From Rouxiella sp. S1S-2 (GTDB taxonomy: Bacteria > Pseudomonadota > Gammaproteobacteria > Enterobacterales > Enterobacteriaceae), in the NCBI RefSeq assembly GCF_009208105.1, contig NZ_WFKL01000001.1:2356001-2420000 (forward strand): a stretch of DNA of 64,000 bases. The letters are read 5' to 3'. The notes beneath the pieces are model-generated. The model saw nothing but the letters and a program-made list of their open reading frames with translations. It had not been told where the DNA came from and ran no database searches. Each line of letters begins with the position of its first letter. Positions within the stretch are counted from its first letter, which is position 1. Position numbers and translations under genes: made by a program. Shown here in pieces: positions 1 to 64,000 of this stretch.

Positions 1-45
1 GTCCTTTAAATGATAAGAGGGCAACGTGTTTTATGTCCGAGCCTG

Positions 46-519
46 CTAATCACTCTGCTTGATATCTTCGGCAAATCTGCGCATCAACCGCACAAGGTCA
101 GTGACATCTTCACTGTCCCAATTCGCAAAAATAGCCTGCCCAATTCTTTCGCGGGCCTCATCTATTCTGTCGGTCATCGCTTTGCCTTTTTGGGTAATAA
201 TCGATTCTCTGACGCGGCGGTCAGTGGCTTTTCCCTGCCTGTCGACGAGGCCCAAGGTTTCTAACTTGGCAATCTGACGACTGACCGTGGTGTAATCGCG
301 GCCAACGCGGTCAGCAAGTTCGACCACGCCAATCGGGCCAAGGCGCTCGACGAGTACCAACAGCGGGAACAATGCCCGGTCAAGTGAAATACCGGCTTCT
401 TTTACCATGGCTTCGTCGCGTTGAGGGCGATTCATCACGCCAACAATTTCAACCAAGGCTCCATGGAGTTCACGCAATTGAATGTTAATGGGTGTATTTT
501 GCACGCTTTTTATTGACAA
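46..519 (-). CDS. MarR-family transcriptional regulator
   Basis: A winged-helix DNA-binding repressor of the MarR type, acting in the cytoplasm. The recognition-helix region with DYTTVSRQIAKLETLGLV followed by the wing DRRVRESIITQKG is typical of MarR. The reading frame opens at a GTG at 555, but a good Shine-Dalgarno AGGAGA (526-531) lies six bases before a TTG at 519, so I take the TTG start, giving 157 residues. It is divergent from the FAD monooxygenase at 570, and a near-palindrome lies between them, so it probably represses that gene and itself in response to an aromatic ligand. The ligand is inference; the family assignment is firm. Confidence 0.88.
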   Translation of the reverse strand: MSIKSVQNTPINIQLRELHGALVEIVGVMNRPQRDEAMVKEAGISLDRALFPLLVLVERLGPIGVVELADRVGRDYTTVSRQIAKLETLGLVDRQGKATDRRVRESIITQKGKAMTDRIDEARERIGQAIFANWDSEDVTDLVRLMRRFAEDIKQSD

Positions 520-539
520 GCTGTTTCTCCTCTGATTAT

Positions 540-558
540 TGTGTGCATAATACACATA
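540..558. promoter_or_regulatory. Candidate MarR operator between divergent genes
   Basis: TGTGCATAATACACA at 542-556 is an imperfect palindrome (12 of 15 positions symmetric, centre 549). MarR proteins usually bind such 15-20 bp palindromes in divergent promoters. It overlaps the 5' ends of both the MarR gene and the monooxygenase transcript, so a bound dimer could block both. Binding is inferred from position only. Confidence 0.45.
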
Positions 559-569
559 TGGAGAGAAAA

Positions 570-2066
570 ATGGCAGAGCAATTTTCAGTAGACGTACTCA
601 TTTGTGGTGCCGGTGCGGCTGGTTTAACACTGGCGATAGATCTTGCCCGACGGGGGATCTCTTTCCGACTGGTTGAAAAAATGGCTGTGCCGTTCGGCGG
701 CTCACGCGGCAAGGGCATTCAGCCTCGCACCCAGGAAATTTTCCAAGACCTCGGCATTCTTGAGCGGATAGTTGCCGCCGGTGACGCCTATCCTCCACTG
801 CGCAAATACCTTGATGACGGCAGCTTCGCTGAATCCGATATTATGGAACGTAAGGATCCTACACCTGCAGAGCCTTATAAACAGCCGCTGATGCTGCCGC
901 AATTTATGACTGAGGGCATGATGCGTCAGCGCCTTGAAGAGCTAGGCCACCGGCCCGAATTTGACCGCGAGTTAACCGGATTCGAGCAGGACTCGCAGGG
1001 GGTAACGGTGCATCTTTCTGGTTGCGCTGGCAAAGAGGCTTTCCGCGTGCGCTGGCTGGTGGGTGCCGATGGCGGTCGCAGTTTCGTGCGTCATGCGCTA
1101 GGCATCGACTTCCCAGGCAAAAGTCTCGGTATGCAAGCCCTCGTGGCTGATACTCAGCTGACGGGCCTGACTCGCGATGTTTGGCACTGTTTTAACCAGA
1201 GCGATAAGGCGCGTATGTTGATGATTTGTCCACTCGCCGGTACCGAAATGTTTCAAATACAGGCACCTGCTACTCTCGACGAAGAACCTGACCTTTCTGC
1301 CGAAGGACTCACGGCGATGGTCGCCGATCGCACAGGGCGCAGTGATATTAAGATCCAATCCGTATCCTGGGCATCTGCTTACAAAATGAATGCCAGGTTG
1401 GCTGAGTCCTATCGCTCAGAGCGCGTATTTCTTATCGGTGATGCTGCTCATATTCATCCTCCGACCGGAGGGCAGGGTCTAAACACTAGCGTGCAGGATG
1501 CCTATAATCTGGGATGGAAACTTGCCGCAGCTGCTCAGGGCGCGCCTGACGAACTGCTCGATACTTATAATGAAGAGCGCCGACCGGTGGCGGCGGTAAT
1601 GTTAGGTCTGGCAACGCAGTTGCTCGACGCACAGAAGCAGGGCGAGATGCGACGAGGCCGTGAGGTACAACAGCTGGATATAGGCTATCCTGAATCCTCA
1701 TTGTCTCTCGAAACTCTCGGGCATGAGCGCATATTGCATGCAGGCGACCGCGCGCCAGATGCGCCAGTCAGTACACCAGCAGGGCAACCGATAAGATTAT
1801 TTGATTTATTTAAAGGATCGCACTGGACACTCCTGACTTACCAGTGCGATGCGGCTGCGTTAAAACAGCCTGCAGGGCTGCATGTTTATCGATTCAGTGC
1901 AGAAGGTGACCTCAATGATAACGCCGGGCATTTTCTTGATGCCTATGGTCTCACTGCGGGGGAATGGATTTTAGTGCGGCCTGACGGTTATATTGGTGCC
2001 ATAGTGACGTCTAAAGACGTGGAAAGACTGGAAAATTATTTCCTTCAAGTTGGATTATCTTGGTAA
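570..2066 (+). CDS. FAD-dependent aromatic monooxygenase (PheA/TfdB-like)
   Basis: A flavoprotein hydroxylase of the class A aromatic monooxygenase family, which uses NAD(P)H and O2 to hydroxylate a phenolic or polyketide-like substrate. The N-terminus has the Rossmann FAD motif GAGAAGLTLAIDLARRG, the middle has the DG motif (VGADGGRSFVR), and the GD motif is in FLIGDAAHIHPPTGGQGLN. The C-terminal part is the thioredoxin-like tail seen in the phenol hydroxylase subgroup. Start chosen at ATG 570, preceded by GGAGAG at 560-565, giving 498 residues; upstream in-frame starts run into the regulator. It is divergent from a MarR gene that probably controls it. The substrate cannot be told; detoxification of an aromatic compound or antibiotic is possible. 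Confidence 0.88.
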   Translation: MAEQFSVDVLICGAGAAGLTLAIDLARRGISFRLVEKMAVPFGGSRGKGIQPRTQEIFQDLGILERIVAAGDAYPPLRKYLDDGSFAESDIMERKDPTPAEPYKQPLMLPQFMTEGMMRQRLEELGHRPEFDRELTGFEQDSQGVTVHLSGCAGKEAFRVRWLVGADGGRSFVRHALGIDFPGKSLGMQALVADTQLTGLTRDVWHCFNQSDKARMLMICPLAGTEMFQIQAPATLDEEPDLSAEGLTAMVADRTGRSDIKIQSVSWASAYKMNARLAESYRSERVFLIGDAAHIHPPTGGQGLNTSVQDAYNLGWKLAAAAQGAPDELLDTYNEERRPVAAVMLGLATQLLDAQKQGEMRRGREVQQLDIGYPESSLSLETLGHERILHAGDRAPDAPVSTPAGQPIRLFDLFKGSHWTLLTYQCDAAALKQPAGLHVYRFSAEGDLNDNAGHFLDAYGLTAGEWILVRPDGYIGAIVTSKDVERLENYFLQVGLSW

Positions 2067-2070
2067 CATC

Positions 2071-2784
2071 ATGAAAAAGCAGGATTTTATATCTCAAGAT
2101 CTTCTGAGTAAAATTTATCAATACCAAGGCGCTGCACTCACAAAACTGCCTTCTGAACGCAAGCTTGCAGAGGAGTATGGGGTGGCGCGTTCGACGATTA
2201 GAAAATCTATTGAACACTTAATCAGTATTGGGATAATAAGCGTCCTGCCAGGTTCAGGGATCTTCATCAATGAGCGGGTGAAAAATAATCCGCTGATTTA
2301 TAATTCAGTGTCGAAAAGTCGATTCGATGAAATGCGTTATAAGCTCGTAACGCTCCATAAAACACTGGCCTCAGCCGAACAACAAATTATTTTCAACCTT
2401 TCGGTAGGGGCCTATGTATGGCAGTTCTGTCGGCTTCGATTTATTGCTCAAAGATGTGTGCAAATTGATAACTCAATCATACCTGTTGACACCTTGCCCG
2501 TTCTGAATCAGAAAATAATTGAAAGCTCTTTGCAAAAATATCTCATTGATAGAGGTTTGAGTGTTTCGCATAATATTACCCGTTACCGATCAGTGATAAT
2601 CAGCAAAGAGCAGGCGGAATTACTCAAGTGTCGTCGAGGACTCCCTGCTATGCACATCAACAGTCGCGGAGTCCTGAATACGGGAGAGATATTTATTTTA
2701 ACCGATATCATTGATATCGATTATGACTGCACTTTTAGCATTCCCTTTAATCACGAAAATATTATGCGCAGGTCATCTATTTAA
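2071..2784 (+). CDS. GntR/HutC-family transcriptional regulator
   Basis: The N-terminal winged helix shows the GntR pattern [20 protein letters not shown], followed by a UTRA-like effector domain that usually binds a sugar phosphate or related metabolite. ATG 2071 is preferred to the upstream TTG at 2050, which overlaps the monooxygenase stop; its Shine-Dalgarno is weak. The gene converges on the RspA/ManD-like dehydratase, with the two stop codons overlapping at 2781-2784. Together with the PTS permease further right it forms a likely catabolic unit, so it probably controls uptake and breakdown of one carbohydrate. Product 237 residues. Confidence 0.85.
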
Positions 2785-3983
2785 GGTGTATGGATTGCAC
2801 CGTTAGGTAACCGGCTTTGAGTCCACTCATGCGGACGGTATTCAAGCGGATATTGGGCGGCCGTTGCTTCACATAATTCAACGCCTATCCCAGGTTGTTC
2901 ATTAGCATAGAGATATCCATTGTCGGCGGAACGGTGGGCACCCGGGAATACACTTAAGGTTTTTTCACCAGGGGCAATAAACTCCTGTATTGCCGCGTTG
3001 TGAAGATGAATATTAAGGTGTGTATTTACCGCTGCGCCGATAGGGGTCATGTCCGGTGGACCGTGCCAGGCCAACTGAATACCAAAGTTTTGGCATAGAA
3101 TAGCCAGTTTTATGGCAGGAGTAATCCCCCCGAGCTGGGACACATGGCAACGAATAAAGTCGATGCGTCTATTAATCACCAAATCTTGCCACTCGGCGGG
3201 ATTATTAAACAATTCACCCATCGCCAAAGGTACGGACGTTTGTTGACGGATTTGTTGCAACCAGCCGCTTTGCTGTGGGGAGATAATATCTTCAATATAG
3301 AACGGATTATATTTTTCAATCGCCTTAGCCAAGCGAATGCACTGATGTGGGAATAACCGCTCATGAACATCATGCAGTATATGGAAAGTATTATTGTATT
3401 TTTCACGTAATGCTTTAAACATCAAAACAGTATTATCGATGTACTCGTCCTGATCGTAATAAGCCCCTTGAATTGGAGAGCGAGTCGCATGCAGATTTTC
3501 AGGAGTGCCGCCATAAAACCCTAATTGGCACCTTATATGCCTGTAACCGTTCTTGAGCATATTATCGATTTGAGGATAAAGCCCCTCTAAGGTATCCGCT
3601 GTGGCATGGCCATAAACCGCGATGGCATCTTTCGATTTCCCCCCCCATAATTGATAGAGTGGCATCTTGGCAATTTTAGCTTTGATATCCCACAGCGCCA
3701 TATCAACGCCCGATACGGCATTATTGATAACGGGACCGTTGCGCCAGTAGGCATTGACCATCATCATTTGCCACAGATCTTCAATATTATTCGCATCGCG
3801 GCCCAAGAGTAGAGGCTTGAGATATTCATCGACCATCGTTTTTACCGCTAATGGACGTTGTTGAAACGTAGCACACCCATAGCCCGTAATGCCTTTATCG
3901 GTACAAACCTTAACGGTGACAAGATTGTGCCTATCGGGCTTGGTTATTATGCATTCGAGTCCGGTTATAAGGGTCGGGTCCAT
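2781..3983 (-). CDS. Enolase-superfamily dehydratase, RspA/ManD-like
   Basis: A 400-residue member of the mandelate racemase/muconate lactonizing branch of the enolase superfamily, closest in pattern to RspA/D-mannonate dehydratase-like proteins. Supporting segments are [17 protein letters not shown] at the start, the capping-domain stretch [53 protein letters not shown] and [10 protein letters not shown], which carry the expected metal ligands and acid/base residues of the barrel. These enzymes abstract a proton alpha to a carboxylate with Mg2+ and usually dehydrate a sugar acid. The second metal-ligand block reads IEDIIS rather than the ED-P-TPAE common in ManD, so the substrate may differ. 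A Shine-Dalgarno AGGAG precedes the ATG. Confidence 0.8.
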
Positions 3984-4240
3984 GGTTGCTCCTGATAAAT
4001 AATTTTATCTCATGGGCATAATTATCAACGCATTGTGGCGTAAATTTCCAGCTATTTATTTTGGTATGGTTTTCGCGTGTCATGATGAGAAAAAACGGAC
4101 CAATTCTAGATAACGGCTCATAATGACTAAAGTTGAGCAGAATCTGTGACTCGCATCATATTTATTCACAAGTTATCACCAGCCTCAACGGGTAAGCTTT
4201 ATCCATTATTACCTGGGTTATCCCCCTTTCAGGAGTTTTT
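3984..4240. promoter_or_regulatory. Divergent promoter region of dehydratase and PTS gene
   Basis: About 257 bp separate the leftward dehydratase from the rightward PTS permease. An imperfect inverted repeat, TTGGTATGGTTTT at 4061-4073 and AAAAACGGACCAA at 4091-4103 (10 of 13 pairs), lies near the middle and could be an operator for the local GntR protein or a hairpin. No clear -35/-10 pair was singled out. Confidence 0.3.
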
Positions 4241-5674
4241 ATGGATATTCTTACCGACGCTTATACGAATAAAAATAATACTGCCGTCAGTGATGTAGAT
4301 TCAAAAATAGAAAGTGTTTTGTCACTGATGGGTGGCGGCGAAAATATTGTCAACGCCTGGCACTGCATGACACGTCTGCGATTTGAGGTCGAAAGTGAAA
4401 ACAACGTCGATCAGGATGAAATAAGAAAGTTACCGGGAGTATTGGGTGCTCAGTTTCAAAATGGTCAATTTCAAATTGTAATAGGTCCTAACGTTAATCA
4501 CTGGCATCAAAAAATTCAGGACAGGCTAGATAATATAACCAGTAATACCGTCGAGCTTGATAATAACGAGCGTAAGCTAAAGTCCCGTGGGGTAGTGGCT
4601 TTGCTCATGGATACGGTATCGGGCGTATTTGGACCCATTGTGCCGGCGATTGCCGGGGCTGGCATGATAAAAGGCTTGCTAGCAGGTTTTATAGCGTTGA
4701 ATATAATCTCTGCAAAAAGTGAAACAGTCGTTATTCTGGATATTATTTCAAGCGGGGTATTTTATTTTCTGCCATTTTTCCTGGCTATTTCTGCTGCAAA
4801 AATGTTCAAGACTAACGAGTATATTGCTGCCGCCGTTGCCGCATGCCTGATGTACCCGACACTTATTGAGGCCGCTAAGGCATTAGCCGGTCATCAAGCC
4901 GGTGCAACGGATATTTACTGGTTTGCAGGGCTTTTACCGGTATCAGTGATGAATTATTCTGCCAGCGTTTTACCCATTATTTTCTCTATTCTCGCAATGA
5001 GTTATATCCATCGTTTTGTCGATAAATATATGCCAGATGTCTTAAAAACCGTCGTTACGCCTACGCTCACGCTGTTTATTAGTGCACTGGTCGCCCTGAC
5101 GGTTATTGGTCCTGCCGGGGTGTGGTTTGGTAAAGGGTTAGCCTGGTGCGTGCAAAGTCTGTTTACTTTATCGCCAGTATTGGCGGGATTAATCGTGGGA
5201 ACTATAAGGCCACTCGCGGTCTTCACCGGTATGCATCATGCGATGACACCTATCGCATTACAAAACTTCAGCGACCTCGGATACGATATGCTCATGCCGA
5301 TGATGTTCATGGCCAATATGTCGATTACCGGTTCAACTTTGGCTATTTGGTTTATAAAACGTCATAGCGCGGACAGTGCTATTATTCTCTCTGCGGCTAT
5401 TTCCGGGCTTTTAGGCATTGAAGAGCCAGCATTGTTTGGCGTATTGGCCCGTGAGCGCAAGGCGTTTATTGCAGTGACCATTGCCAGCGCGGTTGCCTCT
5501 GCTTTTATTGCCTTTTTTGGGGTAAGAATCTATGGCTATATCCTCTCAAGTATATTCAGTCTACCCGCCTACATTGGCCCCTATTTCATTTACGCCCTTA
5601 TGGGAGTCTCGCTCTCTCTGGGATTATCCTTTTTCCTGACACTGTTGTTAGTTCGAAAACAAAGGGCCAATTGA
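4241..5674 (+). CDS. PTS sugar permease, EIIBC (glucoside/sucrose type)
   Basis: Inner-membrane phosphotransferase permease of 477 residues. The N-terminal EIIB domain (to about residue 95) carries the phosphorylated cysteine Cys42 in WHCMTRLRF. The EIIC domain that follows has about ten hydrophobic segments and the conserved TGMHHAMTPIALQNF and GIEEPALFGV motifs of the glucose-glucoside family. No EIIA domain is fused, so it must borrow one such as Crr, as sucrose and trehalose permeases do. A strong AGGAG precedes the ATG. It is divergent from the RspA/ManD-like dehydratase; no phospho-glycosidase gene sits beside it, so the sugar is unknown. Confidence 0.88.
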   Translation: MDILTDAYTNKNNTAVSDVDSKIESVLSLMGGGENIVNAWHCMTRLRFEVESENNVDQDEIRKLPGVLGAQFQNGQFQIVIGPNVNHWHQKIQDRLDNITSNTVELDNNERKLKSRGVVALLMDTVSGVFGPIVPAIAGAGMIKGLLAGFIALNIISAKSETVVILDIISSGVFYFLPFFLAISAAKMFKTNEYIAAAVAACLMYPTLIEAAKALAGHQAGATDIYWFAGLLPVSVMNYSASVLPIIFSILAMSYIHRFVDKYMPDVLKTVVTPTLTLFISALVALTVIGPAGVWFGKGLAWCVQSLFTLSPVLAGLIVGTIRPLAVFTGMHHAMTPIALQNFSDLGYDMLMPMMFMANMSITGSTLAIWFIKRHSADSAIILSAAISGLLGIEEPALFGVLARERKAFIAVTIASAVASAFIAFFGVRIYGYILSSIFSLPAYIGPYFIYALMGVSLSLGLSFFLTLLLVRKQRAN

Positions 5675-5838
5675 GCATGTGGAACATCTAAAGCAGAGGA
5701 TTATCTGTCTTGGTGGGGTTGCGCGCCATGCTGACTCTACATGCAATGGTTTTCCTATTAGCGTGGATGGAAGAGGGGAGCCTACCTTAGCGAAGCGCGC
5801 AGGGTAAATTAGGGCAGATAAATATTTTTATAAATTTA

Positions 5839-5853
5839 TAGACGACTGGTCTG
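5839..5853. promoter_or_regulatory. TetR-type operator-like motif, copy 1
   Basis: TAGACGACTGGTCTG has the TAGAC-N5-GTCT(A) layout of operators used by TetR-family repressors of the NemR kind. It shares the 11-base core ACGACTGGTCT with copy 2 near the DJ-1/PfpI gene. There is no gene immediately downstream, so it may mark a lost gene or a distal operator. Function is inferred. Confidence 0.35.
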
Positions 5854-6028
5854 TTAGCTGTTAGCTTAAGTGCATGGACGCAGCCAAAGAACAATAGATC
5901 GTTGATATTCACTGTGTGAATTATCAACAGTATGCTGAGTCGACTCGACCATGCCAAATACATTCATGTATCTCCCGCTGAGGGAAATACGCGGCGCTGA
6001 TGAAGGCGCTTTTTTTTAAACGCTTAAC

Positions 6029-6043
6029 TATACGACTGGTCTA
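6029..6043. promoter_or_regulatory. TetR-type operator-like motif, copy 2
   Basis: TATACGACTGGTCTA, 36 bp before the DJ-1/PfpI start, is a variant of the TAGAC-N5-GTCTA palindrome. Its right arm is perfect where the left arm is perfect in copy 1. NemR-like TetR regulators control electrophile-detoxifying genes, which fits the downstream product. No TetR gene is present in the window. Confidence 0.4.
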
Positions 6044-6079
6044 ATAGTGGCACTTAACCCACCAAGCAGGAGACTTACA

Positions 6080-6760
6080 ATGAAAATTCTTATGGTTCTG
6101 ACTTCACATGATCAGCTGGGTAATACTGGACGTAAAACGGGATTCTGGCTGGAAGAACTGGCTGCACCTTACTACGCGTTTAAAGACGCTGGCGCCGAGA
6201 TAACACTGGCTTCGCCCAAAGGCGGCAACCCGCCACTTGATCCTAAAAGCAATGAGCCAGATTTCCAGACTGAACAAACTCATCGCTTCGAGGCCGACGC
6301 TGAGGCTGTGGCGCAGCTCGCGACGACGGTTCGCCTCGATAGCGTATCACAGTCCGACTACGACGCTGTTTTCTACCCTGGCGGTCACGGTCCCCTGTGG
6401 GATCTGGCTGAAGACGCGCATTCAATCGCGCTGATTGAAGCCTTCCTGGCGGCAAACAAGCACGTTGCTCTGGTTTGTCATGCGCCTGGCGTTCTGCGTC
6501 ACGTAAAAACGCCGGAGGGCAAACCGCTGGTTGAAGGCAAAAAAGTGACCGGCTTTACCAACACGGAAGAGGAAGCGGTTGGCCTGACTAACGTGGTGCC
6601 TTTCCTGGTCGAAGACGAGCTGATTGCCAAAGGCGGAATTTATTCCAAAGGGGCAGACTGGAGTTCTTATGTTGTCAGCGACGGCCTGCTGATCACCGGT
6701 CAAAACCCGACGTCTTCAACGGCGACCGCGGCACAACTTATCAAACAGCTGGCAGAATAA
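6080..6760 (+). CDS. DJ-1/PfpI (Hsp31/glyoxalase III-like) protein
   Basis: A 226-residue member of the type 1 glutamine-amidotransferase-like DJ-1/PfpI superfamily. The nucleophilic Cys133 lies in the elbow ALVCHAPG, the supporting Glu24/Glu25 in FWLEELAAPY, and the YPGGHGPLWDL loop is typical of the Hsp31 subgroup. Relatives act as glutathione-independent glyoxalase III, deglycase or holding chaperone in the cytosol. ATG 6080 is chosen because AGGAG lies seven to eleven bases before it; the earlier frame opening at 6047 has no ribosome site. The upstream TetR-type motif suggests induction by reactive carbonyls or quinones. The exact activity among the family is not decided by sequence reading. 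Confidence 0.87.
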   Translation: MKILMVLTSHDQLGNTGRKTGFWLEELAAPYYAFKDAGAEITLASPKGGNPPLDPKSNEPDFQTEQTHRFEADAEAVAQLATTVRLDSVSQSDYDAVFYPGGHGPLWDLAEDAHSIALIEAFLAANKHVALVCHAPGVLRHVKTPEGKPLVEGKKVTGFTNTEEEAVGLTNVVPFLVEDELIAKGGIYSKGADWSSYVVSDGLLITGQNPTSSTATAAQLIKQLAE

Positions 6761-6772
6761 GGGTAATTAGGG

Positions 6773-6799
6773 GGAGGATGCGGCTTGAAGCAATCCTCC
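6773..6799 (+). terminator. Hairpin after DJ-1/PfpI gene
   Basis: GGAGGAT at 6773-6779 pairs with ATCCTCC at 6793-6799 around a 13-base loop. There is no U-tract, so it may be a weak or factor-dependent terminator, or only an mRNA 3' end structure. Confidence 0.35.
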
Positions 6800-6838
6800 A
6801 CCGGATAAGTAAGAATATCTGCTCCCGCCAATTAAAGC

Positions 6839-7166
6839 GAACAAGTGGCGCCTGAGTCATGGCAGCAATGATTAAGTCATGAATGCATTGTTGATACGAA
6901 TTTTCGCGACGCATTTAAATGGCCCTTTCTTGACAGTAACAACGAGGTGCAAGAGTGTGCGGTCCGAGCCAGGTTAAAGTTCTCTAATGTCGAGGTCTGC
7001 CTGCAGGCGACCTGTGCTTGCCTGGGTATTACTCGCTTACCGACGTTTGTCGCGGGTGACAAGCTGTGCAGTAAAAAAATGGTTCCCGTCTTGGCGAACA
7101 GTGAGGTATCGTCCTTAGGGTTAGTTGCTCTCTGTCCGCCAGCTAATGAGCTGAACGGCGCGGACT
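6839..7166 (+). pseudogene. LysR-family regulator, C-terminal remnant
   Basis: One frame reads as the second half of a LysR effector domain: APESWQQ, an in-frame TGA at 6869-6871, then LSHECIVDTNFRDAFKWPF, further on CLGITRLPTFVAGDKL and SSLGLVALCPPANEL. These match in order the usual LysR pattern in which a hydrophobic L-HxCI strand is followed by W-F and then GLGI-LP-F-A. The N-terminal helix-turn-helix is absent upstream, and the frame carries a stop in a conserved stretch, so this is a decayed fragment. It abuts a second fragment, of a glutathionyl-hydroquinone reductase, suggesting a deletion that removed the rest of both genes. Confidence 0.7.
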
Positions 7167-7199
7167 GTGCCCATCAGCTTTACACTCAAGCAGATGCGA

Positions 7200-7454
7200 C
7201 CTCTACCGGACGCGCTCGCAATTCGATCCTTAATCCGTTTTGACGCTGCTTATCATGGCATATTTAAATGCAATCGGAATCAACTGCGGGAATTCAGCTA
7301 TTTAAATTCTTATCTTAAGCCTGTTCTTGATATTCCAGGCATTTGCGATACGGTAAATATTGACCACATTAAGCAGGGCTATTATTTAATTAAAGCCCTC
7401 ACCCCAAATATGATTGTTCCGGCTGGGCCAGACTTAAGCCAGTATGGATTATAA
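7200..7454 (+). pseudogene. Glutathionyl-hydroquinone reductase (YqjG-like) remnant
   Basis: The frame ending at 7454 carries the C-terminal signature of the Xi-class glutathione transferase YqjG: LIRFDAAYHGIFKCN, then SYLKPVLDIPGICDTVNIDH, IKQGYYLI and a closing IVPAGPDL. YqjG is normally about 330 residues; only about the last 75 remain. The catalytic N-terminal thioredoxin fold is missing, so it is non-functional. Ten bases separate it from the esterase ATG, so the two were probably once co-transcribed and this remnant may still supply the esterase leader. Confidence 0.75.
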
Positions 7455-7464
7455 GGATGACGCG

Positions 7465-8061
7465 ATGACCAAGAAAATAGTGATATTGCTACATGGAGTC
7501 GGGAGCAGTGGCGATGATTTGTTGCCCTTGGCGCAGAGTTGGGCAGAAGTCCTTCCTGATACCGTTTTTGTTAGCCCTAATGCGCCTATGCGTTTTGATC
7601 AGGGGTTTGGACATCAATGGTTTAGCATTTCAGGGGTCACTGTCGATAATCGGTCTCAACGAGTAGAAGCAGCAAGACCAAATTTTGATGCCGTGATAAG
7701 GGGCATTCTTGAGCAAAATGCGATAGATCCTGTCAAAGATAAAGTTATCCTGGTTGGATTCTCGCAGGGGTCGATTATGGCCCTGGACGCATTGGTCAAT
7801 GACCGTTTTCCTCTTGCTGCTGTGGTGGCATTTTCAGGACGTCTTGCTTCTGTTGAACCTTTTACACCCTCGCATACGACTAAGGTATTACTGATCCACG
7901 GTAAGTTTGACCAAGTTATCCCGTGGACAGAAAGCCAGTCAGCGGAGCAAAGGCTCAACGCGGTTGGGGTAGATGTTCAGCTATCGCTGGAGGAGGGCAC
8001 GCCGCATACTATCAGTCCTGCCGGTGCCCGAATTGCAGCAAGATTTATTGCCGCGATCTGA
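7465..8061 (+). CDS. Alpha/beta hydrolase, carboxylesterase (YpfH-like)
   Basis: A 198-residue cytosolic serine hydrolase of the phospholipase/carboxylesterase family. The nucleophile is Ser100 in GFSQGS; the acid is in HGKFDQVIP; the His is in GTPHTISP; and the oxyanion region LLHGVGSSGDD lies near the N-terminus. ATG 7465 is chosen, with AAGGATGA upstream (7453-7460), over the ATG at 7444. It follows a YqjG remnant closely. Substrate is likely a small acyl ester; nothing in the sequence narrows it. A promoter of its own is not evident. Confidence 0.85.
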   Translation: MTKKIVILLHGVGSSGDDLLPLAQSWAEVLPDTVFVSPNAPMRFDQGFGHQWFSISGVTVDNRSQRVEAARPNFDAVIRGILEQNAIDPVKDKVILVGFSQGSIMALDALVNDRFPLAAVVAFSGRLASVEPFTPSHTTKVLLIHGKFDQVIPWTESQSAEQRLNAVGVDVQLSLEEGTPHTISPAGARIAARFIAAI

Positions 8062-8202
8062 GATTGCTGCGAGATCTTTTTAATATTGTGTCACTGGATC
8101 CCTACGGGGGCAATTTCGCGCCACATCTTTTGGATTTGGCAGAATTTAACCCCGACGCGGTAAAACCTTGTTAGTTGCGCTTTTATTGCACCCGTAATAA
8201 CT

Positions 8203-8224
8203 CCCCCTGTCCAAAAACAGGGGG
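8203..8224. terminator. Hairpin downstream of minE and the esterase
   Basis: CCCCCTGT at 8203-8210 pairs perfectly with ACAGGGGG at 8217-8224 around a six-base loop. It lies between two convergent transcription units. Neither side has a U-tract, so it may block read-through only in part. Confidence 0.5.
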
Positions 8225-8241
8225 CCATCATACATCGTCGA

Positions 8242-8511
8242 TCATTTCGGTGCTTCTTCCGACTCGGGTAGAGTCACGTTAAGCTCTAGAACCGATATAT
8301 CGTCGCCTTTTTGCTCGAACTGAACGTGAAGCATTTCAGGGTCAATCTGAATGTACTTACAGATGACGGCTAAAATATCACGCTTAAGATCCGGCAAATA
8401 AGCGGGTTCACTGTCCCCTCGACGCCGTTCGGCTACGATGATCTGTAGCCGTTCCTTGGCTATATTGGCTGTCGGTTTTTTGCGGGACAAAAAGAAATCT
8501 AACAAGGCCAT
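8242..8511 (-). CDS. minE: Cell division topological specificity factor MinE
   Basis: MinE of 89 residues (88 in E. coli). It binds and stimulates MinD ATPase and drives pole-to-pole oscillation so that the MinC inhibitor is lowest at midcell. The start [30 protein letters not shown] is the membrane-targeting segment followed by the anti-MinC/D helix; the C-terminal part is the dimerising topological domain with [17 protein letters not shown]. It starts three bases after the minD stop, so the two are translated from one message. The hairpin at 8203-8224 lies 17 bases after its stop. Confidence 0.98.
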
Positions 8512-8514
8512 GGT

Positions 8515-9327
8515 TTATCCCCCAAACAGGCGTTTCAGAAAACTCTTCTTCTCTTCCTCAATAAAACGGAACGGGCGTTCCTCACCCAGCAAACGACTGA
8601 CGGTGTCATCGTATGCCTTACCCGCGTCGGATTCCTGGTCCAGAATAACCGGTTCGCCCTGGTTGGACGCGCGCAGTACAGACTGATCTTCAGGAATAAC
8701 GCCAACCAGAGGAATGCGCAAAATTTCTAGCACATCTTCCATGCTCAGCATGTCACCACGGCTCACGCGGCCCGGGTTGTAACGCGTCAGGAGCAGGTGT
8801 TCCTTGATAGGATCCTGGCCCCTTTCTGCACGACGAGATTTTGAAGACAAAATACCGAGGATGCGATCGGAGTCACGAACAGAAGAGACTTCAGGGTTAG
8901 TGGTAATGACGGCTTCATCGGCAAAGTACAGAGCCATCAGCGCGCCGGTTTCAATGCCCGCCGGTGAGTCACAAACAATGAAGTCAAACTCCATCTCACC
9001 GAGGTCATTCAGAATTTTTTCAACGCCATCACGGGTCAACGCGTCTTTGTCACGCGTTTGTGATGCCGGTAAAATAAACAGATTTTCAGTGCGCTTATCT
9101 TTGATAAGTGCTTGATTCAGTGTGGCATCACCCTGAATTACATTGACAAAATCATACACAACGCGACGTTCACAACCCATGATCAGGTCGAGATTACGCA
9201 AACCGATGTCGAAATCAATGACGACGGTTTTTTTGCCTTTTTGGGCCAGGCCGGTAGCAATGGCAGCGCTTGAAGTGGTCTTGCCAACGCCCCCTTTACC
9301 CGATGTAACAACAATTATGCGTGCCAT
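8515..9327 (-). CDS. minD: Septum site-determining ATPase MinD
   Basis: MinD of 270 residues, same length as E. coli. The deviant Walker A GKGGVGKT occupies residues 10-17 (MARIIVVTSGKGGVGKTTSS), and the C-terminal amphipathic membrane-targeting helix FLKRLFGG is intact. In ATP form it dimerises on the inner membrane, recruits MinC, and is released by MinE. ATG 9327 is the canonical start; the frame is open to 9366, but that extension is not part of the family. Middle gene of minCDE. Confidence 0.98.
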   Translation of the reverse strand: MARIIVVTSGKGGVGKTTSSAAIATGLAQKGKKTVVIDFDIGLRNLDLIMGCERRVVYDFVNVIQGDATLNQALIKDKRTENLFILPASQTRDKDALTRDGVEKILNDLGEMEFDFIVCDSPAGIETGALMALYFADEAVITTNPEVSSVRDSDRILGILSSKSRRAERGQDPIKEHLLLTRYNPGRVSRGDMLSMEDVLEILRIPLVGVIPEDQSVLRASNQGEPVILDQESDAGKAYDDTVSRLLGEERPFRFIEEEKKSFLKRLFGG

Positions 9328-9394
9328 GTAAGGATTCCTTGTCAAAGGTCGTAGTGTCTGCCCCAATCCCCCTCAGGGTAGAAGTTGCAGAGAC

Positions 9395-10090
9395 TTAATA
9401 TAAAGGTTGTACGGTTAACACGTTATCCAGAAGGCTAAGTTTCGCGGCCTGTCCAAAAAAACTGGACGGGATTTGATCGCTTAACCAGTACTGACCTGCG
9501 ATAGAGACTAGCTCAGCGCCCAGATAGGTGCAAAAAATCTGACAATTCGTATCACCCGCAGCGCCGGCCAAAGCTCGACCACGCATCATGCCGTAAATAT
9601 GAATATTGCCATCGGCAATCAGTTCGGCACCGGCACTTACGCTGCTGGTTACAATAAGATCGCTGTTACGGGCATAAATTTGTTGACCTGAACGGACTGG
9701 CGAACTGACAATCCGCGTTTTGGCGGGCGCGTTATCCGGCACAATGGCAACCGGGGCCGGCGGTTCAGCAACGACACGCTTCGCACGACCTTCGCTCAGC
9801 AGCGGCAAACCAGTACGAGAAATCGCACGTTTTTGCTGCTCATCTTTGCACCCACTGATGCCGACAACGCGAAAGCCTGCAGAAACGACAGCCTGTTGAA
9901 TGTTTTTCCAGTCTGCATCACCAGTCAGTGCTGCAACGTTAATAACAACAGGGGCATTTTTTAGAAAAGCCGGAGCCTGCTCCACCTTTTCCTGCAATGC
10001 CTGATGAATAACCTCGGGTTGTGCACTATATAAATGAACAACTGACAAGGTAAAACTGCTGCCTTTTAGTTCTATTGGCGATTGTGACAT
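9395..10090 (-). CDS. minC: Septum site-determining inhibitor MinC
   Basis: MinC of 231 residues, the FtsZ-polymerisation inhibitor of the Min system. The N-terminal FtsZ-binding domain ([16 protein letters not shown]) is joined by a Pro/Ala-rich linker to the C-terminal beta-helix with the turns [20 protein letters not shown] and [14 protein letters not shown], which bind MinD and the FtsZ tail. First gene of the leftward minCDE operon, 67 bases before minD. The promoter must lie in 10091-10226, shared with divergent ycgL. Confidence 0.98.
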
Positions 10091-10226
10091 CTATCCTGAC
10101 TCAGTCTCAGCAACTTTAAATCCCCGGAATACCACACGGGGGGCGATATTCCGATGTACGTTATGCATGGTATAGTTACCGCTATATCTAGGCAAGCCAC
10201 CGTTCCAATAAAATAGAGTTAAAAAA

Positions 10227-10499
10227 ATGCTTTGTGCAATTTATAGAAGTACTAAACGTGATCAGACCTACCTATATGTCGAAAAAAAAGACGATTTCAC
10301 GCAGGTTCCTGAAGAACTGATGAAAAGTTTTGGTAAGCCGGACTTTGCGATGGTGATAAATCTGGCCACCCGCAAGAAATTAGCCAACGCGGACATTGAG
10401 AGAGTCAAACAGATGCTGACCGAGCAAGGCTATTACGTCCAGGTTCCTCCTCCGGTTGAAAATTTATTAAATCTTCATCTGGATGCAGACAAAAAATAA
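10227..10499 (+). CDS. ycgL: YcgL-family protein
   Basis: A 90-residue conserved protein of the YcgL family (small alpha/beta fold, role unknown). The start [28 protein letters not shown] and the tail [13 protein letters not shown] are diagnostic. It stands divergent from minC, as in other gamma-proteobacteria, which has led to its use as a min-locus marker. Nothing in the sequence reveals an activity. Confidence 0.95.
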
Positions 10500-10645
10500 T
10501 CAGATTATTCTAGGGAAAGTCTGACATTTCCCGCCTTTTATGAAAATGAGAGGCGGGCAGCTTGCATTCATTCTCGCGCTGCTGCAGGTTAAACTTTATG
10601 TGGAACAGAGTTCGCCGAAAGGTTCGCCATAAAAGGAAGCACGCG

Positions 10646-11731
10646 ATGAGAATGTCGATAATTACCCTGGCGATGGGCGCCGTCATGTTGAGCAGCTGTG
10701 CCAACGATAAAAACCACGCCGCGACGGTAGCTTCACCCGCCGCGCCTTCATCCACCGCCGCGCCGGTTACCCCTAAAGCTGGGCAAACGACCCTGGCAGA
10801 AGAGGGCCGAAACCCCGCAGAGTTTCCTGCCTATGTTGAACAATTAAAACAAAAAGCCAGGCAGCAGGGAATAAGCCAGCCAACAATAGACAGCGCCTTT
10901 GCCAACGTACATTTTATTGACAGGGCAATCAGTTCAGATAAGAACCAGCTTGAAAACAAAATTACCCTCGACGACTACCTTCGTCGGGTGCTTCCTGCGG
11001 CTAAAATTACTCAAGGTCAGGCCCTTTATCAGCAAAACACCGCCTCTTTGCAGCGCGCCAGCGGTCACTATGGCGTTCAACCGCAGTATATCGTTGCGCT
11101 GTGGGGTATGGAGAGCGGTTATGGAAAGATACAGGGAAAGGATGATGTATTTTCAGCGCTCGCCACCTTGGCCTTTGAGGGGCGTCGAGAAGCCTTTTTC
11201 ACCAATGAGTTAATCGCGGCGCTGACTATTGTTGATAAGGGTAAGGCGACCAGCGAAATGATGAAGGGATCGTGGGCCGGTGCCATGGGCCAATCGCAGT
11301 TTATGCCGAGTTCGTACCTCAGATACGGTGCTGACGGTGACGGTGACGGTAAAATTGATATCTGGAACAACACTGACGATGTGTTTGCCTCAACCGCCAA
11401 TTATCTTGCCAGCGAGGGGTGGAAAAACAATCAGGAGTGGGGGCAGGAGATAAAACTCCCTGCAGGATTTGATACTGCTTTGCTGGGCCTTAAAAACGAA
11501 CAGATGCGCAGCGTGAGCGACTGGCAGCAAAAAGGCATTACCTCGGCCGATGGCAAACCTTTACCTGCTTCTGTGATGCGTGCCTGGGTTATTACCCCCG
11601 ATTCGGATCAGGGCAGGGCATTTCTGGTTTACGATAACTTTAGGACCATCATGCATTGGAACCGTTCGTATTACTTCGCTATCAGCGTAGGCATGATGGC
11701 CGATGATATCGCCGGTGCCAGCGCTCAATAA
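10646..11731 (+). CDS. Lytic murein transglycosylase, MltB-like lipoprotein
   Basis: A 361-residue membrane-anchored lytic transglycosylase of the MltB (SLT_2) family that cleaves peptidoglycan to 1,6-anhydro-muropeptides. The start at 10646 gives a lipoprotein signal with lipobox MLSSC and mature Cys followed by Ala-Asn-Asp, so outer-membrane sorting is expected. The catalytic Glu lies in WGMESGYGKIQG, and GAMGQSQFMPSSYLRYGADG is the family's binding motif, followed by an Asp-rich DGDGDGKIDIW loop. AAGGAAG precedes the ATG; the longer frame from 10562 lacks a signal peptide. It sits in the ycgL-ycgM interval as in related genera. Confidence 0.9.
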   Translation: MRMSIITLAMGAVMLSSCANDKNHAATVASPAAPSSTAAPVTPKAGQTTLAEEGRNPAEFPAYVEQLKQKARQQGISQPTIDSAFANVHFIDRAISSDKNQLENKITLDDYLRRVLPAAKITQGQALYQQNTASLQRASGHYGVQPQYIVALWGMESGYGKIQGKDDVFSALATLAFEGRREAFFTNELIAALTIVDKGKATSEMMKGSWAGAMGQSQFMPSSYLRYGADGDGDGKIDIWNNTDDVFASTANYLASEGWKNNQEWGQEIKLPAGFDTALLGLKNEQMRSVSDWQQKGITSADGKPLPASVMRAWVITPDSDQGRAFLVYDNFRTIMHWNRSYYFAISVGMMADDIAGASAQ

Positions 11732-11771
11732 GTGTCGCTTTCCATTAACACTGCGTGAAAGGGAGAGTCTT

Positions 11772-12449
11772 ATGTATCAGCATCGTGATTGGCAGGGTGC
11801 ACTTCTGGAATTACCCGTCAGTAAAGTTGTTTGCGTCGGTAACAACTACGCCGAGCATATTAAAGAAATGGCTGGTCGCCGTCATAAAAACGGTGATGAT
11901 GAATCTGCCGAACCTCTGGTCTTTATTAAACCTGAAACCGCGCTTTGCGACATTCTTCAACCGATTGCAGTGCCTAAGGAATTAGGTGCGGTGCATCATG
12001 AGATTGAGCTGGCGGTGTTGATAGGCTCTCCGCTGAAACAGGCCACTGAGGCGAGAGTGGCTGAGGCGATAGCAGGTTATGGGATTGCGCTCGATTTAAC
12101 GCTGAGAGAACTACAGGCCGGGTTTATCAAGCAAGGACAGCCGTGGGAAAGAGCCAAGGGCTTTGACGGTTCCTGTCCCATGTCGGGTTTTATCTCTGTA
12201 GCTGAACTTGGCGATGCGCAGCAGGCCGAACTACAGTTAAGTGTCAACGGCGAGGTGCGTCAGCAGGGCAACACGCGGGATATGTTGACCCCGATTTTGC
12301 CATTGATCGCCTTTATGAGTCGTTTTTTTACGCTGCGTGCGGGCGATATTGTTATTACTGGCACGCCTCAGGGCGTAGGGCCGCTGGTCGCCGGTGACAG
12401 TATTGAGGTGTCGCTTAACGGCAGAAAGCTCAATACCCGCGTAATTTAA
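11772..12449 (+). CDS. ycgM: Fumarylacetoacetate hydrolase-family protein YcgM
   Basis: A 225-residue protein of the FAH fold, in the YcgM subgroup whose relatives act as acylpyruvate hydrolase or oxaloacetate decarboxylase. The metal-binding acidic cluster is in HHEIELAVLIG and the later Asp/Glu positions, and GTPQGVGPL closes the active site. The frame is open upstream within the transglycosylase, but ATG 11772 with GGGAGAG (11761-11767) matches the family start VVCVGNNYAEH. Followed by ycgN as in E. coli. Confidence 0.92.
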   Translation: MYQHRDWQGALLELPVSKVVCVGNNYAEHIKEMAGRRHKNGDDESAEPLVFIKPETALCDILQPIAVPKELGAVHHEIELAVLIGSPLKQATEARVAEAIAGYGIALDLTLRELQAGFIKQGQPWERAKGFDGSCPMSGFISVAELGDAQQAELQLSVNGEVRQQGNTRDMLTPILPLIAFMSRFFTLRAGDIVITGTPQGVGPLVAGDSIEVSLNGRKLNTRVI

Positions 12450-12553
12450 CCGCCGGGCCTGCGCCGATTCAGCCAGCTAAGTGCACTTTGCTTGCATCTG
12501 GCGCCCAAAGCGTCTATATAGTCAGCCTCATTTTATTTTAACCGGATGCCACT

Positions 12554-13003
12554 ATGACCCAACTCGCTTTTTGGCAGCAAAAGACGCTGCCTGAAATGAC
12601 TGACGACGAATGGGAAGCTTTGTGCGACGGTTGTGGGCAATGCTGTTTACATAAGTTAATTGATGAAGACACGGACGAGATTTACTTCACCAACGTTGCC
12701 TGCAACCAGTTGAACATCAAGTCTTGCCAGTGTCGCAATTACGAAAATCGCTTCAACCTTGAAGAGGACTGCATCAAACTTACCCGTGAGAACCTCACCA
12801 AGTTTGACTGGCTGCCGCCAACCTGCGCCTACCGTTTAATCGGTGAAGGGAAAGATCTGCTGCCGTGGCATCCTTTGCTACATAAAGCCTCAAAATCGGC
12901 CATGCATACCGCCCGTATTTCTGTACGCAATATCGCCGTACGTGAAGATGACGTGGTTGACTGGCAGGACCATATACTTAATAAGCCGCAGTGGACTAAG
13001 TAA
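12554..13003 (+). CDS. ycgN: YcgN-family CxxCxxCC cysteine-cluster protein
   Basis: A 149-residue protein of the YkgJ/UPF0260 family with a cysteine cluster CDGCGQCC near residue 27 and further Cys in [11 protein letters not shown] and TCAYRL, suggesting a bound metal or Fe-S cluster. The E. coli YcgN is 153 residues, so it is full-length. Role unknown. It begins 104 bases after ycgM. Confidence 0.93.
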
Positions 13004-13110
13004 GGTGCTGATTATTAAAACTAAATGCCCTAGCCAATCCTTGGCTAAGGCACAGACGGGGCACTCGACGTTCAGGGAGAAAATTTTCTTTTGTTCCTAA
13101 AGACTGTCGA

Positions 13111-13461
13111 TTAGATCGGGGCCTTGATTTCTTCGTCTGGCGGCGACAAGAAGTCATCAATCACTTCTTGGCTGATTTCATCGTCGGCATTTTCAATAAG
13201 AGATGTCATTTCAAGCAACTCCTGGAATTTTGAGAGCAATAATTCTGCATCTGATTTTATTAAATCATCAGAGGATGCAAGGACTGAATTTATTGCTTTC
13301 GATACACTACCGATCATTTCTGAGGCGCCACCCTCTTTGCCTATGGTCAACATCAGCGCACTGATGATGAGGGACTGAGCTTCTACCTGCGCGGTAAGTT
13401 GTTTAGATTCAGCATCCATTCTGGATATTTTTGCCAACATGTGAATAATAACGTTCCTCAT
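13111..13461 (-). CDS. IraP-like sigma-S anti-adaptor
   Basis: A 116-residue protein whose first 45 residues resemble E. coli IraP: AKISRMDAESKQLTAQVEAQ and SLIISALML align with the IraP coiled segment ([24 protein letters not shown] pattern). IraP binds RssB and so spares RpoS from ClpXP. The C-terminal part (about 30 residues longer than E. coli IraP) is acidic and ends SPPDEEIKAPI. AGGGGG precedes the ATG. It is divergent from the GhoS-like gene and lies in a small-gene region. The assignment rests on the N-terminal pattern; a different coiled RssB-binding role cannot be excluded. Confidence 0.68.
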   Translation of the reverse strand: MRNVIIHMLAKISRMDAESKQLTAQVEAQSLIISALMLTIGKEGGASEMIGSVSKAINSVLASSDDLIKSDAELLLSKFQELLEMTSLIENADDEISQEVIDDFLSPPDEEIKAPI

Positions 13462-13794
13462 AACACCCCCTTTAGAACAATAGGTTATTCAATGACTAAC
13501 CACCGTTTCGCCAATTCTGTAAATGGCTAAAATGTGATTTATTTATTGTGATTTACTTATGGTCAAAATCTACTATGCATGAAAAAGTCTCGGCTGAGGT
13601 AGTGGAGCATCACAGTGAACGAATAATTTCTGGCAATTTATTTTGAACAACTGTTAATGGGATGAATAGTATGTTGATACATAGGACTTTTTGCCTCAGG
13701 GGCGGACATCGGAGAGGCAAAATTTGCAAGTTTGTTCACATCAACGGCAGAAGCTGCTATTTTGATTGCTCCTTGAGCAAGTCGGAATACTCTT
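13462..13794. other. Divergent promoter region, no gene seen
   Basis: This 333 bp gap separates the leftward IraP-like gene from the rightward GhoS-like gene. I find no convincing frame; the short frame 13662-13853 lacks a ribosome site and resembles nothing. Promoters for both neighbours must be here but no clear box stands out. Confidence 0.4.
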
Positions 13795-14082
13795 ATGGCG
13801 AGATTTACAGTCAGGGTGGAGCTGAGGGATCCTCACGAGTCGGATTATCTTGAACTTCACAAAATAATGGAGCTTAAAGGTTTTTCCAGAACGCTCACAA
13901 CCAATACTTCCGGTGTCGTCTATCAACTTCCTGTCGGTGAATATGCCTATGAAAGCGAGACGATGGATAATGTGGCCGTTGGCAAGCTGGTGGAAGCTAT
14001 TGCAGAAAAAATAAGACCTAATCCGATGATATTGGTGACTCAGTCTGCCGGTCGGTATGTATTAAATTTAACGCGAATATAA
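13795..14082 (+). CDS. GhoS-like protein (DUF2622)
   Basis: A 95-residue protein of the DUF2622/GhoS family: the start MARFTVRVELRD, then YLELHKIMELKGFSRTLTTN and VVYQLPVGEYAYE fit the ferredoxin-like fold of the family. E. coli GhoS is an endoribonuclease antitoxin that cleaves ghoT mRNA. No GhoT-like toxin (a roughly 57-residue two-helix membrane peptide) is visible on either side, so it would be an orphan. A strong terminator follows it at 14141. The family match is moderate, and activity as an RNase is inferred. Confidence 0.6.
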   Translation: MARFTVRVELRDPHESDYLELHKIMELKGFSRTLTTNTSGVVYQLPVGEYAYESETMDNVAVGKLVEAIAEKIRPNPMILVTQSAGRYVLNLTRI

Positions 14083-14140
14083 AATATCTCTCGAAGTAAA
14101 TTGTCTATTTTTTGCATGAAATTATTAATAATACCCTAAT

Positions 14141-14168
14141 AAAAAACCCACTTGTCGGTGGGTTTTTG
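14141..14168 (+). terminator. Rho-independent terminator after GhoS-like gene
   Basis: CCCAC (14147-14151) pairs with GTGGG (14158-14162), extended by A6/T5 pairing, and ends in TTTTT. The A-run before the stem makes it usable on the other strand as well, for the small leftward gene at 14203. Confidence 0.8.
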
Positions 14169-14202
14169 TATTTTGATATAGAACAAGTCGAGAGAGAATG
14201 GG

Positions 14203-14394
14203 TTAAAAACCGACTCGAAAAGGTTTTTTTGCCTTTTTAGCCGCGTCGATCGGATCTTCGTTTTTTAGCCACTCATCGTATCGCTGATAGGACTCAATAA
14301 ATTTCACAAAATAGCTTACGTCATTCATCGGTTCGGTACTGCTGTCCATATATTTAGACGCCAGTTTAAATGCATCTTCGTTATCAAATTTCAT
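14203..14394 (-). CDS. Small hypothetical protein
   Basis: A 63-residue soluble, charged, helical protein (MKFDNEDAFKLASKYMD at the start, ending in a basic KKAKKPFRVGF tail). AGGGG lies properly before the ATG, and the bidirectional terminator 14141-14168 lies after its stop. I do not recognise the family. No signal peptide or membrane segment. It sits among small stress-type genes. Confidence 0.6.
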   Translation of the reverse strand: MKFDNEDAFKLASKYMDSSTEPMNDVSYFVKFIESYQRYDEWLKNEDPIDAAKKAKKPFRVGF

Positions 14395-14574
14395 CGTTGG
14401 CCCCTTTAATCATAATAAGATTAAAATACAATCATTCGGTGCATTTATGCAACAATTAGTTCTTGTCATTTCTTGGCATCTGATGAGCGGGTAGGAGTGT
14501 TAATATACCCTGTCACCCGAGTCAGCTAGGGGTATATTAAAATTTATTAACGTTTTCAGATCAAATTTTTCAGA

Positions 14575-14718
14575 TCAATAATAGTAACGGCCTGGACCAT
14601 TATGGTAATAGCCGCCGTGATACCCACCGTGGTCATGGTGATAGCCACCGGGGAATATGCAGCCGCTGAGTGAGGCAATGAGCGCCAGAACTGCAAAAAA
14701 CTTAAAAGTATTTTTCAT
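14575..14718 (-). CDS. Tiny His/Gly/Tyr-rich lipoprotein
   Basis: A 47-residue product. The start MKNTFKFFAVLALIASLSGC is a lipoprotein signal with lipobox LSGC (Cys20); the 28-residue mature part is made of Gly, Tyr and His (GGYHHDHGGYHGGYYHNG). A textbook GGAGG lies six bases before the ATG. The mature Cys is followed by Ile, so outer-membrane sorting is likely. Six His among the 28 residues suggest metal binding, but this is inference. Similar short Gly/His/Tyr lipoproteins are known in enterics without a settled function. Confidence 0.75.
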   Translation of the reverse strand: MKNTFKFFAVLALIASLSGCIFPGGYHHDHGGYHGGYYHNGPGRYYY

Positions 14719-14835
14719 GGTTTACCTCCAATATTCAATAATGAAAGTATCCAATAATGCTAAATATTTACTATCAACTTTATCCTAAAATTTTTTCGTT
14801 TAGAAAGAAGGTAAAATTTTAGGTCAAAAAGATGT

Positions 14836-14859
14836 AAAAAAGCCCACCATAAGGTGGGC
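14836..14859 (-). terminator. Rho-independent terminator, leftward
   Basis: GCCCACC (14842-14848) pairs with GGTGGGC (14853-14859), four-base loop; on the minus strand it is followed by six T. It would end a leftward transcript, most simply that of the LysR gene whose stop is about 220 bases upstream, or an unseen short RNA in 14860-15079. Confidence 0.75.
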
Positions 14860-14939
14860 ATAAAGAATATCCAAGATTTACACACATATGCTACGTAATA
14901 GCATTCTTTACACTATCACTCTGGGGCCGCTGCAGTTGT

Positions 14940-16003
<1,064 letters not shown>

Positions 16004-16030
16004 TTAACTGTTTCCACGTTTGAAAAACCG

Positions 16031-16384
16031 CTATCTGAGCTCGGAGCCACTCGCGCTTTTTACCTTAGCGCCAGGGCAGGCGGTTAAAATAACCTGTATT
16101 TTGCTTTGCGAGATTTTGTGGAGTTTTTTTACACTGTTCTTTCCCGGATTGCACTCTTGCTTGCTATTGGGCAAGTAAAATTTTCCAGAAGGCGTAGGGG
16201 AGGTGCCGCCAGGACAACCCGGCATACCTGGTCTACCGTTGACACCGGGGGTGCCGTTTCCACCGTTAGCACCCGAAGATACGCCGCCTTTACCTCCGGC
16301 ACCGCCATTACCTGCATAAGTTAATGGAACAGTCAGGGTGATAAACACTGCACAAATCATCATCTTGAGACGTATATGGGACAT
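16031..16384 (-). CDS. Secreted glycine-rich, collagen-like small protein
   Basis: A 117-residue product with a Sec signal peptide (residues 1-24, cleavage after TYA). The mature protein begins with a Gly-rich run and then has five Gly-X-Y triplets, GTPGVNGRPGMPGCP (44-58), a short collagen-like stretch. The C-terminal half is basic and has two further Cys (ECNPG and TACPG), so disulphides in the periplasm or outside are likely. It follows the MipA/OmpV porin gene by 37 bases in the same direction and may share its transcript. I do not recognise the family; the real gene status is supported by the signal peptide and position. Confidence 0.65.
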   Translation of the reverse strand: MSHIRLKMMICAVFITLTVPLTYAGNGGAGGKGGVSSGANGGNGTPGVNGRPGMPGCPGGTSPTPSGKFYLPNSKQECNPGKNSVKKLHKISQSKIQVILTACPGAKVKSASGSELR

Positions 16385-16421
16385 ATATTCTCCTGTTTAT
16401 GCCACTCATTAAAGCAGAAAA

Positions 16422-17207
16422 TCAGAAGCCGTACAGCACGGCCAGACTCACTAATGTCTGATTGGCGCGAAAGACGATCGGACTCTCTTTTGCGTGGTCT
16501 CCCAACCAGATGTAATCAGCACTGACGGCGGTACTCCAGCGTGGCGTAAATTGATGGCTCCAGCTCACGTTATTGTCAAATCCGTAAAATCCGCCCGAAG
16601 TTTGATAGGTAGCATAGCCAGAATGAAGGCTTTGCGGGTGATTCACGCCATAAAAGGTATTCATATAGCGGCTGTCGCCAAACAACGCGGTTCCCTGAAT
16701 AGCAACGGTATCGATATTATTCTGGAAGGGAACCAAGGTTGCCGACGTTTGATACTGCACGCCCTGCGAGTCGCTCACGGGAAGGGTTGCTTTTCCCTCA
16801 AACGACAGCCAGGGCGTCGCCATCCAGCCAACGGCGACGGCGGTATTGACGGCACCCCTGATATTGCCCATGCCTTTTAATTCATTTGAACCGTCACGCC
16901 AGCCTGAATTTCTGTCAGAACGACCAAAACTGTACCCAAGGGTATGTTCAAGATAAAGGCCGTTTTCGCTTTGCAGGTCGTAACCGAGCCCTTTTAATGA
17001 ATCAAAGAAAAAGGCGTTATCGCGTGCCTGAACAACGGGCATAACCTGCCAGTGCCGGTTGTCGGAACCGCTGTAGCGAGGGGCGTTTTCACTGCCTATC
17101 CCCACAGTTAAACTCTCTTGAGGAGTGCTGCCTGTATCACCCCATGCGCCAGTGGCGATCCCGGTCAGTGAAAAACAGGTCATATACAGCAGCTTTCTGG
17201 CAATCAT
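16422..17207 (-). CDS. MipA/OmpV-family outer membrane protein
   Basis: A 261-residue outer-membrane beta-barrel of the MipA/OmpV family: signal peptide, then RYSGSDNRHWQVMPVVQARD, NAFFFDSLKGLGYDLQ and a C-terminal AVLYGF ending in Phe, the outer-membrane assembly signal. Relatives scaffold MltA with PBP1B (MipA) or act as osmo-regulated porins (OmpV). ATG 17207 is chosen with AGGAG in place, above the upstream start at 17234. It precedes the collagen-like protein gene. Confidence 0.88.
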   Translation of the reverse strand: MIARKLLYMTCFSLTGIATGAWGDTGSTPQESLTVGIGSENAPRYSGSDNRHWQVMPVVQARDNAFFFDSLKGLGYDLQSENGLYLEHTLGYSFGRSDRNSGWRDGSNELKGMGNIRGAVNTAVAVGWMATPWLSFEGKATLPVSDSQGVQYQTSATLVPFQNNIDTVAIQGTALFGDSRYMNTFYGVNHPQSLHSGYATYQTSGGFYGFDNNVSWSHQFTPRWSTAVSADYIWLGDHAKESPIVFRANQTLVSLAVLYGF

Positions 17208-17455
17208 ACTTACTCCTCGGCACGCAACATTCATTAAATTGAACGAAAAAACGGCAGTGTTTGAATCGCTCTGTATGATGAGCCAGTATCAGTAAACTGT
17301 CAGTGTCTAATCAGGAAATAGTAAGGAAAAATTGTGTCACTTTTGCAGCGTGTAATCTTTAGAGACACTTGAGGGCGATGCCGAGTGACATGTGATACGC
17401 AGGTGAATCATCTACAGCGTTATGTGGGAGGAGATTAAACACTATGCTGACAAAA

Positions 17456-17485
17456 GAAAAAGGCCTCTCGGTTGAGAAGCCTTTT
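17456..17485 (-). terminator. Terminator downstream of dsbB
   Basis: AAAAGGCCTCTC-type stem (17457 on) pairs with GAGAAGCCTTTT; on the minus strand the 3' side ends in TTTTTCTTTT. It lies 19 bases after the dsbB stop. The rest of 17208-17455 is the OmpV promoter region. Confidence 0.75.
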
Positions 17486-17503
17486 GTCGTCCACGCTTAA
17501 AAC

Positions 17504-18034
17504 CTAGCGGCCAAACAGGTCGCGGCGTTTGGTTTTTACAAACTGTGCGATAACCACTAAAACGGCAACCAGCATGAAGAAAGCGAAGACGCCAACCAGC
17601 CACTGAGGCATGCTCAGAGTAAACAGGGTCCAGCTTCTTTCTGCGCAATCACCGGTCGCAACAAACACGCTTGGCAGCCATTTATCCAGCGGTAACCAGC
17701 TTGGAAAACGAGCGGCAAAATCGCAGGTTGCGAACGGAGAAGGGTGCAGCTGAATCATGGTGTGCTGCCATGCGAGGCGAATTCCCTCCCACGCGCTGTA
17801 TAGCCAGATAACAATGGCGCCGTAGCGCAACCAGGTTGCAGGCGCAACAGCCCCGACCAGGCCAGCACCCATGATGCCAAACAGTGCGCAGCGTTCGTAA
17901 ATGCACATTACACAGGGTTTTAACAACATAACGTGTTGGAAATAGAGCGCAACCATCTCGAGGACAAAAGCGGTCAATGCCATCAAGAGCCAAGCACCGC
18001 GCCCCTGCGAGCAGCGGTTAAGATATTGCAACAT
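17504..18034 (-). CDS. dsbB: Disulfide bond formation protein DsbB
   Basis: An inner-membrane quinone reductase of 176 residues with four transmembrane helices, which reoxidises DsbA and passes electrons to ubiquinone. The active Cys pairs are present: Cys41/Cys44 in [11 protein letters not shown] and Cys104 in SPFATCDF with the partner in ATGDCAER. Starts at ATG 18034 as in E. coli ([17 protein letters not shown]); the earlier ATG 18049 is possible. In E. coli nhaB lies between dsbB and fadR; here it does not. Confidence 0.97.
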
Positions 18035-18301
18035 AGGTTTATTTTCCATGCAGTAAGTCATCGACAGGCAGTGTAAACCAAATCAACCTGTCTGCCAGCG
18101 GATATAAGAGAATTTCACAAAAAAAAGCACCTTAAATCGGCGTCTTGCGACCCTTAGTACTCTCTATTCCATACCGTCAACAACGCTTAAACATCCTTGA
18201 AATAATTCAAATGTATCTCATTAATTTAAAATACAAAAATTTGCAAACTCATGCACATTTTCAACATAAGTACTCAAGGGACGCTATAACCTAAGATTTT
18301 C

Positions 18302-18318
18302 ATCTGGTATGATGAGAT
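18302..18318. promoter_or_regulatory. Candidate FadR operator upstream of fadR
   Basis: ATCTGGTATGATGAGAT matches the fadB-type FadR operator as I recall it (ATCTGGTACGACCAGAT) at 14 of 17 positions, and lies 56 bases before the fadR start. It would serve autoregulation. The surrounding gap 18035-18301 holds the dsbB promoter; I see no gene there. Confidence 0.5.
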
Positions 18319-18373
18319 GAATTATAACTTGTGAAAAAGCAGCTTATCGAGGCTGTAACGGAAAGCCAAAAAT

Positions 18374-19093
18374 ATGGTTATCAAGGCACAAAGTCCTGCC
18401 GGTTTTGCAGAAGAATATATTATTGAAAGTATTTGGAATAGTCGATTTCCACCAGGATCGATTCTGCCAGCGGAAAGAGAGCTTTCCGAACTGATTGGCG
18501 TAACCCGCACGACACTGCGTGAGGTTTTACAGCGTCTGGCACGCGACGGATGGTTAACCATCCAGCACGGTAAACCGACAAAAGTGAACAACTTTTGGGA
18601 AACGTCTGGCCTTAGTATTCTAGAAACGCTTGCGCGTCTTGATCATGAGAGCGTCCCGCAGCTTATCGAAAATCTGTTGTCAGTGCGAACCAACATTGCC
18701 ACTATCTTTATCCGCAAAGCGATGCGCTCCAATCCGGAAGAAACGCAAAAAGTATTGGCCAAGGCTTCCATCACCGCCGACACCTCCGAGGCTTATACCG
18801 AGCTAGATTACGGTATTTATCGCGGTTTGGCCTTTGCATCAGGAAACCCCATTTACGGTCTGATTATTAACGGACTGCGTGGATTATACACCCGCGTTGG
18901 ACGTTACTATTTCTCCAACCCTGAAGCGCGCAAATTGGCGCTGACCTTCTATCTGAAATTGTCTTCTATTTGTGAAGAAAAACAGTATGACCAAATAGTT
19001 GACTGCGTTCGCGGTTACGGGAGAGACAGCGGTGCTATCTGGCACAATATGCAGGTGAGTATGCCGAAAGACCTGACCGACCAGCGTCGCTAA
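18374..19093 (+). CDS. fadR: Fatty acid metabolism regulator FadR
   Basis: FadR of 239 residues, equal in length to E. coli. The N-terminal GntR winged helix reads [25 protein letters not shown], and the C-terminal acyl-CoA-binding bundle holds [19 protein letters not shown] and [16 protein letters not shown]. Free FadR represses beta-oxidation genes and activates fabA/fabB; long-chain acyl-CoA releases it. ATG 18374 is the canonical start ([16 protein letters not shown]). Divergent from dsbB, with a strong terminator after it shared with ycgB. Confidence 0.97.
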
Positions 19094-19121
19094 TCGACGC
19101 GTTGGTGAATGAGGAAAAATG

Positions 19122-19147
19122 AAAAGGGCGCTGATGCGCCCTTTTTT
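19122..19147. terminator. Bidirectional terminator between fadR and ycgB
   Basis: AAAAGGGCGC (19122-19131) pairs with GCGCCCTTTT (19136-19145), loop TGAT, followed by more T. The A and T runs on both sides let it end both convergent transcripts. Confidence 0.88.
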
Positions 19148-19165
19148 AATGAGAGTTAAATAGAA

Positions 19166-20701
19166 TTAAAGCGCAGAAGGGCGCGGAGGACAGCGGTCGA
19201 GCATTTCGACGCTTCCGTCTTCGTTAAGCTGCTCCATGTAGACGTCAAATCCCCACAGGCGATGAATGTGTTTCATCACTTCGCGGCGACTCTTGTCGAG
19301 CGGTGCGCGATCCTGCGGTATGTAGCGCAGCGTCAGTGAGCGGTCACCGCGTAAATCGACGTTCCATACCTGAATATTCGGCTCGTGGTTGCTGAGGTTG
19401 TACTGTGCCGAAAGCTCCTGGCGTATCGCTCGATAGCCTTCTTCATTGTGAATCGATGAGATCTCGAGATAATTATTATGGTCGTCGTCCAGCACCGTGA
19501 ACAAACGAAAATCACGCATTACTTTAGGTGATAGAAACTGGCTGATAAAGCTTTCGTCTTTAAAGTCACGCATTGCAAAATGCAGCGTCTCAAGCCAGTC
19601 CGAACCAGCAATATCAGGGAACCAATATTTGTCCTCTTCGGTAGGCGACTCACAGATGCGTTTTAAATCCTGGAACATGGCAAAGCCCAGTGCATAAGGG
19701 TTTATACCGCTGTAATACGGGCTATTGTATGGCGGTTGGAATACCACGTTGGTATGGCTATGCAAAAACTCCAGAATAAAGCGGTCGCTCACTTTTCCTT
19801 CATCATACAAATGGTTCAGAATAGTGTAGTGCCAGAAGGTTGCCCAACCTTCGTTCATCACCTGAGTTTGTTTTTGCGGATAAAAATACTGGCTGATTTT
19901 GCGTACAATGCGCAAAATTTCGCGCTGCCACGGTTCCAGAAGCGGCGCATTTTTTTCCATAAAGTACAGCAAGTTTTCCTGCGGTTCTGAAGGGAATCGG
20001 CGAACCTGCTCTGGCGCATCCTCTTTGTCGCGGCGAGGCAAAGTCTTCCACAGCGTATTCACCTGGCTCTGCAGATAAGCTTCTCGGCTCTCCTGACGGG
20101 CTTTTTCTTCGGTAAGCGAAATTTTTTGCGGACGTTTATAGCGATCCACACCGTAATTCATCAGTGCGTGGCAGGAGTCGAGCAGGCGTTCCACTTCCTC
20201 TACGCCGTAGCGCTCTTCGCATTGACTAATGTAGCGGCGGGCAAAAATCAGGTAATCCACAATCGAACTGGCATCAGTCCAGCTGCGGAACAGGTAGTTA
20301 TTTTTGAAAAACGAGTTGTGTCCATAGCAAGCATGCGCCATCACCAATGCCTGCATAGTGATGGTGTTCTCTTCCATCAGATAGGCGATACAAGGATTGG
20401 AGTTGATCACAATCTCGTAGGCCAGACCCTGCTGGCCGTGCTTATAGCGCTGCTCGGTTTCGATAAACTTTTTACCGAAAGACCAGTGTGCATAGTTGAT
20501 AGGCATGCCAACGCTGGAATAAGCATCCATCATTTGTTCTGAGGTGATTATCTCGATTTGATGCGGGTATGTCTCCAGCCGATAGCTTTTGGCCACCCGA
20601 TCAATTTCTTCAAGATAAACCTGGAGTAACTCAAACGTCCAGTCTGGTCCGTCACTTAAACGTTTGTCTTCAGTTTTGTGTTCCTGGGTCTTTGTCGTCA
20701 T
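19166..20701 (-). CDS. ycgB: SpoVR-family protein YcgB
   Basis: A 511-residue cytosolic protein of the SpoVR family. Recognisable parts are FELLQVYLEEIDRVAKSYRLETYPHQIEII at the start, INYAHWSFGKKFIETE, MAHACYGHNSFFKNN and MNEGWATFWHYTIL, with many His and acidic residues that suggest a metallo-enzyme fold, although no activity is proven. In E. coli ycgB is sigma-S and Crl dependent and stands divergent from dadA; here its upstream neighbour is instead the T6SS kinase gene. Full length compared with E. coli. Confidence 0.95.
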   Translation of the reverse strand: MTTKTQEHKTEDKRLSDGPDWTFELLQVYLEEIDRVAKSYRLETYPHQIEIITSEQMMDAYSSVGMPINYAHWSFGKKFIETEQRYKHGQQGLAYEIVINSNPCIAYLMEENTITMQALVMAHACYGHNSFFKNNYLFRSWTDASSIVDYLIFARRYISQCEERYGVEEVERLLDSCHALMNYGVDRYKRPQKISLTEEKARQESREAYLQSQVNTLWKTLPRRDKEDAPEQVRRFPSEPQENLLYFMEKNAPLLEPWQREILRIVRKISQYFYPQKQTQVMNEGWATFWHYTILNHLYDEGKVSDRFILEFLHSHTNVVFQPPYNSPYYSGINPYALGFAMFQDLKRICESPTEEDKYWFPDIAGSDWLETLHFAMRDFKDESFISQFLSPKVMRDFRLFTVLDDDHNNYLEISSIHNEEGYRAIRQELSAQYNLSNHEPNIQVWNVDLRGDRSLTLRYIPQDRAPLDKSRREVMKHIHRLWGFDVYMEQLNEDGSVEMLDRCPPRPSAL

Positions 20702-21049
20702 CAGCGCACCCTCAGTCAGTTACGGACGCAACCTATGTTTTAAAAATATGCATCCACTGTTAATCGTAGTTCAATCATGGATCATGTGTAGGGCGTTGAG
20801 CATATTTTTAATCATTTTCATTACGTTAAGGATTTTACAGTTTTAGCGGAGGCAGAATCGGGCCAATTTCCTCATGCCCTCTGCTTTTTAAAGCCTCCCA
20901 AATCCGCTCATTTTCCGTGTGACTTTCAGCGTCCATCTATCGACCATACACTTTAACGCGCATTGTGTAATCAGCTTGCCCTATTTGTTTTGCGATAAAA
21001 ACAACGTTTCCATAGGGGCTAGACTCCAGCAAGCATGGATGTGATGCTG
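20702..21049. other. ycgB promoter region and left T6SS boundary
   Basis: About 350 bp, AT-rich, without a gene. It must hold the ycgB promoter and the 3' end of the T6SS operon. I looked for a direct repeat shared with the right boundary (52981-53029 or 55637-56061) and saw none. No tRNA or integrase is present. Confidence 0.45.
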
Positions 21050-22570
21050 TTATTGGATACTGGCAAGAAACCAGGTTCCAGGCTTATCGATGGTCAAGCT
21101 CTGAGGATACTGCTTGCCCTGCCGTTCAACGCTAAGCTTATGCTCTCCTGCAGGCAATGCGAGTTTAACCTGCCCATTTTCACCGCGTAAAACGTCCTGC
21201 TTGTTGCCGTCCAGCGTCAACACGTCGTCGGCGTTTAAGAGTAAATAGACGTTGGCGATCGCTGTAATGGGGGCAGCCGATGCCGCCGGTGATACCGTTG
21301 CTGATACACTTTGCGTTGGCAGTTTAGCAGTAGCAGGCGATGCCGCCGGCGCCTCGGGAACCCTAGGCGTCTCAGCCACAGGCTGGGCGTTTGAAGCCTG
21401 AGCGACTAACTTTTCAGGTGGCGAATTTTTATCAGAGGCACCACGATGCCACAGCAGTGTGGTAATCAAAATCACTGCCAGTGCAGCAACGGGAGCCGTT
21501 AATTTCCAGTGAATACCACGCCTCGCCAAGGTTGAAGAGGCAGGTTCTGTATGATGTATTGCGAAATTGACCGCCAGTGTTGGCATCGGTTCTGCGGATG
21601 TAACGACGATGGCGGGCGGCAATGAGTCAGCGTCTGTAGTGTGCAGGGTATCGAGCACGTCACGTGCGGTGGCAATCGGCAGCGTCATTAAATTTGCTAA
21701 TTCATCTACCGACTGCGGCCGATCGGCAGGTGCCAACGCCAGTGCCTTATCAATGGCCGACAGCAGGTTGAGTGAATAGCCTTTAAGCTGGCGCTCAGCC
21801 AGCGGCAACAGAGTATCCTCGATGCTGCGCACCACGCTGACCGGCGGTGCCTCACCCACAATCAGCGTATAAAGTACGGCGCCCAGCGCATAAATATCCG
21901 TCCACGGACCTTGTTCACCATCGCCGTCGTCAGTGTATTGTTCAATCGGCGCATAGCCGGGTTTAAGCATGATTTCTGTTTCATCCGACAGGTTGCCAAT
22001 CTCCTTACGCGCCGATCCAAAGTCCAGCAGAACGGGAAGTGCATTTTCCTGAATCTGGATATTATCCAGGGAGATATCGCGATGAAGATAGCCTGCGTTG
22101 TGCAGCGTTTTTAACGCGCTGAACAGCGGCGGCAGCAGTTGGCGAATAAAATCTTCATTGATGATTTGTGGTGTTTTTTGCTGCAATAGCTTTAGCGTTT
22201 GACCGCTGTAAAGCAGGGTCGCCATATAGGCCGTCCCGTTGTTTTGCCAAAATCGCAGCACGTGCAGCAGGCAAGGGTGATTGAAGTTGGCCAGCAGCCT
22301 GGCTTCCTGAATAAAGCTGTTGAGACCGGCGTGGAAAATTTTTGCAAAACGCTCGCTGCGCAAGCCAAGGCTCATGTCCTCATTGCGCACTGCCATGGAA
22401 CCGGGCATGAACTCCTTTATGGCAATCATGCGTTCGAGCTGGCTGTCCCACACTCGATAAACAATGCCGAAGCCACCGCCGCCGATCACCTCTTTGATTT
22501 CAAATTCGTTAAATTGATATCCGACCGGCAGGGCCGCAAGTGTCGTTAGATTATTCTGAAGTCCCGACAT
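21050..22570 (-). CDS. T6SS serine/threonine kinase (PpkA-type)
   Basis: A 506-residue membrane-spanning Ser/Thr kinase, last gene of the T6SS operon. The kinase domain has the P-loop IGGGGFG (29-35), Lys52 in IAIKEF, catalytic HRD (163-165, in HRDISLDN) and DFG (183-185). A single transmembrane helix lies near 352-370, followed by a Pro/Ala-rich linker and a periplasmic PEGA-like beta module. In Pseudomonas and Serratia PpkA phosphorylates the FHA protein to switch on T6SS, opposed by PppA; both partners are encoded here. The periplasmic part may sense a signal. Function is by homology; the gene is placed apart from pppA, which is unusual. Confidence 0.88.
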   Translation of the reverse strand: MSGLQNNLTTLAALPVGYQFNEFEIKEVIGGGGFGIVYRVWDSQLERMIAIKEFMPGSMAVRNEDMSLGLRSERFAKIFHAGLNSFIQEARLLANFNHPCLLHVLRFWQNNGTAYMATLLYSGQTLKLLQQKTPQIINEDFIRQLLPPLFSALKTLHNAGYLHRDISLDNIQIQENALPVLLDFGSARKEIGNLSDETEIMLKPGYAPIEQYTDDGDGEQGPWTDIYALGAVLYTLIVGEAPPVSVVRSIEDTLLPLAERQLKGYSLNLLSAIDKALALAPADRPQSVDELANLMTLPIATARDVLDTLHTTDADSLPPAIVVTSAEPMPTLAVNFAIHHTEPASSTLARRGIHWKLTAPVAALAVILITTLLWHRGASDKNSPPEKLVAQASNAQPVAETPRVPEAPAASPATAKLPTQSVSATVSPAASAAPITAIANVYLLLNADDVLTLDGNKQDVLRGENGQVKLALPAGEHKLSVERQGKQYPQSLTIDKPGTWFLASIQ

Positions 22571-22593
22571 GAGTTAACTCCGTGATGCAGGCA

Positions 22594-25212
22594 TTAGGCG
22601 TTGAATTGGTATTGAAAGTCGTTTTGTTGATAACTGACTTCAAGCTGCTGATAGCGCTGACTTTCACCGGTGGCGGAGAGCAGCAACTGGCTGATTTGTG
22701 GCAGCAGTGTTTGCGTGAGGATCGCATCCACCATGCGTCCACCGGACTCGTTTTCCGTGCAGCGGCGCACGACCTGTTCCGCCACCGATGGCGTAAAGTG
22801 CGCGGTAATACCGTGGTTTTCGAGCAGGCGGCGTTGAATACGCGCCAGCTGAAGGTTAACGATACTGGCCAGCATCTCGTCGCTCAGCGGGTAATACGGC
22901 ACGATTAACAGTCGCCCGAGCAGCGCAGCGGGAAAAATTTCCAGCAAAGGCTTGCGAAGCAAACTCACCAAGGCTTCGGGCTGCGGCAACTGAGCAGGGT
23001 TGGCGCAGGTGCTCTGAATCAGCTCGGTGCCCACGTTCGAGGTGAGAATAATCACCGTGTTGCGAAAATCAATGCGTCGTCCTTCGCCGTCCTCCATCCA
23101 GCCTTTGTCAAACACCTGGAAAAATATCTCGTGCACGTCGGGGTGCGCTTTTTCAATCTCATCGAGCAGCACAACGCTGTAGGGCCGACGGCGAACAGCT
23201 TCGGTCAGTACGCCGCCTTCACCGTAGCCGACATAACCCGGAGGCGCGCCTTTCAATGTTGATACGGTATGCGCCTCCTGAAACTCACTCATGTTGATGG
23301 TAATCACGTTTTGTTCACCGCCGTACAGGCTTTCGGCCAGCGCCAGCGCACTTTCCGTTTTACCGACGCCCGACGGACCACACAGCATAAACACACCTAC
23401 CGGCTTGTTAGGGTCGTCAAGCTGCGCCCGGGAAGTGCGAATGCGCCGCGCGATGGCATCCAGTGCGTGCTGCTGGCCGACCACGCGCTTGTTCAGCGTA
23501 TCGGCGAGCTGTAAGACGGCATTGATTTCATTTTTAACCATTCGTCCCAGCGGAATACCGGTCCAATCGGAGACGACTGCGGCCACCACGCTGGCATCAA
23601 CCGCCGGATAAATCAGCGGTGATTCACCCTGCAATCCGAGCAACTGATGCTGTATTTCGCGAAGGTCTTCACGTAGTGCTGCAGCTTCTTCATTTTGTGT
23701 TTCACCAAGCTGCTGGCGTTTTTGACTGATTTCCCGGGTCAGGGCCAACTCTTGCTGCCAGCGGGCGTCGAGCGTTTTCTGCAACTGCTGTTGTTCATCA
23801 AGCAGTTTGCTGATTGAATCCGCTCGCACGGGCTCGGCTAAACCGAGGCGAATTTCACGCGCGACGATGCCTTGTTCAATTTTTAGTGCCGCAATGCGGT
23901 GGCGGCAATCCTCAAGCTGCGGCGGGGGATTATGTTGGCTCACCGCCACGCGCGCGCAGGCAGTATCAAGCAGCGCCACGGCCTTATCCGGCAATTGCCG
24001 AGCGGGAATGTAGCGGTGCGACAGGCGCACGGCGGCCTCAACGGCTTCATCGAGCAGCAGTACCTGATGATGTTCCTCAAGTGATGCGGCAATATTGCGC
24101 AGCATCAGCCGTGCTTTCTCTTCACTCGGCTCAGCGACCTGAATCACCTGAAAACGACGGGTCAATGCAGGGTCTTTCTCGATATATTTTTTATACTCGG
24201 ACCAGGTGGTTGCCCCCACCGTACGAAGCTGGCCGCGCGCCAGGGCCGGTTTGAGCAGATTGGCAGCGTCGCCGGTTCCCTGTTGGCCGCCTGCGCCAAT
24301 AAGCTGGTGGATCTCGTCGATAAACAGCACCACCGGCGTCGGGCTAGACTGAACCTCATTAATCACTGCCTGCAGACGTGCCTCAAACTCGCCTTTCATC
24401 CCCGCACCGGCCTGCAGCATGCCGATGTCCAACAGCCACAGCTGCACGTCGCGCAGGGCGGGCGGGACTTCACCTGAGGCTATTCTTAGCGCCAGACCTT
24501 CCGCGACCGCTGTTTTCCCCACGCCGGCCTCACCGGTCAGCAACGGGTTATTTTGCCGACGGCGCATCAAAATATCGATAATCTGGCGGATCTCTTCATC
24601 GCGCCCGGCCACGGGATCAATTTTCCCTTCGCGTGCGGCGTAGGTCAGGTCCTGACCATATTTTTCCAGCGTTTTTCCCGAGCCTATTTCTGCTTTCGAC
24701 GGCTCAGCATTCGCCGACGAGGGCGAAAGTTTTGATTCATCACTGCGGGCAAAAATAAGCTCGAACTGGCTGAGCAGGTCGTCGGCACTCAAGCGGTCGA
24801 ATTGGGAAGAAATCGAGGTTAAGACGCTGCGCAGGCTAAACGTTTTTACGATGCCGAGCAGCAGCACGCCGCCGCGGATTTTATCGGAAGAGAACTTCAG
24901 TGAGCAGTAGACCCAGGCGCGTTCTACCGCATTGTCGATGTGTTCTGAAATATCCGAAATGGCGCTCGCCCCACGCGGCAGGCGGTCGAGTGCCGCAGTA
25001 ATATCACGTGCCAATGCCGCCTCATCCAAGTCAAAATGACCCATGGCAGCCTGTAAATCACCGTTGGGCTGTTGCATCAGTTGATGCAGCCAGTGTGCCA
25101 ACTCCACGTAGGGATTGCCGCGAAGTTTACAGAAGGCGGCGGCACTCTCTAGCGTGGAGAACAGCGGCGCGTTGAGTTTGTTAAACAGGGCGGAACGACT
25201 GATTTCAGACAT
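22594..25212 (-). CDS. tssH: T6SS ATPase TssH (ClpV)
   Basis: An 872-residue AAA+ disaggregase that strips contracted TssB/TssC sheath and recycles it. An N-terminal Clp-N domain is followed by AAA1 with Walker A GEAGVGKT (227-234), a ClpB-type coiled middle domain (residues about 400-520), and AAA2 with GPSGVGKTE near residue 620 and the Walker B LLDEIEKAHPD. Length matches the family. It lies 23 bases upstream of the kinase gene and 8 downstream of tssG. Confidence 0.97.
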   Translation of the reverse strand: MSEISRSALFNKLNAPLFSTLESAAAFCKLRGNPYVELAHWLHQLMQQPNGDLQAAMGHFDLDEAALARDITAALDRLPRGASAISDISEHIDNAVERAWVYCSLKFSSDKIRGGVLLLGIVKTFSLRSVLTSISSQFDRLSADDLLSQFELIFARSDESKLSPSSANAEPSKAEIGSGKTLEKYGQDLTYAAREGKIDPVAGRDEEIRQIIDILMRRRQNNPLLTGEAGVGKTAVAEGLALRIASGEVPPALRDVQLWLLDIGMLQAGAGMKGEFEARLQAVINEVQSSPTPVVLFIDEIHQLIGAGGQQGTGDAANLLKPALARGQLRTVGATTWSEYKKYIEKDPALTRRFQVIQVAEPSEEKARLMLRNIAASLEEHHQVLLLDEAVEAAVRLSHRYIPARQLPDKAVALLDTACARVAVSQHNPPPQLEDCRHRIAALKIEQGIVAREIRLGLAEPVRADSISKLLDEQQQLQKTLDARWQQELALTREISQKRQQLGETQNEEAAALREDLREIQHQLLGLQGESPLIYPAVDASVVAAVVSDWTGIPLGRMVKNEINAVLQLADTLNKRVVGQQHALDAIARRIRTSRAQLDDPNKPVGVFMLCGPSGVGKTESALALAESLYGGEQNVITINMSEFQEAHTVSTLKGAPPGYVGYGEGGVLTEAVRRRPYSVVLLDEIEKAHPDVHEIFFQVFDKGWMEDGEGRRIDFRNTVIILTSNVGTELIQSTCANPAQLPQPEALVSLLRKPLLEIFPAALLGRLLIVPYYPLSDEMLASIVNLQLARIQRRLLENHGITAHFTPSVAEQVVRRCTENESGGRMVDAILTQTLLPQISQLLLSATGESQRYQQLEVSYQQNDFQYQFNA

Positions 25213-25220
25213 GATTTTCC

Positions 25221-26285
25221 TTAATAAGATTCGGTACTAAACACTAATTCACCGCGATCTAACGCCTGCGGCTGCTCGCCCAGCCAACTGCTGTAGCCCA
25301 GCCGCTGACCGGCTCCGATGCGCACGCCCGCGACGTCTTGCTGTCGCAAAATAAGCCGCAGTTCCCAGACATATTCTATGCCGAGGTATTGCCGCACCCA
25401 GTCGCGAAGCTGTTTTGCCAGCGGCCTGTCAGGAAGGAACTGCTCATAGCTGGCGAGCCGCAACGGGCCTAACTCGATGCGAAATTTATGCTGAATGTCG
25501 CGCACCGCCACGCCCAAAAACATGCTCTGACCCAGACGTGGCATTGCACGTCCGCCGCGCAGCTGCGCCTGTTCCTTATTACCGACATGCATCCACTGTG
25601 GCACGTTGGCGACTATCCGGACCGCGACCTTGAAATAAAACGCGAGAATTTTCTCCAGCCCTTCGGGGTCATGGCGCTGACGCGTCAGATGCCCGGCGAC
25701 AGCAAAAGGGGCATGTTCGTTAATGCTGTCGCGATTTTGCTGTGCCGGTAATCCTCGACCTGTCAGGCTGGCCAGATAGTGATTGAAACGTCGGTTATCT
25801 TCGCGGTCGAGCGACACCGTAGGCTGCGCGTCTGCCCAGGCCCGATAGAAAAGCAGCGTTAGCCGGTGGTGAAAAATATCCAGAAAACGCGTCATGCTGT
25901 TGTCGCCATACTGACTGACACGCTGCTGGGCATATTCGGTAAGGTGCAGTGGCAGCGGGCCGTTGGGACCGAATAGGCCAAAGCTGTAGATGGAGATATC
26001 GTGCAGCGGTGACTCTTCACGGCGCTTAACGCTGGCGACCGTTGAGGGGGCAAAGGCCAGCGAAGGGGACTGCCCGATGCGCACGGGTTCATAGTGCGGA
26101 TGCGGTGCCTGACCCAATAAATAACGCTGTCCCGCCTGCGCATCGAGGCGGCGCAGCAGCTGGAACAGGTCATAGTGATAGGGGGATGCCATCAGCGCCT
26201 GCCAGAAATCCTCCGACAAGCGGCCAATCACTCGAAATCGTGCGGTCTCGGGCGCCGTTTCTATTTCAATGTCGGTTTCGCTCAT
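25221..26285 (-). CDS. tssG: T6SS baseplate protein TssG
   Basis: A 354-residue baseplate wedge subunit (ImpH/VasB family) that joins TssE, TssF and TssK around the VgrG hub. It has the family core HYDLFQLLRRLDAQAG near the N-terminus and SLAFAPSTVASVKRRE, then FGLFGPNGPLPLHLTEYA. It overlaps the tssF stop by four bases (ATGA type), so translation is coupled. Confidence 0.95.
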   Translation of the reverse strand: MSETDIEIETAPETARFRVIGRLSEDFWQALMASPYHYDLFQLLRRLDAQAGQRYLLGQAPHPHYEPVRIGQSPSLAFAPSTVASVKRREESPLHDISIYSFGLFGPNGPLPLHLTEYAQQRVSQYGDNSMTRFLDIFHHRLTLLFYRAWADAQPTVSLDREDNRRFNHYLASLTGRGLPAQQNRDSINEHAPFAVAGHLTRQRHDPEGLEKILAFYFKVAVRIVANVPQWMHVGNKEQAQLRGGRAMPRLGQSMFLGVAVRDIQHKFRIELGPLRLASYEQFLPDRPLAKQLRDWVRQYLGIEYVWELRLILRQQDVAGVRIGAGQRLGYSSWLGEQPQALDRGELVFSTESY

Positions 26286-28156
26286 ATCAACATCCTTTTG
26301 CCCATGCGCGGCGGCCAGTAGCCGATTTCACCTTTTTGCAGGCCGCTCAGCGTCATTTCGGTAAAGGCATTAATTGACACCATGCGGGCGAACAACTTTT
26401 CGAGCACGCTGCCCAGCAGCCAGGGACTCATACCGGAAAAAGATTGCTCATCGACGATCAGATTAATGGCCACGCCGCGGGCAAAAACGATCGGCCCCGG
26501 TTCGGGAACGCGGCGATAAACCGACTCGAGTTTGCAGTGGCGGATGCCGTCAATTTGCTTGCCAATGGCGGCTTCCGCGAGATTGGCATACAGGCCGAGC
26601 TGTTGGCGCAGCGCGGCGGCACCCTGCGCGGCATCAACGTCCATCAGGCTGAGGTAGTCGAGCTGAAGCTGGCTGATAAGTTTCCAGGAAATGGCGCCCT
26701 CGGCCAGCGCCGGACGAGGAGCAGTCGGGCCTTTGCGCATCACCACTTTTCGCACCGGTGCCGACGTGGGCAGGGTGAAATCGTCCTGTCCCTGCTGCAT
26801 TAAAATCAGCGGTAGGTCGCGATTGGTGCAAAGCACATCGGCCATCAGGTATTTCAAATCGGGTGACCACGGCGACTGCTGCTCGTCAATCAGCGAAATA
26901 AATACTTCAGAGCCGATATAACCGGTACGTGTGCCGTAATTTCGCGCATTTTCTGACAGAGTGCGCTGTTCGCGACGTGCCGAGAAATAGGCGCCATAGT
27001 TGCGGTTATCTTCACTAAAAGTGTTCCAGAAAGGGCGGAATATCTGCTCTTTCTCCATAGCTTTTCCACTGCCGTAGAGCTTTTGAACCGAGTAAATCTC
27101 GTAGTCCAGCGGACTGGCGTTGTCGACCACCAAATGGTATTCGTTAGTGAGTTCATTGACATTAATGCGCTCGGCGCTGCGGCTAAACAGGTTAATCGCG
27201 GGCGTGCAGTACATCGCCAGATGGTTTTTATCCACTACGCGCTCCAACTCACTCTGGGCCTTATCGAGCAGGATCAAAATATCAAACTGCTGTTTTTCGC
27301 GGCTTGCAGCAATCAGCGGGCGCATGCCTGAAATACTGAAAAACATGAAACGGCTGGGGAAGGCAAAATACTCCTGCAGTAGCCGATAACCGCTGAAATT
27401 GCGTAAGTCGTCAGGCAACAGCGCCTGCCCAGAGTCGAATCCTTCCTGGCGCAGCGCATTGTCGGGCAGTAGTTGATAATTCCCCTCCGGTGACGGCGTT
27501 TGGCACACCACGCCTACGCTGTGCTGCATCAGCAGTTCAAGCAGGCCCAGTGCATGCCCGTCGGGTCCACTCAGGTGAAAATCGAGCTTGTCGAACGCCA
27601 TCCGGCTAAGGGGAACGTCACCCTCGCTGTGCAATCGGATGCGCAGCGCGCTGACCGCACCGCGGCTTTGCAGCTCTGAAGAGGGCAGCGGCAAATCGGC
27701 CGGAATGCCGCCCAACTCTACGCTGTCTATTTTCAGCGGCAGCAGCGTAACGTCGTGCGCGGTCTGATATTTGCAGGTAATACCGCGGCGCTTCATGGTT
27801 TGATTTTCAATCATGGTGCCGCGAGGAAGGGTAAAGCCGCTGTTGATATTGCCTTTAGTCTTATCTGGTTGCAGTTCGATAATGGCCATCGACGGCGTGG
27901 GGGCCAGATAATTGGGGTAGATCATTTCCAGCAGTCGCTGGGAAAAACGCGGAAACTCGGCATCCATTTTCAACTGCACGCGAGAGGTCAAAAAGGCGAA
28001 GCCTTCCATTAACCGCTCAACGTAAGGGTCAGCGACCTCGATACCGCGCATGCCCAATCTTCCTGCTACTTTAGGATTTCGCTCGGCAAATTCGGCGCCC
28101 ATTTCGCGCAGATACGTCAGCTCGCGGTTGTAATATTCAAGCAGTTTGCGATTCAT
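26282..28156 (-). CDS. tssF: T6SS baseplate protein TssF
   Basis: A 624-residue baseplate wedge protein (ImpG/VasA family). The N-terminus LLEYYNRELTYLREMGAEFA, followed by HPKVAGRLG-like NPKVAGRLGMRGIEVADPYV and RLMEGFAFL, is diagnostic. Two copies with one TssG make a wedge. It is coupled to tssG by a four-base overlap and lies two bases after tssE. Confidence 0.96.
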   Translation of the reverse strand: MNRKLLEYYNRELTYLREMGAEFAERNPKVAGRLGMRGIEVADPYVERLMEGFAFLTSRVQLKMDAEFPRFSQRLLEMIYPNYLAPTPSMAIIELQPDKTKGNINSGFTLPRGTMIENQTMKRRGITCKYQTAHDVTLLPLKIDSVELGGIPADLPLPSSELQSRGAVSALRIRLHSEGDVPLSRMAFDKLDFHLSGPDGHALGLLELLMQHSVGVVCQTPSPEGNYQLLPDNALRQEGFDSGQALLPDDLRNFSGYRLLQEYFAFPSRFMFFSISGMRPLIAASREKQQFDILILLDKAQSELERVVDKNHLAMYCTPAINLFSRSAERINVNELTNEYHLVVDNASPLDYEIYSVQKLYGSGKAMEKEQIFRPFWNTFSEDNRNYGAYFSARREQRTLSENARNYGTRTGYIGSEVFISLIDEQQSPWSPDLKYLMADVLCTNRDLPLILMQQGQDDFTLPTSAPVRKVVMRKGPTAPRPALAEGAISWKLISQLQLDYLSLMDVDAAQGAAALRQQLGLYANLAEAAIGKQIDGIRHCKLESVYRRVPEPGPIVFARGVAINLIVDEQSFSGMSPWLLGSVLEKLFARMVSINAFTEMTLSGLQKGEIGYWPPRMGKRMLI

Positions 28157-28158
28157 AA

Positions 28159-28731
28159 TTAGCCGATATCCTTAAGTTCAAAACGACCGATCTCCAAATC
28201 AATATCGGTACGAAACAGAAACTCCAGCGGCCACGGCACGCACCATAAATTACCCTTTATTTCAATCGACAGAATGTTATGCGTATCCAGTGATTTAGGG
28301 TCGGTAATGCATTTCACCTGCAAATCTCGCGCAATAATCCTGGGTTCAAAGTTGATGATGGCCTGCGTAAGGCGCTTCTGAATATCGTTCCATTCAATGT
28401 CTGACATACGTTTACCTGCCAGCGGGGCGACACCAAAATTGAGCACCGATGAGCGAACCTGATCAAAGGCATCGAGGCCGTGCTGCTGTTCATTGTTGAC
28501 GCAGTTAAACAGCCATTGCAGGTCACGCAGCACCTGACGGCGAAGTTGACTGTGGGTGATGACGTTTTTAGCTGGGTTAAACTCGCGCTTTTCGGGTTCG
28601 TCGTCGGTCAGTCGGTCGAGCAGCGCCGGTTGCACCGTATCGCGGTGAGTCAAACGCGGATTATTTTCCCGCGTCTGGTAGCCCGCACGGTAAAGGTCAT
28701 CGCCTTCCGGCATTAAAGAAGAGGGCTTCAT
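28159..28731 (-). CDS. tssE: T6SS baseplate protein TssE (gp25-like)
   Basis: A 190-residue T4 gp25-like protein that starts sheath polymerisation. The lysozyme-like core contains SVLNFGVAPL and the conserved ENFEPR-type motif as INFEPRII. It is somewhat longer than typical TssE (about 140-170) owing to an N-terminal charged extension. It precedes tssF in a tight pair. Confidence 0.93.
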   Translation of the reverse strand: MKPSSLMPEGDDLYRAGYQTRENNPRLTHRDTVQPALLDRLTDDEPEKREFNPAKNVITHSQLRRQVLRDLQWLFNCVNNEQQHGLDAFDQVRSSVLNFGVAPLAGKRMSDIEWNDIQKRLTQAIINFEPRIIARDLQVKCITDPKSLDTHNILSIEIKGNLWCVPWPLEFLFRTDIDLEIGRFELKDIG

Positions 28732-28789
28732 AATTTCGGCTCCGGCAGAGGGGTTATCAGGCAGATTGGCTGAACGCGGAGTAAATGGA

Positions 28790-29719
28790 TTATTTACCGT
28801 CAGCCTGAATGGCCTTAGCCAGCGTATCTGCGGCGGGATTGCGCCATTCAGGATGCAGTTTTTCGACGGTGACGGCGTTGAGCGGGATGCTCGTGCCGGT
28901 TAATCCCCACTGTTGACTCAGGGTTTTCAGCGACGGACTGTCTGTACCCGCCTGATGTAGAATGGCCATTTTCCCGTTGAATCGCCACGCACGGGCGGCG
29001 CTGTCGAAGGGCAGGATCAGCCAGCTGTTGTTGGCCGTTGCATTGGCGAGGATCAGCCGCTGATTATTGGCGCTGACCACTGACATCCCCTTTTTTTGCG
29101 CATCGGCGGGCAGGTCAAGCAGCGGATAGCCGCTAACGTACAGCAGCGCCTCGGCACTGCCGTTGAGCCATTTTTGCGCGTCACAGTGCAGCGTTTTTTG
29201 CCCGCTGGGGAAAAACTGTGCAGAGGATGCATTGCCCCAATAGGTTCGAAAATGACAGGCATCGGGCGTGTCGAAGACGCTGACCGGCGTAGCGTCGGCC
29301 GCCTGGGGAGACGGCAGGACAGCAGGTGTGGGGGCAGCGTTCTCAGGAGCCAAGGCGGGGGTTTTCGCTTGGTCGGCAACCACCTTCCAGCCATTTTTAC
29401 TCAGTGCAGTACCTTTCTGCTGAAGCTGCCCTTTGGCATCCACAGCCTGCCAATGAAGGGTTATTAGCCTGCGACACTCTTTGTGCATCAATTCACCGAC
29501 GGCGGGCAGAAAATCTTCTAGCGCGGCTGCATCAAACTTTTTTTGACTCACCACGCGCAGCGGCAGCGCAGGCGCGCACCAACTGCTGGCGAGCGGGCTT
29601 TTAACGTCGTCGAGGTAGGCCGCCTGTTTAGTGCCGGGCGACCAGGCAATGCGATAATCCTGCCCCCAGGCCGCAGAAGACAGCCCAAGCAGGCACAAGG
29701 GCCAAATCCATACTTTCAT
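28790..29719 (-). CDS. Periplasmic T6SS accessory protein
   Basis: A 309-residue protein with a Sec signal peptide (MKVWIWPLCLLGLSSAAWG, cleavage after AWG), a Pro/Ala-rich middle and four or five Cys in the mature part (SWCAPAL, HKECRRL, DACHFRTYWG, TLHCDAQ). I do not recognise a catalytic motif. It lies between tssE and the phosphatase gene. In Serratia a periplasmic regulator, RtkS, is needed to activate PpkA; position, export and context make this a candidate for the same role, but I cannot confirm the homology by reading. Possibly a sensor partner for the kinase's periplasmic domain. Confidence 0.7.
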   Translation of the reverse strand: MKVWIWPLCLLGLSSAAWGQDYRIAWSPGTKQAAYLDDVKSPLASSWCAPALPLRVVSQKKFDAAALEDFLPAVGELMHKECRRLITLHWQAVDAKGQLQQKGTALSKNGWKVVADQAKTPALAPENAAPTPAVLPSPQAADATPVSVFDTPDACHFRTYWGNASSAQFFPSGQKTLHCDAQKWLNGSAEALLYVSGYPLLDLPADAQKKGMSVVSANNQRLILANATANNSWLILPFDSAARAWRFNGKMAILHQAGTDSPSLKTLSQQWGLTGTSIPLNAVTVEKLHPEWRNPAADTLAKAIQADGK

Positions 29720-29731
29720 AATTTCTCTCGC

Positions 29732-30511
29732 CTATTTTTCAGGGGCGAACAAAATGCGCTGCGCGTCGCTCAGCGAATGCAACAGGGTCGTGTCTTGAGG
29801 ATTGCCGACCCAAACGGCAACGGCGCTGAAATTGTCTTTTTTTTCAGAACGCTTGAGGATTTCAAGCATCAGTACCAGCCATTCTTGAGGCGAGTTGACC
29901 ATGCGCAGGGTCTGTTCCATTTCGTCAGTGCTGAGGTCGTGCCAGAATCCATCGGTGCACAGCAAAAAAACGTCGCCATCCTCAAGGGCAAGCACATCGC
30001 TGTAGCTGGCTTCGCGCTGCTCGTGCATGCCCAGCGCAAAATAGAGCAGATTACTGTTAACGCCCTGCGTCTGATAACCGGCGTCTTTCATTTGCTGCAC
30101 CAGACTGTGGTCGCGAGTGTGCTCCATCAGATACCCACGGCGAAAGGCATAAAGCCGGCTGTCACCGGCGTGGGCCCAATAGGACAGCCGATAATCGCGG
30201 TCAATAAACAGGCTAACCAACGTGGTGCCCATGTTTTTGAGCGCGTCATTTTGCCGCTGTGCATTAAGGATGGCCTGATTGGCGCGGCCAATATGCTGAG
30301 GAATATGCTGCGCATCAAGATGATCTTCGCCCTTGAAGTGGTTAACCAGCGTGTCACAGGCTATTTTTGCCGCCACGTCTCCACCAGGAATTCCGGCAAT
30401 GCCGTCACACACGACGAAGCAGGCCGAACGATCGCCTACCACTTCGCCAATGCAGTCCTGATTACTGTCGCGAATGCCCTGATTAGTCGTTGATGCAAAA
30501 GTAATATTCAT
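29732..30511 (-). CDS. T6SS PP2C phosphatase (PppA-type)
   Basis: A 259-residue PP2C-family Ser/Thr phosphatase. Metal-binding motifs are present in order: FVVCDGIAG, GDSRLYAFR, LLCTDGFWHDL and EKKDNFSAV. In the threonine phosphorylation pathway PppA dephosphorylates the FHA protein and shuts T6SS off. Its ATG overlaps the tagH stop (TAATG), so it is translation-coupled to the FHA gene, its likely substrate. Confidence 0.92.
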   Translation of the reverse strand: MNITFASTTNQGIRDSNQDCIGEVVGDRSACFVVCDGIAGIPGGDVAAKIACDTLVNHFKGEDHLDAQHIPQHIGRANQAILNAQRQNDALKNMGTTLVSLFIDRDYRLSYWAHAGDSRLYAFRRGYLMEHTRDHSLVQQMKDAGYQTQGVNSNLLYFALGMHEQREASYSDVLALEDGDVFLLCTDGFWHDLSTDEMEQTLRMVNSPQEWLVLMLEILKRSEKKDNFSAVAVWVGNPQDTTLLHSLSDAQRILFAPEK

Positions 30512-32196
30512 TATTTTCCCTGTTGGGTTTGCAGGTCTTTGTACTGGTCCACTTCAACGTCGTAGGCGTGCAGGAAGGCTTCCCCAAACAGGGTGTGAAA
30601 ATCATCCTCAATTTCTCCCGACGTTTTTTGATAATTTTTAATGAAGTAGTCCCACAGCGCCGCTTTGCGCTTAGTCGACAGCGCAAGGCGCGGGAGTTGG
30701 CCCTCTTCCCGCGCCTTGGTTTCTAGCAGCTCCGGGTTGAACGACTGCAGCATGGCGGCAATAATCGCCCTGATACCGGCGATCATGCCAAGCTGGTGGG
30801 CCTGTAAATCAATCAGCGCGTCACGCACTGCCTGTTCTGGCTGCATAAAGCCCGGCATTTGCGTGCCAAACATCTGCATCAGCACCGTTTTTCCCGACGG
30901 CAGCAGTTTGAACGGGTTATTGGCTTCGTCGAGGATCATGGTCATTTCTGCTTTCACGCCGCGTTTAAGCATTGAGCGCGACGACAGCAGGGCCACTGTA
31001 CCCTGTGAAAAAAGGCTGACCACTTGCCCCAGCAGACGCAGCTGATTCTCACCAAATTCCGGCTGGTTATGCATCTCGTTAAGGCCGATGCCCTCCAGCA
31101 AGCCCTGCAGCAGGTTGCCTTCCAGCATGGCATTGTCGTGACTATTTTGACGGGCGGGCTGGCGTTGATATGAAACCGGGTCGATGCTCATTCGACCGGC
31201 CGAAAGCGAGGGCTGCGGCGCGATTTTCTCTTCCGACGGAGAAGGTGGGGCTTCTGGTTGCAGCGAGGTGAGCGAAGCCTCGTCAATCGGTTCAACCGCC
31301 GCCGGTTGCGGTTTTATCTGCGCCGCTGGGGTAAATTCCGGCTCGTCGGGTGCGGCCTGAAAATGCTCCGGCGGCGTAAGCGGCTGGGCATTATCGACCA
31401 TCAATCCAAACAGATCATTGTTTTCAGAAGAAGAGGGGGCGCCGCCGAACAGCGCCAGCGGGTCTATCTCCTGCTGTTGCGCGGGGTCGGATTTAGGCGG
31501 CAAAGCATCCTGCGCCAGCAGCGTGCTTGGCGTCGAATTTTTAAGAATATGTTCCTGCTCGAACGGGCTGTCGGCGGTAAACAAGCGCGTTGGGTCAGTC
31601 TCTCGTTTATTGAGCTGATGTAAACTGGCGGGATTGTGAATTTGAGAGAGAGGATCGACCGGATTCAGCTCTTCACGGGTCAATTCGGTCAGCGGATTAT
31701 CCTTGTCTTTGCGCGCTTGGGCCGCGGCGTGTTCCTGCGTTTCAGCCGGTTTCGTAACGAAAAATTCGTCGGCCAGGCTGTCCCATATCTCACCGGGGAT
31801 CGCGGTTGCCGTGCCAGATGACAGGTTTGACGGCATCGCACTGGCGGGTTTTACAGGCTCGGCGTGCAGCGCCGTATTCTGCTGTAACGAGGAAACGGCA
31901 ATGACATAGTCGCCAATGCCGAGCTGGTCTCCGTCCTGCAGTTCAACCTGACGGCCACGTTCCAGCGGAATACCGTTGAACTCGACGTTAATCACGTTGC
32001 CACGGTTGGTCAGGCGGCATTCACCCTCTGCAGAAATGTGCACCAACGCCTGCAAACGTGAAATGGCCCGATTTTCATCAGGTAAGGTGAAATTATTGTC
32101 CTCGCTGCGCCCAATCGTGCCGCCGGGTGGGGCAAAGTCGCAGCTGGTTTGTGGTGGCTGAACGCCATTTTTACTTTTTACGAGAGTAAATCGCAT
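30511..32196 (-). CDS. tagH: T6SS FHA-domain protein TagH (Fha)
   Basis: A 561-residue cytosolic protein. The N-terminal FHA domain (1-100) has GTIGRSEDNNFTLPDENRAISRLQALV, the phosphothreonine-binding signature. A long disordered Pro/Glu/Gln-rich middle follows, then the C-terminal VasC/ImpI-type domain (from about residue 360, LLQGLLEGIGL... to the end). Fha phosphorylated by PpkA triggers assembly. It is separated from hcp by a strong hairpin. Confidence 0.93.
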   Translation of the reverse strand: MRFTLVKSKNGVQPPQTSCDFAPPGGTIGRSEDNNFTLPDENRAISRLQALVHISAEGECRLTNRGNVINVEFNGIPLERGRQVELQDGDQLGIGDYVIAVSSLQQNTALHAEPVKPASAMPSNLSSGTATAIPGEIWDSLADEFFVTKPAETQEHAAAQARKDKDNPLTELTREELNPVDPLSQIHNPASLHQLNKRETDPTRLFTADSPFEQEHILKNSTPSTLLAQDALPPKSDPAQQQEIDPLALFGGAPSSSENNDLFGLMVDNAQPLTPPEHFQAAPDEPEFTPAAQIKPQPAAVEPIDEASLTSLQPEAPPSPSEEKIAPQPSLSAGRMSIDPVSYQRQPARQNSHDNAMLEGNLLQGLLEGIGLNEMHNQPEFGENQLRLLGQVVSLFSQGTVALLSSRSMLKRGVKAEMTMILDEANNPFKLLPSGKTVLMQMFGTQMPGFMQPEQAVRDALIDLQAHQLGMIAGIRAIIAAMLQSFNPELLETKAREEGQLPRLALSTKRKAALWDYFIKNYQKTSGEIEDDFHTLFGEAFLHAYDVEVDQYKDLQTQQGK

Positions 32197-32226
32197 AGTC
32201 GCAACCTGAGGCAGTGGAACAACACA

Positions 32227-32257
32227 GCCTTCTCCCGCTTTTTGAGCGGGGGAAGGC
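32227..32257 (-). terminator. Strong hairpin between hcp and tagH
   Basis: Thirteen base pairs (27-39 with 45-57 of 32200; one G-U) around a five-base loop, GC-rich. It lies 18 bases after the hcp stop. With no U-tract on the minus strand it is more likely a 3' stabiliser or partial terminator that raises hcp over the downstream genes than a full stop. Confidence 0.65.
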
Positions 32258-32274
32258 CAGGATGGAGGGGGTAA

Positions 32275-32757
32275 TTAAGAACCGGTGTTCTGTTTGATGT
32301 CCCAGGTGAATTCGGTTGATGCACCTTGACCACCGGTGTCCAGCTGTACCCAGTACTCGCTCTTGACCGACGCGGCCTGGAAGGAGTAGTTAATGCCGAC
32401 CGTGTCGTCAGTGTGGGCACCGATATATTGGACGGCTGTCACCAGAACCTGGGTCAAAACAATTTGGGTATATTCCACCTGATTGCCCCCCGCTTTGCAG
32501 ACGGAAAGGGTAATGGTGGGAATATGTTCGCCGTTGGCACAGTATTTCATCAGGCTTGGCGTGGCTTTGTCGATCAACGCATTGACGTGCAGGTCGTTGA
32601 AGTAAACCTTACCGGCGCCGCCGCCGCCGCCGACGTTCATATTGTTGGGCTGGTTCGCTCCCCACGAGAAAGATAAAATATCGGACCATCCGGTGTGGTT
32701 TGAATCTTTTGATTCGCCCGTAACGCCGCTAACCTGCAAGAACATTGAAATAGCCAT
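32275..32757 (-). CDS. hcp: T6SS tube protein Hcp (TssD)
   Basis: A 160-residue Hcp family protein that stacks as hexameric rings to form the inner tube and carries small effectors. The start MAISMFLQVSGVTGESKD, the motif GWSDILSFSWGA and IVLTQVLVTAVQYIG are diagnostic. GGAG lies before the ATG. It is followed by the hairpin, and preceded by tssC with a 75-base gap. Confidence 0.97.
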   Translation of the reverse strand: MAISMFLQVSGVTGESKDSNHTGWSDILSFSWGANQPNNMNVGGGGGAGKVYFNDLHVNALIDKATPSLMKYCANGEHIPTITLSVCKAGGNQVEYTQIVLTQVLVTAVQYIGAHTDDTVGINYSFQAASVKSEYWVQLDTGGQGASTEFTWDIKQNTGS

Positions 32758-32832
32758 AATTGAAAAACTCCATCATTAAATGTGTAAACGACTAATAAAG
32801 AAGGGGGGCAAGAAAGTGAAAACAATGAAACG

Positions 32833-34338
32833 TTATGCCTGCTTTTGTTTAAGCGAGGGCAGTTTTGATACCAGGCGTAGTGAAACCGTCAGCCCTTCGA
32901 GCTGATAGTGCGGACGCAGGAAGAATTTAGCCGAGTAGTAACCCGGATTATCTTCAATCTCTTCGACCTGGATTTGTGCATCGGCCAGTGGCTTACGCGA
33001 TTTAGTTTGCTGCGATGAGTTTGCCGGATCACCGTCCACGTAGTGAACGATCCACTCATTTAACCAGCGCTCCATGTCCTGACGCTCGTGGAAAGAACCA
33101 ATTTTGTCGCGCACGATGCATTTCAAATAGTGTGCGAAGCGGCAGCAGGCGAACAGGTAAGGCAGTCGAGCCGCCAGTTGAGCGTTGGCGCTGGCATCTG
33201 CGTCGTAATATTCCTCCGGCTTTTGCAGCGACTGTGCACCGATGAAGGCGGCAAAGTCTGAGTTTTTGCGGTGAATCAGCGGAATAAAACCATTTTTCGC
33301 CAACTCGGCTTCACGGCGATCGCTGATGGCGATTTCAGTCGGACACTTCATGTCTACACCGCCGTCGTCGCTTGGAAACACGTGGCAGGGAAGATTCTCA
33401 ACCGAGCCGCCGGACTCCACGCCGCGAATCGAGGTACACCAGCCAAACTCTTTAAAGGAGCGATTGATGTTGGCGCCCATGGCGTAGGCCGAGTTGGCCC
33501 AGGTGTAATTTTTATGCGTGGCCCCTTCGGTGTCTTCTTCAAAGTCAAAACTGTCGACCGGATTGGTGCGAATTCCGTAAGGCAGACGGGAGAGAAAACG
33601 CGGCATCACCAGGCCGAGATAACGCGTATCCTCGGTTTCGCGCAGCGTTCGCCACGCCGCATATTCGGTATTCTGGAATATTTTGGTCAGGTCGCGCGGA
33701 TTGGCCAACTCCTGCCAACTTTCCATTTGCAGCGCATTCGGCGACGCGCCTGCAATAAATGGACAGTGCGCCGCGGCGCTAATTTTGGCTATTTCACCCA
33801 GCATTTCGACATCCTGCGGGCTGTGGTCGAAGTAATAATCACCAATCAGACAGCCAAACGGCTCGCCGCCAAACTGGCCATACTCTTCTTCATACACTTT
33901 CTTAAACAACGGCCCCTGATCCCAGCCGATGCCTTTATGGCGTTTCAGATTGCGCCCCAGCTCTTTCTTGCTGATATTCATGACGCGAATCTTCAACATC
34001 TCATCGGTTTCAGTATTGTTGACCAAATAATGCAGGCCACGCCATGCGCCCTCGAGCTTCTGGAAAGACTCGTGGTGCATTATCTGATTCACCTGCTGAG
34101 AAAGCTTGAGGTCTATTTCAGCAATCAATGCCTGGATAGTGCGGTAAGCGTCGGTTGAAACCGGCACAGTGTTTTGCAGCGCCTGCTCGGCGAGCGTTTT
34201 TACCGCGTTTTCTATGGCATCACGGGCAGAATCTGTTTTGGGTTTGAACTCTTTATTCAGCAACGCACTGAATTCATCCTGCGAAAAACCCGCTTGTCGG
34301 GTTTGCTGCTCAAGGGATTGGGTTGATGAATTACTCAT
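32833..34338 (-). CDS. tssC: T6SS contractile sheath large subunit TssC
   Basis: A 501-residue sheath protein (VipB/ImpC). Recognisable parts are LEGAWRGLHYLVNNTETDEMLKIRVMNIS, GCLIGDYYFDHSPQDVEML, and PCHVFPSDDGGVDMKCPTEIAISDRRE. It pairs with TssB to make the sheath, with the ClpV-binding element on TssB. It overlaps the tssB stop by eight bases. Confidence 0.97.
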   Translation of the reverse strand: MSNSSTQSLEQQTRQAGFSQDEFSALLNKEFKPKTDSARDAIENAVKTLAEQALQNTVPVSTDAYRTIQALIAEIDLKLSQQVNQIMHHESFQKLEGAWRGLHYLVNNTETDEMLKIRVMNISKKELGRNLKRHKGIGWDQGPLFKKVYEEEYGQFGGEPFGCLIGDYYFDHSPQDVEMLGEIAKISAAAHCPFIAGASPNALQMESWQELANPRDLTKIFQNTEYAAWRTLRETEDTRYLGLVMPRFLSRLPYGIRTNPVDSFDFEEDTEGATHKNYTWANSAYAMGANINRSFKEFGWCTSIRGVESGGSVENLPCHVFPSDDGGVDMKCPTEIAISDRREAELAKNGFIPLIHRKNSDFAAFIGAQSLQKPEEYYDADASANAQLAARLPYLFACCRFAHYLKCIVRDKIGSFHERQDMERWLNEWIVHYVDGDPANSSQQTKSRKPLADAQIQVEEIEDNPGYYSAKFFLRPHYQLEGLTVSLRLVSKLPSLKQKQA

Positions 34339-34891
34339 GATTTTTCTCCGTGCTGCTCTCTTCTTCTACGTTGTTTGCCGGTTTAGCGGCGGCGGTCAGC
34401 GATTTAAGCAGGGTGGGGTTTTTGAGGATTTCTGAAATCAACTCTTCAGCGCCGTTTTTGCCGTCCATATAGGAGAGCAGGTTTGACAGCTGGGTGCGGG
34501 CATCGAGCAGTTGGTCAAGAGGTTCAACGCGGCGAACGATAGCGTCGGGTGAAAAATCTTCCATACTGTTAAACGTGAGATCTACACCCAACATTCCTTT
34601 TCCCGTCAAGGTGTTATCCACGTGATAGGCGATGTGTGGCTGTAGGGACTTCATGCGCTCATCAAAGTTGTCGATATCGATTTCAAGAAACTTGCGCTCC
34701 TCAATCGGCATTTGGTCCTGTTGCGATTGGCCCACTAAGTCCGCCATCACGCCCATGACAAACGGGATCTGAATTTTGCGTTCGGATCCGTAAATCTCAA
34801 CGTCATACTCTATCTGCACGCGCGGTGCACGATTACGGGCAATGAATTTCTGCCCGCTACGGGCTTTTTTTGTGCCGGGAAAATTGGCCAT
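34331..34891 (-). CDS. tssB: T6SS contractile sheath small subunit TssB
   Basis: A 186-residue sheath protein (VipA/ImpB). The segment IPFVMGVMADLVGQS and FNSMEDFSPDAIVRRVEPL are family hallmarks. Forms heterodimers with TssC in the sheath. GGAG precedes the ATG; overlaps tssC. Confidence 0.96.
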   Translation of the reverse strand: MANFPGTKKARSGQKFIARNRAPRVQIEYDVEIYGSERKIQIPFVMGVMADLVGQSQQDQMPIEERKFLEIDIDNFDERMKSLQPHIAYHVDNTLTGKGMLGVDLTFNSMEDFSPDAIVRRVEPLDQLLDARTQLSNLLSYMDGKNGAEELISEILKNPTLLKSLTAAAKPANNVEEESSTEKNHE

Positions 34892-34948
34892 CGGGTATCT
34901 CCATCAAGTAAATGCACTGCGTTTTAAAATTTGTCTGCAAGGCTGAAT

Positions 34949-35971
34949 TTAAGCGTCTGTACGACCCAACACCCCTTTCAGTTGATTGACGGCATCCGGT
35001 GCCAGTTCACGAATAATTTCCAGAAAATCGAGTTGTATAAGCCGCTCGACGCGTTCAAGCATCATCGGTGCCGGATGGCTGGGCTCGTAGTGACGAAAAT
35101 ACTGTTTAACCTTTTCCAGCATCAGCTGGGCGTCCTCTTTTGAGGTGAGCTGCACCTGTCGCCAGTCGGTTTCGGGCGCTTTTATTAGCGCAGCAGCCGT
35201 CGCAGGTTGCAGATTTTCAGCGCTTGATTGTTGGGCTGCATGCAGGTCCTGCGCCTCCTGCAGACTCTGGCGATAAGCTTGTAACAATGCCGAGAGGTTT
35301 CTAAAAAGTGCCGACAAATCAGGCATACCGCTTTCGCCAAAATGCTCGGTTACGTCGTGATGCAACTGATGCAAATGGCTGTCGATACTCAGCAGCAGTT
35401 GAACGGCGTCGTTTTCTCCCTCAGACAACTCCTGCTGAAGTCGAGCCAGGCCACCGGGGTAACTGGCGCACTCGCTTTTGCTGCCGTCAATCAGGGCAGT
35501 AGCGTCACGAAAACTTATTTCGCCGCTGGCGCTTTTGAACAATTTTGCCTGCCGCAGCGCCGCCATCAGCGACGATTGTTCGCTCAGGCTGGCCAGTGCG
35601 TTGATGCGCAGCAGCGGATCTGCTTCGCCGTCAAATTCCAGTTCCGGAAAGAGTTGCGGCCAATATTTTTCACTGACGCCGGTCACTAATCGCAGACCGG
35701 CATCAAACCCTTCAAGGCCATTGAGATGGGTCCATGCTTCAGTGAGGGGTAAAATTATTCGCAAATCCTTGGTTCTCATCAGCAGTGCCTGGCCCTGTTT
35801 TTCAACCAGACGCCAGTCCGCCGCCTCGGCGGGAATAATAGTTTTGCCGAACTGCTGCTCTGCCTTCCCTTCGCAGGACCGTTCAAAGGCCATAAATTCG
35901 GCGTCGTATTCCAGATTTTCCCCGCAGGGGTGCTCATCGCTGACGGGTGCCAGCAGGGGTTCGATATTCAT
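34949..35971 (-). CDS. tssA: T6SS protein TssA
   Basis: A 340-residue TssA with the N-terminal ImpA domain (MNIEPLLAPVSDEHPCGENLEYDAEF; DWRLVEKQGQALLMRTKDLRIILPLTEAW) and a C-terminal EVHPAP-like region as FRHYEPSHPAPMMLERVERLIQLDFLEII. The short C-terminal form is the TssA1-like class that primes or caps the growing sheath at the baseplate. It lies 57 bases before tssB. Confidence 0.92.
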   Translation of the reverse strand: MNIEPLLAPVSDEHPCGENLEYDAEFMAFERSCEGKAEQQFGKTIIPAEAADWRLVEKQGQALLMRTKDLRIILPLTEAWTHLNGLEGFDAGLRLVTGVSEKYWPQLFPELEFDGEADPLLRINALASLSEQSSLMAALRQAKLFKSASGEISFRDATALIDGSKSECASYPGGLARLQQELSEGENDAVQLLLSIDSHLHQLHHDVTEHFGESGMPDLSALFRNLSALLQAYRQSLQEAQDLHAAQQSSAENLQPATAAALIKAPETDWRQVQLTSKEDAQLMLEKVKQYFRHYEPSHPAPMMLERVERLIQLDFLEIIRELAPDAVNQLKGVLGRTDA

Positions 35972-36006
35972 CCACAGACCTGCCTGTAAACGTAAAGTGA
36001 GGGGCG

Positions 36007-36729
36007 TTATTCAAACATCGGCGGATATAGGCCGTTGTGCCCGGTGTGTCTGGCGTTTGCCGACTGAAACAGCAGAGAAAAAAGACGCGTGGTGAAATTA
36101 CCGCTGTGAACGTGGGTAAACAGCGGGCTGCCGTCACTTTGATTCGTCCACCAAAAGCTGGTGTACTGCGACGGATTGAAATAGTCCTCAACCTGCGGCC
36201 AGTTGAGTGAGCTTGGGATATCGCGATAGCCAATAACGTCAAAAATATCCGAAAGCTCGCGGGTGTCGGGCTTTTCAAGCGGCAGCATGCGCAGCAATGA
36301 CTGGTCAAGCTGGTCGGCAGTACTGCGCTGATTCACCGCTGCATTGAGCGTCATGCCCAGTTGGCGATACCACAGACCGGCGGTTCTGAGCTGCAGCGGA
36401 TGCCACTCTTCCAGCGTCAGCAGATTCATGGCGCAGATGGGATACTGCCGGCCGACTCTGTCCTGCGCGGGCAGCAGGCATCCCATCTGAATGTACTGTC
36501 CGCCAAGCGTCGCCGGAACAATAAAATTCCACACCGGAGCCATCGCAAACTGAGTGACCGGTACGCCAGTGGCTGGCTGCTGTTTCTGCCAGGCTATGCC
36601 GGACTGAAACCAGTGTGACCAGCTGTTGACTAGCGCGTCCGGCAGGCGGCGACGCAAAAAGTCGCCGTTGCCGGGAAGTTTTCCATACCAGCCGGGCACG
36701 AGCCTGTCGGGTGAAGAAGGTTGCATCAT
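36007..36729 (-). CDS. tagF: T6SS-associated protein TagF
   Basis: A 240-residue TagF-family protein. The start VPGWYGKLPGNGDFLRRRLP is diagnostic. TagF represses T6SS assembly post-translationally, in Pseudomonas by sequestering Fha. It lies 18 bases downstream of tssM. No PppA fusion here, unlike some systems. Confidence 0.92.
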   Translation of the reverse strand: MMQPSSPDRLVPGWYGKLPGNGDFLRRRLPDALVNSWSHWFQSGIAWQKQQPATGVPVTQFAMAPVWNFIVPATLGGQYIQMGCLLPAQDRVGRQYPICAMNLLTLEEWHPLQLRTAGLWYRQLGMTLNAAVNQRSTADQLDQSLLRMLPLEKPDTRELSDIFDVIGYRDIPSSLNWPQVEDYFNPSQYTSFWWTNQSDGSPLFTHVHSGNFTTRLFSLLFQSANARHTGHNGLYPPMFE

Positions 36730-36747
36730 CTTGTTTCCTTTCAGGCC

Positions 36748-39700
36748 TCAGGGACAGCTAAAGCCCGGAAGCTGGAGGGGGTTACGAATGCTGTTGGCGG
36801 TGTATTCCAGTACCACCTGTCGCCCGCCGATGCTGAATCTCGCCAGATGACTGAGGCTGGTGTTACCCGGTGACAGTCTGGCCTTGCCGAACAGGCGATT
36901 AAGCGCCCACGGGCCGGAGGTCGAGAGCGTATCGGTGGTGCCGTCGGTTAACCCGAGCTGCATTCGCACCTGTCCGGTTTGCCCAGGACCCGGCCAACTC
37001 ACCACCTGCGGCGTTTGTGGGCCGTGGCTGTAGCGCAACAGTTGTCCGTCAACGTCCAGCGTCAAATTAAGGATGTTGTTATCCATGCTGACTGGCGTGA
37101 TAGTGACCCGATATGCCGGGGTGGTTGAACCGTTGGCAAAAAATGCGTCGCGGATCACCTGTGCCTGCTGAAAGGGGCGTAAAACTGACTCGCTGCCCGG
37201 CAGGCTTTTACCGTCTACGCCCGGTGCAAATCGCCAACTGGCGTGAGTGGTGTCCACCTTATTGGCCAGATTCTCACGAAAAAAGGTGTCCATCAGACCG
37301 GTTCCGGGCGCAAACATGCGGGCCAGATCGTCGGGCGTAACGTCGACCGATGCGCTGTGCACCAGCGGATAGCGACCGGCGATAGCCTGGCGGCAGAAAC
37401 TGCCCACCTCAACACTGCTGCGTTTTTGCACGTTGACCATGTCGCGGCGCTGTGTGTCGCTGCTGGCACCGACCGCCAGCGAGAGCAGCATGGAGCGAAA
37501 CGGCTCCGGCTCTCGACCCGCATCGGCCTGCATTCTTGAAATTACGTCGCCCAAAGGTGCCTGCATGCCACTGTTAGAGGCGTCTTGCACCGCCGTGAGA
37601 TAGCTATACAGATCGTCGATGTCTTTTAACTGCTCGTCGAAAGGAATGGTTTTGCTTTTCTCATCGCTGAACTGTGCTTGCTCAATGATGGGCGCAAAAT
37701 GGGCCATTACGCGCTGTTCGGGATCCTCCAGGTTACCGTCCTGCGCAGCCTTTCTGGCGCGAAACAGCGCCTGTAATGTTTGCGTGGCGGTATTGGTAAA
37801 CATCGCGCTGCCTTTCTCAATCATCCCCTGCGTGCTTTTCTTTTCGGCCCGTTCCAGCGTGACGTTTCGACTAACGTTAATCATTAGATTACGCATTGGC
37901 GAGGTGCGCCCGGACAGCATGCGCGCGGTGTTTATGCGCTGGCTGAGGTCTGCAATGTGATTGAGTTGAATATCGCCGAGCAGCGCGTCCCAATGCGCGA
38001 TAAAGTCGTCCATGTAAAGACGGCGCACGGTGTCTTCCATCTCTTTTTGCCCCACTGAATCCCCCTGGCGATTAAGTACCCAGACGTCATCCTGGCGAAT
38101 GCTGGCGGTCACGCTGTCGATGCTTTTATTAAAGCCGTCCCAGTAACCCTTTGGCGTAAACAGCGTGGGAATACCGTTGGTAATGGGTTGGCCGCTCTTG
38201 CGTGAGAAGGCCAGCTCGGTTTGAGGTCCTCCGAGGTCAACCAGCGTGACAATACCAGTGTCATTGGACAGCAGCAGGCGCTTGAGTCGGCCATAAACCC
38301 GCTGCGCAACCGGTGCGCGATTAATCACATTTTGCTCGCGCAGTATCAACGCGTCGTCACGTTCAAACGGGGACGTGTTGATTTGCTCGTCCAGCAACTG
38401 TGCCAAGTGATAATCAATCTGTTTCAACTGCTCCTGCGTTACGCCTGCGGGCAGTTGGCGCTGGAGATTGAGCATAATCCAGGTACGCAGCAGCTTGCCG
38501 TCGTACTGTTTTGGCCTGTACAGCATTTGGTAGGCTTTCAGCGCCTCATAGCTGTAATCCACATCGCTGCCGTCGTCGCTGCGTAGCCAGCCGGTGACTT
38601 GCTGGGCGACAATCGGCAACAGCAGCTGTTTGAGGGCTTTTTGATACAGCGATTGCGAGGCGTCAATTACTGGGTCACCGCGATAAAGCCCGGCCTGCCA
38701 AGAATAGGGCGGGGAATTGACGTCGATTTTCGGCGTTTCCGGCAGATCTACCAAACGGCTTAACAGCGGCTGCAGCGTGTAAATATCGCTCTGGCTCAGC
38801 GGCGGCGGCAGCGCGCTTTGTGTTTCCACTGGCAGAACCTTAGCCTGCACCTCGGCAAGATACTGTTTGTTATGATGATAGCTTAGCAGCCACCAGGCCA
38901 CGGCAATCAGTAAAAGCAGGGTCATCAGACCGTATCCCACCCAGTTAAACAGGCGATTGCGCACTTCCCACCAGCGATTGCTGCCTGCCAGTCCTGATTC
39001 CTGAAAAATCACCTTTTTCAGCAGCCCCTGCAGAAAGAAACTCCTGCCATGCGCGGCAGGAATAGGGTTGTCTGCATCAAGGTTCTGCCAGTCATTGCCC
39101 CGCGTATCGCTCGCCAGAGGCGGGAGGTTCAAGGCGCGATTGAGTTGGGCCATCACTCGGTCAAATGGCAGGCCTTCCTGGGTTGCGCTGGTGAAGTAAA
39201 CGCCGCGTGGCCGCAGTGGACGTTCAAATCCAGAACCGGCAAACAGTACGCCGAGATACTGCTTCAGCACCGGTTGCAATGACAGAAACTCCTGCGGAAA
39301 CAGATAGCTTTCGGCGCGTTTTTGGCTATCGTGCTCAACAATCATAATGTCGGACAGGCCGTCGTTCAGGCGCTGATGCAGACGGGAAAATTGCTGGTCA
39401 AATGCCTGTGGCAGATTTAACTCACTGTCGCGCCACGGCCAGGTGAAACCCCAAATCTGGTCACGCTGTTCTTTATTAAACTCGGAAAAGTAGGCGGTAA
39501 AACCTTTGAGCAAGTCACTTTTGGTGACCATGATGTAAACCGGAAACTGAATGCCCAGTTGTTCGTGCAGTTCGAGCAAGCGTTGACGCAGCGCGGTGGC
39601 TTGCGCATGGCGAGCCTGTTCCGACTCGCTGAGCAAATCGGCCACGCTGACGGTAACCATTACGCCGTTAATGGGCTGCCGCGCGCGGTATTTTTTAAGC

Positions 39701-40368
39701 AGCGACATAAAGCTGCGCCACTCTCCCGCATCCTGTTCGTGCTGACTTTCCTGCGTGGTGTAGCGACCCGCGGTGTCGAGCAAAATGGCCTCGTCGGTAA
39801 ACCACCAGTCACAGTTGCGGGTTCCGCCTATGCCACGCAGTGCCGTTTTACCAAAGCGTTCGGCCAACGGGAAGTGCAGACCCGAGTTGACCAGCGCCGT
39901 TGTTTTACCCGCGCCCGGTGCGCCAATGATGATGTACCACGGCAGCTGATAGAGATATTGGCGGCTGAAATACTGCATCCACATCGGCCATTTACGCGCT
40001 TTAGGATCCACAAAACGGGCTTTTTTCAGTAATTGGGTCGCTTCGCTAAAGCGTTCAGCAAGCAGCTTCTGTTCAGGATTGTCTTCAATCGGGGCCGCTT
40101 CTTCCGGCGCGTTATGGCTTGACTCAAGCCTTCTGACCAAACGACGGTTCTGCCACGAACGCCACAGGCGCGGCACCAGGCGAAAGCTCAGCCACAGCAG
40201 ATAAAGCACCAGTACGGCAGCAAAGCGATTGAATTCGGACTCCAGCGGACGGTAATCGCCAATCGATACCAGCGGACCGATGCTCCAGACCATGACGCAA
40301 ATCGCCGTAATGCCGACAAAACCCCACAATAGCCTGCTGGTGATAATGGATAATAAAGTTCTCAACAT
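36748..40368 (-). CDS. tssM: T6SS membrane complex protein TssM
   Basis: A 1206-residue IcmF-family inner-membrane protein. Two N-terminal helices (near 5-30 and 47-65) flank a cytosolic GTPase-like domain with Walker A GAPGAGKTT (139-147) and WWFTDEAILLDTAGRYTTQ; a third helix lies near residue 475 (LMTLLLLIAVAWWLL). The long periplasmic part binds TssJ. Full length for the family. Lies between tssL (14 bases) and tagF. Confidence 0.97.
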   Translation of the reverse strand: MLRTLLSIITSRLLWGFVGITAICVMVWSIGPLVSIGDYRPLESEFNRFAAVLVLYLLWLSFRLVPRLWRSWQNRRLVRRLESSHNAPEEAAPIEDNPEQKLLAERFSEATQLLKKARFVDPKARKWPMWMQYFSRQYLYQLPWYIIIGAPGAGKTTALVNSGLHFPLAERFGKTALRGIGGTRNCDWWFTDEAILLDTAGRYTTQESQHEQDAGEWRSFMSLLKKYRARQPINGVMVTVSVADLLSESEQARHAQATALRQRLLELHEQLGIQFPVYIMVTKSDLLKGFTAYFSEFNKEQRDQIWGFTWPWRDSELNLPQAFDQQFSRLHQRLNDGLSDIMIVEHDSQKRAESYLFPQEFLSLQPVLKQYLGVLFAGSGFERPLRPRGVYFTSATQEGLPFDRVMAQLNRALNLPPLASDTRGNDWQNLDADNPIPAAHGRSFFLQGLLKKVIFQESGLAGSNRWWEVRNRLFNWVGYGLMTLLLLIAVAWWLLSYHHNKQYLAEVQAKVLPVETQSALPPPLSQSDIYTLQPLLSRLVDLPETPKIDVNSPPYSWQAGLYRGDPVIDASQSLYQKALKQLLLPIVAQQVTGWLRSDDGSDVDYSYEALKAYQMLYRPKQYDGKLLRTWIMLNLQRQLPAGVTQEQLKQIDYHLAQLLDEQINTSPFERDDALILREQNVINRAPVAQRVYGRLKRLLLSNDTGIVTLVDLGGPQTELAFSRKSGQPITNGIPTLFTPKGYWDGFNKSIDSVTASIRQDDVWVLNRQGDSVGQKEMEDTVRRLYMDDFIAHWDALLGDIQLNHIADLSQRINTARMLSGRTSPMRNLMINVSRNVTLERAEKKSTQGMIEKGSAMFTNTATQTLQALFRARKAAQDGNLEDPEQRVMAHFAPIIEQAQFSDEKSKTIPFDEQLKDIDDLYSYLTAVQDASNSGMQAPLGDVISRMQADAGREPEPFRSMLLSLAVGASSDTQRRDMVNVQKRSSVEVGSFCRQAIAGRYPLVHSASVDVTPDDLARMFAPGTGLMDTFFRENLANKVDTTHASWRFAPGVDGKSLPGSESVLRPFQQAQVIRDAFFANGSTTPAYRVTITPVSMDNNILNLTLDVDGQLLRYSHGPQTPQVVSWPGPGQTGQVRMQLGLTDGTTDTLSTSGPWALNRLFGKARLSPGNTSLSHLARFSIGGRQVVLEYTANSIRNPLQLPGFSCP

Positions 40369-40382
40369 TGCGGGAAATTTCC

Positions 40383-41624
40383 TTATCGCAAACTATTCAG
40401 TTCGGTCTGAGTTTGTTTTGGTGCCACCATTAGCGTTATTTCTACCCGGCGATTGCGGGCGCGGTTGTCGGCCGTGGTGTTGGGCGCGAGCGGGTCGTTT
40501 TCACCACGCCCCTCGGCGCGAATGCGGCTCGGGTTGTTAAGGTTGCCGCCCAGCAATTGCTGAACCGACTGCGCACGCGCCAGCGACAGCTCATAGTTGG
40601 AGCTGAAGCGGTGGCTTTTAATGGGGACGTTATCCGTGTAACCGGTGATAAGAATTTGCCCGCTGACGTTGTCCATCGCCTGTGCAATACGTTCAATAAC
40701 CGGTAAATACTGTAGGTGGACATTGGTGGAGGCTGAATCAAACAGGCCATCGCCGCGCAGGATAACCACGCTTTTATCCGACTCGTCACGCACGGTAACC
40801 AGCCCTTGGGCAATTTCTTTACTCAAGAATCGGCGCAAATCGAGCGGCGTTTCCAGCGGCTTCGCCGGATGCGGGATATCAATTTGCGGCAGATTAATTT
40901 GATAAATAGCCGAAAGCACCGGGCTGGTGAACTGCCCCAGCCGCAGATTAAGGCCGATGTAGAACAGGCAGCCTATAAGCGCCATCAGCGCTGCCCAGGC
41001 CCACACCGGGATAAGCGGTCGCCAGAGTTTTTGCTGCACCGGCTCGTCGGTCGGCTGCCCAGAAAGGGGAGGCGCATAGCCACCGCGCACCGTACGGATA
41101 ACCTGTAGCAGCCGCTGCTTCATCGTTTCAAGCTGGGAGCGGCCGTTTTCCAGTATCCGATAGCGCCCCTCAAAGCCCAGCAGTAGGCAAACATTGATCA
41201 GTTCAAGCAGGTAAATGTGCTCCTGCGGATTTTGTGAAAGCTTGGCCAGCAGTTGAAAAAACTTCTCGCCGCCCCAGGTTTCATTGTGGAAGGTCACCAG
41301 CAAACCGCTGCGCGGCCAAACGTTACGACTGCCCCACGGCGTGAGCGACGCCGCTTCATCGAGCGCAGTGCACAAACAATAGCGCGCGCCAATAATCACT
41401 TCATACGGCAGACGTGCCTGCTGGCAGCGCACTTCGAAGCGGCGTACCTCGTCGATCAACTGGCCGCGCAGGGTATCGGGGCTGTCGTGGGTAGCCGAAT
41501 GGCGAATGTGTGGAATCGCGTTAAGCAGCGGATTTGCCACCGAGACCAGGGGATTAATTCCGGCATTGAGTGGTGCGGCGGCGTCAGTGTCCGAACCGTT
41601 TGTCATAGCGTTTGGCTGTGTCAT
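40383..41624 (-). CDS. tssL: T6SS membrane protein TssL with OmpA-like domain
   Basis: A 413-residue DotU/TssL protein. The cytosolic domain (to about 200, with the NVWPRSGLLVTFHNETWGGEKFF stretch) is followed by one transmembrane helix near 205-227 and a periplasmic OmpA-like peptidoglycan-binding domain (about 295-410) with ITGYTDNVPIKSHRFSSN and ARNRRVEI. It anchors the membrane complex to the cell wall, a job given to a separate TagL in some systems. Confidence 0.96.
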   Translation of the reverse strand: MTQPNAMTNGSDTDAAAPLNAGINPLVSVANPLLNAIPHIRHSATHDSPDTLRGQLIDEVRRFEVRCQQARLPYEVIIGARYCLCTALDEAASLTPWGSRNVWPRSGLLVTFHNETWGGEKFFQLLAKLSQNPQEHIYLLELINVCLLLGFEGRYRILENGRSQLETMKQRLLQVIRTVRGGYAPPLSGQPTDEPVQQKLWRPLIPVWAWAALMALIGCLFYIGLNLRLGQFTSPVLSAIYQINLPQIDIPHPAKPLETPLDLRRFLSKEIAQGLVTVRDESDKSVVILRGDGLFDSASTNVHLQYLPVIERIAQAMDNVSGQILITGYTDNVPIKSHRFSSNYELSLARAQSVQQLLGGNLNNPSRIRAEGRGENDPLAPNTTADNRARNRRVEITLMVAPKQTQTELNSLR

Positions 41625-41643
41625 GAAAATGTGAAAGTCCTAT

Positions 41644-42987
41644 TCAGACGCGCAGATTGCGCAAAGCCCAAAGTTGCATGTCCAGTCCGGGGAAATCTCC
41701 GGCCAGATGCAGGGCAAAAGCTTCAGATTTTTCCATTTGCCGCCAGAGATCGCCGCTTTTTTCCAGCTCAAAATAGAGATAGCCGGCGTGCCAGGGGATC
41801 TGGCGCGGGGCAGCAGGCATGGCGCGCAGCGTGATCCCCGGCAATTGGAGCTGAACCAGGTCACGGATGCGGGTCACCGGTGCAATCTTCATCTGTGCCG
41901 GGAAGTGAGTCATTAATGTTTCGCTGGACACGTCGGCACGCACTGCCAGCACAAAGCCGAGTTCGCGGATCATGTTGACGTCGGAAACGGTGGCGACAAA
42001 CAGCCCGTGTGAGCGCTCGGTCAGCGTCAGCTGCTGCGCATTTTCTTCCATGACCAACGACAGCCCTTGACGGAGATGAATCATTAATTTGCCAAAACTC
42101 CAGGCCAGATTGTCATGGTCATAAACCGGCAGGGTATCGCCTGGCGTACGGGTTGCCGACCAGGTAGAAAGCTCGGTGGCAAATTGCAACCATTCACTGA
42201 ACAGGCGCTCGGGATGCAGCTGAGGCAGATGACGACCGTGCGTAATTTGTCCGATGTGACGATTGATAAGCGCCAGCAGCATGAAGTCGATCATTTCCGA
42301 ATTTCCGCCACGACCGGCCTGCTGCAGCCGCTGGCTCATTTGTTCGCTGCGCTGGTTGAGCACGCCGTGTAAATCATTAATAAAGGCAGTTATCTGCGGC
42401 GCAGCCTGAGTATTGAGCACCGGGGGAATAAACTGTGGGTCAAGTTTCAAGGCGCGGTCGGTGTGACGTCCGCTGATGCGCGCGACGCCAACCGCCGTCC
42501 ATTCTGCATTCAGGTCGCTTTCAAGCATCAAACGAAAGCGCAGTTTGCCAAACTGCATGGCTGCGGTACCCACCGATGAGGCATTGAGGTCATCGACCTC
42601 GTTTTCAAAGGTTACCAGGCGTGCCAGTGAATCAGCTGATTCATTAAAAATGACTTCATTACGGCCGCTGCGGCACTCCGGTAGTGCCAGAACCACGTTG
42701 ACGTCGCTCTGATTCTCGGGCAGCGCGAGCGGTGCGGGGCCATTCTCAGCGCCAGTAATAGTAAACGGGGTGCCATCGGGCATGATGCCAGTGGCGGTAT
42801 TGATAGCCAGCTTGCCCTGTTGCAGCAGTGAGGCGTCAAGCTCAAGTGACATGAATCCCCAGTAATAGGGCGTTTGTATTTTTCCCCAGCTGCGGCTGTA
42901 GGCCTCAAGCCAGCGTTCTGATTGTTGAAAATGGTGGGGGCGCAAAAACATCCCTTCGGTCCATATCACCTTATCTGCTGTTTTCAT
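41644..42987 (-). CDS. tssK: T6SS baseplate protein TssK
   Basis: A 447-residue TssK (ImpJ/VasE), linking the baseplate wedges to the membrane complex. The N-terminus VIWTEGMFLRPHHFQQSERW is diagnostic. ATG 42987 is chosen over the upstream starts because GGAAGG precedes it and it matches the family start. Lies 19 bases before tssL and after tssJ. Confidence 0.96.
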   Translation of the reverse strand: MKTADKVIWTEGMFLRPHHFQQSERWLEAYSRSWGKIQTPYYWGFMSLELDASLLQQGKLAINTATGIMPDGTPFTITGAENGPAPLALPENQSDVNVVLALPECRSGRNEVIFNESADSLARLVTFENEVDDLNASSVGTAAMQFGKLRFRLMLESDLNAEWTAVGVARISGRHTDRALKLDPQFIPPVLNTQAAPQITAFINDLHGVLNQRSEQMSQRLQQAGRGGNSEMIDFMLLALINRHIGQITHGRHLPQLHPERLFSEWLQFATELSTWSATRTPGDTLPVYDHDNLAWSFGKLMIHLRQGLSLVMEENAQQLTLTERSHGLFVATVSDVNMIRELGFVLAVRADVSSETLMTHFPAQMKIAPVTRIRDLVQLQLPGITLRAMPAAPRQIPWHAGYLYFELEKSGDLWRQMEKSEAFALHLAGDFPGLDMQLWALRNLRV

Positions 42988-43008
42988 TCGACCTTCCATC
43001 AATCAGGA

Positions 43009-43515
43009 TTAGTTTTTGTCTTGCTGAATGCTTAAACCACTGCCGGTGGCAATAACGTGTGCCTTCATTTCGTCGGCCGAGATTTGCCAGAACTTATAGA
43101 AATTGGTGCTTTTGGGTTGCGGCAGTGGCAGAGATATTCGCCACTTTTTGCCGTTGATGCTCTGATATTCGGCGATAATACCGAGATAGTGCGCGTCCAG
43201 CGGTGGCTGACCGGTTAGCGTGTGCATTGGTTGGCCCTGCGTCAGGAAAAACTGACCGGTGTCGAGCAGGTTGCTGCCCAGCAAGTTGGTGGCTTGAGTT
43301 TGCAGCGAGTAAAAATCGGCGGACATAAAGTCGGCATCGGATTTAAGCAACAGCACGCGAACTTTGAGTGGGGCACCGGCGTTGGTGGCCGCTGTGGTGT
43401 CCATTTGCAGCCGATAATTGGCGGGCACCTCGTGCGAAGATGACATGCAGCCTGCCAGCAGCAAGGGCAGCAGCGCACCAGCCAAGCGTGCGCCAACGGA
43501 GAGTTTGATCATCAT
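43009..43515 (-). CDS. tssJ: T6SS outer membrane lipoprotein TssJ
   Basis: A 168-residue lipoprotein (SciN/TssJ). Lipobox LLAGC in the signal (MMIKLSVGARLAGALLPLLLAGC), then a transthyretin-like beta fold with VRVLLLKSDADFMSADFYSL. It sits in the outer membrane and holds the periplasmic end of TssM. Next to tssK as in most systems. Confidence 0.92.
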   Translation of the reverse strand: MMIKLSVGARLAGALLPLLLAGCMSSSHEVPANYRLQMDTTAATNAGAPLKVRVLLLKSDADFMSADFYSLQTQATNLLGSNLLDTGQFFLTQGQPMHTLTGQPPLDAHYLGIIAEYQSINGKKWRISLPLPQPKSTNFYKFWQISADEMKAHVIATGSGLSIQQDKN

Positions 43516-43529
43516 TACCGCCCTGATAA

Positions 43530-43994
43530 CTATTTAATAACCCAGGTAGCCGAGCTTCCCTTACGACAGGCCTGACTTCCGCCGTCTACCTTCACGCACT
43601 GCTTTTGCGCCACGTGCTGCCGATGTTGGGCCACAACACCGTCATACAGGTCACTTTTTACTGCTGATTTGAGTGGCGCATAACCAATAAGTTGATGATC
43701 TGCCCGGTCGGAAACAGCCAGCCAGTCGCTTTCGGCAATGCCCAGCACCTCAATGTGTTCGCCATTAGCAATGTATTTAATTAACTTGCCTTGGTAGCCC
43801 GGGCTGCTCATTACCGACGTGGTGTACAGCGTGCGATAGTCGAGATTAAGCGGCGTAAAGGTTGTAGGAGGTTGAACAATGTGACGATAGGTCAAGGTCA
43901 TGCCGCTGATTTTGCTGCTGATAATTGTGTCGTCGGTGGGTGCCTGGCAACCTGCCAGCGCAAAGAGTAAAGACAAGCTTATGATTTTTTTCAA
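43530..43994 (-). CDS. SH3-like T6SS-associated lipoprotein
   Basis: A 154-residue lipoprotein starting LKKIISLSLLFALAGCQ with lipobox ALAGC. The mature part is a bacterial SH3-like fold: GEHIEVLGIAESDWLAVSDRADHQLIGYAPLKSA. TTG 43994 is chosen because GAGAGGGA lies just before it; the ATG at 44042 would precede the signal peptide. It is a second outer-membrane lipoprotein in the cluster beside TssJ. SH3-like domains often bind peptidoglycan, but function is not known. Confidence 0.78.
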   Translation of the reverse strand: MKKIISLSLLFALAGCQAPTDDTIISSKISGMTLTYRHIVQPPTTFTPLNLDYRTLYTTSVMSSPGYQGKLIKYIANGEHIEVLGIAESDWLAVSDRADHQLIGYAPLKSAVKSDLYDGVVAQHRQHVAQKQCVKVDGGSQACRKGSSATWVIK

Positions 43995-44031
43995 AAATCC
44001 CTCTCTTACATTAATGTGTAGTCTGGCGGTT

Positions 44032-44412
44032 TCAAGTGGCAAGAATCATTAAAATATGCTGACTTGGCGTAATACGCGCGCCGACGGCATTGGTCGAATT
44101 TTGCAGTGTTGTACTGGTCATGCGCGTGACCGGTGAACCCTGTATCAGCACGGTGACCGAACCGGTGGTATGACGCGAAGGACCCATAAAAGTGCTGGAT
44201 ATCACGCCGCCGTCTGTACCGGCTTCATCACCGTTGGTGATAGGCGTAAGAGTCATCAAGTTATGTGCGGGCATATTCTCGATCAGAATATTGTTAGCGC
44301 GCGGTATAGCGGTGCTGCCCAAGGCGATGTTGGTAAAAGTAACGGGTACTGGGGTTTTACAGACGTCGGGCAACGCCTGATCAGTACCGCCGCACTGGCA
44401 GTTGGCAAACAT
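44032..44412 (-). CDS. DUF4150 PAAR-like spike-tip protein
   Basis: A 126-residue protein with the DUF4150 (PAAR-like) domain: start MFANCQCGGTDQALPDVC, IALGSTAIPRANNILIEN, and SRHTTGSVTVLIQGSPVTR. It likely sharpens the VgrG tip in place of a classical PAAR, which I do not find elsewhere in the cluster. ATG 44412 has AGGAG six bases before it. It overlaps DUF3540 slightly and lies after it in the operon. Confidence 0.86.
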   Translation of the reverse strand: MFANCQCGGTDQALPDVCKTPVPVTFTNIALGSTAIPRANNILIENMPAHNLMTLTPITNGDEAGTDGGVISSTFMGPSRHTTGSVTVLIQGSPVTRMTSTTLQNSTNAVGARITPSQHILMILAT

Positions 44413-44464
44413 AATGGCTCCTGTTTTCCCCAAAAGGGCTGTACTTGACTCACCGAGCCAAATT

Positions 44465-45073
44465 TCAGCCCATATGTATCTGTTTGGCATCAACCTTGGT
44501 CAGCGTTTTGCTGGAGATGAGGGTGGTGTGAGCGTGCATGCGAGTAAATTGTTCGACTCTGACGTCGAGCTGGCCCGCGCGTACCTGCTCAAGCTGCGTG
44601 GTTTTTCGCAGCAGGCGATGGCTGATTTGAGTCATACTTTGCCACACAGTTTCACAGCATTTTCCCATCACACGGCTGACGTTGACCCAAGCGGAAAGAG
44701 TTTTGCCTCGGTAGTTCATATTGCCGACCTGGCACTCGCCCTCTTCGGCGTTGAGAACAAACTGCCGACTGCTCAGCGACAGCGTGTCGGAAGACGCAAT
44801 ATGTAGCGAGCCTTCAACGCTTATCACCGCCGGTTGCTGCTTATCGGCGCGAGTTAGTATCGCCAGCAGCCAAAGCTGTTCGCCGCAGTTGGCGAGCAGC
44901 ACGCTGTCATCGATTTGTGGCGCGAGCAGGCAGCTTGCGGCGCGCTGGCAAATCCAGCCACGACCTTCGCTGTGCACCAGCACCGAACCATCGGGCTTTA
45001 TCTCCCGCACTTGCCCTGAGGTTTGGGCCGGCAAGGCAGGGGAGACAAAAGGTTGTTTAACGGCAAGACTCAT
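44465..45073 (-). CDS. DUF3540 T6SS accessory protein
   Basis: A 202-residue protein of the DUF3540 family, found beside DUF2169 and DUF4150 genes in T6SS clusters. The N-terminal segment GQVREIKPDGSVLVHSEGRGWICQRAASCLLAP and the tail LISSKTLTKVDAKQIHMG with its short beta repeats suggest a small spike- or shaft-like fold. Role unknown; the constant neighbourhood suggests help in assembling or loading the tip. Confidence 0.75.
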   Translation of the reverse strand: MSLAVKQPFVSPALPAQTSGQVREIKPDGSVLVHSEGRGWICQRAASCLLAPQIDDSVLLANCGEQLWLLAILTRADKQQPAVISVEGSLHIASSDTLSLSSRQFVLNAEEGECQVGNMNYRGKTLSAWVNVSRVMGKCCETVWQSMTQISHRLLRKTTQLEQVRAGQLDVRVEQFTRMHAHTTLISSKTLTKVDAKQIHMG

Positions 45074-45078
45074 GGCAA

Positions 45079-46158
45079 TTACCTTGTGATGTTGTTCGAC
45101 GCACGGCTACTGCGCCAGTCCTGTGCGGCAAAAAGGGCTTCATCTTTTTCAATAATGCCGCTTCGCGATGAGAACTGTGCCTCGTCCTGTTGGGCGCGGT
45201 GAAAGCGGCTGCGAATGAAATGCGCCTCGCGAAAATCGGCCTTACTGACGTCGGCATTTGAAAAATCGCTGTTGCCCAGCTCGCAGTGATTAAAACGCGC
45301 CCCGCGGGCCTGGCAGTTTTGCATGACCGCCTGAAACAACCGGGCGTCGCTAAAGTCACTGCCGGTCAGCACGGCGGCGGAAAAGACAGCCTGACTAAAC
45401 TGTCCGCGCTGGCATACGGCTTCACGTAGATTGGCACCGGGAAACAGAGCCTGTGCGGCGTTGACGTCACACAAGTTCGCCTGTTGTAATGAGGCTTGGC
45501 TAAAGTTGCACTGGGCCAGCGTGGCATGTGAGAAATCAACCTGGTCGAGTTTATTCTCGGTAAACTGGCAGCCGGTAAAGTCCTGTCCGCTGTAAACATT
45601 TTCACGATGATCACAGCGAAAGAACACGCTGCGCACAAACGTGCTGTCTCGGAGGGGGGTGGTGCGAAAGTCCAGATTCATGAAGGTGCCTTGCTGGCAA
45701 TCAACGTCGCTAAAATCGGCCCCACGCACTGACGTATCAATAAATCCGCTTTTCTCTAAGCAGGCAAAATTGAAACGACTTTCTTCCAATGAACCCTCGT
45801 TGAACTGAGTATTTAAGTGAATTGAGGAATCAAAATCACCTTCCTCAAGCTGACATTGGTTAAACAGACAGTCCTGAAAAACGCATTCAGCAAAGTTTGC
45901 ACCTGTCATGCTGCACTGGTTAAACAGTGTTTCCTTCAGGTTCGCCGTGCTAAATATGGCGCCGTTTAACGTGCACTCGCTAAATTGCGTATCGTGCAAA
46001 TTACAGCCAATGAAATTGGCAGCGGTAAAATTGATGTCGATAAAACAGCCGCCCGAGAGGTCAAGTCCGATGAGGGACAGGGCGTCCAACTGTGCATTTT
46101 CAATAATTTCGCCTTGCTTGATGGCCTGCACCAGACTCGCTGCGCTGTAAAGCTTCAT
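45079..46158 (-). CDS. Pentapeptide-repeat protein (T6SS accessory)
   Basis: A 359-residue protein almost entirely of pentapeptide repeats of the A(D/N)LXX/F type (AANFIGCNLHDTQFSECTLNG), folding as a right-handed square beta-helix. It overlaps the DUF2169 gene by four bases (ATGA), so the two are translated together. In T6SS clusters such proteins accompany DUF2169 and DUF4150, and likely help load an effector. No enzymatic motif. Confidence 0.8.
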   Translation of the reverse strand: MKLYSAASLVQAIKQGEIIENAQLDALSLIGLDLSGGCFIDINFTAANFIGCNLHDTQFSECTLNGAIFSTANLKETLFNQCSMTGANFAECVFQDCLFNQCQLEEGDFDSSIHLNTQFNEGSLEESRFNFACLEKSGFIDTSVRGADFSDVDCQQGTFMNLDFRTTPLRDSTFVRSVFFRCDHRENVYSGQDFTGCQFTENKLDQVDFSHATLAQCNFSQASLQQANLCDVNAAQALFPGANLREAVCQRGQFSQAVFSAAVLTGSDFSDARLFQAVMQNCQARGARFNHCELGNSDFSNADVSKADFREAHFIRSRFHRAQQDEAQFSSRSGIIEKDEALFAAQDWRSSRASNNITR

Positions 46159-48659
46159 ACCTGCTCCTTGTCGCGGCGCGGCAGCGTTTTTATGCCATCG
46201 GTATAAGCATCATCAAACAGGGTACCGCCTTCACTAACCGACTGCGACAGGTCGGCGCGAAACAGGTTGCAGCCGCGAAGGTCACAGTCGGTGAGTATAC
46301 TTTTTTGCATTAGTGCGCCAATCAGTGTGCTGTCGGTTAGCGCTGCGCCGCGAAAGTCAGTACGAATAAACAGGCACTCGCTCGCCGTCACCCATTGCAT
46401 TTTTGCGTTGTGCAACGTCGCTTCGCTAAAGTCGCAATTGTGCAGACTCGCCTGAGAAAAATCGGCTTCAGTCAGGACTAGCTGACGCAGGTTGCATTCG
46501 ACTAATTGCGCCTGGCGAAAATAGGCCGCCAGCAGCGTTGTGCCTGAGACGAAGGCGCACTGATTCAGACGAGCGGCGTGGAAATTGACCTTGGGAGCCG
46601 TGCAAGTGACCAAGGTGACGCCGCTGAGGGTAGTTTTTTGCAAGTTCAATCCGCTAATTTCGCACTCAACAAACGAGGTTTGCTTCAGCGTGGCGCCGCT
46701 AAAATCTAAGTCGTCGAGCGTTAACTGCATAAACAAACACTGGTCTATCGCACTCTCATGAAAGCGGCAGTGGGCCAGTGTGGCCTGATTAATCATTAAA
46801 TCCTTAAGCAGCGCGCGGTCGAAAATACAATGTTCAAGCAGGGCATCTTCTAACTGAATATCTTGCAGACTTGCGCCTGAGAAGTCAGTGTTAACACACT
46901 GCGCCAGCGAGAGATTAGCCCCATCAAACAGCGCCGATTTCGCAGAAGTATGATGCAGTTCAACGCGTACTAGCACGGCATGGCGAAAATCTGCTTCATC
47001 AAGAAGGCAGTGGCTAAAATCAACGTTCTCAAGCAGCGCCGAAGAAAAATCGGCACCCCGCAGGTCCATATCCGAAAGGTCAGCGGCGGTAAAATCCTGT
47101 CCGCTGAAATCGCCATCGTCGTTCATGATCGCCTGTACTCGCTGGCGCAGCCGCAGTGATTGAGCAGGAAGTGGACGTCTCGGTGCATTTTGATGCTGTG
47201 CCGACAGCTGATAAGTCTGATAAATAGCCGATGTGCTCTGGGCAAATTTTTTATCGCTGACGCCGAGCAGTAGACGATTCCTTTGCAACATCTGCTGCTG
47301 ATGATGGTAATTTTCTGCGCCGCCCGGCAGGTCTTGATGGTCAGGAAGCACGTGCTCGGCGCGGTCGAGCGCTTCATCATACATGGACTCAAGCCGCTGC
47401 TGACTCTGTTCGGCCTCATGCTCCAGGCGCATGATGTAATCGTATAAGTCTTCGTTCTGCCTCGGACCCGGTCTTTGCGACACCGGCACTAATTGGTCGA
47501 TGTCCATGCCTTGTTGCAGCAGCCTTTCTCGCTGTTGTTCTCTGATAACATTTTCACGATTGAGAATATTGTCTTTCATCGGGCTTTGCTGCAGCGGTAA
47601 CTCCATGTCACCCCAAGCGCCGATAGCGCTTTCGGGCAGTAGATCCTTTTCACGGTAGCTCAGCAAAATCGCATGCTCGGCCTCGGTGCGCTGTTGCAAT
47701 ACCTTGCGATAATGGTTGGTCGAGCGCGCCTGCCCGCGCTGCTCGAGAGCAGGCATCAGGGTCAGCACGTCTGCAGCATCATCTTGGTTAATTCGTGCGC
47801 TGCCGTGCCAAATCAACACCATCTGTTGCCGATGCGGGAAGAAATGCACCGTAGTGTGCCGCAGTATAATCTCCTCAAACAGCACCTCGCCTTGGCGCTG
47901 GCGTTGCATAAAACAACGGGCTTGCCACAGCGGCAGATTACCTTCCAGCCGAGGAAAATGCGGGTGCATATTTTCAATCGACCACGCCGCGCCCGCCGGA
48001 AGCTCGGGCTGCTCAAACCACTGATCGCTCTCGGCGTTGTTAAAAGCGCGCCAGTCGATGTCGCGCGCAAAACCTGGATACTCGTGCTGCTGCCACTCCT
48101 GGTCATACTCTTGCCCCATCAGCCTTGCGCGGCGGGGTTCTGAGAGCGGCAGTGCATCAAAGCTTGCAGGAGTGGAAGTGTCTTGCGGTTGTTGAACACG
48201 GTGCGAAATGTGTTCCACATTTGGCAGGCGTTGCGGGTTTTCTACATAAGCATGACCGCCAAAGGTATGCGCCCAGTCAAGAGGAATACTCTCAAACGGT
48301 TGAGGCGTGGAGGCTTTATCATCCTGCCAATAACGGTCGCCACTAACGTGGAGCGCTTTGCTCAGCTCAGCCAAATTAATTCTTGCGATTGACTGATTTT
48401 TCACCCCTAATTTCGTGTCAGGCCAGGCAAAACCGGTCGCCAGAAACTCGGCGTTTGACTTAGGTAAGCCATAATCTAGCACGCCACCGCTGGATTTTAG
48501 CTCTTGGGCAGCAAGCTGCCACAGCTCCTGATCCGGCCGCAGCTTGGGCGTTGCGCTCATATCGGCCAGTGCTAAAACGGAAATACCCAGATGATGCTGA
48601 CGTTGCCAGCGGTAGGGACGCTGAATCAATCCCAGACGCAAAGGTTTTATAATTTTCAT
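46155..48659 (-). CDS. DUF2169-pentapeptide fusion (T6SS accessory)
   Basis: An 834-residue fusion. The N-terminus (about 1-330) is DUF2169, with PLRLGLIQRPYRWQRQHHLG and EYDQEWQQHEYPGFARDIDWRAFN; the C-terminus from about 510 is a pentapeptide repeat (ADLSDMDLRGADFSSAL). DUF2169 proteins are T6SS accessory factors associated with DUF4150 tips and effectors. It lies directly downstream of vgrG. It may act as an adaptor between VgrG and the DUF4150 tip or its cargo; this is inference from context. Confidence 0.8.
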   Translation of the reverse strand: MKIIKPLRLGLIQRPYRWQRQHHLGISVLALADMSATPKLRPDQELWQLAAQELKSSGGVLDYGLPKSNAEFLATGFAWPDTKLGVKNQSIARINLAELSKALHVSGDRYWQDDKASTPQPFESIPLDWAHTFGGHAYVENPQRLPNVEHISHRVQQPQDTSTPASFDALPLSEPRRARLMGQEYDQEWQQHEYPGFARDIDWRAFNNAESDQWFEQPELPAGAAWSIENMHPHFPRLEGNLPLWQARCFMQRQRQGEVLFEEIILRHTTVHFFPHRQQMVLIWHGSARINQDDAADVLTLMPALEQRGQARSTNHYRKVLQQRTEAEHAILLSYREKDLLPESAIGAWGDMELPLQQSPMKDNILNRENVIREQQRERLLQQGMDIDQLVPVSQRPGPRQNEDLYDYIMRLEHEAEQSQQRLESMYDEALDRAEHVLPDHQDLPGGAENYHHQQQMLQRNRLLLGVSDKKFAQSTSAIYQTYQLSAQHQNAPRRPLPAQSLRLRQRVQAIMNDDGDFSGQDFTAADLSDMDLRGADFSSALLENVDFSHCLLDEADFRHAVLVRVELHHTSAKSALFDGANLSLAQCVNTDFSGASLQDIQLEDALLEHCIFDRALLKDLMINQATLAHCRFHESAIDQCLFMQLTLDDLDFSGATLKQTSFVECEISGLNLQKTTLSGVTLVTCTAPKVNFHAARLNQCAFVSGTTLLAAYFRQAQLVECNLRQLVLTEADFSQASLHNCDFSEATLHNAKMQWVTASECLFIRTDFRGAALTDSTLIGALMQKSILTDCDLRGCNLFRADLSQSVSEGGTLFDDAYTDGIKTLPRRDKEQV

Positions 48660-48702
48660 AAATTACCTGCAAAGTGCGGGTTAACCCGAGCAAGAAATAG
48701 CG

Positions 48703-51075
48703 CTATCTATTTCCCCGAGTACCTTTATTGCCCTTATTCCCTTTGTTACCTTTGTCTCCCTTATCGCCTTTGTCGCCTTTATCGCCTTTGTCACCTTGGT
48801 CGCCCTTATCGCCCTTATCGCCCTTATCGCCTTTATCGCCTTTGTCACCTTGGTCGCCCTTATCGCCCTTATCGCCTTTGTCACCTTGGTCTCCTTTCGG
48901 ACCCGCAGGGCCCGGTTCAGGTTCGGCAGGTGGCGATTCGGGCTTGGTGGCCTGACCGCCTTCGTCTTTGAATTTTGTTTCAGCATCGCTGTCTTTCTTG
49001 CGCGCGTCCTTTTTATCAAGCTTGGTTTTGTCTTTGCGGTAAGCCTGCTTGTCTTTGAGATCTTTAATTTTTGACTGTATTTCAGTCAGTGCTGATGATT
49101 CACCCTCTGCCGGCATGGCACCTGAATTAATCGACATCAGCATGGTGCGAATTTGATAAAATGGGACTTGGGTAAAACGTTTGGTGTCGGACTTATAATC
49201 GACAATTGTTTTGGTGCGTGACAGATAGGTGTAACCCATGGCGACACCCTTAATACCAAAATCGCTGGTTGTTGCGGTCACAGATGAAATGGAATTAATC
49301 GTACCGTTGAGGCCATTGACCGACAGGCCAATGCCGGTGGCGGAGAAACTGGCGCCGGTTGTCACCCAATATGACCCGCGGGAGGTGTGATTGGTGGTCG
49401 GTGCCGTTACCGAAACGGTATCGTCACTGGTTATCTCAATTTTGCCCGGCGACCAAATTTTGATTGCTTCATCGCTGGTGGAGGCGGAATAGAGTTTTAC
49501 ATTGTCTTTGGCGGAGACGTTGAGGTTTTTTTGCGAATGAAGATCCAGGGTTTCTTCGCCTTCGGCGTCGTCGAAATAGAGATAACTGCCGTTAGTGACT
49601 TCCGTGCTGCCCTTGCTACGACTCCAGATGCCTGATTTAGTTTCTGACCATTCACCGGCGACCGCCTCTGTGCCATCGCTGGAGGTTACCGCGATCGGTA
49701 GTGTGTGCAAATTATTGAAAACACGGCCAATGATTAAAGGTGCATGCGGATCGCCGTTAATAAAATCAACGATTACCTCTTCGCCAACGCGTGGAACCTG
49801 ATAGCTGCCGTACTGATTTCCGGCCCAGGCGCTGGAAACGCGCAGCCAGCAGGAGTAAAGCTCTTGCTCGTTTTCAGGTTTGTACCAGAGAAATTTCACT
49901 TTCACCCGACCGTATTGGTCGGTTGAAATTGTTTCATCACCCGTGCCGGGATCCTTAACCACCATAGCCGTCTGCGGACCATTGGTGCGCGGCCAGGACG
50001 TTACGCGCTGAGAGCGGTAGTTGACGGTGGCCGGGATGACTGAAAATACGAAGCGATGCTCGTTGGTGTCTTCGTCGTTGGTGGCGTAGCTGTTTTCAGT
50101 CAGCGTGTAGGTTACCTCGGTTATCAGGAACTCCTTACCCTCATCACTGGCGCGCGGGGCTTTTGACAGCGTAAAGGTGTACCCCGGCGCAAGACCAAAT
50201 GCATCACCTTCACCGTAGTTTTTAGCCTGAAGGGCGACATATTCCTGCTGCCTGATTTTTGTATATTGGGTGCCATCAGCTGGCTCGGCGTAGTGCCCCG
50301 GCCATTCTGTACGCGTTGCCGTGTTGCCCGCCTGAGATTGACTTATTTGGCCGGTAGACGAGAGATCAGCGTCTGATTTCAGGTAATTATAATCATCATG
50401 TCGATACATACTCGGGCTGATAGATTCGGTGACATGCCAAGTATCAATGCTCTCTTCATTGACGTAGAGTCCGCTGCTCGCCTGATGATATTCGATGGTT
50501 GAATAACCGGTAAACGGCTCATGGGCGGTGGGCGAGTCTGCTAGCACAAGAGTTTGGCTATCCATCTGATGTGTAAAGTAAAAGTACATCCCTTCATGTT
50601 CCATCAGACGGCTGATAAATTCGAATATAGACTCCTGATATTGAACGCAGTATTCCCATACGCGGTAAGTGCCACTGAGTTTATCTTCAAAGGTGATATT
50701 AAATTCACCGAGCAGCGCGGTGATAATTTCTTTGACTGATTTGTTCTCCCAGATACGAAAACCATAGTTTTGCGTCAAGTACCAAAGGTTCGGGCGTACC
50801 GTTGCCCGGTAAACGTAATATTGCTCTAGATGCGGCTCATGACCCACAAAATCCATACGCGTAACAATGCCGCTGAGATAGCGAGTTGTGAACGGATTGG
50901 GCCGCAATTCCAATGTAAGCGGTTGGCCTAATAGTCCTTTGATATCAATTGAATTGTCAGTGCTGAGTAATTCAATGTTGAATTCATAACAGCCTGATAA
51001 TATTTCTCTTCCAGACATGGATTTAAATAATAAACCACTGCCGAGAGACGTGTGTGCAATGACAACGCGATCCAT
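48703..51075 (-). CDS. vgrG: VgrG (TssI) with collagen-like C-terminal tail
   Basis: A 790-residue trimeric spike. Residues 1-480 are the gp27/gp5 core (VIAHTSLGSGLLFKSMSGREILS, YYFTHQMDSQTLVLADSP, RVKVKFLWYKPENEQELYSCWLRVSSAWAG, GDPHAPLIIGRVFNN) followed by a beta-helix needle (480-640), a Lys-rich alpha segment (665-710) and then 23 Gly-X-Y triplets (722-790) at the tip end. The tail replaces the common DUF2345 end or a toxin domain. VgrG is a trimer, so three tails could wind into a collagen triple helix at the needle's end, rigid and extended beyond the spike. First gene of the leftward operon, probably transcribed from the AT-rich gap 51076-51800. Confidence 0.92.
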   Translation of the reverse strand: MDRVVIAHTSLGSGLLFKSMSGREILSGCYEFNIELLSTDNSIDIKGLLGQPLTLELRPNPFTTRYLSGIVTRMDFVGHEPHLEQYYVYRATVRPNLWYLTQNYGFRIWENKSVKEIITALLGEFNITFEDKLSGTYRVWEYCVQYQESIFEFISRLMEHEGMYFYFTHQMDSQTLVLADSPTAHEPFTGYSTIEYHQASSGLYVNEESIDTWHVTESISPSMYRHDDYNYLKSDADLSSTGQISQSQAGNTATRTEWPGHYAEPADGTQYTKIRQQEYVALQAKNYGEGDAFGLAPGYTFTLSKAPRASDEGKEFLITEVTYTLTENSYATNDEDTNEHRFVFSVIPATVNYRSQRVTSWPRTNGPQTAMVVKDPGTGDETISTDQYGRVKVKFLWYKPENEQELYSCWLRVSSAWAGNQYGSYQVPRVGEEVIVDFINGDPHAPLIIGRVFNNLHTLPIAVTSSDGTEAVAGEWSETKSGIWSRSKGSTEVTNGSYLYFDDAEGEETLDLHSQKNLNVSAKDNVKLYSASTSDEAIKIWSPGKIEITSDDTVSVTAPTTNHTSRGSYWVTTGASFSATGIGLSVNGLNGTINSISSVTATTSDFGIKGVAMGYTYLSRTKTIVDYKSDTKRFTQVPFYQIRTMLMSINSGAMPAEGESSALTEIQSKIKDLKDKQAYRKDKTKLDKKDARKKDSDAETKFKDEGGQATKPESPPAEPEPGPAGPKGDQGDKGDKGDKGDQGDKGDKGDKGDKGDKGDQGDKGDKGDKGDKGDKGNKGNKGNKGTRGNR
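48706..48912 (-). repeat. Gly-X-Y triplet array in vgrG 3' end
   Basis: 23 consecutive Gly-X-Y triplets (mostly GDK, three GDQ, then GNK, GTR, GNR), 9 bp each. At DNA level there is a 54-bp higher-order unit: the GDQ-centred block starting tttgtcaccttgg occurs at 48787, 48841 and, shortened, at 48877. Units are multiples of 3 bp, so slippage changes length but not frame. Confidence 0.93.
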
Positions 51076-51595
51076 AGAAAATGATATCCTTCAGGCATAG
51101 CTACCGCACGACTGCGGAGAAATAAAATCTCTTTAGCTCGATTGAAATAAAACGATTTCATTGATTACTAAATCTTGACATTGCCTTTACAAATAATCGA
51201 TCCGCATAATTTGATCAAGATAGGAATTGTCCTAAAGGTTACTATTCTTCTTATGTATTATTTTTATTACAAGATACAAGCAGGTTTTTTAAATAAAAAC
51301 CCAAGACAACATTCTATGTAAACCATTGATTTTAATTAATTAAATTGATTAAATTTTAGGATTGTTTTTTATTTAATTAACAGGTTGTGAATTTAAATTA
51401 TTTTTATGATGTTTGATCTTGTGTGGTTGCTTTTGTGCTTTTTTTAAGGGTTTGGAATAAATTTTTTATTTATTTATTTTGATTTCATGAGTGGATAGTT
51501 TCTTCTTGTTACTAAGTTTAGTCGTCGAATTTATTAACTTTTCTTATGACGTGCAATAAGGATTAATTTATCCATAACTGAGGGTGAATTTACCT

Positions 51596-51611
51596 ATTTA
51601 TACGTATAAAT
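51596..51611. promoter_or_regulatory. 16-bp perfect palindrome
   Basis: ATTTATACGTATAAAT is a perfect palindrome centred at 51603.5. Its core TTTATACGTATAAA differs from the second site only at the two bases beside the central CG. Likely operator for an unknown dimeric regulator of vgrG or the effector. Confidence 0.5.
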
Positions 51612-51634
51612 GGATGTTGTTACTTTTGTAATAA

Positions 51635-51654
51635 TTATTTATGCGCATAAATAA
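51635..51654. promoter_or_regulatory. 20-bp perfect palindrome
   Basis: TTATTTATGCGCATAAATAA is a perfect palindrome centred at 51644.5, 41 bp (about four helical turns) from the first site, with the shared consensus TTTATRCGYATAAA. Two dimers would sit on the same DNA face. No such regulator is identified. Confidence 0.5.
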
Positions 51655-51800
51655 GGGTGTTGCGTCGGGTGGGGAACTGATTTGTAAATATTTTTATCTG
51701 CGTGAGTTTAATTCATTTGCACAATGAGTGAATTTCAAATAAGTATTTAGGTAATACTAATCCTATTGTGTTGTCATTAGGTTAGCTATCGGAGAAAGAT

Positions 51801-52505
51801 ATGGATACGACAGAAGAGGACTATAGAAAAATTTGTCAGGCCACACTCGACGGTTTACAGGGTGAATTAGCCAATGGCGGAACTTACCTCACCATCGATT
51901 CCAGATTACGCCTCGAATACTCTAAACTGGTTAAGGCGGCCTCAAATGAACTCAGCGCGAAGGCGACACGTGGATTGATCAGCTGGGAGCAAGCGGCGGC
52001 AGAAGCGCAGGAGATGCGCAACGCGATAATGGAGATGATCCGCGGACGCAGCACGCCGTTAGGGCGGGCCATGGCGCAGCAACTCAAGCGCGAGGGTAAA
52101 ACGCTTAATGCGCTCATTGCCAACAAAACACGCCAAAGTTTTGGTGAATCGGCGATTTTCGATAACCTGAGCGAACTGCAAAAAAACAAGATTTATGGCG
52201 ATATTGTTAAGTCAGCGGGGAAGTCCAATCCGCGCGTTAATGCCAAAATGCTTTACTATTCTCGGGCGGGTAAGGGGTTGCTCATACTGTCTCTCGCCGT
52301 TTCTGTGTATGTAATTACTACCTCCGACGATAAAGTTGCTGCAGTCAAACAGGAAGCTGCGGTGACCGGCAGTGGCATTGTTGGAGGAATGGCCGGCGGA
52401 GCCGTGGCTGGCTTAATGTGCGGTCCGGGTGCGCCGGTTTGTGTGACCATTGGGGCATTTGTCGGCGGCGCTCTGGCGTCAATGGGCATGAGTCTTGCCT
52501 GGTAG
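51801..52505 (+). CDS. Candidate T6SS glycine-zipper (pore) effector
   Basis: A 234-residue protein with no similarity I can name. Residues 1-150 are predicted helical and charged; a hydrophobic helix lies near 159-173; and 190-230 is a strong glycine-zipper segment (GSGIVGGMAGG, AVAGLMCGPGAP, FVGGALASMGM) with Cys207 and Cys214. This architecture, soluble head plus glycine-zipper membrane hairpin, is that of pore-forming T6SS effectors such as Tse4 and Ssp6-type toxins, though no sequence homology is claimed. GGAG precedes the ATG. It is divergent from vgrG and followed closely by a soluble partner gene. Could instead be a membrane scaffold. Confidence 0.55.
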   Translation: MDTTEEDYRKICQATLDGLQGELANGGTYLTIDSRLRLEYSKLVKAASNELSAKATRGLISWEQAAAEAQEMRNAIMEMIRGRSTPLGRAMAQQLKREGKTLNALIANKTRQSFGESAIFDNLSELQKNKIYGDIVKSAGKSNPRVNAKMLYYSRAGKGLLILSLAVSVYVITTSDDKVAAVKQEAAVTGSGIVGGMAGGAVAGLMCGPGAPVCVTIGAFVGGALASMGMSLAW

Positions 52506-52521
52506 TAGGTGGGGAGAAATG

Positions 52522-52980
52522 ATGAATTTTACCGATGCCATAACGTTAAAAGTTATTAATGAAGACACTGAGTTTACGCCCGCCAAAAGCGAGATTTTGT
52601 TCAATGATGCGCCAACCGGCAGGGTTATTGAGGGCAAAGTGCTCGAAAAAGCCGTGGCGCTTGAAACAGGCTATTTGCTGTTTATTACAGACGATATCCC
52701 CGATGAGGAGTTTTTAACGCTGCTGCTGTGCGACAAAAATTTCTCTGTGCTTGATAAAGCGACGCTCGGCGCGGCGATGTCTACCGGCGACTTACGCGAG
52801 ATTGAATTGAGGGGCGACGACGTGCATTTTCGCTTTATCGGCGATACGCTTTGGCGTCTACGGCCGCTCGCACAGCCGTCGCTACGCTTGCCCCTGGTCA
52901 GTGATCCACGCGGTGTGTCGCGTCCTCTGGGCCTACGCCAATATTTTACGCTTCAGGCGGACCCAAAGCGCGGCGGTTGA
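52522..52980 (+). CDS. Soluble partner of the effector candidate
   Basis: A 152-residue predicted beta-rich soluble protein (ATG 52522; the earlier ATG 52519 is too close to GGGGAG) with an acidic N-terminal half, no signal or helix. It starts 16 bases after the effector stop, as an immunity or chaperone gene would. Known pore-effector immunities are often membrane proteins, so a cytosolic chaperone is also possible. I do not recognise the family. Confidence 0.5.
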   Translation: MNFTDAITLKVINEDTEFTPAKSEILFNDAPTGRVIEGKVLEKAVALETGYLLFITDDIPDEEFLTLLLCDKNFSVLDKATLGAAMSTGDLREIELRGDDVHFRFIGDTLWRLRPLAQPSLRLPLVSDPRGVSRPLGLRQYFTLQADPKRGG

Positions 52981-53029
52981 GGGGGGGTATTATTTAAGTG
53001 GATTACACGGCTTTGCGTATAAGAATTTC

Positions 53030-54553
53030 TTATCGTTCAGTCGAGATGGCACAGCTCGGCTCCTTTTGTTGATCATTGAATACCCAATGGCTTGCCAGCG
53101 CCAATAGGCCAACGCCCAACGCTCCATAGAGCATAACGTCGCTAAATCCGGCATTCAGTGCTTCAGCGGCCAGTGTCGTTGAGTGTGCCAGCGTCGCTAT
53201 TTCGGGCGGTAAATTCTTTCCCGCCGCAATGCCTTCGGCTATGGATTGCCAATAGTGAGCGTCTGGCACCGAAGGAAAGTGAGCCATTAAACGATTGCGA
53301 ATGCCTGTAACCAATATTGTGCCCATTAATGCAATATTAATCGCTAGGGTGATAAGTCGCGCACTCATGTCCATCCCCGAAGCCATTCCCGCGCGGCTCG
53401 CGGGCAGGGAGCCAGTCGTCGTGTGAGTGACCGGAGTATTGGTGAGGCCCAGCGCGATGCCCGCCATTAATGCACCTGGCAGTATGCCAACAGAGTGATT
53501 GATACCGTACCTCATCAGCAAAAAACCGCCGCCAATGCCCAGCAATCCCAGAGGAATGATTTTGGCGGCGCCGAACTTGTTCACCCACCGTGCGGCCAGC
53601 GGTGGCATCAGCAGAGTCGGCAGGGTGTAAGCCAGCAATGAAAGGCCGGAGGCAATGATGTCAGTCCCTACCGCGCTCTGATAATACAGGGGCAGATAAA
53701 TCATCAGCGGCCAAAAGCTAAAATTCATCCCGGCGGAGCCAAGCAGCGCGCCGAGGAAGGGGCGATTGCGAAACACTGAAAAATCAAACATGGGATGCGC
53801 ATGGCGGCGTTCGATGAAAATAAAAAGTGTGGCGCAGACTGCCGCAAAAGACAGGATCCCCAACGCCAGAGTACTGACGTAGCCTATCTCACCGCCCTGA
53901 GTGATATAGAAGGTGATGGCTAATACGGTTAATGAGAGAGTCACCATGCCGCCGATGTCTAAGGCGTGAGCCTGTGGGTCACGTGATTCGACAACATTCT
54001 TTGCCGCCAGAATAAGCGTGATGATCGCAATGAAAACGTGGACTAAAAAGACCCACTGCCAGCTGGCTAGTGTCACAATGACGCCACCAATCAGTGGGCC
54101 AAATCCCAGTCCAAAGCCGAAGACCACTCCCCATGCGGTGAAGGCGCGGTTGCGAGCTTTACCCGGCGCGAACTGCGACGACAAAATTGCAATCAGGCAG
54201 ATAAGCATTGCTCCGCCGCTAATTCCCTGCAAAAAGCGCCCCACGATCATCATCGGCGCAGTGGTAGATATCCCGCACAGCAGCGACGTCAGGCCGAAGG
54301 CAATGATACTGATGATAAATAAACGTCTGCGGCCAAACCTGTCGGCTAGCGTGCCTGTTGCCATCAGCACGGTGGTGCAGGCCAGGGTATAAGCATTCAT
54401 TACCCACTGCAGTTGCGTAAAGTTGGCACCTATCTGTTTTTCCAGCACCGGAAGAATGACCGGAACGCTGGAGATTTCCAGCCCCGACATCAGAGCGGCC
54501 AGACAAACGGCGGTGAGCGCCAGCCTATTTTGAATCATTGAAGGAATGGCCAT
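53030..54553 (-). CDS. DHA2-family multidrug efflux transporter
   Basis: A 507-residue, 14-helix major facilitator of the DHA2 (EmrB/QacA) family: motif A as GTLADRFGRRRLFIISI and motif C as GPLIGGVIVTLASWQWVF. It exports drugs or toxic organics from the inner membrane by proton antiport. It is divergent from a GlxA-type AraC regulator 70 bases away, likely its controller. Lies between the T6SS cluster and dadA. Confidence 0.88.
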   Translation of the reverse strand: MAIPSMIQNRLALTAVCLAALMSGLEISSVPVILPVLEKQIGANFTQLQWVMNAYTLACTTVLMATGTLADRFGRRRLFIISIIAFGLTSLLCGISTTAPMMIVGRFLQGISGGAMLICLIAILSSQFAPGKARNRAFTAWGVVFGFGLGFGPLIGGVIVTLASWQWVFLVHVFIAIITLILAAKNVVESRDPQAHALDIGGMVTLSLTVLAITFYITQGGEIGYVSTLALGILSFAAVCATLFIFIERRHAHPMFDFSVFRNRPFLGALLGSAGMNFSFWPLMIYLPLYYQSAVGTDIIASGLSLLAYTLPTLLMPPLAARWVNKFGAAKIIPLGLLGIGGGFLLMRYGINHSVGILPGALMAGIALGLTNTPVTHTTTGSLPASRAGMASGMDMSARLITLAINIALMGTILVTGIRNRLMAHFPSVPDAHYWQSIAEGIAAGKNLPPEIATLAHSTTLAAEALNAGFSDVMLYGALGVGLLALASHWVFNDQQKEPSCAISTER

Positions 54554-54622
54554 AAGAAAGTCCTATGAAACTTTAGAAGCTGCCAGCATGAAAGAAAGGC
54601 GCCGCACTGGAAATATGCACCA

Positions 54623-55636
54623 ATGCCATATATCGTCAATATTATGCCAAATACGCTAACGCGCTCTACCTCACCCCCCGCAGTTTCACCGCCGCTAAAC
54701 CGGCGTTTGGTGCTGCTCGCTTATGAATGCCTGTGCACCTTCGAGTTTGGTACTGCCGTCGAGGCCTTTGGGCGCGCCGATGAAGCTACCGGCGAACCGC
54801 TTTATGACATGGTCGTAGCCTCGGTTGAAACGGGGGTTTTCAGCGCTCAGGGCGGAATACGGCTGGTGGTCGACGGAGGTCTTGAACTGCTCGAGGGCGC
54901 TGGCACGATAGTTATTCCAGGCTGGCGCAGTATTGATGCACCGCCTTCGCCCGGTCTGATTGATGCTTTGCAGCAGGCACACGCCAACGGCACCCGTATT
55001 GTGTCGATTTGCGCCGGAAGTTTTGTTCTGGCGGCGGCGGGCTTGCTTGATGGAAAACGTGCCACCGCGCATTGGAACAGTACTGATGCGCTGGCCCAGC
55101 GTTATCCAAAAATCCAGGTGATGCACGGCGTAATTTATGTGGATGAGGGCAGTGTTATCACTTCTTCCGGTGGGGCGGCGGGCGTTGATTTATGCCTGCA
55201 CCTGATTCGGCGCGACTTTGGCGCAACGGTTGCGAATCGGGCGGCGCGAAGAATGGTTACCCCTACACATCGTGAGGGCGGGCAGGCGCAGTACCTTGCC
55301 ATGCCGGTTACCGCGCGTCAGGGCAAAAGTCTTTCACCTCTGCTCGACCGTCTGCGCGCCCGATTGGACAAGCCTCTGGCAATCGCTCAGCTTGCGGCCG
55401 AGTCGGGTATGAGCAGGCGCACATTTTTACGTCGTTTTCAGGAATCAACCGGCACCAGTCCAGGAGAGTGGATGCTGAGTATTCGATTGCAAAATGCCTG
55501 CCGACTGCTCGAGAGTGAAACGTTAAGCATTGAGCTTATTGCCGAGCAATCCGGCTTCGGTTCCGCTGAAACTTTACGCCATCATTTCCGCCGTCGTTTA
55601 GGCATAACGCCGTCCGAATACCGCAGGCAGGCCTGA
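54623..55636 (+). CDS. AraC regulator with DJ-1/PfpI domain (GlxA/FtrA-like)
   Basis: A 337-residue regulator. The N-terminal DJ-1/PfpI-like sensor domain (to about 210) contains LLAYECLCTFEFGTAVEAFG and IVSICAGSFVLAAAGLLDGKRATAHW; the C-terminal AraC/XylS domain has SRRTFLRRFQESTGTSPGEWML and GFGSAETLRHHFRRRLGITPSEYRR. The start could also be ATG 54644; neither has a strong ribosome site. Divergent from the efflux gene. Confidence 0.88.
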   Translation: MPYIVNIMPNTLTRSTSPPAVSPPLNRRLVLLAYECLCTFEFGTAVEAFGRADEATGEPLYDMVVASVETGVFSAQGGIRLVVDGGLELLEGAGTIVIPGWRSIDAPPSPGLIDALQQAHANGTRIVSICAGSFVLAAAGLLDGKRATAHWNSTDALAQRYPKIQVMHGVIYVDEGSVITSSGGAAGVDLCLHLIRRDFGATVANRAARRMVTPTHREGGQAQYLAMPVTARQGKSLSPLLDRLRARLDKPLAIAQLAAESGMSRRTFLRRFQESTGTSPGEWMLSIRLQNACRLLESETLSIELIAEQSGFGSAETLRHHFRRRLGITPSEYRRQA

Positions 55637-55830
55637 ATGCAGGCGCACATTATCTTTTTTCAAAAAAAACAGCTTTATAAATATCGGCTGTTGCCCGTTG
55701 GGCGTAAAAGGTAGCTTGAATAGAGAATGCCAGTGAGTGGGATTTTTTTAGTATAATATTCTAAATTAACTGCTTTAAACTAGTTTTTAATTCTGCTATG
55801 AAGTTTGCTTCAATTTGTTCAATGCCCAGT

Positions 55831-55854
55831 GATAGCAATGCTGTCATTGCTATC
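55831..55854. repeat. 10-bp perfect inverted repeat
   Basis: GATAGCAATG (55831-55840) and CATTGCTATC (55845-55854) are exact reverse complements across a four-base spacer. No T-tract follows, so it is not a clear terminator. It could end the AraC transcript weakly or bind a regulator. Confidence 0.6.
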
Positions 55855-55953
55855 AAAATGCCGAAGATTACCTCCGGATAGCAGAAAATGTTGCGTTATA
55901 TCGTTATTTAATCGCAGGTATTGCAAAGTTATTCAGTTTATCCGATAAATGTT

Positions 55954-55969
55954 TGTGAAATTCTTCACA
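55954..55969. promoter_or_regulatory. Consensus CRP site upstream of dadA
   Basis: TGTGAAATTCTTCACA has both perfect half-sites (TGTGA-N6-TCACA), 92 bases before the dadA ATG. In E. coli the dadAX operon is CRP-activated and Lrp-controlled, so this is as expected. Confidence 0.75.
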
Positions 55970-56061
55970 ATTTTGGCAGCGAGTGTTGGTGGATTACAGC
56001 TAACAGGTTAATTTCTGCGTCAGAATATTATGCTTTATAGGGCGTCAAACTGGAGTCGAGT

Positions 56062-57363
56062 ATGCGAGTGGTGATTTTAGGCAGTGGTGTAGTAGGTGTC
56101 GCCAGTGCGTGGTATCTGGCCAAGGCCGGACATGAGGTCACGGTTATTGACCGTCAGGCCGGTCCAGCTGAGGAAACCAGTGCGGGAAACGCGGGTCAGA
56201 TTTCACCGGGCTATGCGGCGCCCTGGGCTGCTCCCGGCGTTCCATTGAAGGCCATTAAATGGATGTTTCAACGTCACGCTCCCTTGGCTATACGCCTCGA
56301 CGGCACCAGTAATCAGTTGAAGTGGATGTGGCAAATGCTGCGCAACTGCGACATGCGCCATTATCAAACCAATAAAAGCCGTATGGTACGTTTGGCAGAG
56401 TACAGCCGCGACTGTTTGAAAGCGCTGCGTGAAGACACCGGTATTCAGTATGAAGGCCGTCAGGGCGGCACGCTCCAGTTATTCCGTACCGAACAACAGT
56501 TTGCCAGCGCGGCGAAGGATATCGCCGTGCTCGAAGAAGCTGGAGTGCCTTATCAACTGCTTGAATCGCATCAGCTTGCCAGCGCTGAACCCGCATTGGC
56601 GCAGGTTGCACATAAACTGACCGGCGGCCTGCGTTTACCTAATGACGAAACCGGTGACTGCCAGCTGTTTACTCGCCAACTGGCAGAGATGGCGCGGCAG
56701 GCGGGCGTTACCTTTGAGTTCAATAAAAGCGTGGATCGCTTGCTGGTGGATAATGGCCAGATTTCCGGCGTGCTGTGTGGTACAGAAATTGTGAAAGCCG
56801 ACGCCTATGTGGTGGCTTTTGGCTCTTATTCAACGGCGCTGTTGGCAGATTTGGTCTCTATTCCGGTTTATCCGCTTAAAGGCTATTCGTTAACGATCCC
56901 GATTACTGACGAAGCCGCCGCACCGTTTTCAACCGTGCTGGATGAAACCTATAAAATTGCGATTACCCGTTTCGATCAGCGTATTCGCGTGGGGGGTATG
57001 GCCGAAATTGTTGGCTTTAATACCCAACTTGCCAAGGCACGCCGTGAAACGCTGGAAATGGTGGTTAAAGATTTGTACCCGAACGGTGGAAGAGTAGAAG
57101 ACGCGACGTTCTGGACCGGGCTGCGTCCAATGACACCAGACGGTACGCCTATCGTGGGTAAAACATCTCTGAAAAATCTGTATCTGAATACCGGTCACGG
57201 CACACTCGGCTGGACGATGGCCTGCGGTTCAGGGCAGCTGCTCGCGGACATCATGTCCGGCGTGACGCCAGCTATCCCTTCTGAGGATCTAGGCGTTGCG
57301 CGCTACAGTGCCGGGTTTGTCGCACCCTCTGACACCCACCATAAAATGCATCCGATAGGTTAA
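56062..57363 (+). CDS. dadA: D-amino acid dehydrogenase small subunit DadA
   Basis: DadA of 433 residues (432 in E. coli), an inner-membrane-associated FAD enzyme that oxidises D-alanine to pyruvate and ammonia, passing electrons to quinone. The FAD motif is [40 protein letters not shown] closes the protein. GGAGTCGAG lies before the ATG. It is followed by dadX; together they allow growth on L-alanine. The CRP site lies upstream. Confidence 0.97.
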
Positions 57364-57440
57364 GGGGCTTTTGGGGGAAGATAGGCTATTAATGCGTCGT
57401 TTTAGATGTTCAGTTAAGGAAGAGTTATTCAGGAGTTTTC

Positions 57441-58514
57441 ATGCCACGCCCGATTTCTGCCACCCTGTCGATGCCTGCTTTGCAAAACAATCTGCAGGTT
57501 GTTCGCCACCGTTCTGCCCATAGTAAAATATGGTCGGTGGTAAAAGCTAATGCCTACGGGCACGGTATTTCTCGAATTTGGCAAAGCCTGCGCAGTAGCG
57601 ACGGTTTTGCTTTACTTGATTTTAATGAAGCTATTCTGCTTCGAGAGTCCGGTTGGCAGGGGCCTATCCTGTTGTTGGAAGGTTTTTTTAGCGCGAGCGA
57701 CCTGAGTGAAGTGAGTTATTATCGCTTGACCACTGCCGTGCACAGCCGTTGGCAATTAGCGGCACTGGCCACGTTGCACGTAGCGGCACCGCTGGATATT
57801 TATCTGAAAGTGAACAGCGGTATGAATCGCCTGGGGTTTGCGCCCTCGGAGGTCAGTGAAATATGGCACCAGTTGAATGCCATGCCGCAGGTAGGGCAAA
57901 TCACGCTAATGAGCCATTTCGCCAGTGCTGACAGCGAAGAGGGTGTTAAATGGCAGGTGGATAAATTCGAGCAGGGCACCCAAGCGTTGCCTGGGCCGCG
58001 CTCGCTGGCCAATTCGGCGGCGACGCTTTGGCATCCAACGACGCATCATGACTGGGTGCGCCCAGGCATCATCCTTTATGGCGCTTCGCCGAGCGGCAGA
58101 GTTGAAGACATCGCGGATACCGGGCTGTTGCCAGTGATGCAGTTGAACAGTGAAATTATAGCCGTGCAAAATTTATCTCCTGGCGACCGTGTCGGTTACA
58201 GTGGTCGTTATCGCGCCGAAGGTCATCAGCGCATCGGCGTGGTGGCCTGCGGATACGCGGACGGCTACCCGCGCCATGCCCCAAGTGGAACACCGGTAAT
58301 GGTGGGCGGGGTTAAGACCCGCACTTTAGGGACTGTATCAATGGACATGATTATGGTTGATTTAACGCCGTGCCCTGAGGCGCAGATTGGCTCTCAGGTT
58401 GAACTTTGGGGCAACCAACTACCGATTGATGAGGTTGCCGCCTCGGCAGGTACTTTGGGATATGAGCTAATGAGTGCATTGGCCCCGAGAGTGCCGGTGA
58501 ATGTGAAGCTGTAG
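57441..58514 (+). CDS. dadX: Catabolic alanine racemase DadX
   Basis: DadX of 357 residues. Pyridoxal phosphate is bound to Lys35 in [11 protein letters not shown], and the catalytic Tyr lies in [13 protein letters not shown], with MDMIMVD near the C-terminus. It makes D-alanine from L-alanine for DadA. AGGAG precedes the ATG. Second gene of the dadAX operon, 77 bases after dadA. Confidence 0.96.
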
Positions 58515-58528
58515 TTTTCTTGTCGAAT

Positions 58529-58560
58529 AAAAAGCGGGCACCCATCGGCGCCCGCTTTTT
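58529..58560. terminator. Bidirectional terminator after dadX
   Basis: AAAAAGCGGGC (58529-58539) pairs with GCCCGCTTTTT (58550-58560), 10-base loop. It serves dadX and the convergent transporter gene. Confidence 0.88.
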
Positions 58561-58570
58561 ATTTAGGTTT

Positions 58571-59764
58571 TTAACTCAGTTTAGATATTATGCTTTTGAC
58601 CGTTTTGCTGCGACGCTTTGCCGTCCAGGCCATGACAAATGCGGTCAACATGACTATTGCCAGACTGGCCTTTGGCGGCAGAGGTAATGCCATCGCTACC
58701 AGTCCCAGAGCCGCTCCTCCGGCCATCTGTACAAATCCGACCAACGCTGAAGCGATACCCGCTTCACTGGAGTATGGCTCAAGCGCATAGCTGGTGGCTG
58801 GCCCAATGACAAAGGCCAAGCCTGCACAGGCGCTGGCAACGGGCAGCATATACACCCAGGTTTCAAGCTGGGTTGCTACAGGCAACAGTGCAAGGCCAGC
58901 AAACAGTGCTGCGCCGCCTATCAGCATCAATACGGCGCCAGTAGCCAGGCAAATCGGGCGACCCACCTTACGGATGATGCGGTTAGCAATATAGCTCATC
59001 AGCATTATCCAGAAGCCATTGGCACCAAACACCAGTGAAAACTCGAGTGGCGAAAGGCCACCTGTGCTCATCAATACTGTGGGTGCGAGAGAAACATAGG
59101 TTAACGCCATACCCATCGCACCGGCGTTGACCAGAGCAAAGGCGATAAAATTGCCGTCACGCAAAATGCGCCAATATTGGCGCAGCGGCAGGCTGCCCAC
59201 CGCTTTGGTATTCGCCGGACGTGTCTCGGGTAAAAATGCCAACACTAAGACCATGACAACCAGCGTATAGCCTAACAGCGCCCAAAAAGGGGCACGCCAG
59301 CCGTAGTATTGAGCAATCAGGCCACCCATCAGCGGGGCAAGGGCGGGTACAATATTTAACGTGCCGTTTAAAAAGCCGTATGCCCGTGCGGCGTCATCGC
59401 CGGAAAGTCGGTCGCGTACGCTGCTGAAAAGCACCACAGAAGTACAGCAAACGCCCAGGCTTTGCACCACGCGCGACCCCATAAACATGGCAGCATTAAT
59501 CGACGTCGCCGCAATCGTGACCCCGACAACGTATAGAAGGATGCCGGCAATCGCCATGGGGCGGCGGCCATATCTGTCAACCAGCGGGCCAGCAATCAGC
59601 TGTCCTAGCCCCAGCACCAATATAAACAGCGAGATAGAAGACTGGATCACGCTCTCGCTGCTGTTCAAACCTAGGGCAATCGCCGGAATCGCAGGAAGAT
59701 AGAGGTCGATGCCCAAGGGACCGAGCAAAACCAGAGTGAGTAATAAAAAGAGGAATTTTTGCAT
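58571..59764 (-). CDS. Bcr/CflA-family drug efflux transporter
   Basis: A 397-residue, 12-helix major facilitator of the Bcr/CflA branch of DHA1. N-terminal MQKFLFLLLTLVLLGPLGIDL, motif A as GPLVDRYGRRPMAIAG. ATG 59764 fits the family start; the upstream frame to 59893 has no ribosome site, and 59764 has a weak one. It exports drugs or metabolites by proton antiport. Convergent with dadX. Confidence 0.87.
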   Translation of the reverse strand: MQKFLFLLLTLVLLGPLGIDLYLPAIPAIALGLNSSESVIQSSISLFILVLGLGQLIAGPLVDRYGRRPMAIAGILLYVVGVTIAATSINAAMFMGSRVVQSLGVCCTSVVLFSSVRDRLSGDDAARAYGFLNGTLNIVPALAPLMGGLIAQYYGWRAPFWALLGYTLVVMVLVLAFLPETRPANTKAVGSLPLRQYWRILRDGNFIAFALVNAGAMGMALTYVSLAPTVLMSTGGLSPLEFSLVFGANGFWIMLMSYIANRIIRKVGRPICLATGAVLMLIGGAALFAGLALLPVATQLETWVYMLPVASACAGLAFVIGPATSYALEPYSSEAGIASALVGFVQMAGGAALGLVAMALPLPPKASLAIVMLTAFVMAWTAKRRSKTVKSIISKLS

Positions 59765-59915
59765 AGCGTTGCGGCGAATCCATTCTAAAAAGAGGAGCAA
59801 GAGTAATGATTTAGCGGCGAAATGAAAAGTGAAGCCTGAGTGAAAGAGAGAATAAAACGGAGAAACAGGCAGCATTTGCGGGACATCTCGCAAGATGTCC
59901 CATATCAGTCAGGAT

Positions 59916-60740
59916 TTACTTCCAAAAATCATCAAACACGGTCACCGGCGGCTGGCGTTTATGCTCAGTGCGCAGATACCAGTTTTCAATGATTTTCGCA
60001 TACTGCGATTCAACCGTTTTACCTTCCAGATAGTCGTCAATTAGCTCATAGGTGACGCCAAGAGCCGCTTCGTCAGGCAAGGCAGGGCGGTTATCTTCAA
60101 GGTCTGCGGTCGGCGCTTTGGTATAAAGATGCTCAGGGCAGCCAAGGTGTTTGAGCAAGGCTTTCCCCTGGCGTTTGTTCAGGCGAAAAATGGGGTTAAT
60201 GTCAGTGCCGCCATCACCGTATTTGGTGAAGAATCCGGTCACCGCCTCAGCCGCGTGATCGGTGCCAACGACCAGTCCCGCTTTCATTCCCGCAATGCTG
60301 TACTGGGCTTTCATGCGTTCACGTGCTTTTTCGTTACCTTTAATAAAGTCGCTCAACTCGATGCCGATATCGCGTAACGTTGCTTCGCTGGCCAGTACGG
60401 AGTTTTTAATATTAACCGTTAACACATTGTTTGGCTTAATAAATTCAATTGCATCAAGACAGTCTGACTCATCGGCCTGCACACCATAAGGCAGGCGTAC
60501 GGCGATAAACTGGTAACCTGCATCTGGCGATTCTTTGCGCAATTCGTTAATTGCCGTTTGGCAAAGTTTGCCGGTAAGAGTAGAATCCTGCCCGCCGCTT
60601 ATGCCAAGTACCAACGATTTAATGAATGGGTGGGCGCGCAGGTAACTTTTTAGGAAATCGACGCTGATGCGAACTTCCTGCTCGGCATTGATTTGTGGTT
60701 TAACGTGCAGAGCCTGGATAATCTCTTGCTGAAGTGCCAT
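59916..60740 (-). CDS. nadE: NH3-dependent NAD+ synthetase NadE
   Basis: NadE of 274 residues (275 in E. coli), last step of NAD synthesis: deamido-NAD + ATP + NH3. The P-loop SGGQDSTL (48-55), [15 protein letters not shown] and [17 protein letters not shown] are diagnostic. AGGAGGA precedes ATG 60740, seven bases before the start; the longer frame to 60836 is not in the family. Confidence 0.97.
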
Positions 60741-61228
60741 GACCATTCCTCCTGAGGCTGCCAGCGAAAATCGCGGCAAAGAATTCTTTATTAAGACAGT
60801 TAGTCTAAAGCTAACCTGCTCCGGAGAAAAGGACAAGGTTCGAGGCGGGTTGGTAGGAAATTATGCACACACAGCTTTTTCGATACCGGTGTGCGTACGA
60901 CAGGAACAGGCATTTGGGTGCAGGTCTATAGGTTGGACAGGGCAAAACGTTTATATTTCCGACATAATTGAAGGTCAGAAATCAATGAGTCAAAGCGTAA
61001 TGTTTTTGTATATTTATATTTCAGGAAATATATAAACCTAAGAATGCTCTAAAAAACCAGCCATCGGAAGGATATTAATGGTCTGGTGTTGTATATTTAT
61101 GGACTGTGAATTATGCAAAATACCACAGTTGTAATCTTCTGAATCAATTAGAAGAGTGCCACCTCGGGTATTATTATATCGTTGGCTTCGAGTCGTGTTT
61201 TTGCCTTAAATCTATTGGGGATTTCAAA
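60741..61228. other. nadE-DUF481 intergenic region
   Basis: About 490 bp with the divergent promoters of nadE and the outer-membrane protein gene. I see no gene or strong motif; a 6-bp GCACAC/GTGTGC inverted repeat near 60865-60895 is too short to weigh. Confidence 0.35.
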
Positions 61229-61993
61229 ATGTTTTATCGGGTTGTTCGTCGTTTACCAGCTTGCGCGCTCGTGTGTGGTGCGGCGCTGTTTAGTGTTTCA
61301 AGTCTTGCCGATACCGATGTATTCACCGCGCTAGATAACCCAGCTACTGCGAAGAAAGACTTCGACGGTAACGTGCAGGCGGGTTACAGCGCGCAAACCG
61401 GCAATACAAGTAACAATAATCTTAATGCTAACACCACTATGACGTGGTTTCAGCCAAATACTGCCTACAGTATCTGGGGCTCTGCGGTTAACACCTCTTC
61501 TTCTGGTGTACGTTCTTCAGAAAAATATCAGGCGGGTGCACGTACGCGTTACAACCTGTCAGACGTTAACTACCTTTTCGGACAGGCTAATTGGTTGACT
61601 GACCGCTTCAACGGTTACCACGCGCGTGATACCGCAACCTTGGGTTATGGTCGTCAGATCTGGAATGGCCCTGTTCACACGCTGAACCTCGAAGCCGGTC
61701 CAGGCGTTCGTCACGATGAATATCAGCAGGGCGGTAATGCCACTAAAGCTATCGCTTATGCTTCCGGTACTTATTCATACCAGATTAGCGATACGGCTAA
61801 ATTCAGTGAAGGTGTGTCCGTATTGGCTAATGATGATACAACTGTTAACTCTGAAACCGCGCTTTCAGTCGCTATTAACAAGAGTTTCTCACTTAAACTG
61901 GCTTACGATATTACTTATAACACCAAGCCACCTTCAAGTGCGCCGGATAAAACCGATACCGTTACTTCAATTAACCTGGTATACGGTCTGTAA
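61229..61993 (+). CDS. DUF481 outer-membrane protein (YdiY-like)
   Basis: A 254-residue protein with a Sec signal peptide (to SSLADTD), then a DUF481 beta-barrel (GNVQAGYSAQTGNTSNNNLNA; LNLEAGPGVRHDEYQ; SINLVYGL at the end). The C-terminal Leu and barrel strands indicate the outer membrane. E. coli YdiY is acid-inducible. ATG 61229, with GGGGATTT before it, is used; the upstream frame from 61106 lacks a signal. A terminator follows. Confidence 0.85.
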   Translation: MFYRVVRRLPACALVCGAALFSVSSLADTDVFTALDNPATAKKDFDGNVQAGYSAQTGNTSNNNLNANTTMTWFQPNTAYSIWGSAVNTSSSGVRSSEKYQAGARTRYNLSDVNYLFGQANWLTDRFNGYHARDTATLGYGRQIWNGPVHTLNLEAGPGVRHDEYQQGGNATKAIAYASGTYSYQISDTAKFSEGVSVLANDDTTVNSETALSVAINKSFSLKLAYDITYNTKPPSSAPDKTDTVTSINLVYGL

Positions 61994-62022
61994 TCCTCCA
62001 GAGTTAATGCGTTTGATTGAAA

Positions 62023-62048
62023 AGTCGGCATGATTGCCGGCTTTTTTT
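62023..62048 (+). terminator. Terminator after the DUF481 gene
   Basis: AGTCGGCA (62023-62030) pairs with TGCCGGCT (62035-62042, one G-U), loop TGAT, then TTTTTT. Confidence 0.85.
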
Positions 62049-62690
62049 ATATCTAGAAACGGTCAGTAACTGCCCCATTTGAGTACGTTACTGCTAGCAG
62101 TATTATTGGAAAAGCCGATGAGATTGATTGATGGATAAAAAACATACAGTTTGTATTGGTGCGAAAAATATCCAATTTTAGAGTGGGAATGAGGGTGGGT
62201 TCAGATTATTAAAATTATAAGGCATTGATAATATTGTTAATGTGTGACATTGAGATTGGCCTTTCCCAGCCTGTAACTTTCGTCACCAAAGGATTTAACC
62301 CTTCTTTTATTAAGGTTATTGTGGCTAGCATATTATTATGCATTTCGATGATTGTTCATCAGCGGTACGTATGTCTTTGATCATACATTGTCATTAATAA
62401 TACATAAGTATCGGTTGAGTATATAAACTAATCTACTGGTGAAATCAGCCTAATAATGCACTTTTTTTGTGCAATCAGCCCAGAAATTTTATGAAAAGTA
62501 CGCTTTCAAATAAGTCATTAATATGAGTAATGACTGTTTAAGTTGTGTGAAAATATGAGATTCAGGTCACTATTTATTAAATTAAACCCGCATCAAAGAC
62601 ATCTATTTGAAGGTATGGGATTTTCATCACTATTTTGCCTACGATCTTATGACAACATTTATTTAACAAATAATAAATGAGGTTGAAATC
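62049..62690. other. Long AT-rich gap
   Basis: About 640 bp, AT-rich. I see no gene larger than a few codons and no recognised RNA. It probably carries the promoter and leader of the YmiA-like peptide gene. Confidence 0.4.
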
Positions 62691-62789
62691 ATGCTGACTT
62701 ACAACGAAAAGGTTTGGATAGGGATCTTCGGCTTGTGTACGCTGTTTTGGATGTCGTTGGCTGCGGCAGGGGTGTATGCTGTTGTTTGA
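62691..62789 (+). CDS. YmiA-like small membrane protein
   Basis: A 32-residue peptide MLTYNEKVWIGIFGLCTLFW followed by a hydrophobic, Ala/Gly-rich end: a single membrane helix after a short charged start. GAGG lies nine bases before the ATG. The pattern KVWIGIFGLCTLFW resembles E. coli YmiA (KAWLAVFLGSALFW). Role unknown; such peptides often modulate membrane complexes. Shorter than the 46-residue E. coli form. Confidence 0.55.
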   Translation: MLTYNEKVWIGIFGLCTLFWMSLAAAGVYAVV

Positions 62790-62840
62790 TTATAAATACA
62801 GCATAGATAAAGGCGCATTTGCATTGATAACCGCTCTAAA

Positions 62841-62914
62841 AAAGTCCTGCTTGCTTAGCTGAAGATTATGACAGTAACAAACTTTAATCCTCTATAGCGC
62901 ACCAGCAGGACTTT
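62841..62914. repeat. 11-bp inverted repeat with 52-bp spacer
   Basis: AAAGTCCTGCT (62841-62851) and AGCAGGACTTT (62904-62914) are exact reverse complements. It is too long-looped for a normal terminator and lies in a gene-free stretch between the YmiA-like gene and the zinc-ribbon gene. Confidence 0.6.
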
Positions 62915-62972
62915 CTCCTCTCAGAACTCTGCTAATCCTAAGCTCTATCACCACGCTAATTCGCACTGTCTT

Positions 62973-63299
62973 TTACAGCCTTTTTCTCTTCCAGATCACT
63001 TTATTTTTATTCTTTGCCCTGAAATAGATATAGGGCAGAGCAATTGAAAGCGCTAGAGCAACGGCAAATATGATTATCAACAACGTAGGTTTGGGAGAAG
63101 TGGGGTACAAATTATAAAAACTTAACGAACAAACGATGAGAAGAAATATGATGCTCCATCGCCGGCGTTGTCTAGCAGACGTGTCAATATAGCCCTTGAT
63201 CATATCGGCTTTGCAGTTAGGACAATGCGTAATCTCTGCGGGCATTTCGGTGTTACAAATCGAACAAACGTTGATTTCTGATTTCAGTTTCTTAATCAT
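62973..63299 (-). CDS. Zinc-ribbon membrane protein 1
   Basis: A 108-residue inner-membrane protein: a CSICN-CPNCK zinc ribbon near the N-terminus (residues 14-34), a basic segment, two transmembrane helices (near 49-66 and 73-94), and a conserved end NKVIWKRKRL. Closely related in plan to the second gene at 63630. No family name is known to me. Confidence 0.65.
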   Translation of the reverse strand: MIKKLKSEINVCSICNTEMPAEITHCPNCKADMIKGYIDTSARQRRRWSIIFLLIVCSLSFYNLYPTSPKPTLLIIIFAVALALSIALPYIYFRAKNKNKVIWKRKRL

Positions 63300-63511
63300 G
63301 CATGATACCGCTATGTAGTAGTATGTTTACATTGATAAAATATCCCATGCGGTCGCATAGGGTAATTGTTGAACTGTTGTACAGCTATGTTGCTGAATCA
63401 TAAGATGTGTCAATAGTTTAGAACAATGTTCCGTAGGATAGCAAATGCTTAACTGAAAAAACCCTTAAGAATGATTAAACTATGCAATATCGCAGGGATC
63501 CTTTTGCCTTC

Positions 63512-63533
63512 AGCCGGGTAAAGCGGCTTTTTA
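63512..63533 (+). terminator. Terminator-like hairpin with no assigned gene
   Basis: AGCCG (63512-63516) pairs with CGGCT (63524-63528), followed by TTTTT. On the plus strand it would end an unassigned transcript. Confidence 0.35.
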
Positions 63534-63577
63534 ATGCGAAATGAGGAGGATGTTGATGGGGCGGAGCATCTTGAGAT

Positions 63578-63615
63578 CCCCCGATAAAGTGCAAAAATCT
63601 TAGCCTTATCGGGGG
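63578..63615. repeat. 10-bp inverted repeat
   Basis: CCCCCGATAA (63578-63587) and TTATCGGGGG (63606-63615) are exact reverse complements, with an 18-base spacer. Neither end has a T-run. Near the 3' end of the second zinc-ribbon gene (63630), it could be a terminator of another kind. Confidence 0.55.
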
Positions 63616-63629
63616 TAATTAGGTGCGAA

Positions 63630-63962
63630 TCACAATGGAATGTTTTTTCTTTTCCATATGACATTTTGCTTGTTTTTTAGTCTGAATATGTAATATGGAA
63701 CAAACATCGATAATAGAAATGAAACAATCACCAGCGAGGCTGCGAATAAAAAACTTCCCGAAAGTGGATAGAAATAATAAAAATAAATTCCTAACACCAA
63801 GATAAGAACCGAACGAATAATATTTATTTTTCTTCTTTCTCTGCTATTAATATGCCCTTGAACTTTTTCAGCGCCGCATTTTATGCAACGGTGAGAGTTT
63901 TCAGCTAAATCGCTATTGCAAAAGGGACAAACATTTTGTTCTGATATTTCATCAACGTTCAT
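63630..63962 (-). CDS. Zinc-ribbon membrane protein 2
   Basis: A 110-residue protein from ATG 63962 (the frame opens at a GTG at 63974): zinc ribbon CPFCN-CIKCG (residues 12-33), two transmembrane helices, and the tail RLKNKQNVIWKRKN, nearly the same as protein 1. Lies upstream of the first gene in the same direction. Likely duplicated. Confidence 0.63.
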   Translation of the reverse strand: MNVDEISEQNVCPFCNSDLAENSHRCIKCGAEKVQGHINSRERRKINIIRSVLILVLGIYFYYFYPLSGSFLFAASLVIVSFLLSMFVPYYIFRLKNKQNVIWKRKNIPL

Positions 63963-64000
63963 TATAGATACCACGCTAGTGCTGTGTAATAAAGTATTTC

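Follow-up and report, generated by a model that had tools for sequence, protein, structure and literature searches.

Proteins of the VgrG family are trimers, and their C-terminal extensions are a place where the cargo of type VI secretion systems (T6SS) is chosen; to our knowledge, the extensions recognised so far are folded domains or toxins. In the class III Tvp system of Serratia marcescens, VgrG1-TvpAB-TvpB-TvpC-Paar1, TvpC holds Paar1 in a pre-complex until VgrG1 replaces TvpC, and VgrG1 ends in a beta-prism tip that meets Paar1 (PMC13373197). Collagen-like segments have been described in trimeric proteins of phages: the Tal hubs of streptococcal phages have a gp27/VgrG-like N-terminal domain and predicted triple collagen-like linkers (PMC9437275), and the 64 residues of the trimeric SPP1 gp12 adopt a collagen-like fold (PMC6316719). 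Here, we describe a VgrG with a collagen-like tail encoded in a 64,000-nucleotide stretch of the genome of Rouxiella sp. S1S-2 (the window), and compare it with these systems.

A VgrG with a collagen-like tail

The vgrG gene of the window (48703-51075, minus strand; Table 1) encodes a protein of 790 amino acids, which matched TIGR03361 with 464.6 bits in the NCBIfam search (cut-off 186.35). The tail had been placed at 48706-48912 with 23 triplets in the earlier note, and both coordinates and count proved right. It is an uninterrupted series of 13 GDK, 3 GDQ and 3 GNK triplets, with one each of GPA, GPK, GTR and GNR. The Pfam family Collagen (PF01391) matched the protein with an E value of 2.8e-13 and 49.9 bits (cut-off 27.2), and the models for Scl1 and Scl2, whose cut-offs are 325 and 400, matched it weakly with 56 bits. 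The array was also recognised as a DNA repeat by TRF, with periods of 9, 18, 45 and 54. The stretch preceding it had been noted as Lys-rich; in fact the charge of the 72-residue linker is even (16 Lys and Arg vs. 16 Asp and Glu).

A toxin domain was looked for after residue 655 and rejected, as the only families covering that part were Collagen in Pfam and, in NCBIfam, models of collagen-like adhesins together with HxsA4, which matched weakly. A frame or assembly artefact was ruled out, given that in four of four Rouxiella orthologues the reading frame continues through the tail and closes with it. Between 48591 and 49074, the array opens long ORFs of 126, 112 and 92 amino acids, out of frame with vgrG or on the opposite strand; these are by-products of the repeat that should not be taken for genes.

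Table 1. Features of the vgrG gene and of the adjoining genes in the window.
Feature	Position	Strand	Basis
Collagen-like tail, 23 Gly-X-Y triplets, VgrG residues 722-790	48706..48912	-	Translation and PF01391
Charged linker, residues 650-721, with Pro-rich hinge before the tail	48913..49128	-	Composition and AlphaFold2
Predicted helix in the linker, residues 662-704	48964-49092	-	pLDDT about 40-57
VgrG body, residues 1-649, including the beta-prism region	49129..51075	-	Family matches
gp27-like hub in VgrG body, PF05954	residues 24-328	-	289.5 bits
OB domain in VgrG body, PF04717	residues 385-453	-	61 bits
vgrG stop codon, directly after the last triplet	48703..48705	-	
TvpAB-type, DUF2169 (188.4 bits) and pentapeptide repeats, 834 aa	46155..48659	-	Pfam; name from PMC13373197
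TvpB-type, pentapeptide repeats, 359 aa	45079..46158	-	Pfam
TvpC-type, DUF3540 (130.7 bits), 202 aa, tail-less	44465..45073	-	Pfam
PAAR-like, Tox-PAAR-like PF13665 (107.8 bits)	44032..44493	-	Pfam

An extension beyond the normal VgrG end

When the window VgrG was aligned with 39 other VgrGs, 28 rows had only 0-5 residues past the column of its residue 655, which places the normal VgrG end near that residue and makes everything beyond it an added extension. Seven relatives (P0003-P0009) continue for 86-168 residues past this column and the four Rouxiella proteins are likewise extended; one further row (P0010) is a fragment. The tail had been taken to stand in place of the usual VgrG end, a view that the alignment corrects, as it was added beyond that end. 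In the window VgrG the extension amounts to 135 residues and comprises the charged linker with its predicted helix, the Pro-rich hinge and the tail.

In a tree calculated from VgrG residues 1-530, from which P0010 was left out, all 13 extension-bearing VgrGs that it contained, including two from plasmids of Pantoea piersonii, fell on one side of a single branch (support 100/100), which holds Rouxiella and Pantoea-type relatives. The four Rouxiella VgrGs grouped together within it (support 100/99). The simplest reading of this tree would be that the extension was gained once. Collagen appears to be Rouxiella's version of it, as the other members of the branch carry low-complexity tails that are not collagen-like: Asn-rich in P0003 and P0004, with five NNSRNSTESN repeats in P0005, with two EPTPRQS repeats in P0007, and without apparent repeat in P0006, P0008 and P0009. 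The plasmid-borne VgrGs of Pantoea piersonii (L125:12001-14454 and L126:3001-5436) end in 15 or 14 NASQAS-type hexamers, so that this tail differs by one unit between two strains of the species. The presence of non-collagen tails in relatives indicates that the site tolerates other sequence, and such variety at one site is the strongest argument that the branch needs an arm there and not collagen as such.

Occurrence of collagen-tailed VgrGs

Three screens with PF01391 were carried out on overlapping samples of genomes, all within the class. At the family level, 94 of 392 genomes had a match, 62 of them over the cut-off, and the only VgrGs among the listed frames of at least 500 amino acids (which reached E values of about 1e-4) were those of the window's own genome (G000) and of two others (G003 and G005), all Rouxiella. 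At the order level, a match was found in 164 of 394 genomes (117 over the cut-off), and among the matches listed, 30 loci were examined and yielded one VgrG, that of the window. At the class level, 96 of 369 genomes had a match (67 over the cut-off); no VgrG other than the window's was present among the listed frames of at least 500 amino acids (down to E values of about 1e-5), some of these frames being seen in part.

A protein search with residues 540-790 returned mostly collagens among the best 120 of 4236 matches, and the only VgrG (P0002) was a 727-amino-acid copy of the window's own protein on a contig of 2328 bases. Among the best 120 of 4552 matches of another search for such VgrGs, none had a precomputed PF01391 match, which is weak evidence since the M24T3-type protein was also unlisted. 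No description of a collagen-tailed VgrG was found in a partial survey of the open-access literature, and to that extent the design is, as the earlier note had supposed, not previously described.

Conservation of the tail and constraint on its glycines

Six genomes of the genus Rouxiella were compared, including Rouxiella silvae 213 and Serratia sp. M24T3. An orthologue was present in four of them, with bodies 86-94% identical to that of the window VgrG, and absent from the other two. All four orthologues end in Gly-X-Y repeats (23, 28, 29 and 31 triplets) with 0-1 residue before the stop codon. The tails occur in two versions: that of the window and R. silvae has GDK/GDQ triplets (version 1); in that of M24T3 and G005 (version 2), GKD triplets take turns with GTN/GAN, and the degenerate end contains Trp and Phe. 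Identity between the two versions falls from 86% in the body to 48% in the linker and 39% in the tail. The C-terminus of version 2 (L004; L116:9119-11569, minus strand) reads GQD-GWD-GFD-GFD-GKD-A, with aromatic residues at three successive X positions, which could perhaps form a capping or binding patch.

Constraint on the arrays was assessed by scoring base changes against each array's own 9-base consensus. None of the 111 Gly codons in the four arrays was changed at its first or second base (0/222), a zero that could be forced by definition alone, an array being the longest run with Gly at every third residue; but each run extends from the linker to the protein end, and as no remnants of the repeat lie beyond it, this definition has removed nothing. 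Gly third bases were changed in 10/23, 14/28, 12/29 and 12/31 codons, and the first two bases of X and Y codons at 18/92, 20/112, 37/116 and 38/124 positions, in the arrays of 23, 28, 29 and 31 triplets, respectively. Fisher tests of Gly against X-Y positions gave p values of 7e-4, 2e-4, 5e-8 and 3e-8 in the same order, and 2e-6 and 5e-6 for the 29- and 31-triplet arrays when an 18-base unit was used; these values are indicative only, as the units of a repeat do not change independently of each other and the arrays come from two pairs of relatives. The Gly frame is also kept in the non-repetitive ends of the arrays. Because the first two Gly bases are unchanged while the third base and the X-Y codons vary, the Gly frame looks selected, and the tail is kept in close relatives, with constraint on its glycines in all four orthologues from the six Rouxiella genomes.

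Gene neighbourhood and T6SS of the genome

The TvpAB-type gene begins 43 bases after the vgrG stop codon, and the set of genes beside vgrG, encoding DUF2169 with pentapeptide repeats, pentapeptide repeats, DUF3540 and a PAAR-like protein, is the class III Tvp set of PMC13373197. The PAAR-like gene probably starts at an internal ATG, at about 44412, and its homologue in Pantoea is annotated as DUF4150. It is followed by a lipoprotein gene resembling TagV, whose 114 bits fall short of the cut-off of 300, and by genes for TssJ, TssK, TssL and TssM, recognised from their translations rather than by family search. The ORFs of G005 and R. silvae show the same gene order, which is also the one annotated in Pantoea piersonii.

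The family search detected one VgrG and one Hcp in this genome; two further PF05954 matches, of 385 and 397 amino acids, are phage-hub-like. With a single VgrG, the T6SS of this genome, if active, must use the collagen-tailed spike.

Divergent from vgrG, at 51801-52980 on the plus strand, lie a gene for a protein of 234 amino acids with a Gly-rich, hydrophobic C-terminus and a gene for one of 153 amino acids. The pair looks like a T6SS effector with its immunity protein and would be the obvious cargo candidate. The 234-amino-acid protein was matched in 11 of 147 genomes, and the two genes were adjacent in all eight loci compared. In the four loci outside Rouxiella the 153-amino-acid partner was less conserved (37-43% vs. 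51-57%); at one locus this partner is present in a second, diverged copy as well. Neither protein had a Pfam or NCBIfam match, and the pair is absent from the Pantoea piersonii locus.

Proposed role of the tail

The reading that we consider most likely as a whole, with a probability of roughly 0.5, is that of a collagen-like tip-side arm zipped into a triple helix by the VgrG trimer. The tail would be the form taken in Rouxiella by a C-terminal extension that a single branch of class III Tvp-type VgrGs acquired past the usual PAAR-binding end. As a member of the VgrG family the protein would be a trimer, and three chains would leave the end of the beta-prism together; the charged helix (residues 662-704 approximately) and the Pro-rich hinge may carry each chain past the PAAR tip, where the three Gly-X-Y segments may wind into a collagen-like triple helix. 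With a rise of 0.286 nm per residue, 69 residues would give a thin arm of about 20 nm. On the tip side it might keep partners at a distance or offer them a surface for docking, the most likely partner being cargo; it would be neither catalytic nor PAAR-holding. In favour of this reading are the 23 perfect triplets with PF01391 over its cut-off, the presence of 23-31 triplets in four of four Rouxiella orthologues despite the divergence of linker and tail, the unchanged Gly codons, the single branch of extension bearers and the predicted triple collagen-like linkers of the Tal hubs (PMC9437275). A rigid extension of the spike, as suggested earlier, is possible. The further picture of a sole spike tipped past its PAAR cap by a homotrimeric collagen rod of this length, nucleated by the VgrG prism and carrying or spacing cargo, with the fast-evolving repeat tails of the branch as interchangeable tip arms, is offered more tentatively.

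Formation of a triple helix would be favoured by the trimeric state expected of a VgrG, which gathers the chains, and is favoured by the Lys-Gly-Asp pairs of version 1, which occupy 13 of the 22 triplet junctions of the window array and 16 of the 27 of the R. silvae array. In PMC7824840, a Lys-Gly-Asp pair is reported to raise the melting temperature of host-guest peptides by up to 17.5 °C, and hydroxyproline-free Scl2 pieces of 75-237 residues melt at 23.5-35.6 °C, a stability credited there to many X prolines and charge pairs. A triple helix is disfavoured by the low number of X prolines (2, 2, 1 and 0 in the four arrays), by the scarcity of Lys-Gly-Asp in version 2 (2 of 28 junctions in M24T3 and 2 of 30 in G005) and by the non-collagen tails of the relatives. 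We also count against a rod that it leaves unexplained the route of the chains past the PAAR tip and past the Tvp proteins enfolding this tip. In the AlphaFold2 monomer model the tail had no structure (pLDDT about 26-34) and the beta-prism was not resolved; a tail disordered in a monomer would say little on the trimer.

The tail could alternatively be a disordered, hydrophilic low-complexity arm, in which length and composition matter, no triple helix forms, and Gly-X-Y is one repeat vocabulary of several. The Asn-rich, NNSRNSTESN, EPTPRQS and NASQAS-type tails of other branch members, the few prolines, the two arrays with few Lys-Gly-Asp pairs and the disorder of the tail in the monomer model all speak for it. 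Against it stands the Gly frame, which is intact in all four Rouxiella arrays, non-repetitive ends included, despite turnover at X and Y, whereas composition alone requires no Gly at each third residue. We regard this alternative as the serious rival, at odds clearly below even.

A product of neutral repeat slippage without function is improbable. Slippage in 9-base units preserves the frame by itself, and the tandem DNA repeats, the differences in whole triplets between species (23, 28, 29 and 31) and the single hexamer separating the two Pantoea piersonii strains are what it would leave behind; against this, third bases of Gly codons vary while first and second bases do not (0/222), and the tail has persisted in two lineages with bodies 14% different.

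The earlier proposal of an adhesive probe touching the target cell before or during firing draws on the collagen-like shafts of phage and eCIS fibres (PMC12923769) and could draw on the Trp and Phe at X positions in the version 2 end. The protein ends at the tail with no binding domain after it, and loading of a spike takes place within the cell, ahead of firing. On this evidence such a probe is very unlikely.

Least probable is that the tail docks the PAAR-like protein or the Tvp chaperones: the Tvp set does follow an extended vgrG in the window, G005, R. silvae and Pantoea piersonii, but Serratia VgrG1 ends with the prism and yet uses the same set (PMC13373197), and since in Serratia the PAAR protein is first held by TvpC in the pre-complex and the window TvpC has no tail, holding PAAR is probably not the task of the tail, which leaves the earlier idea of a docking rod for DUF4150/DUF2169 cargo less well supported.

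Comparison with known systems

By sequence, the Rouxiella protein is best described as the VgrG of a class III Tvp system bearing an extension of a kind that was not found described. With its unbroken Gly spacing and its place on a genome's only VgrG, the collagen-like extension lends itself to a clean test: can an arm, be it a rod or disordered, project from a spike beyond the PAAR cap, and how would the baseplate and membrane complex accommodate it? With collagen, Asn-rich and NASQAS-type tails in one branch, structure becomes separable from mere length.

The Serratia marcescens VgrG1-TvpAB-TvpB-TvpC-Paar1 system has the same accessory gene set, and its VgrG is also in the range of 700-800 amino acids (PMC13373197). 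It differs in that VgrG1 has no tail beyond the prism and a second VgrG is encoded in the genome, whereas the window VgrG has a 135-residue extension and its genome no second VgrG. The TTR domain of the EAEC VgrG named in the same paper likewise extends the VgrG core without being a recognisable toxin. Such VgrG extensions are described there as domains that recruit effectors or bind adaptors, none of them as collagen-like; the word "collagen" is absent from the main text.

The tail resembles proteins of PF01391, Scl1, Scl2 and SPP1 gp12 in its perfect Gly-X-Y repeats without hydroxyproline and in its charged X and Y residues; these bacterial and phage collagen-like proteins are, however, surface adhesins, fibres or capsid proteins and not T6SS spikes. 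The likeness to the streptococcal phage Tal hubs (PMC9437275) extends to architecture: both have a gp27/VgrG-like hub, trimeric in Tal and presumably so in the Rouxiella VgrG, followed by collagen-like segments of variable length. In Tal the collagen linkers lead to carbohydrate-binding modules of a phage adhesion device, while in Rouxiella the collagen-like segment closes the chain of a T6SS spike, which stops at the last triplet without such a module. By analogy with these hubs, the tail would most likely work in the way of their collagen-like linkers (PMC9437275).
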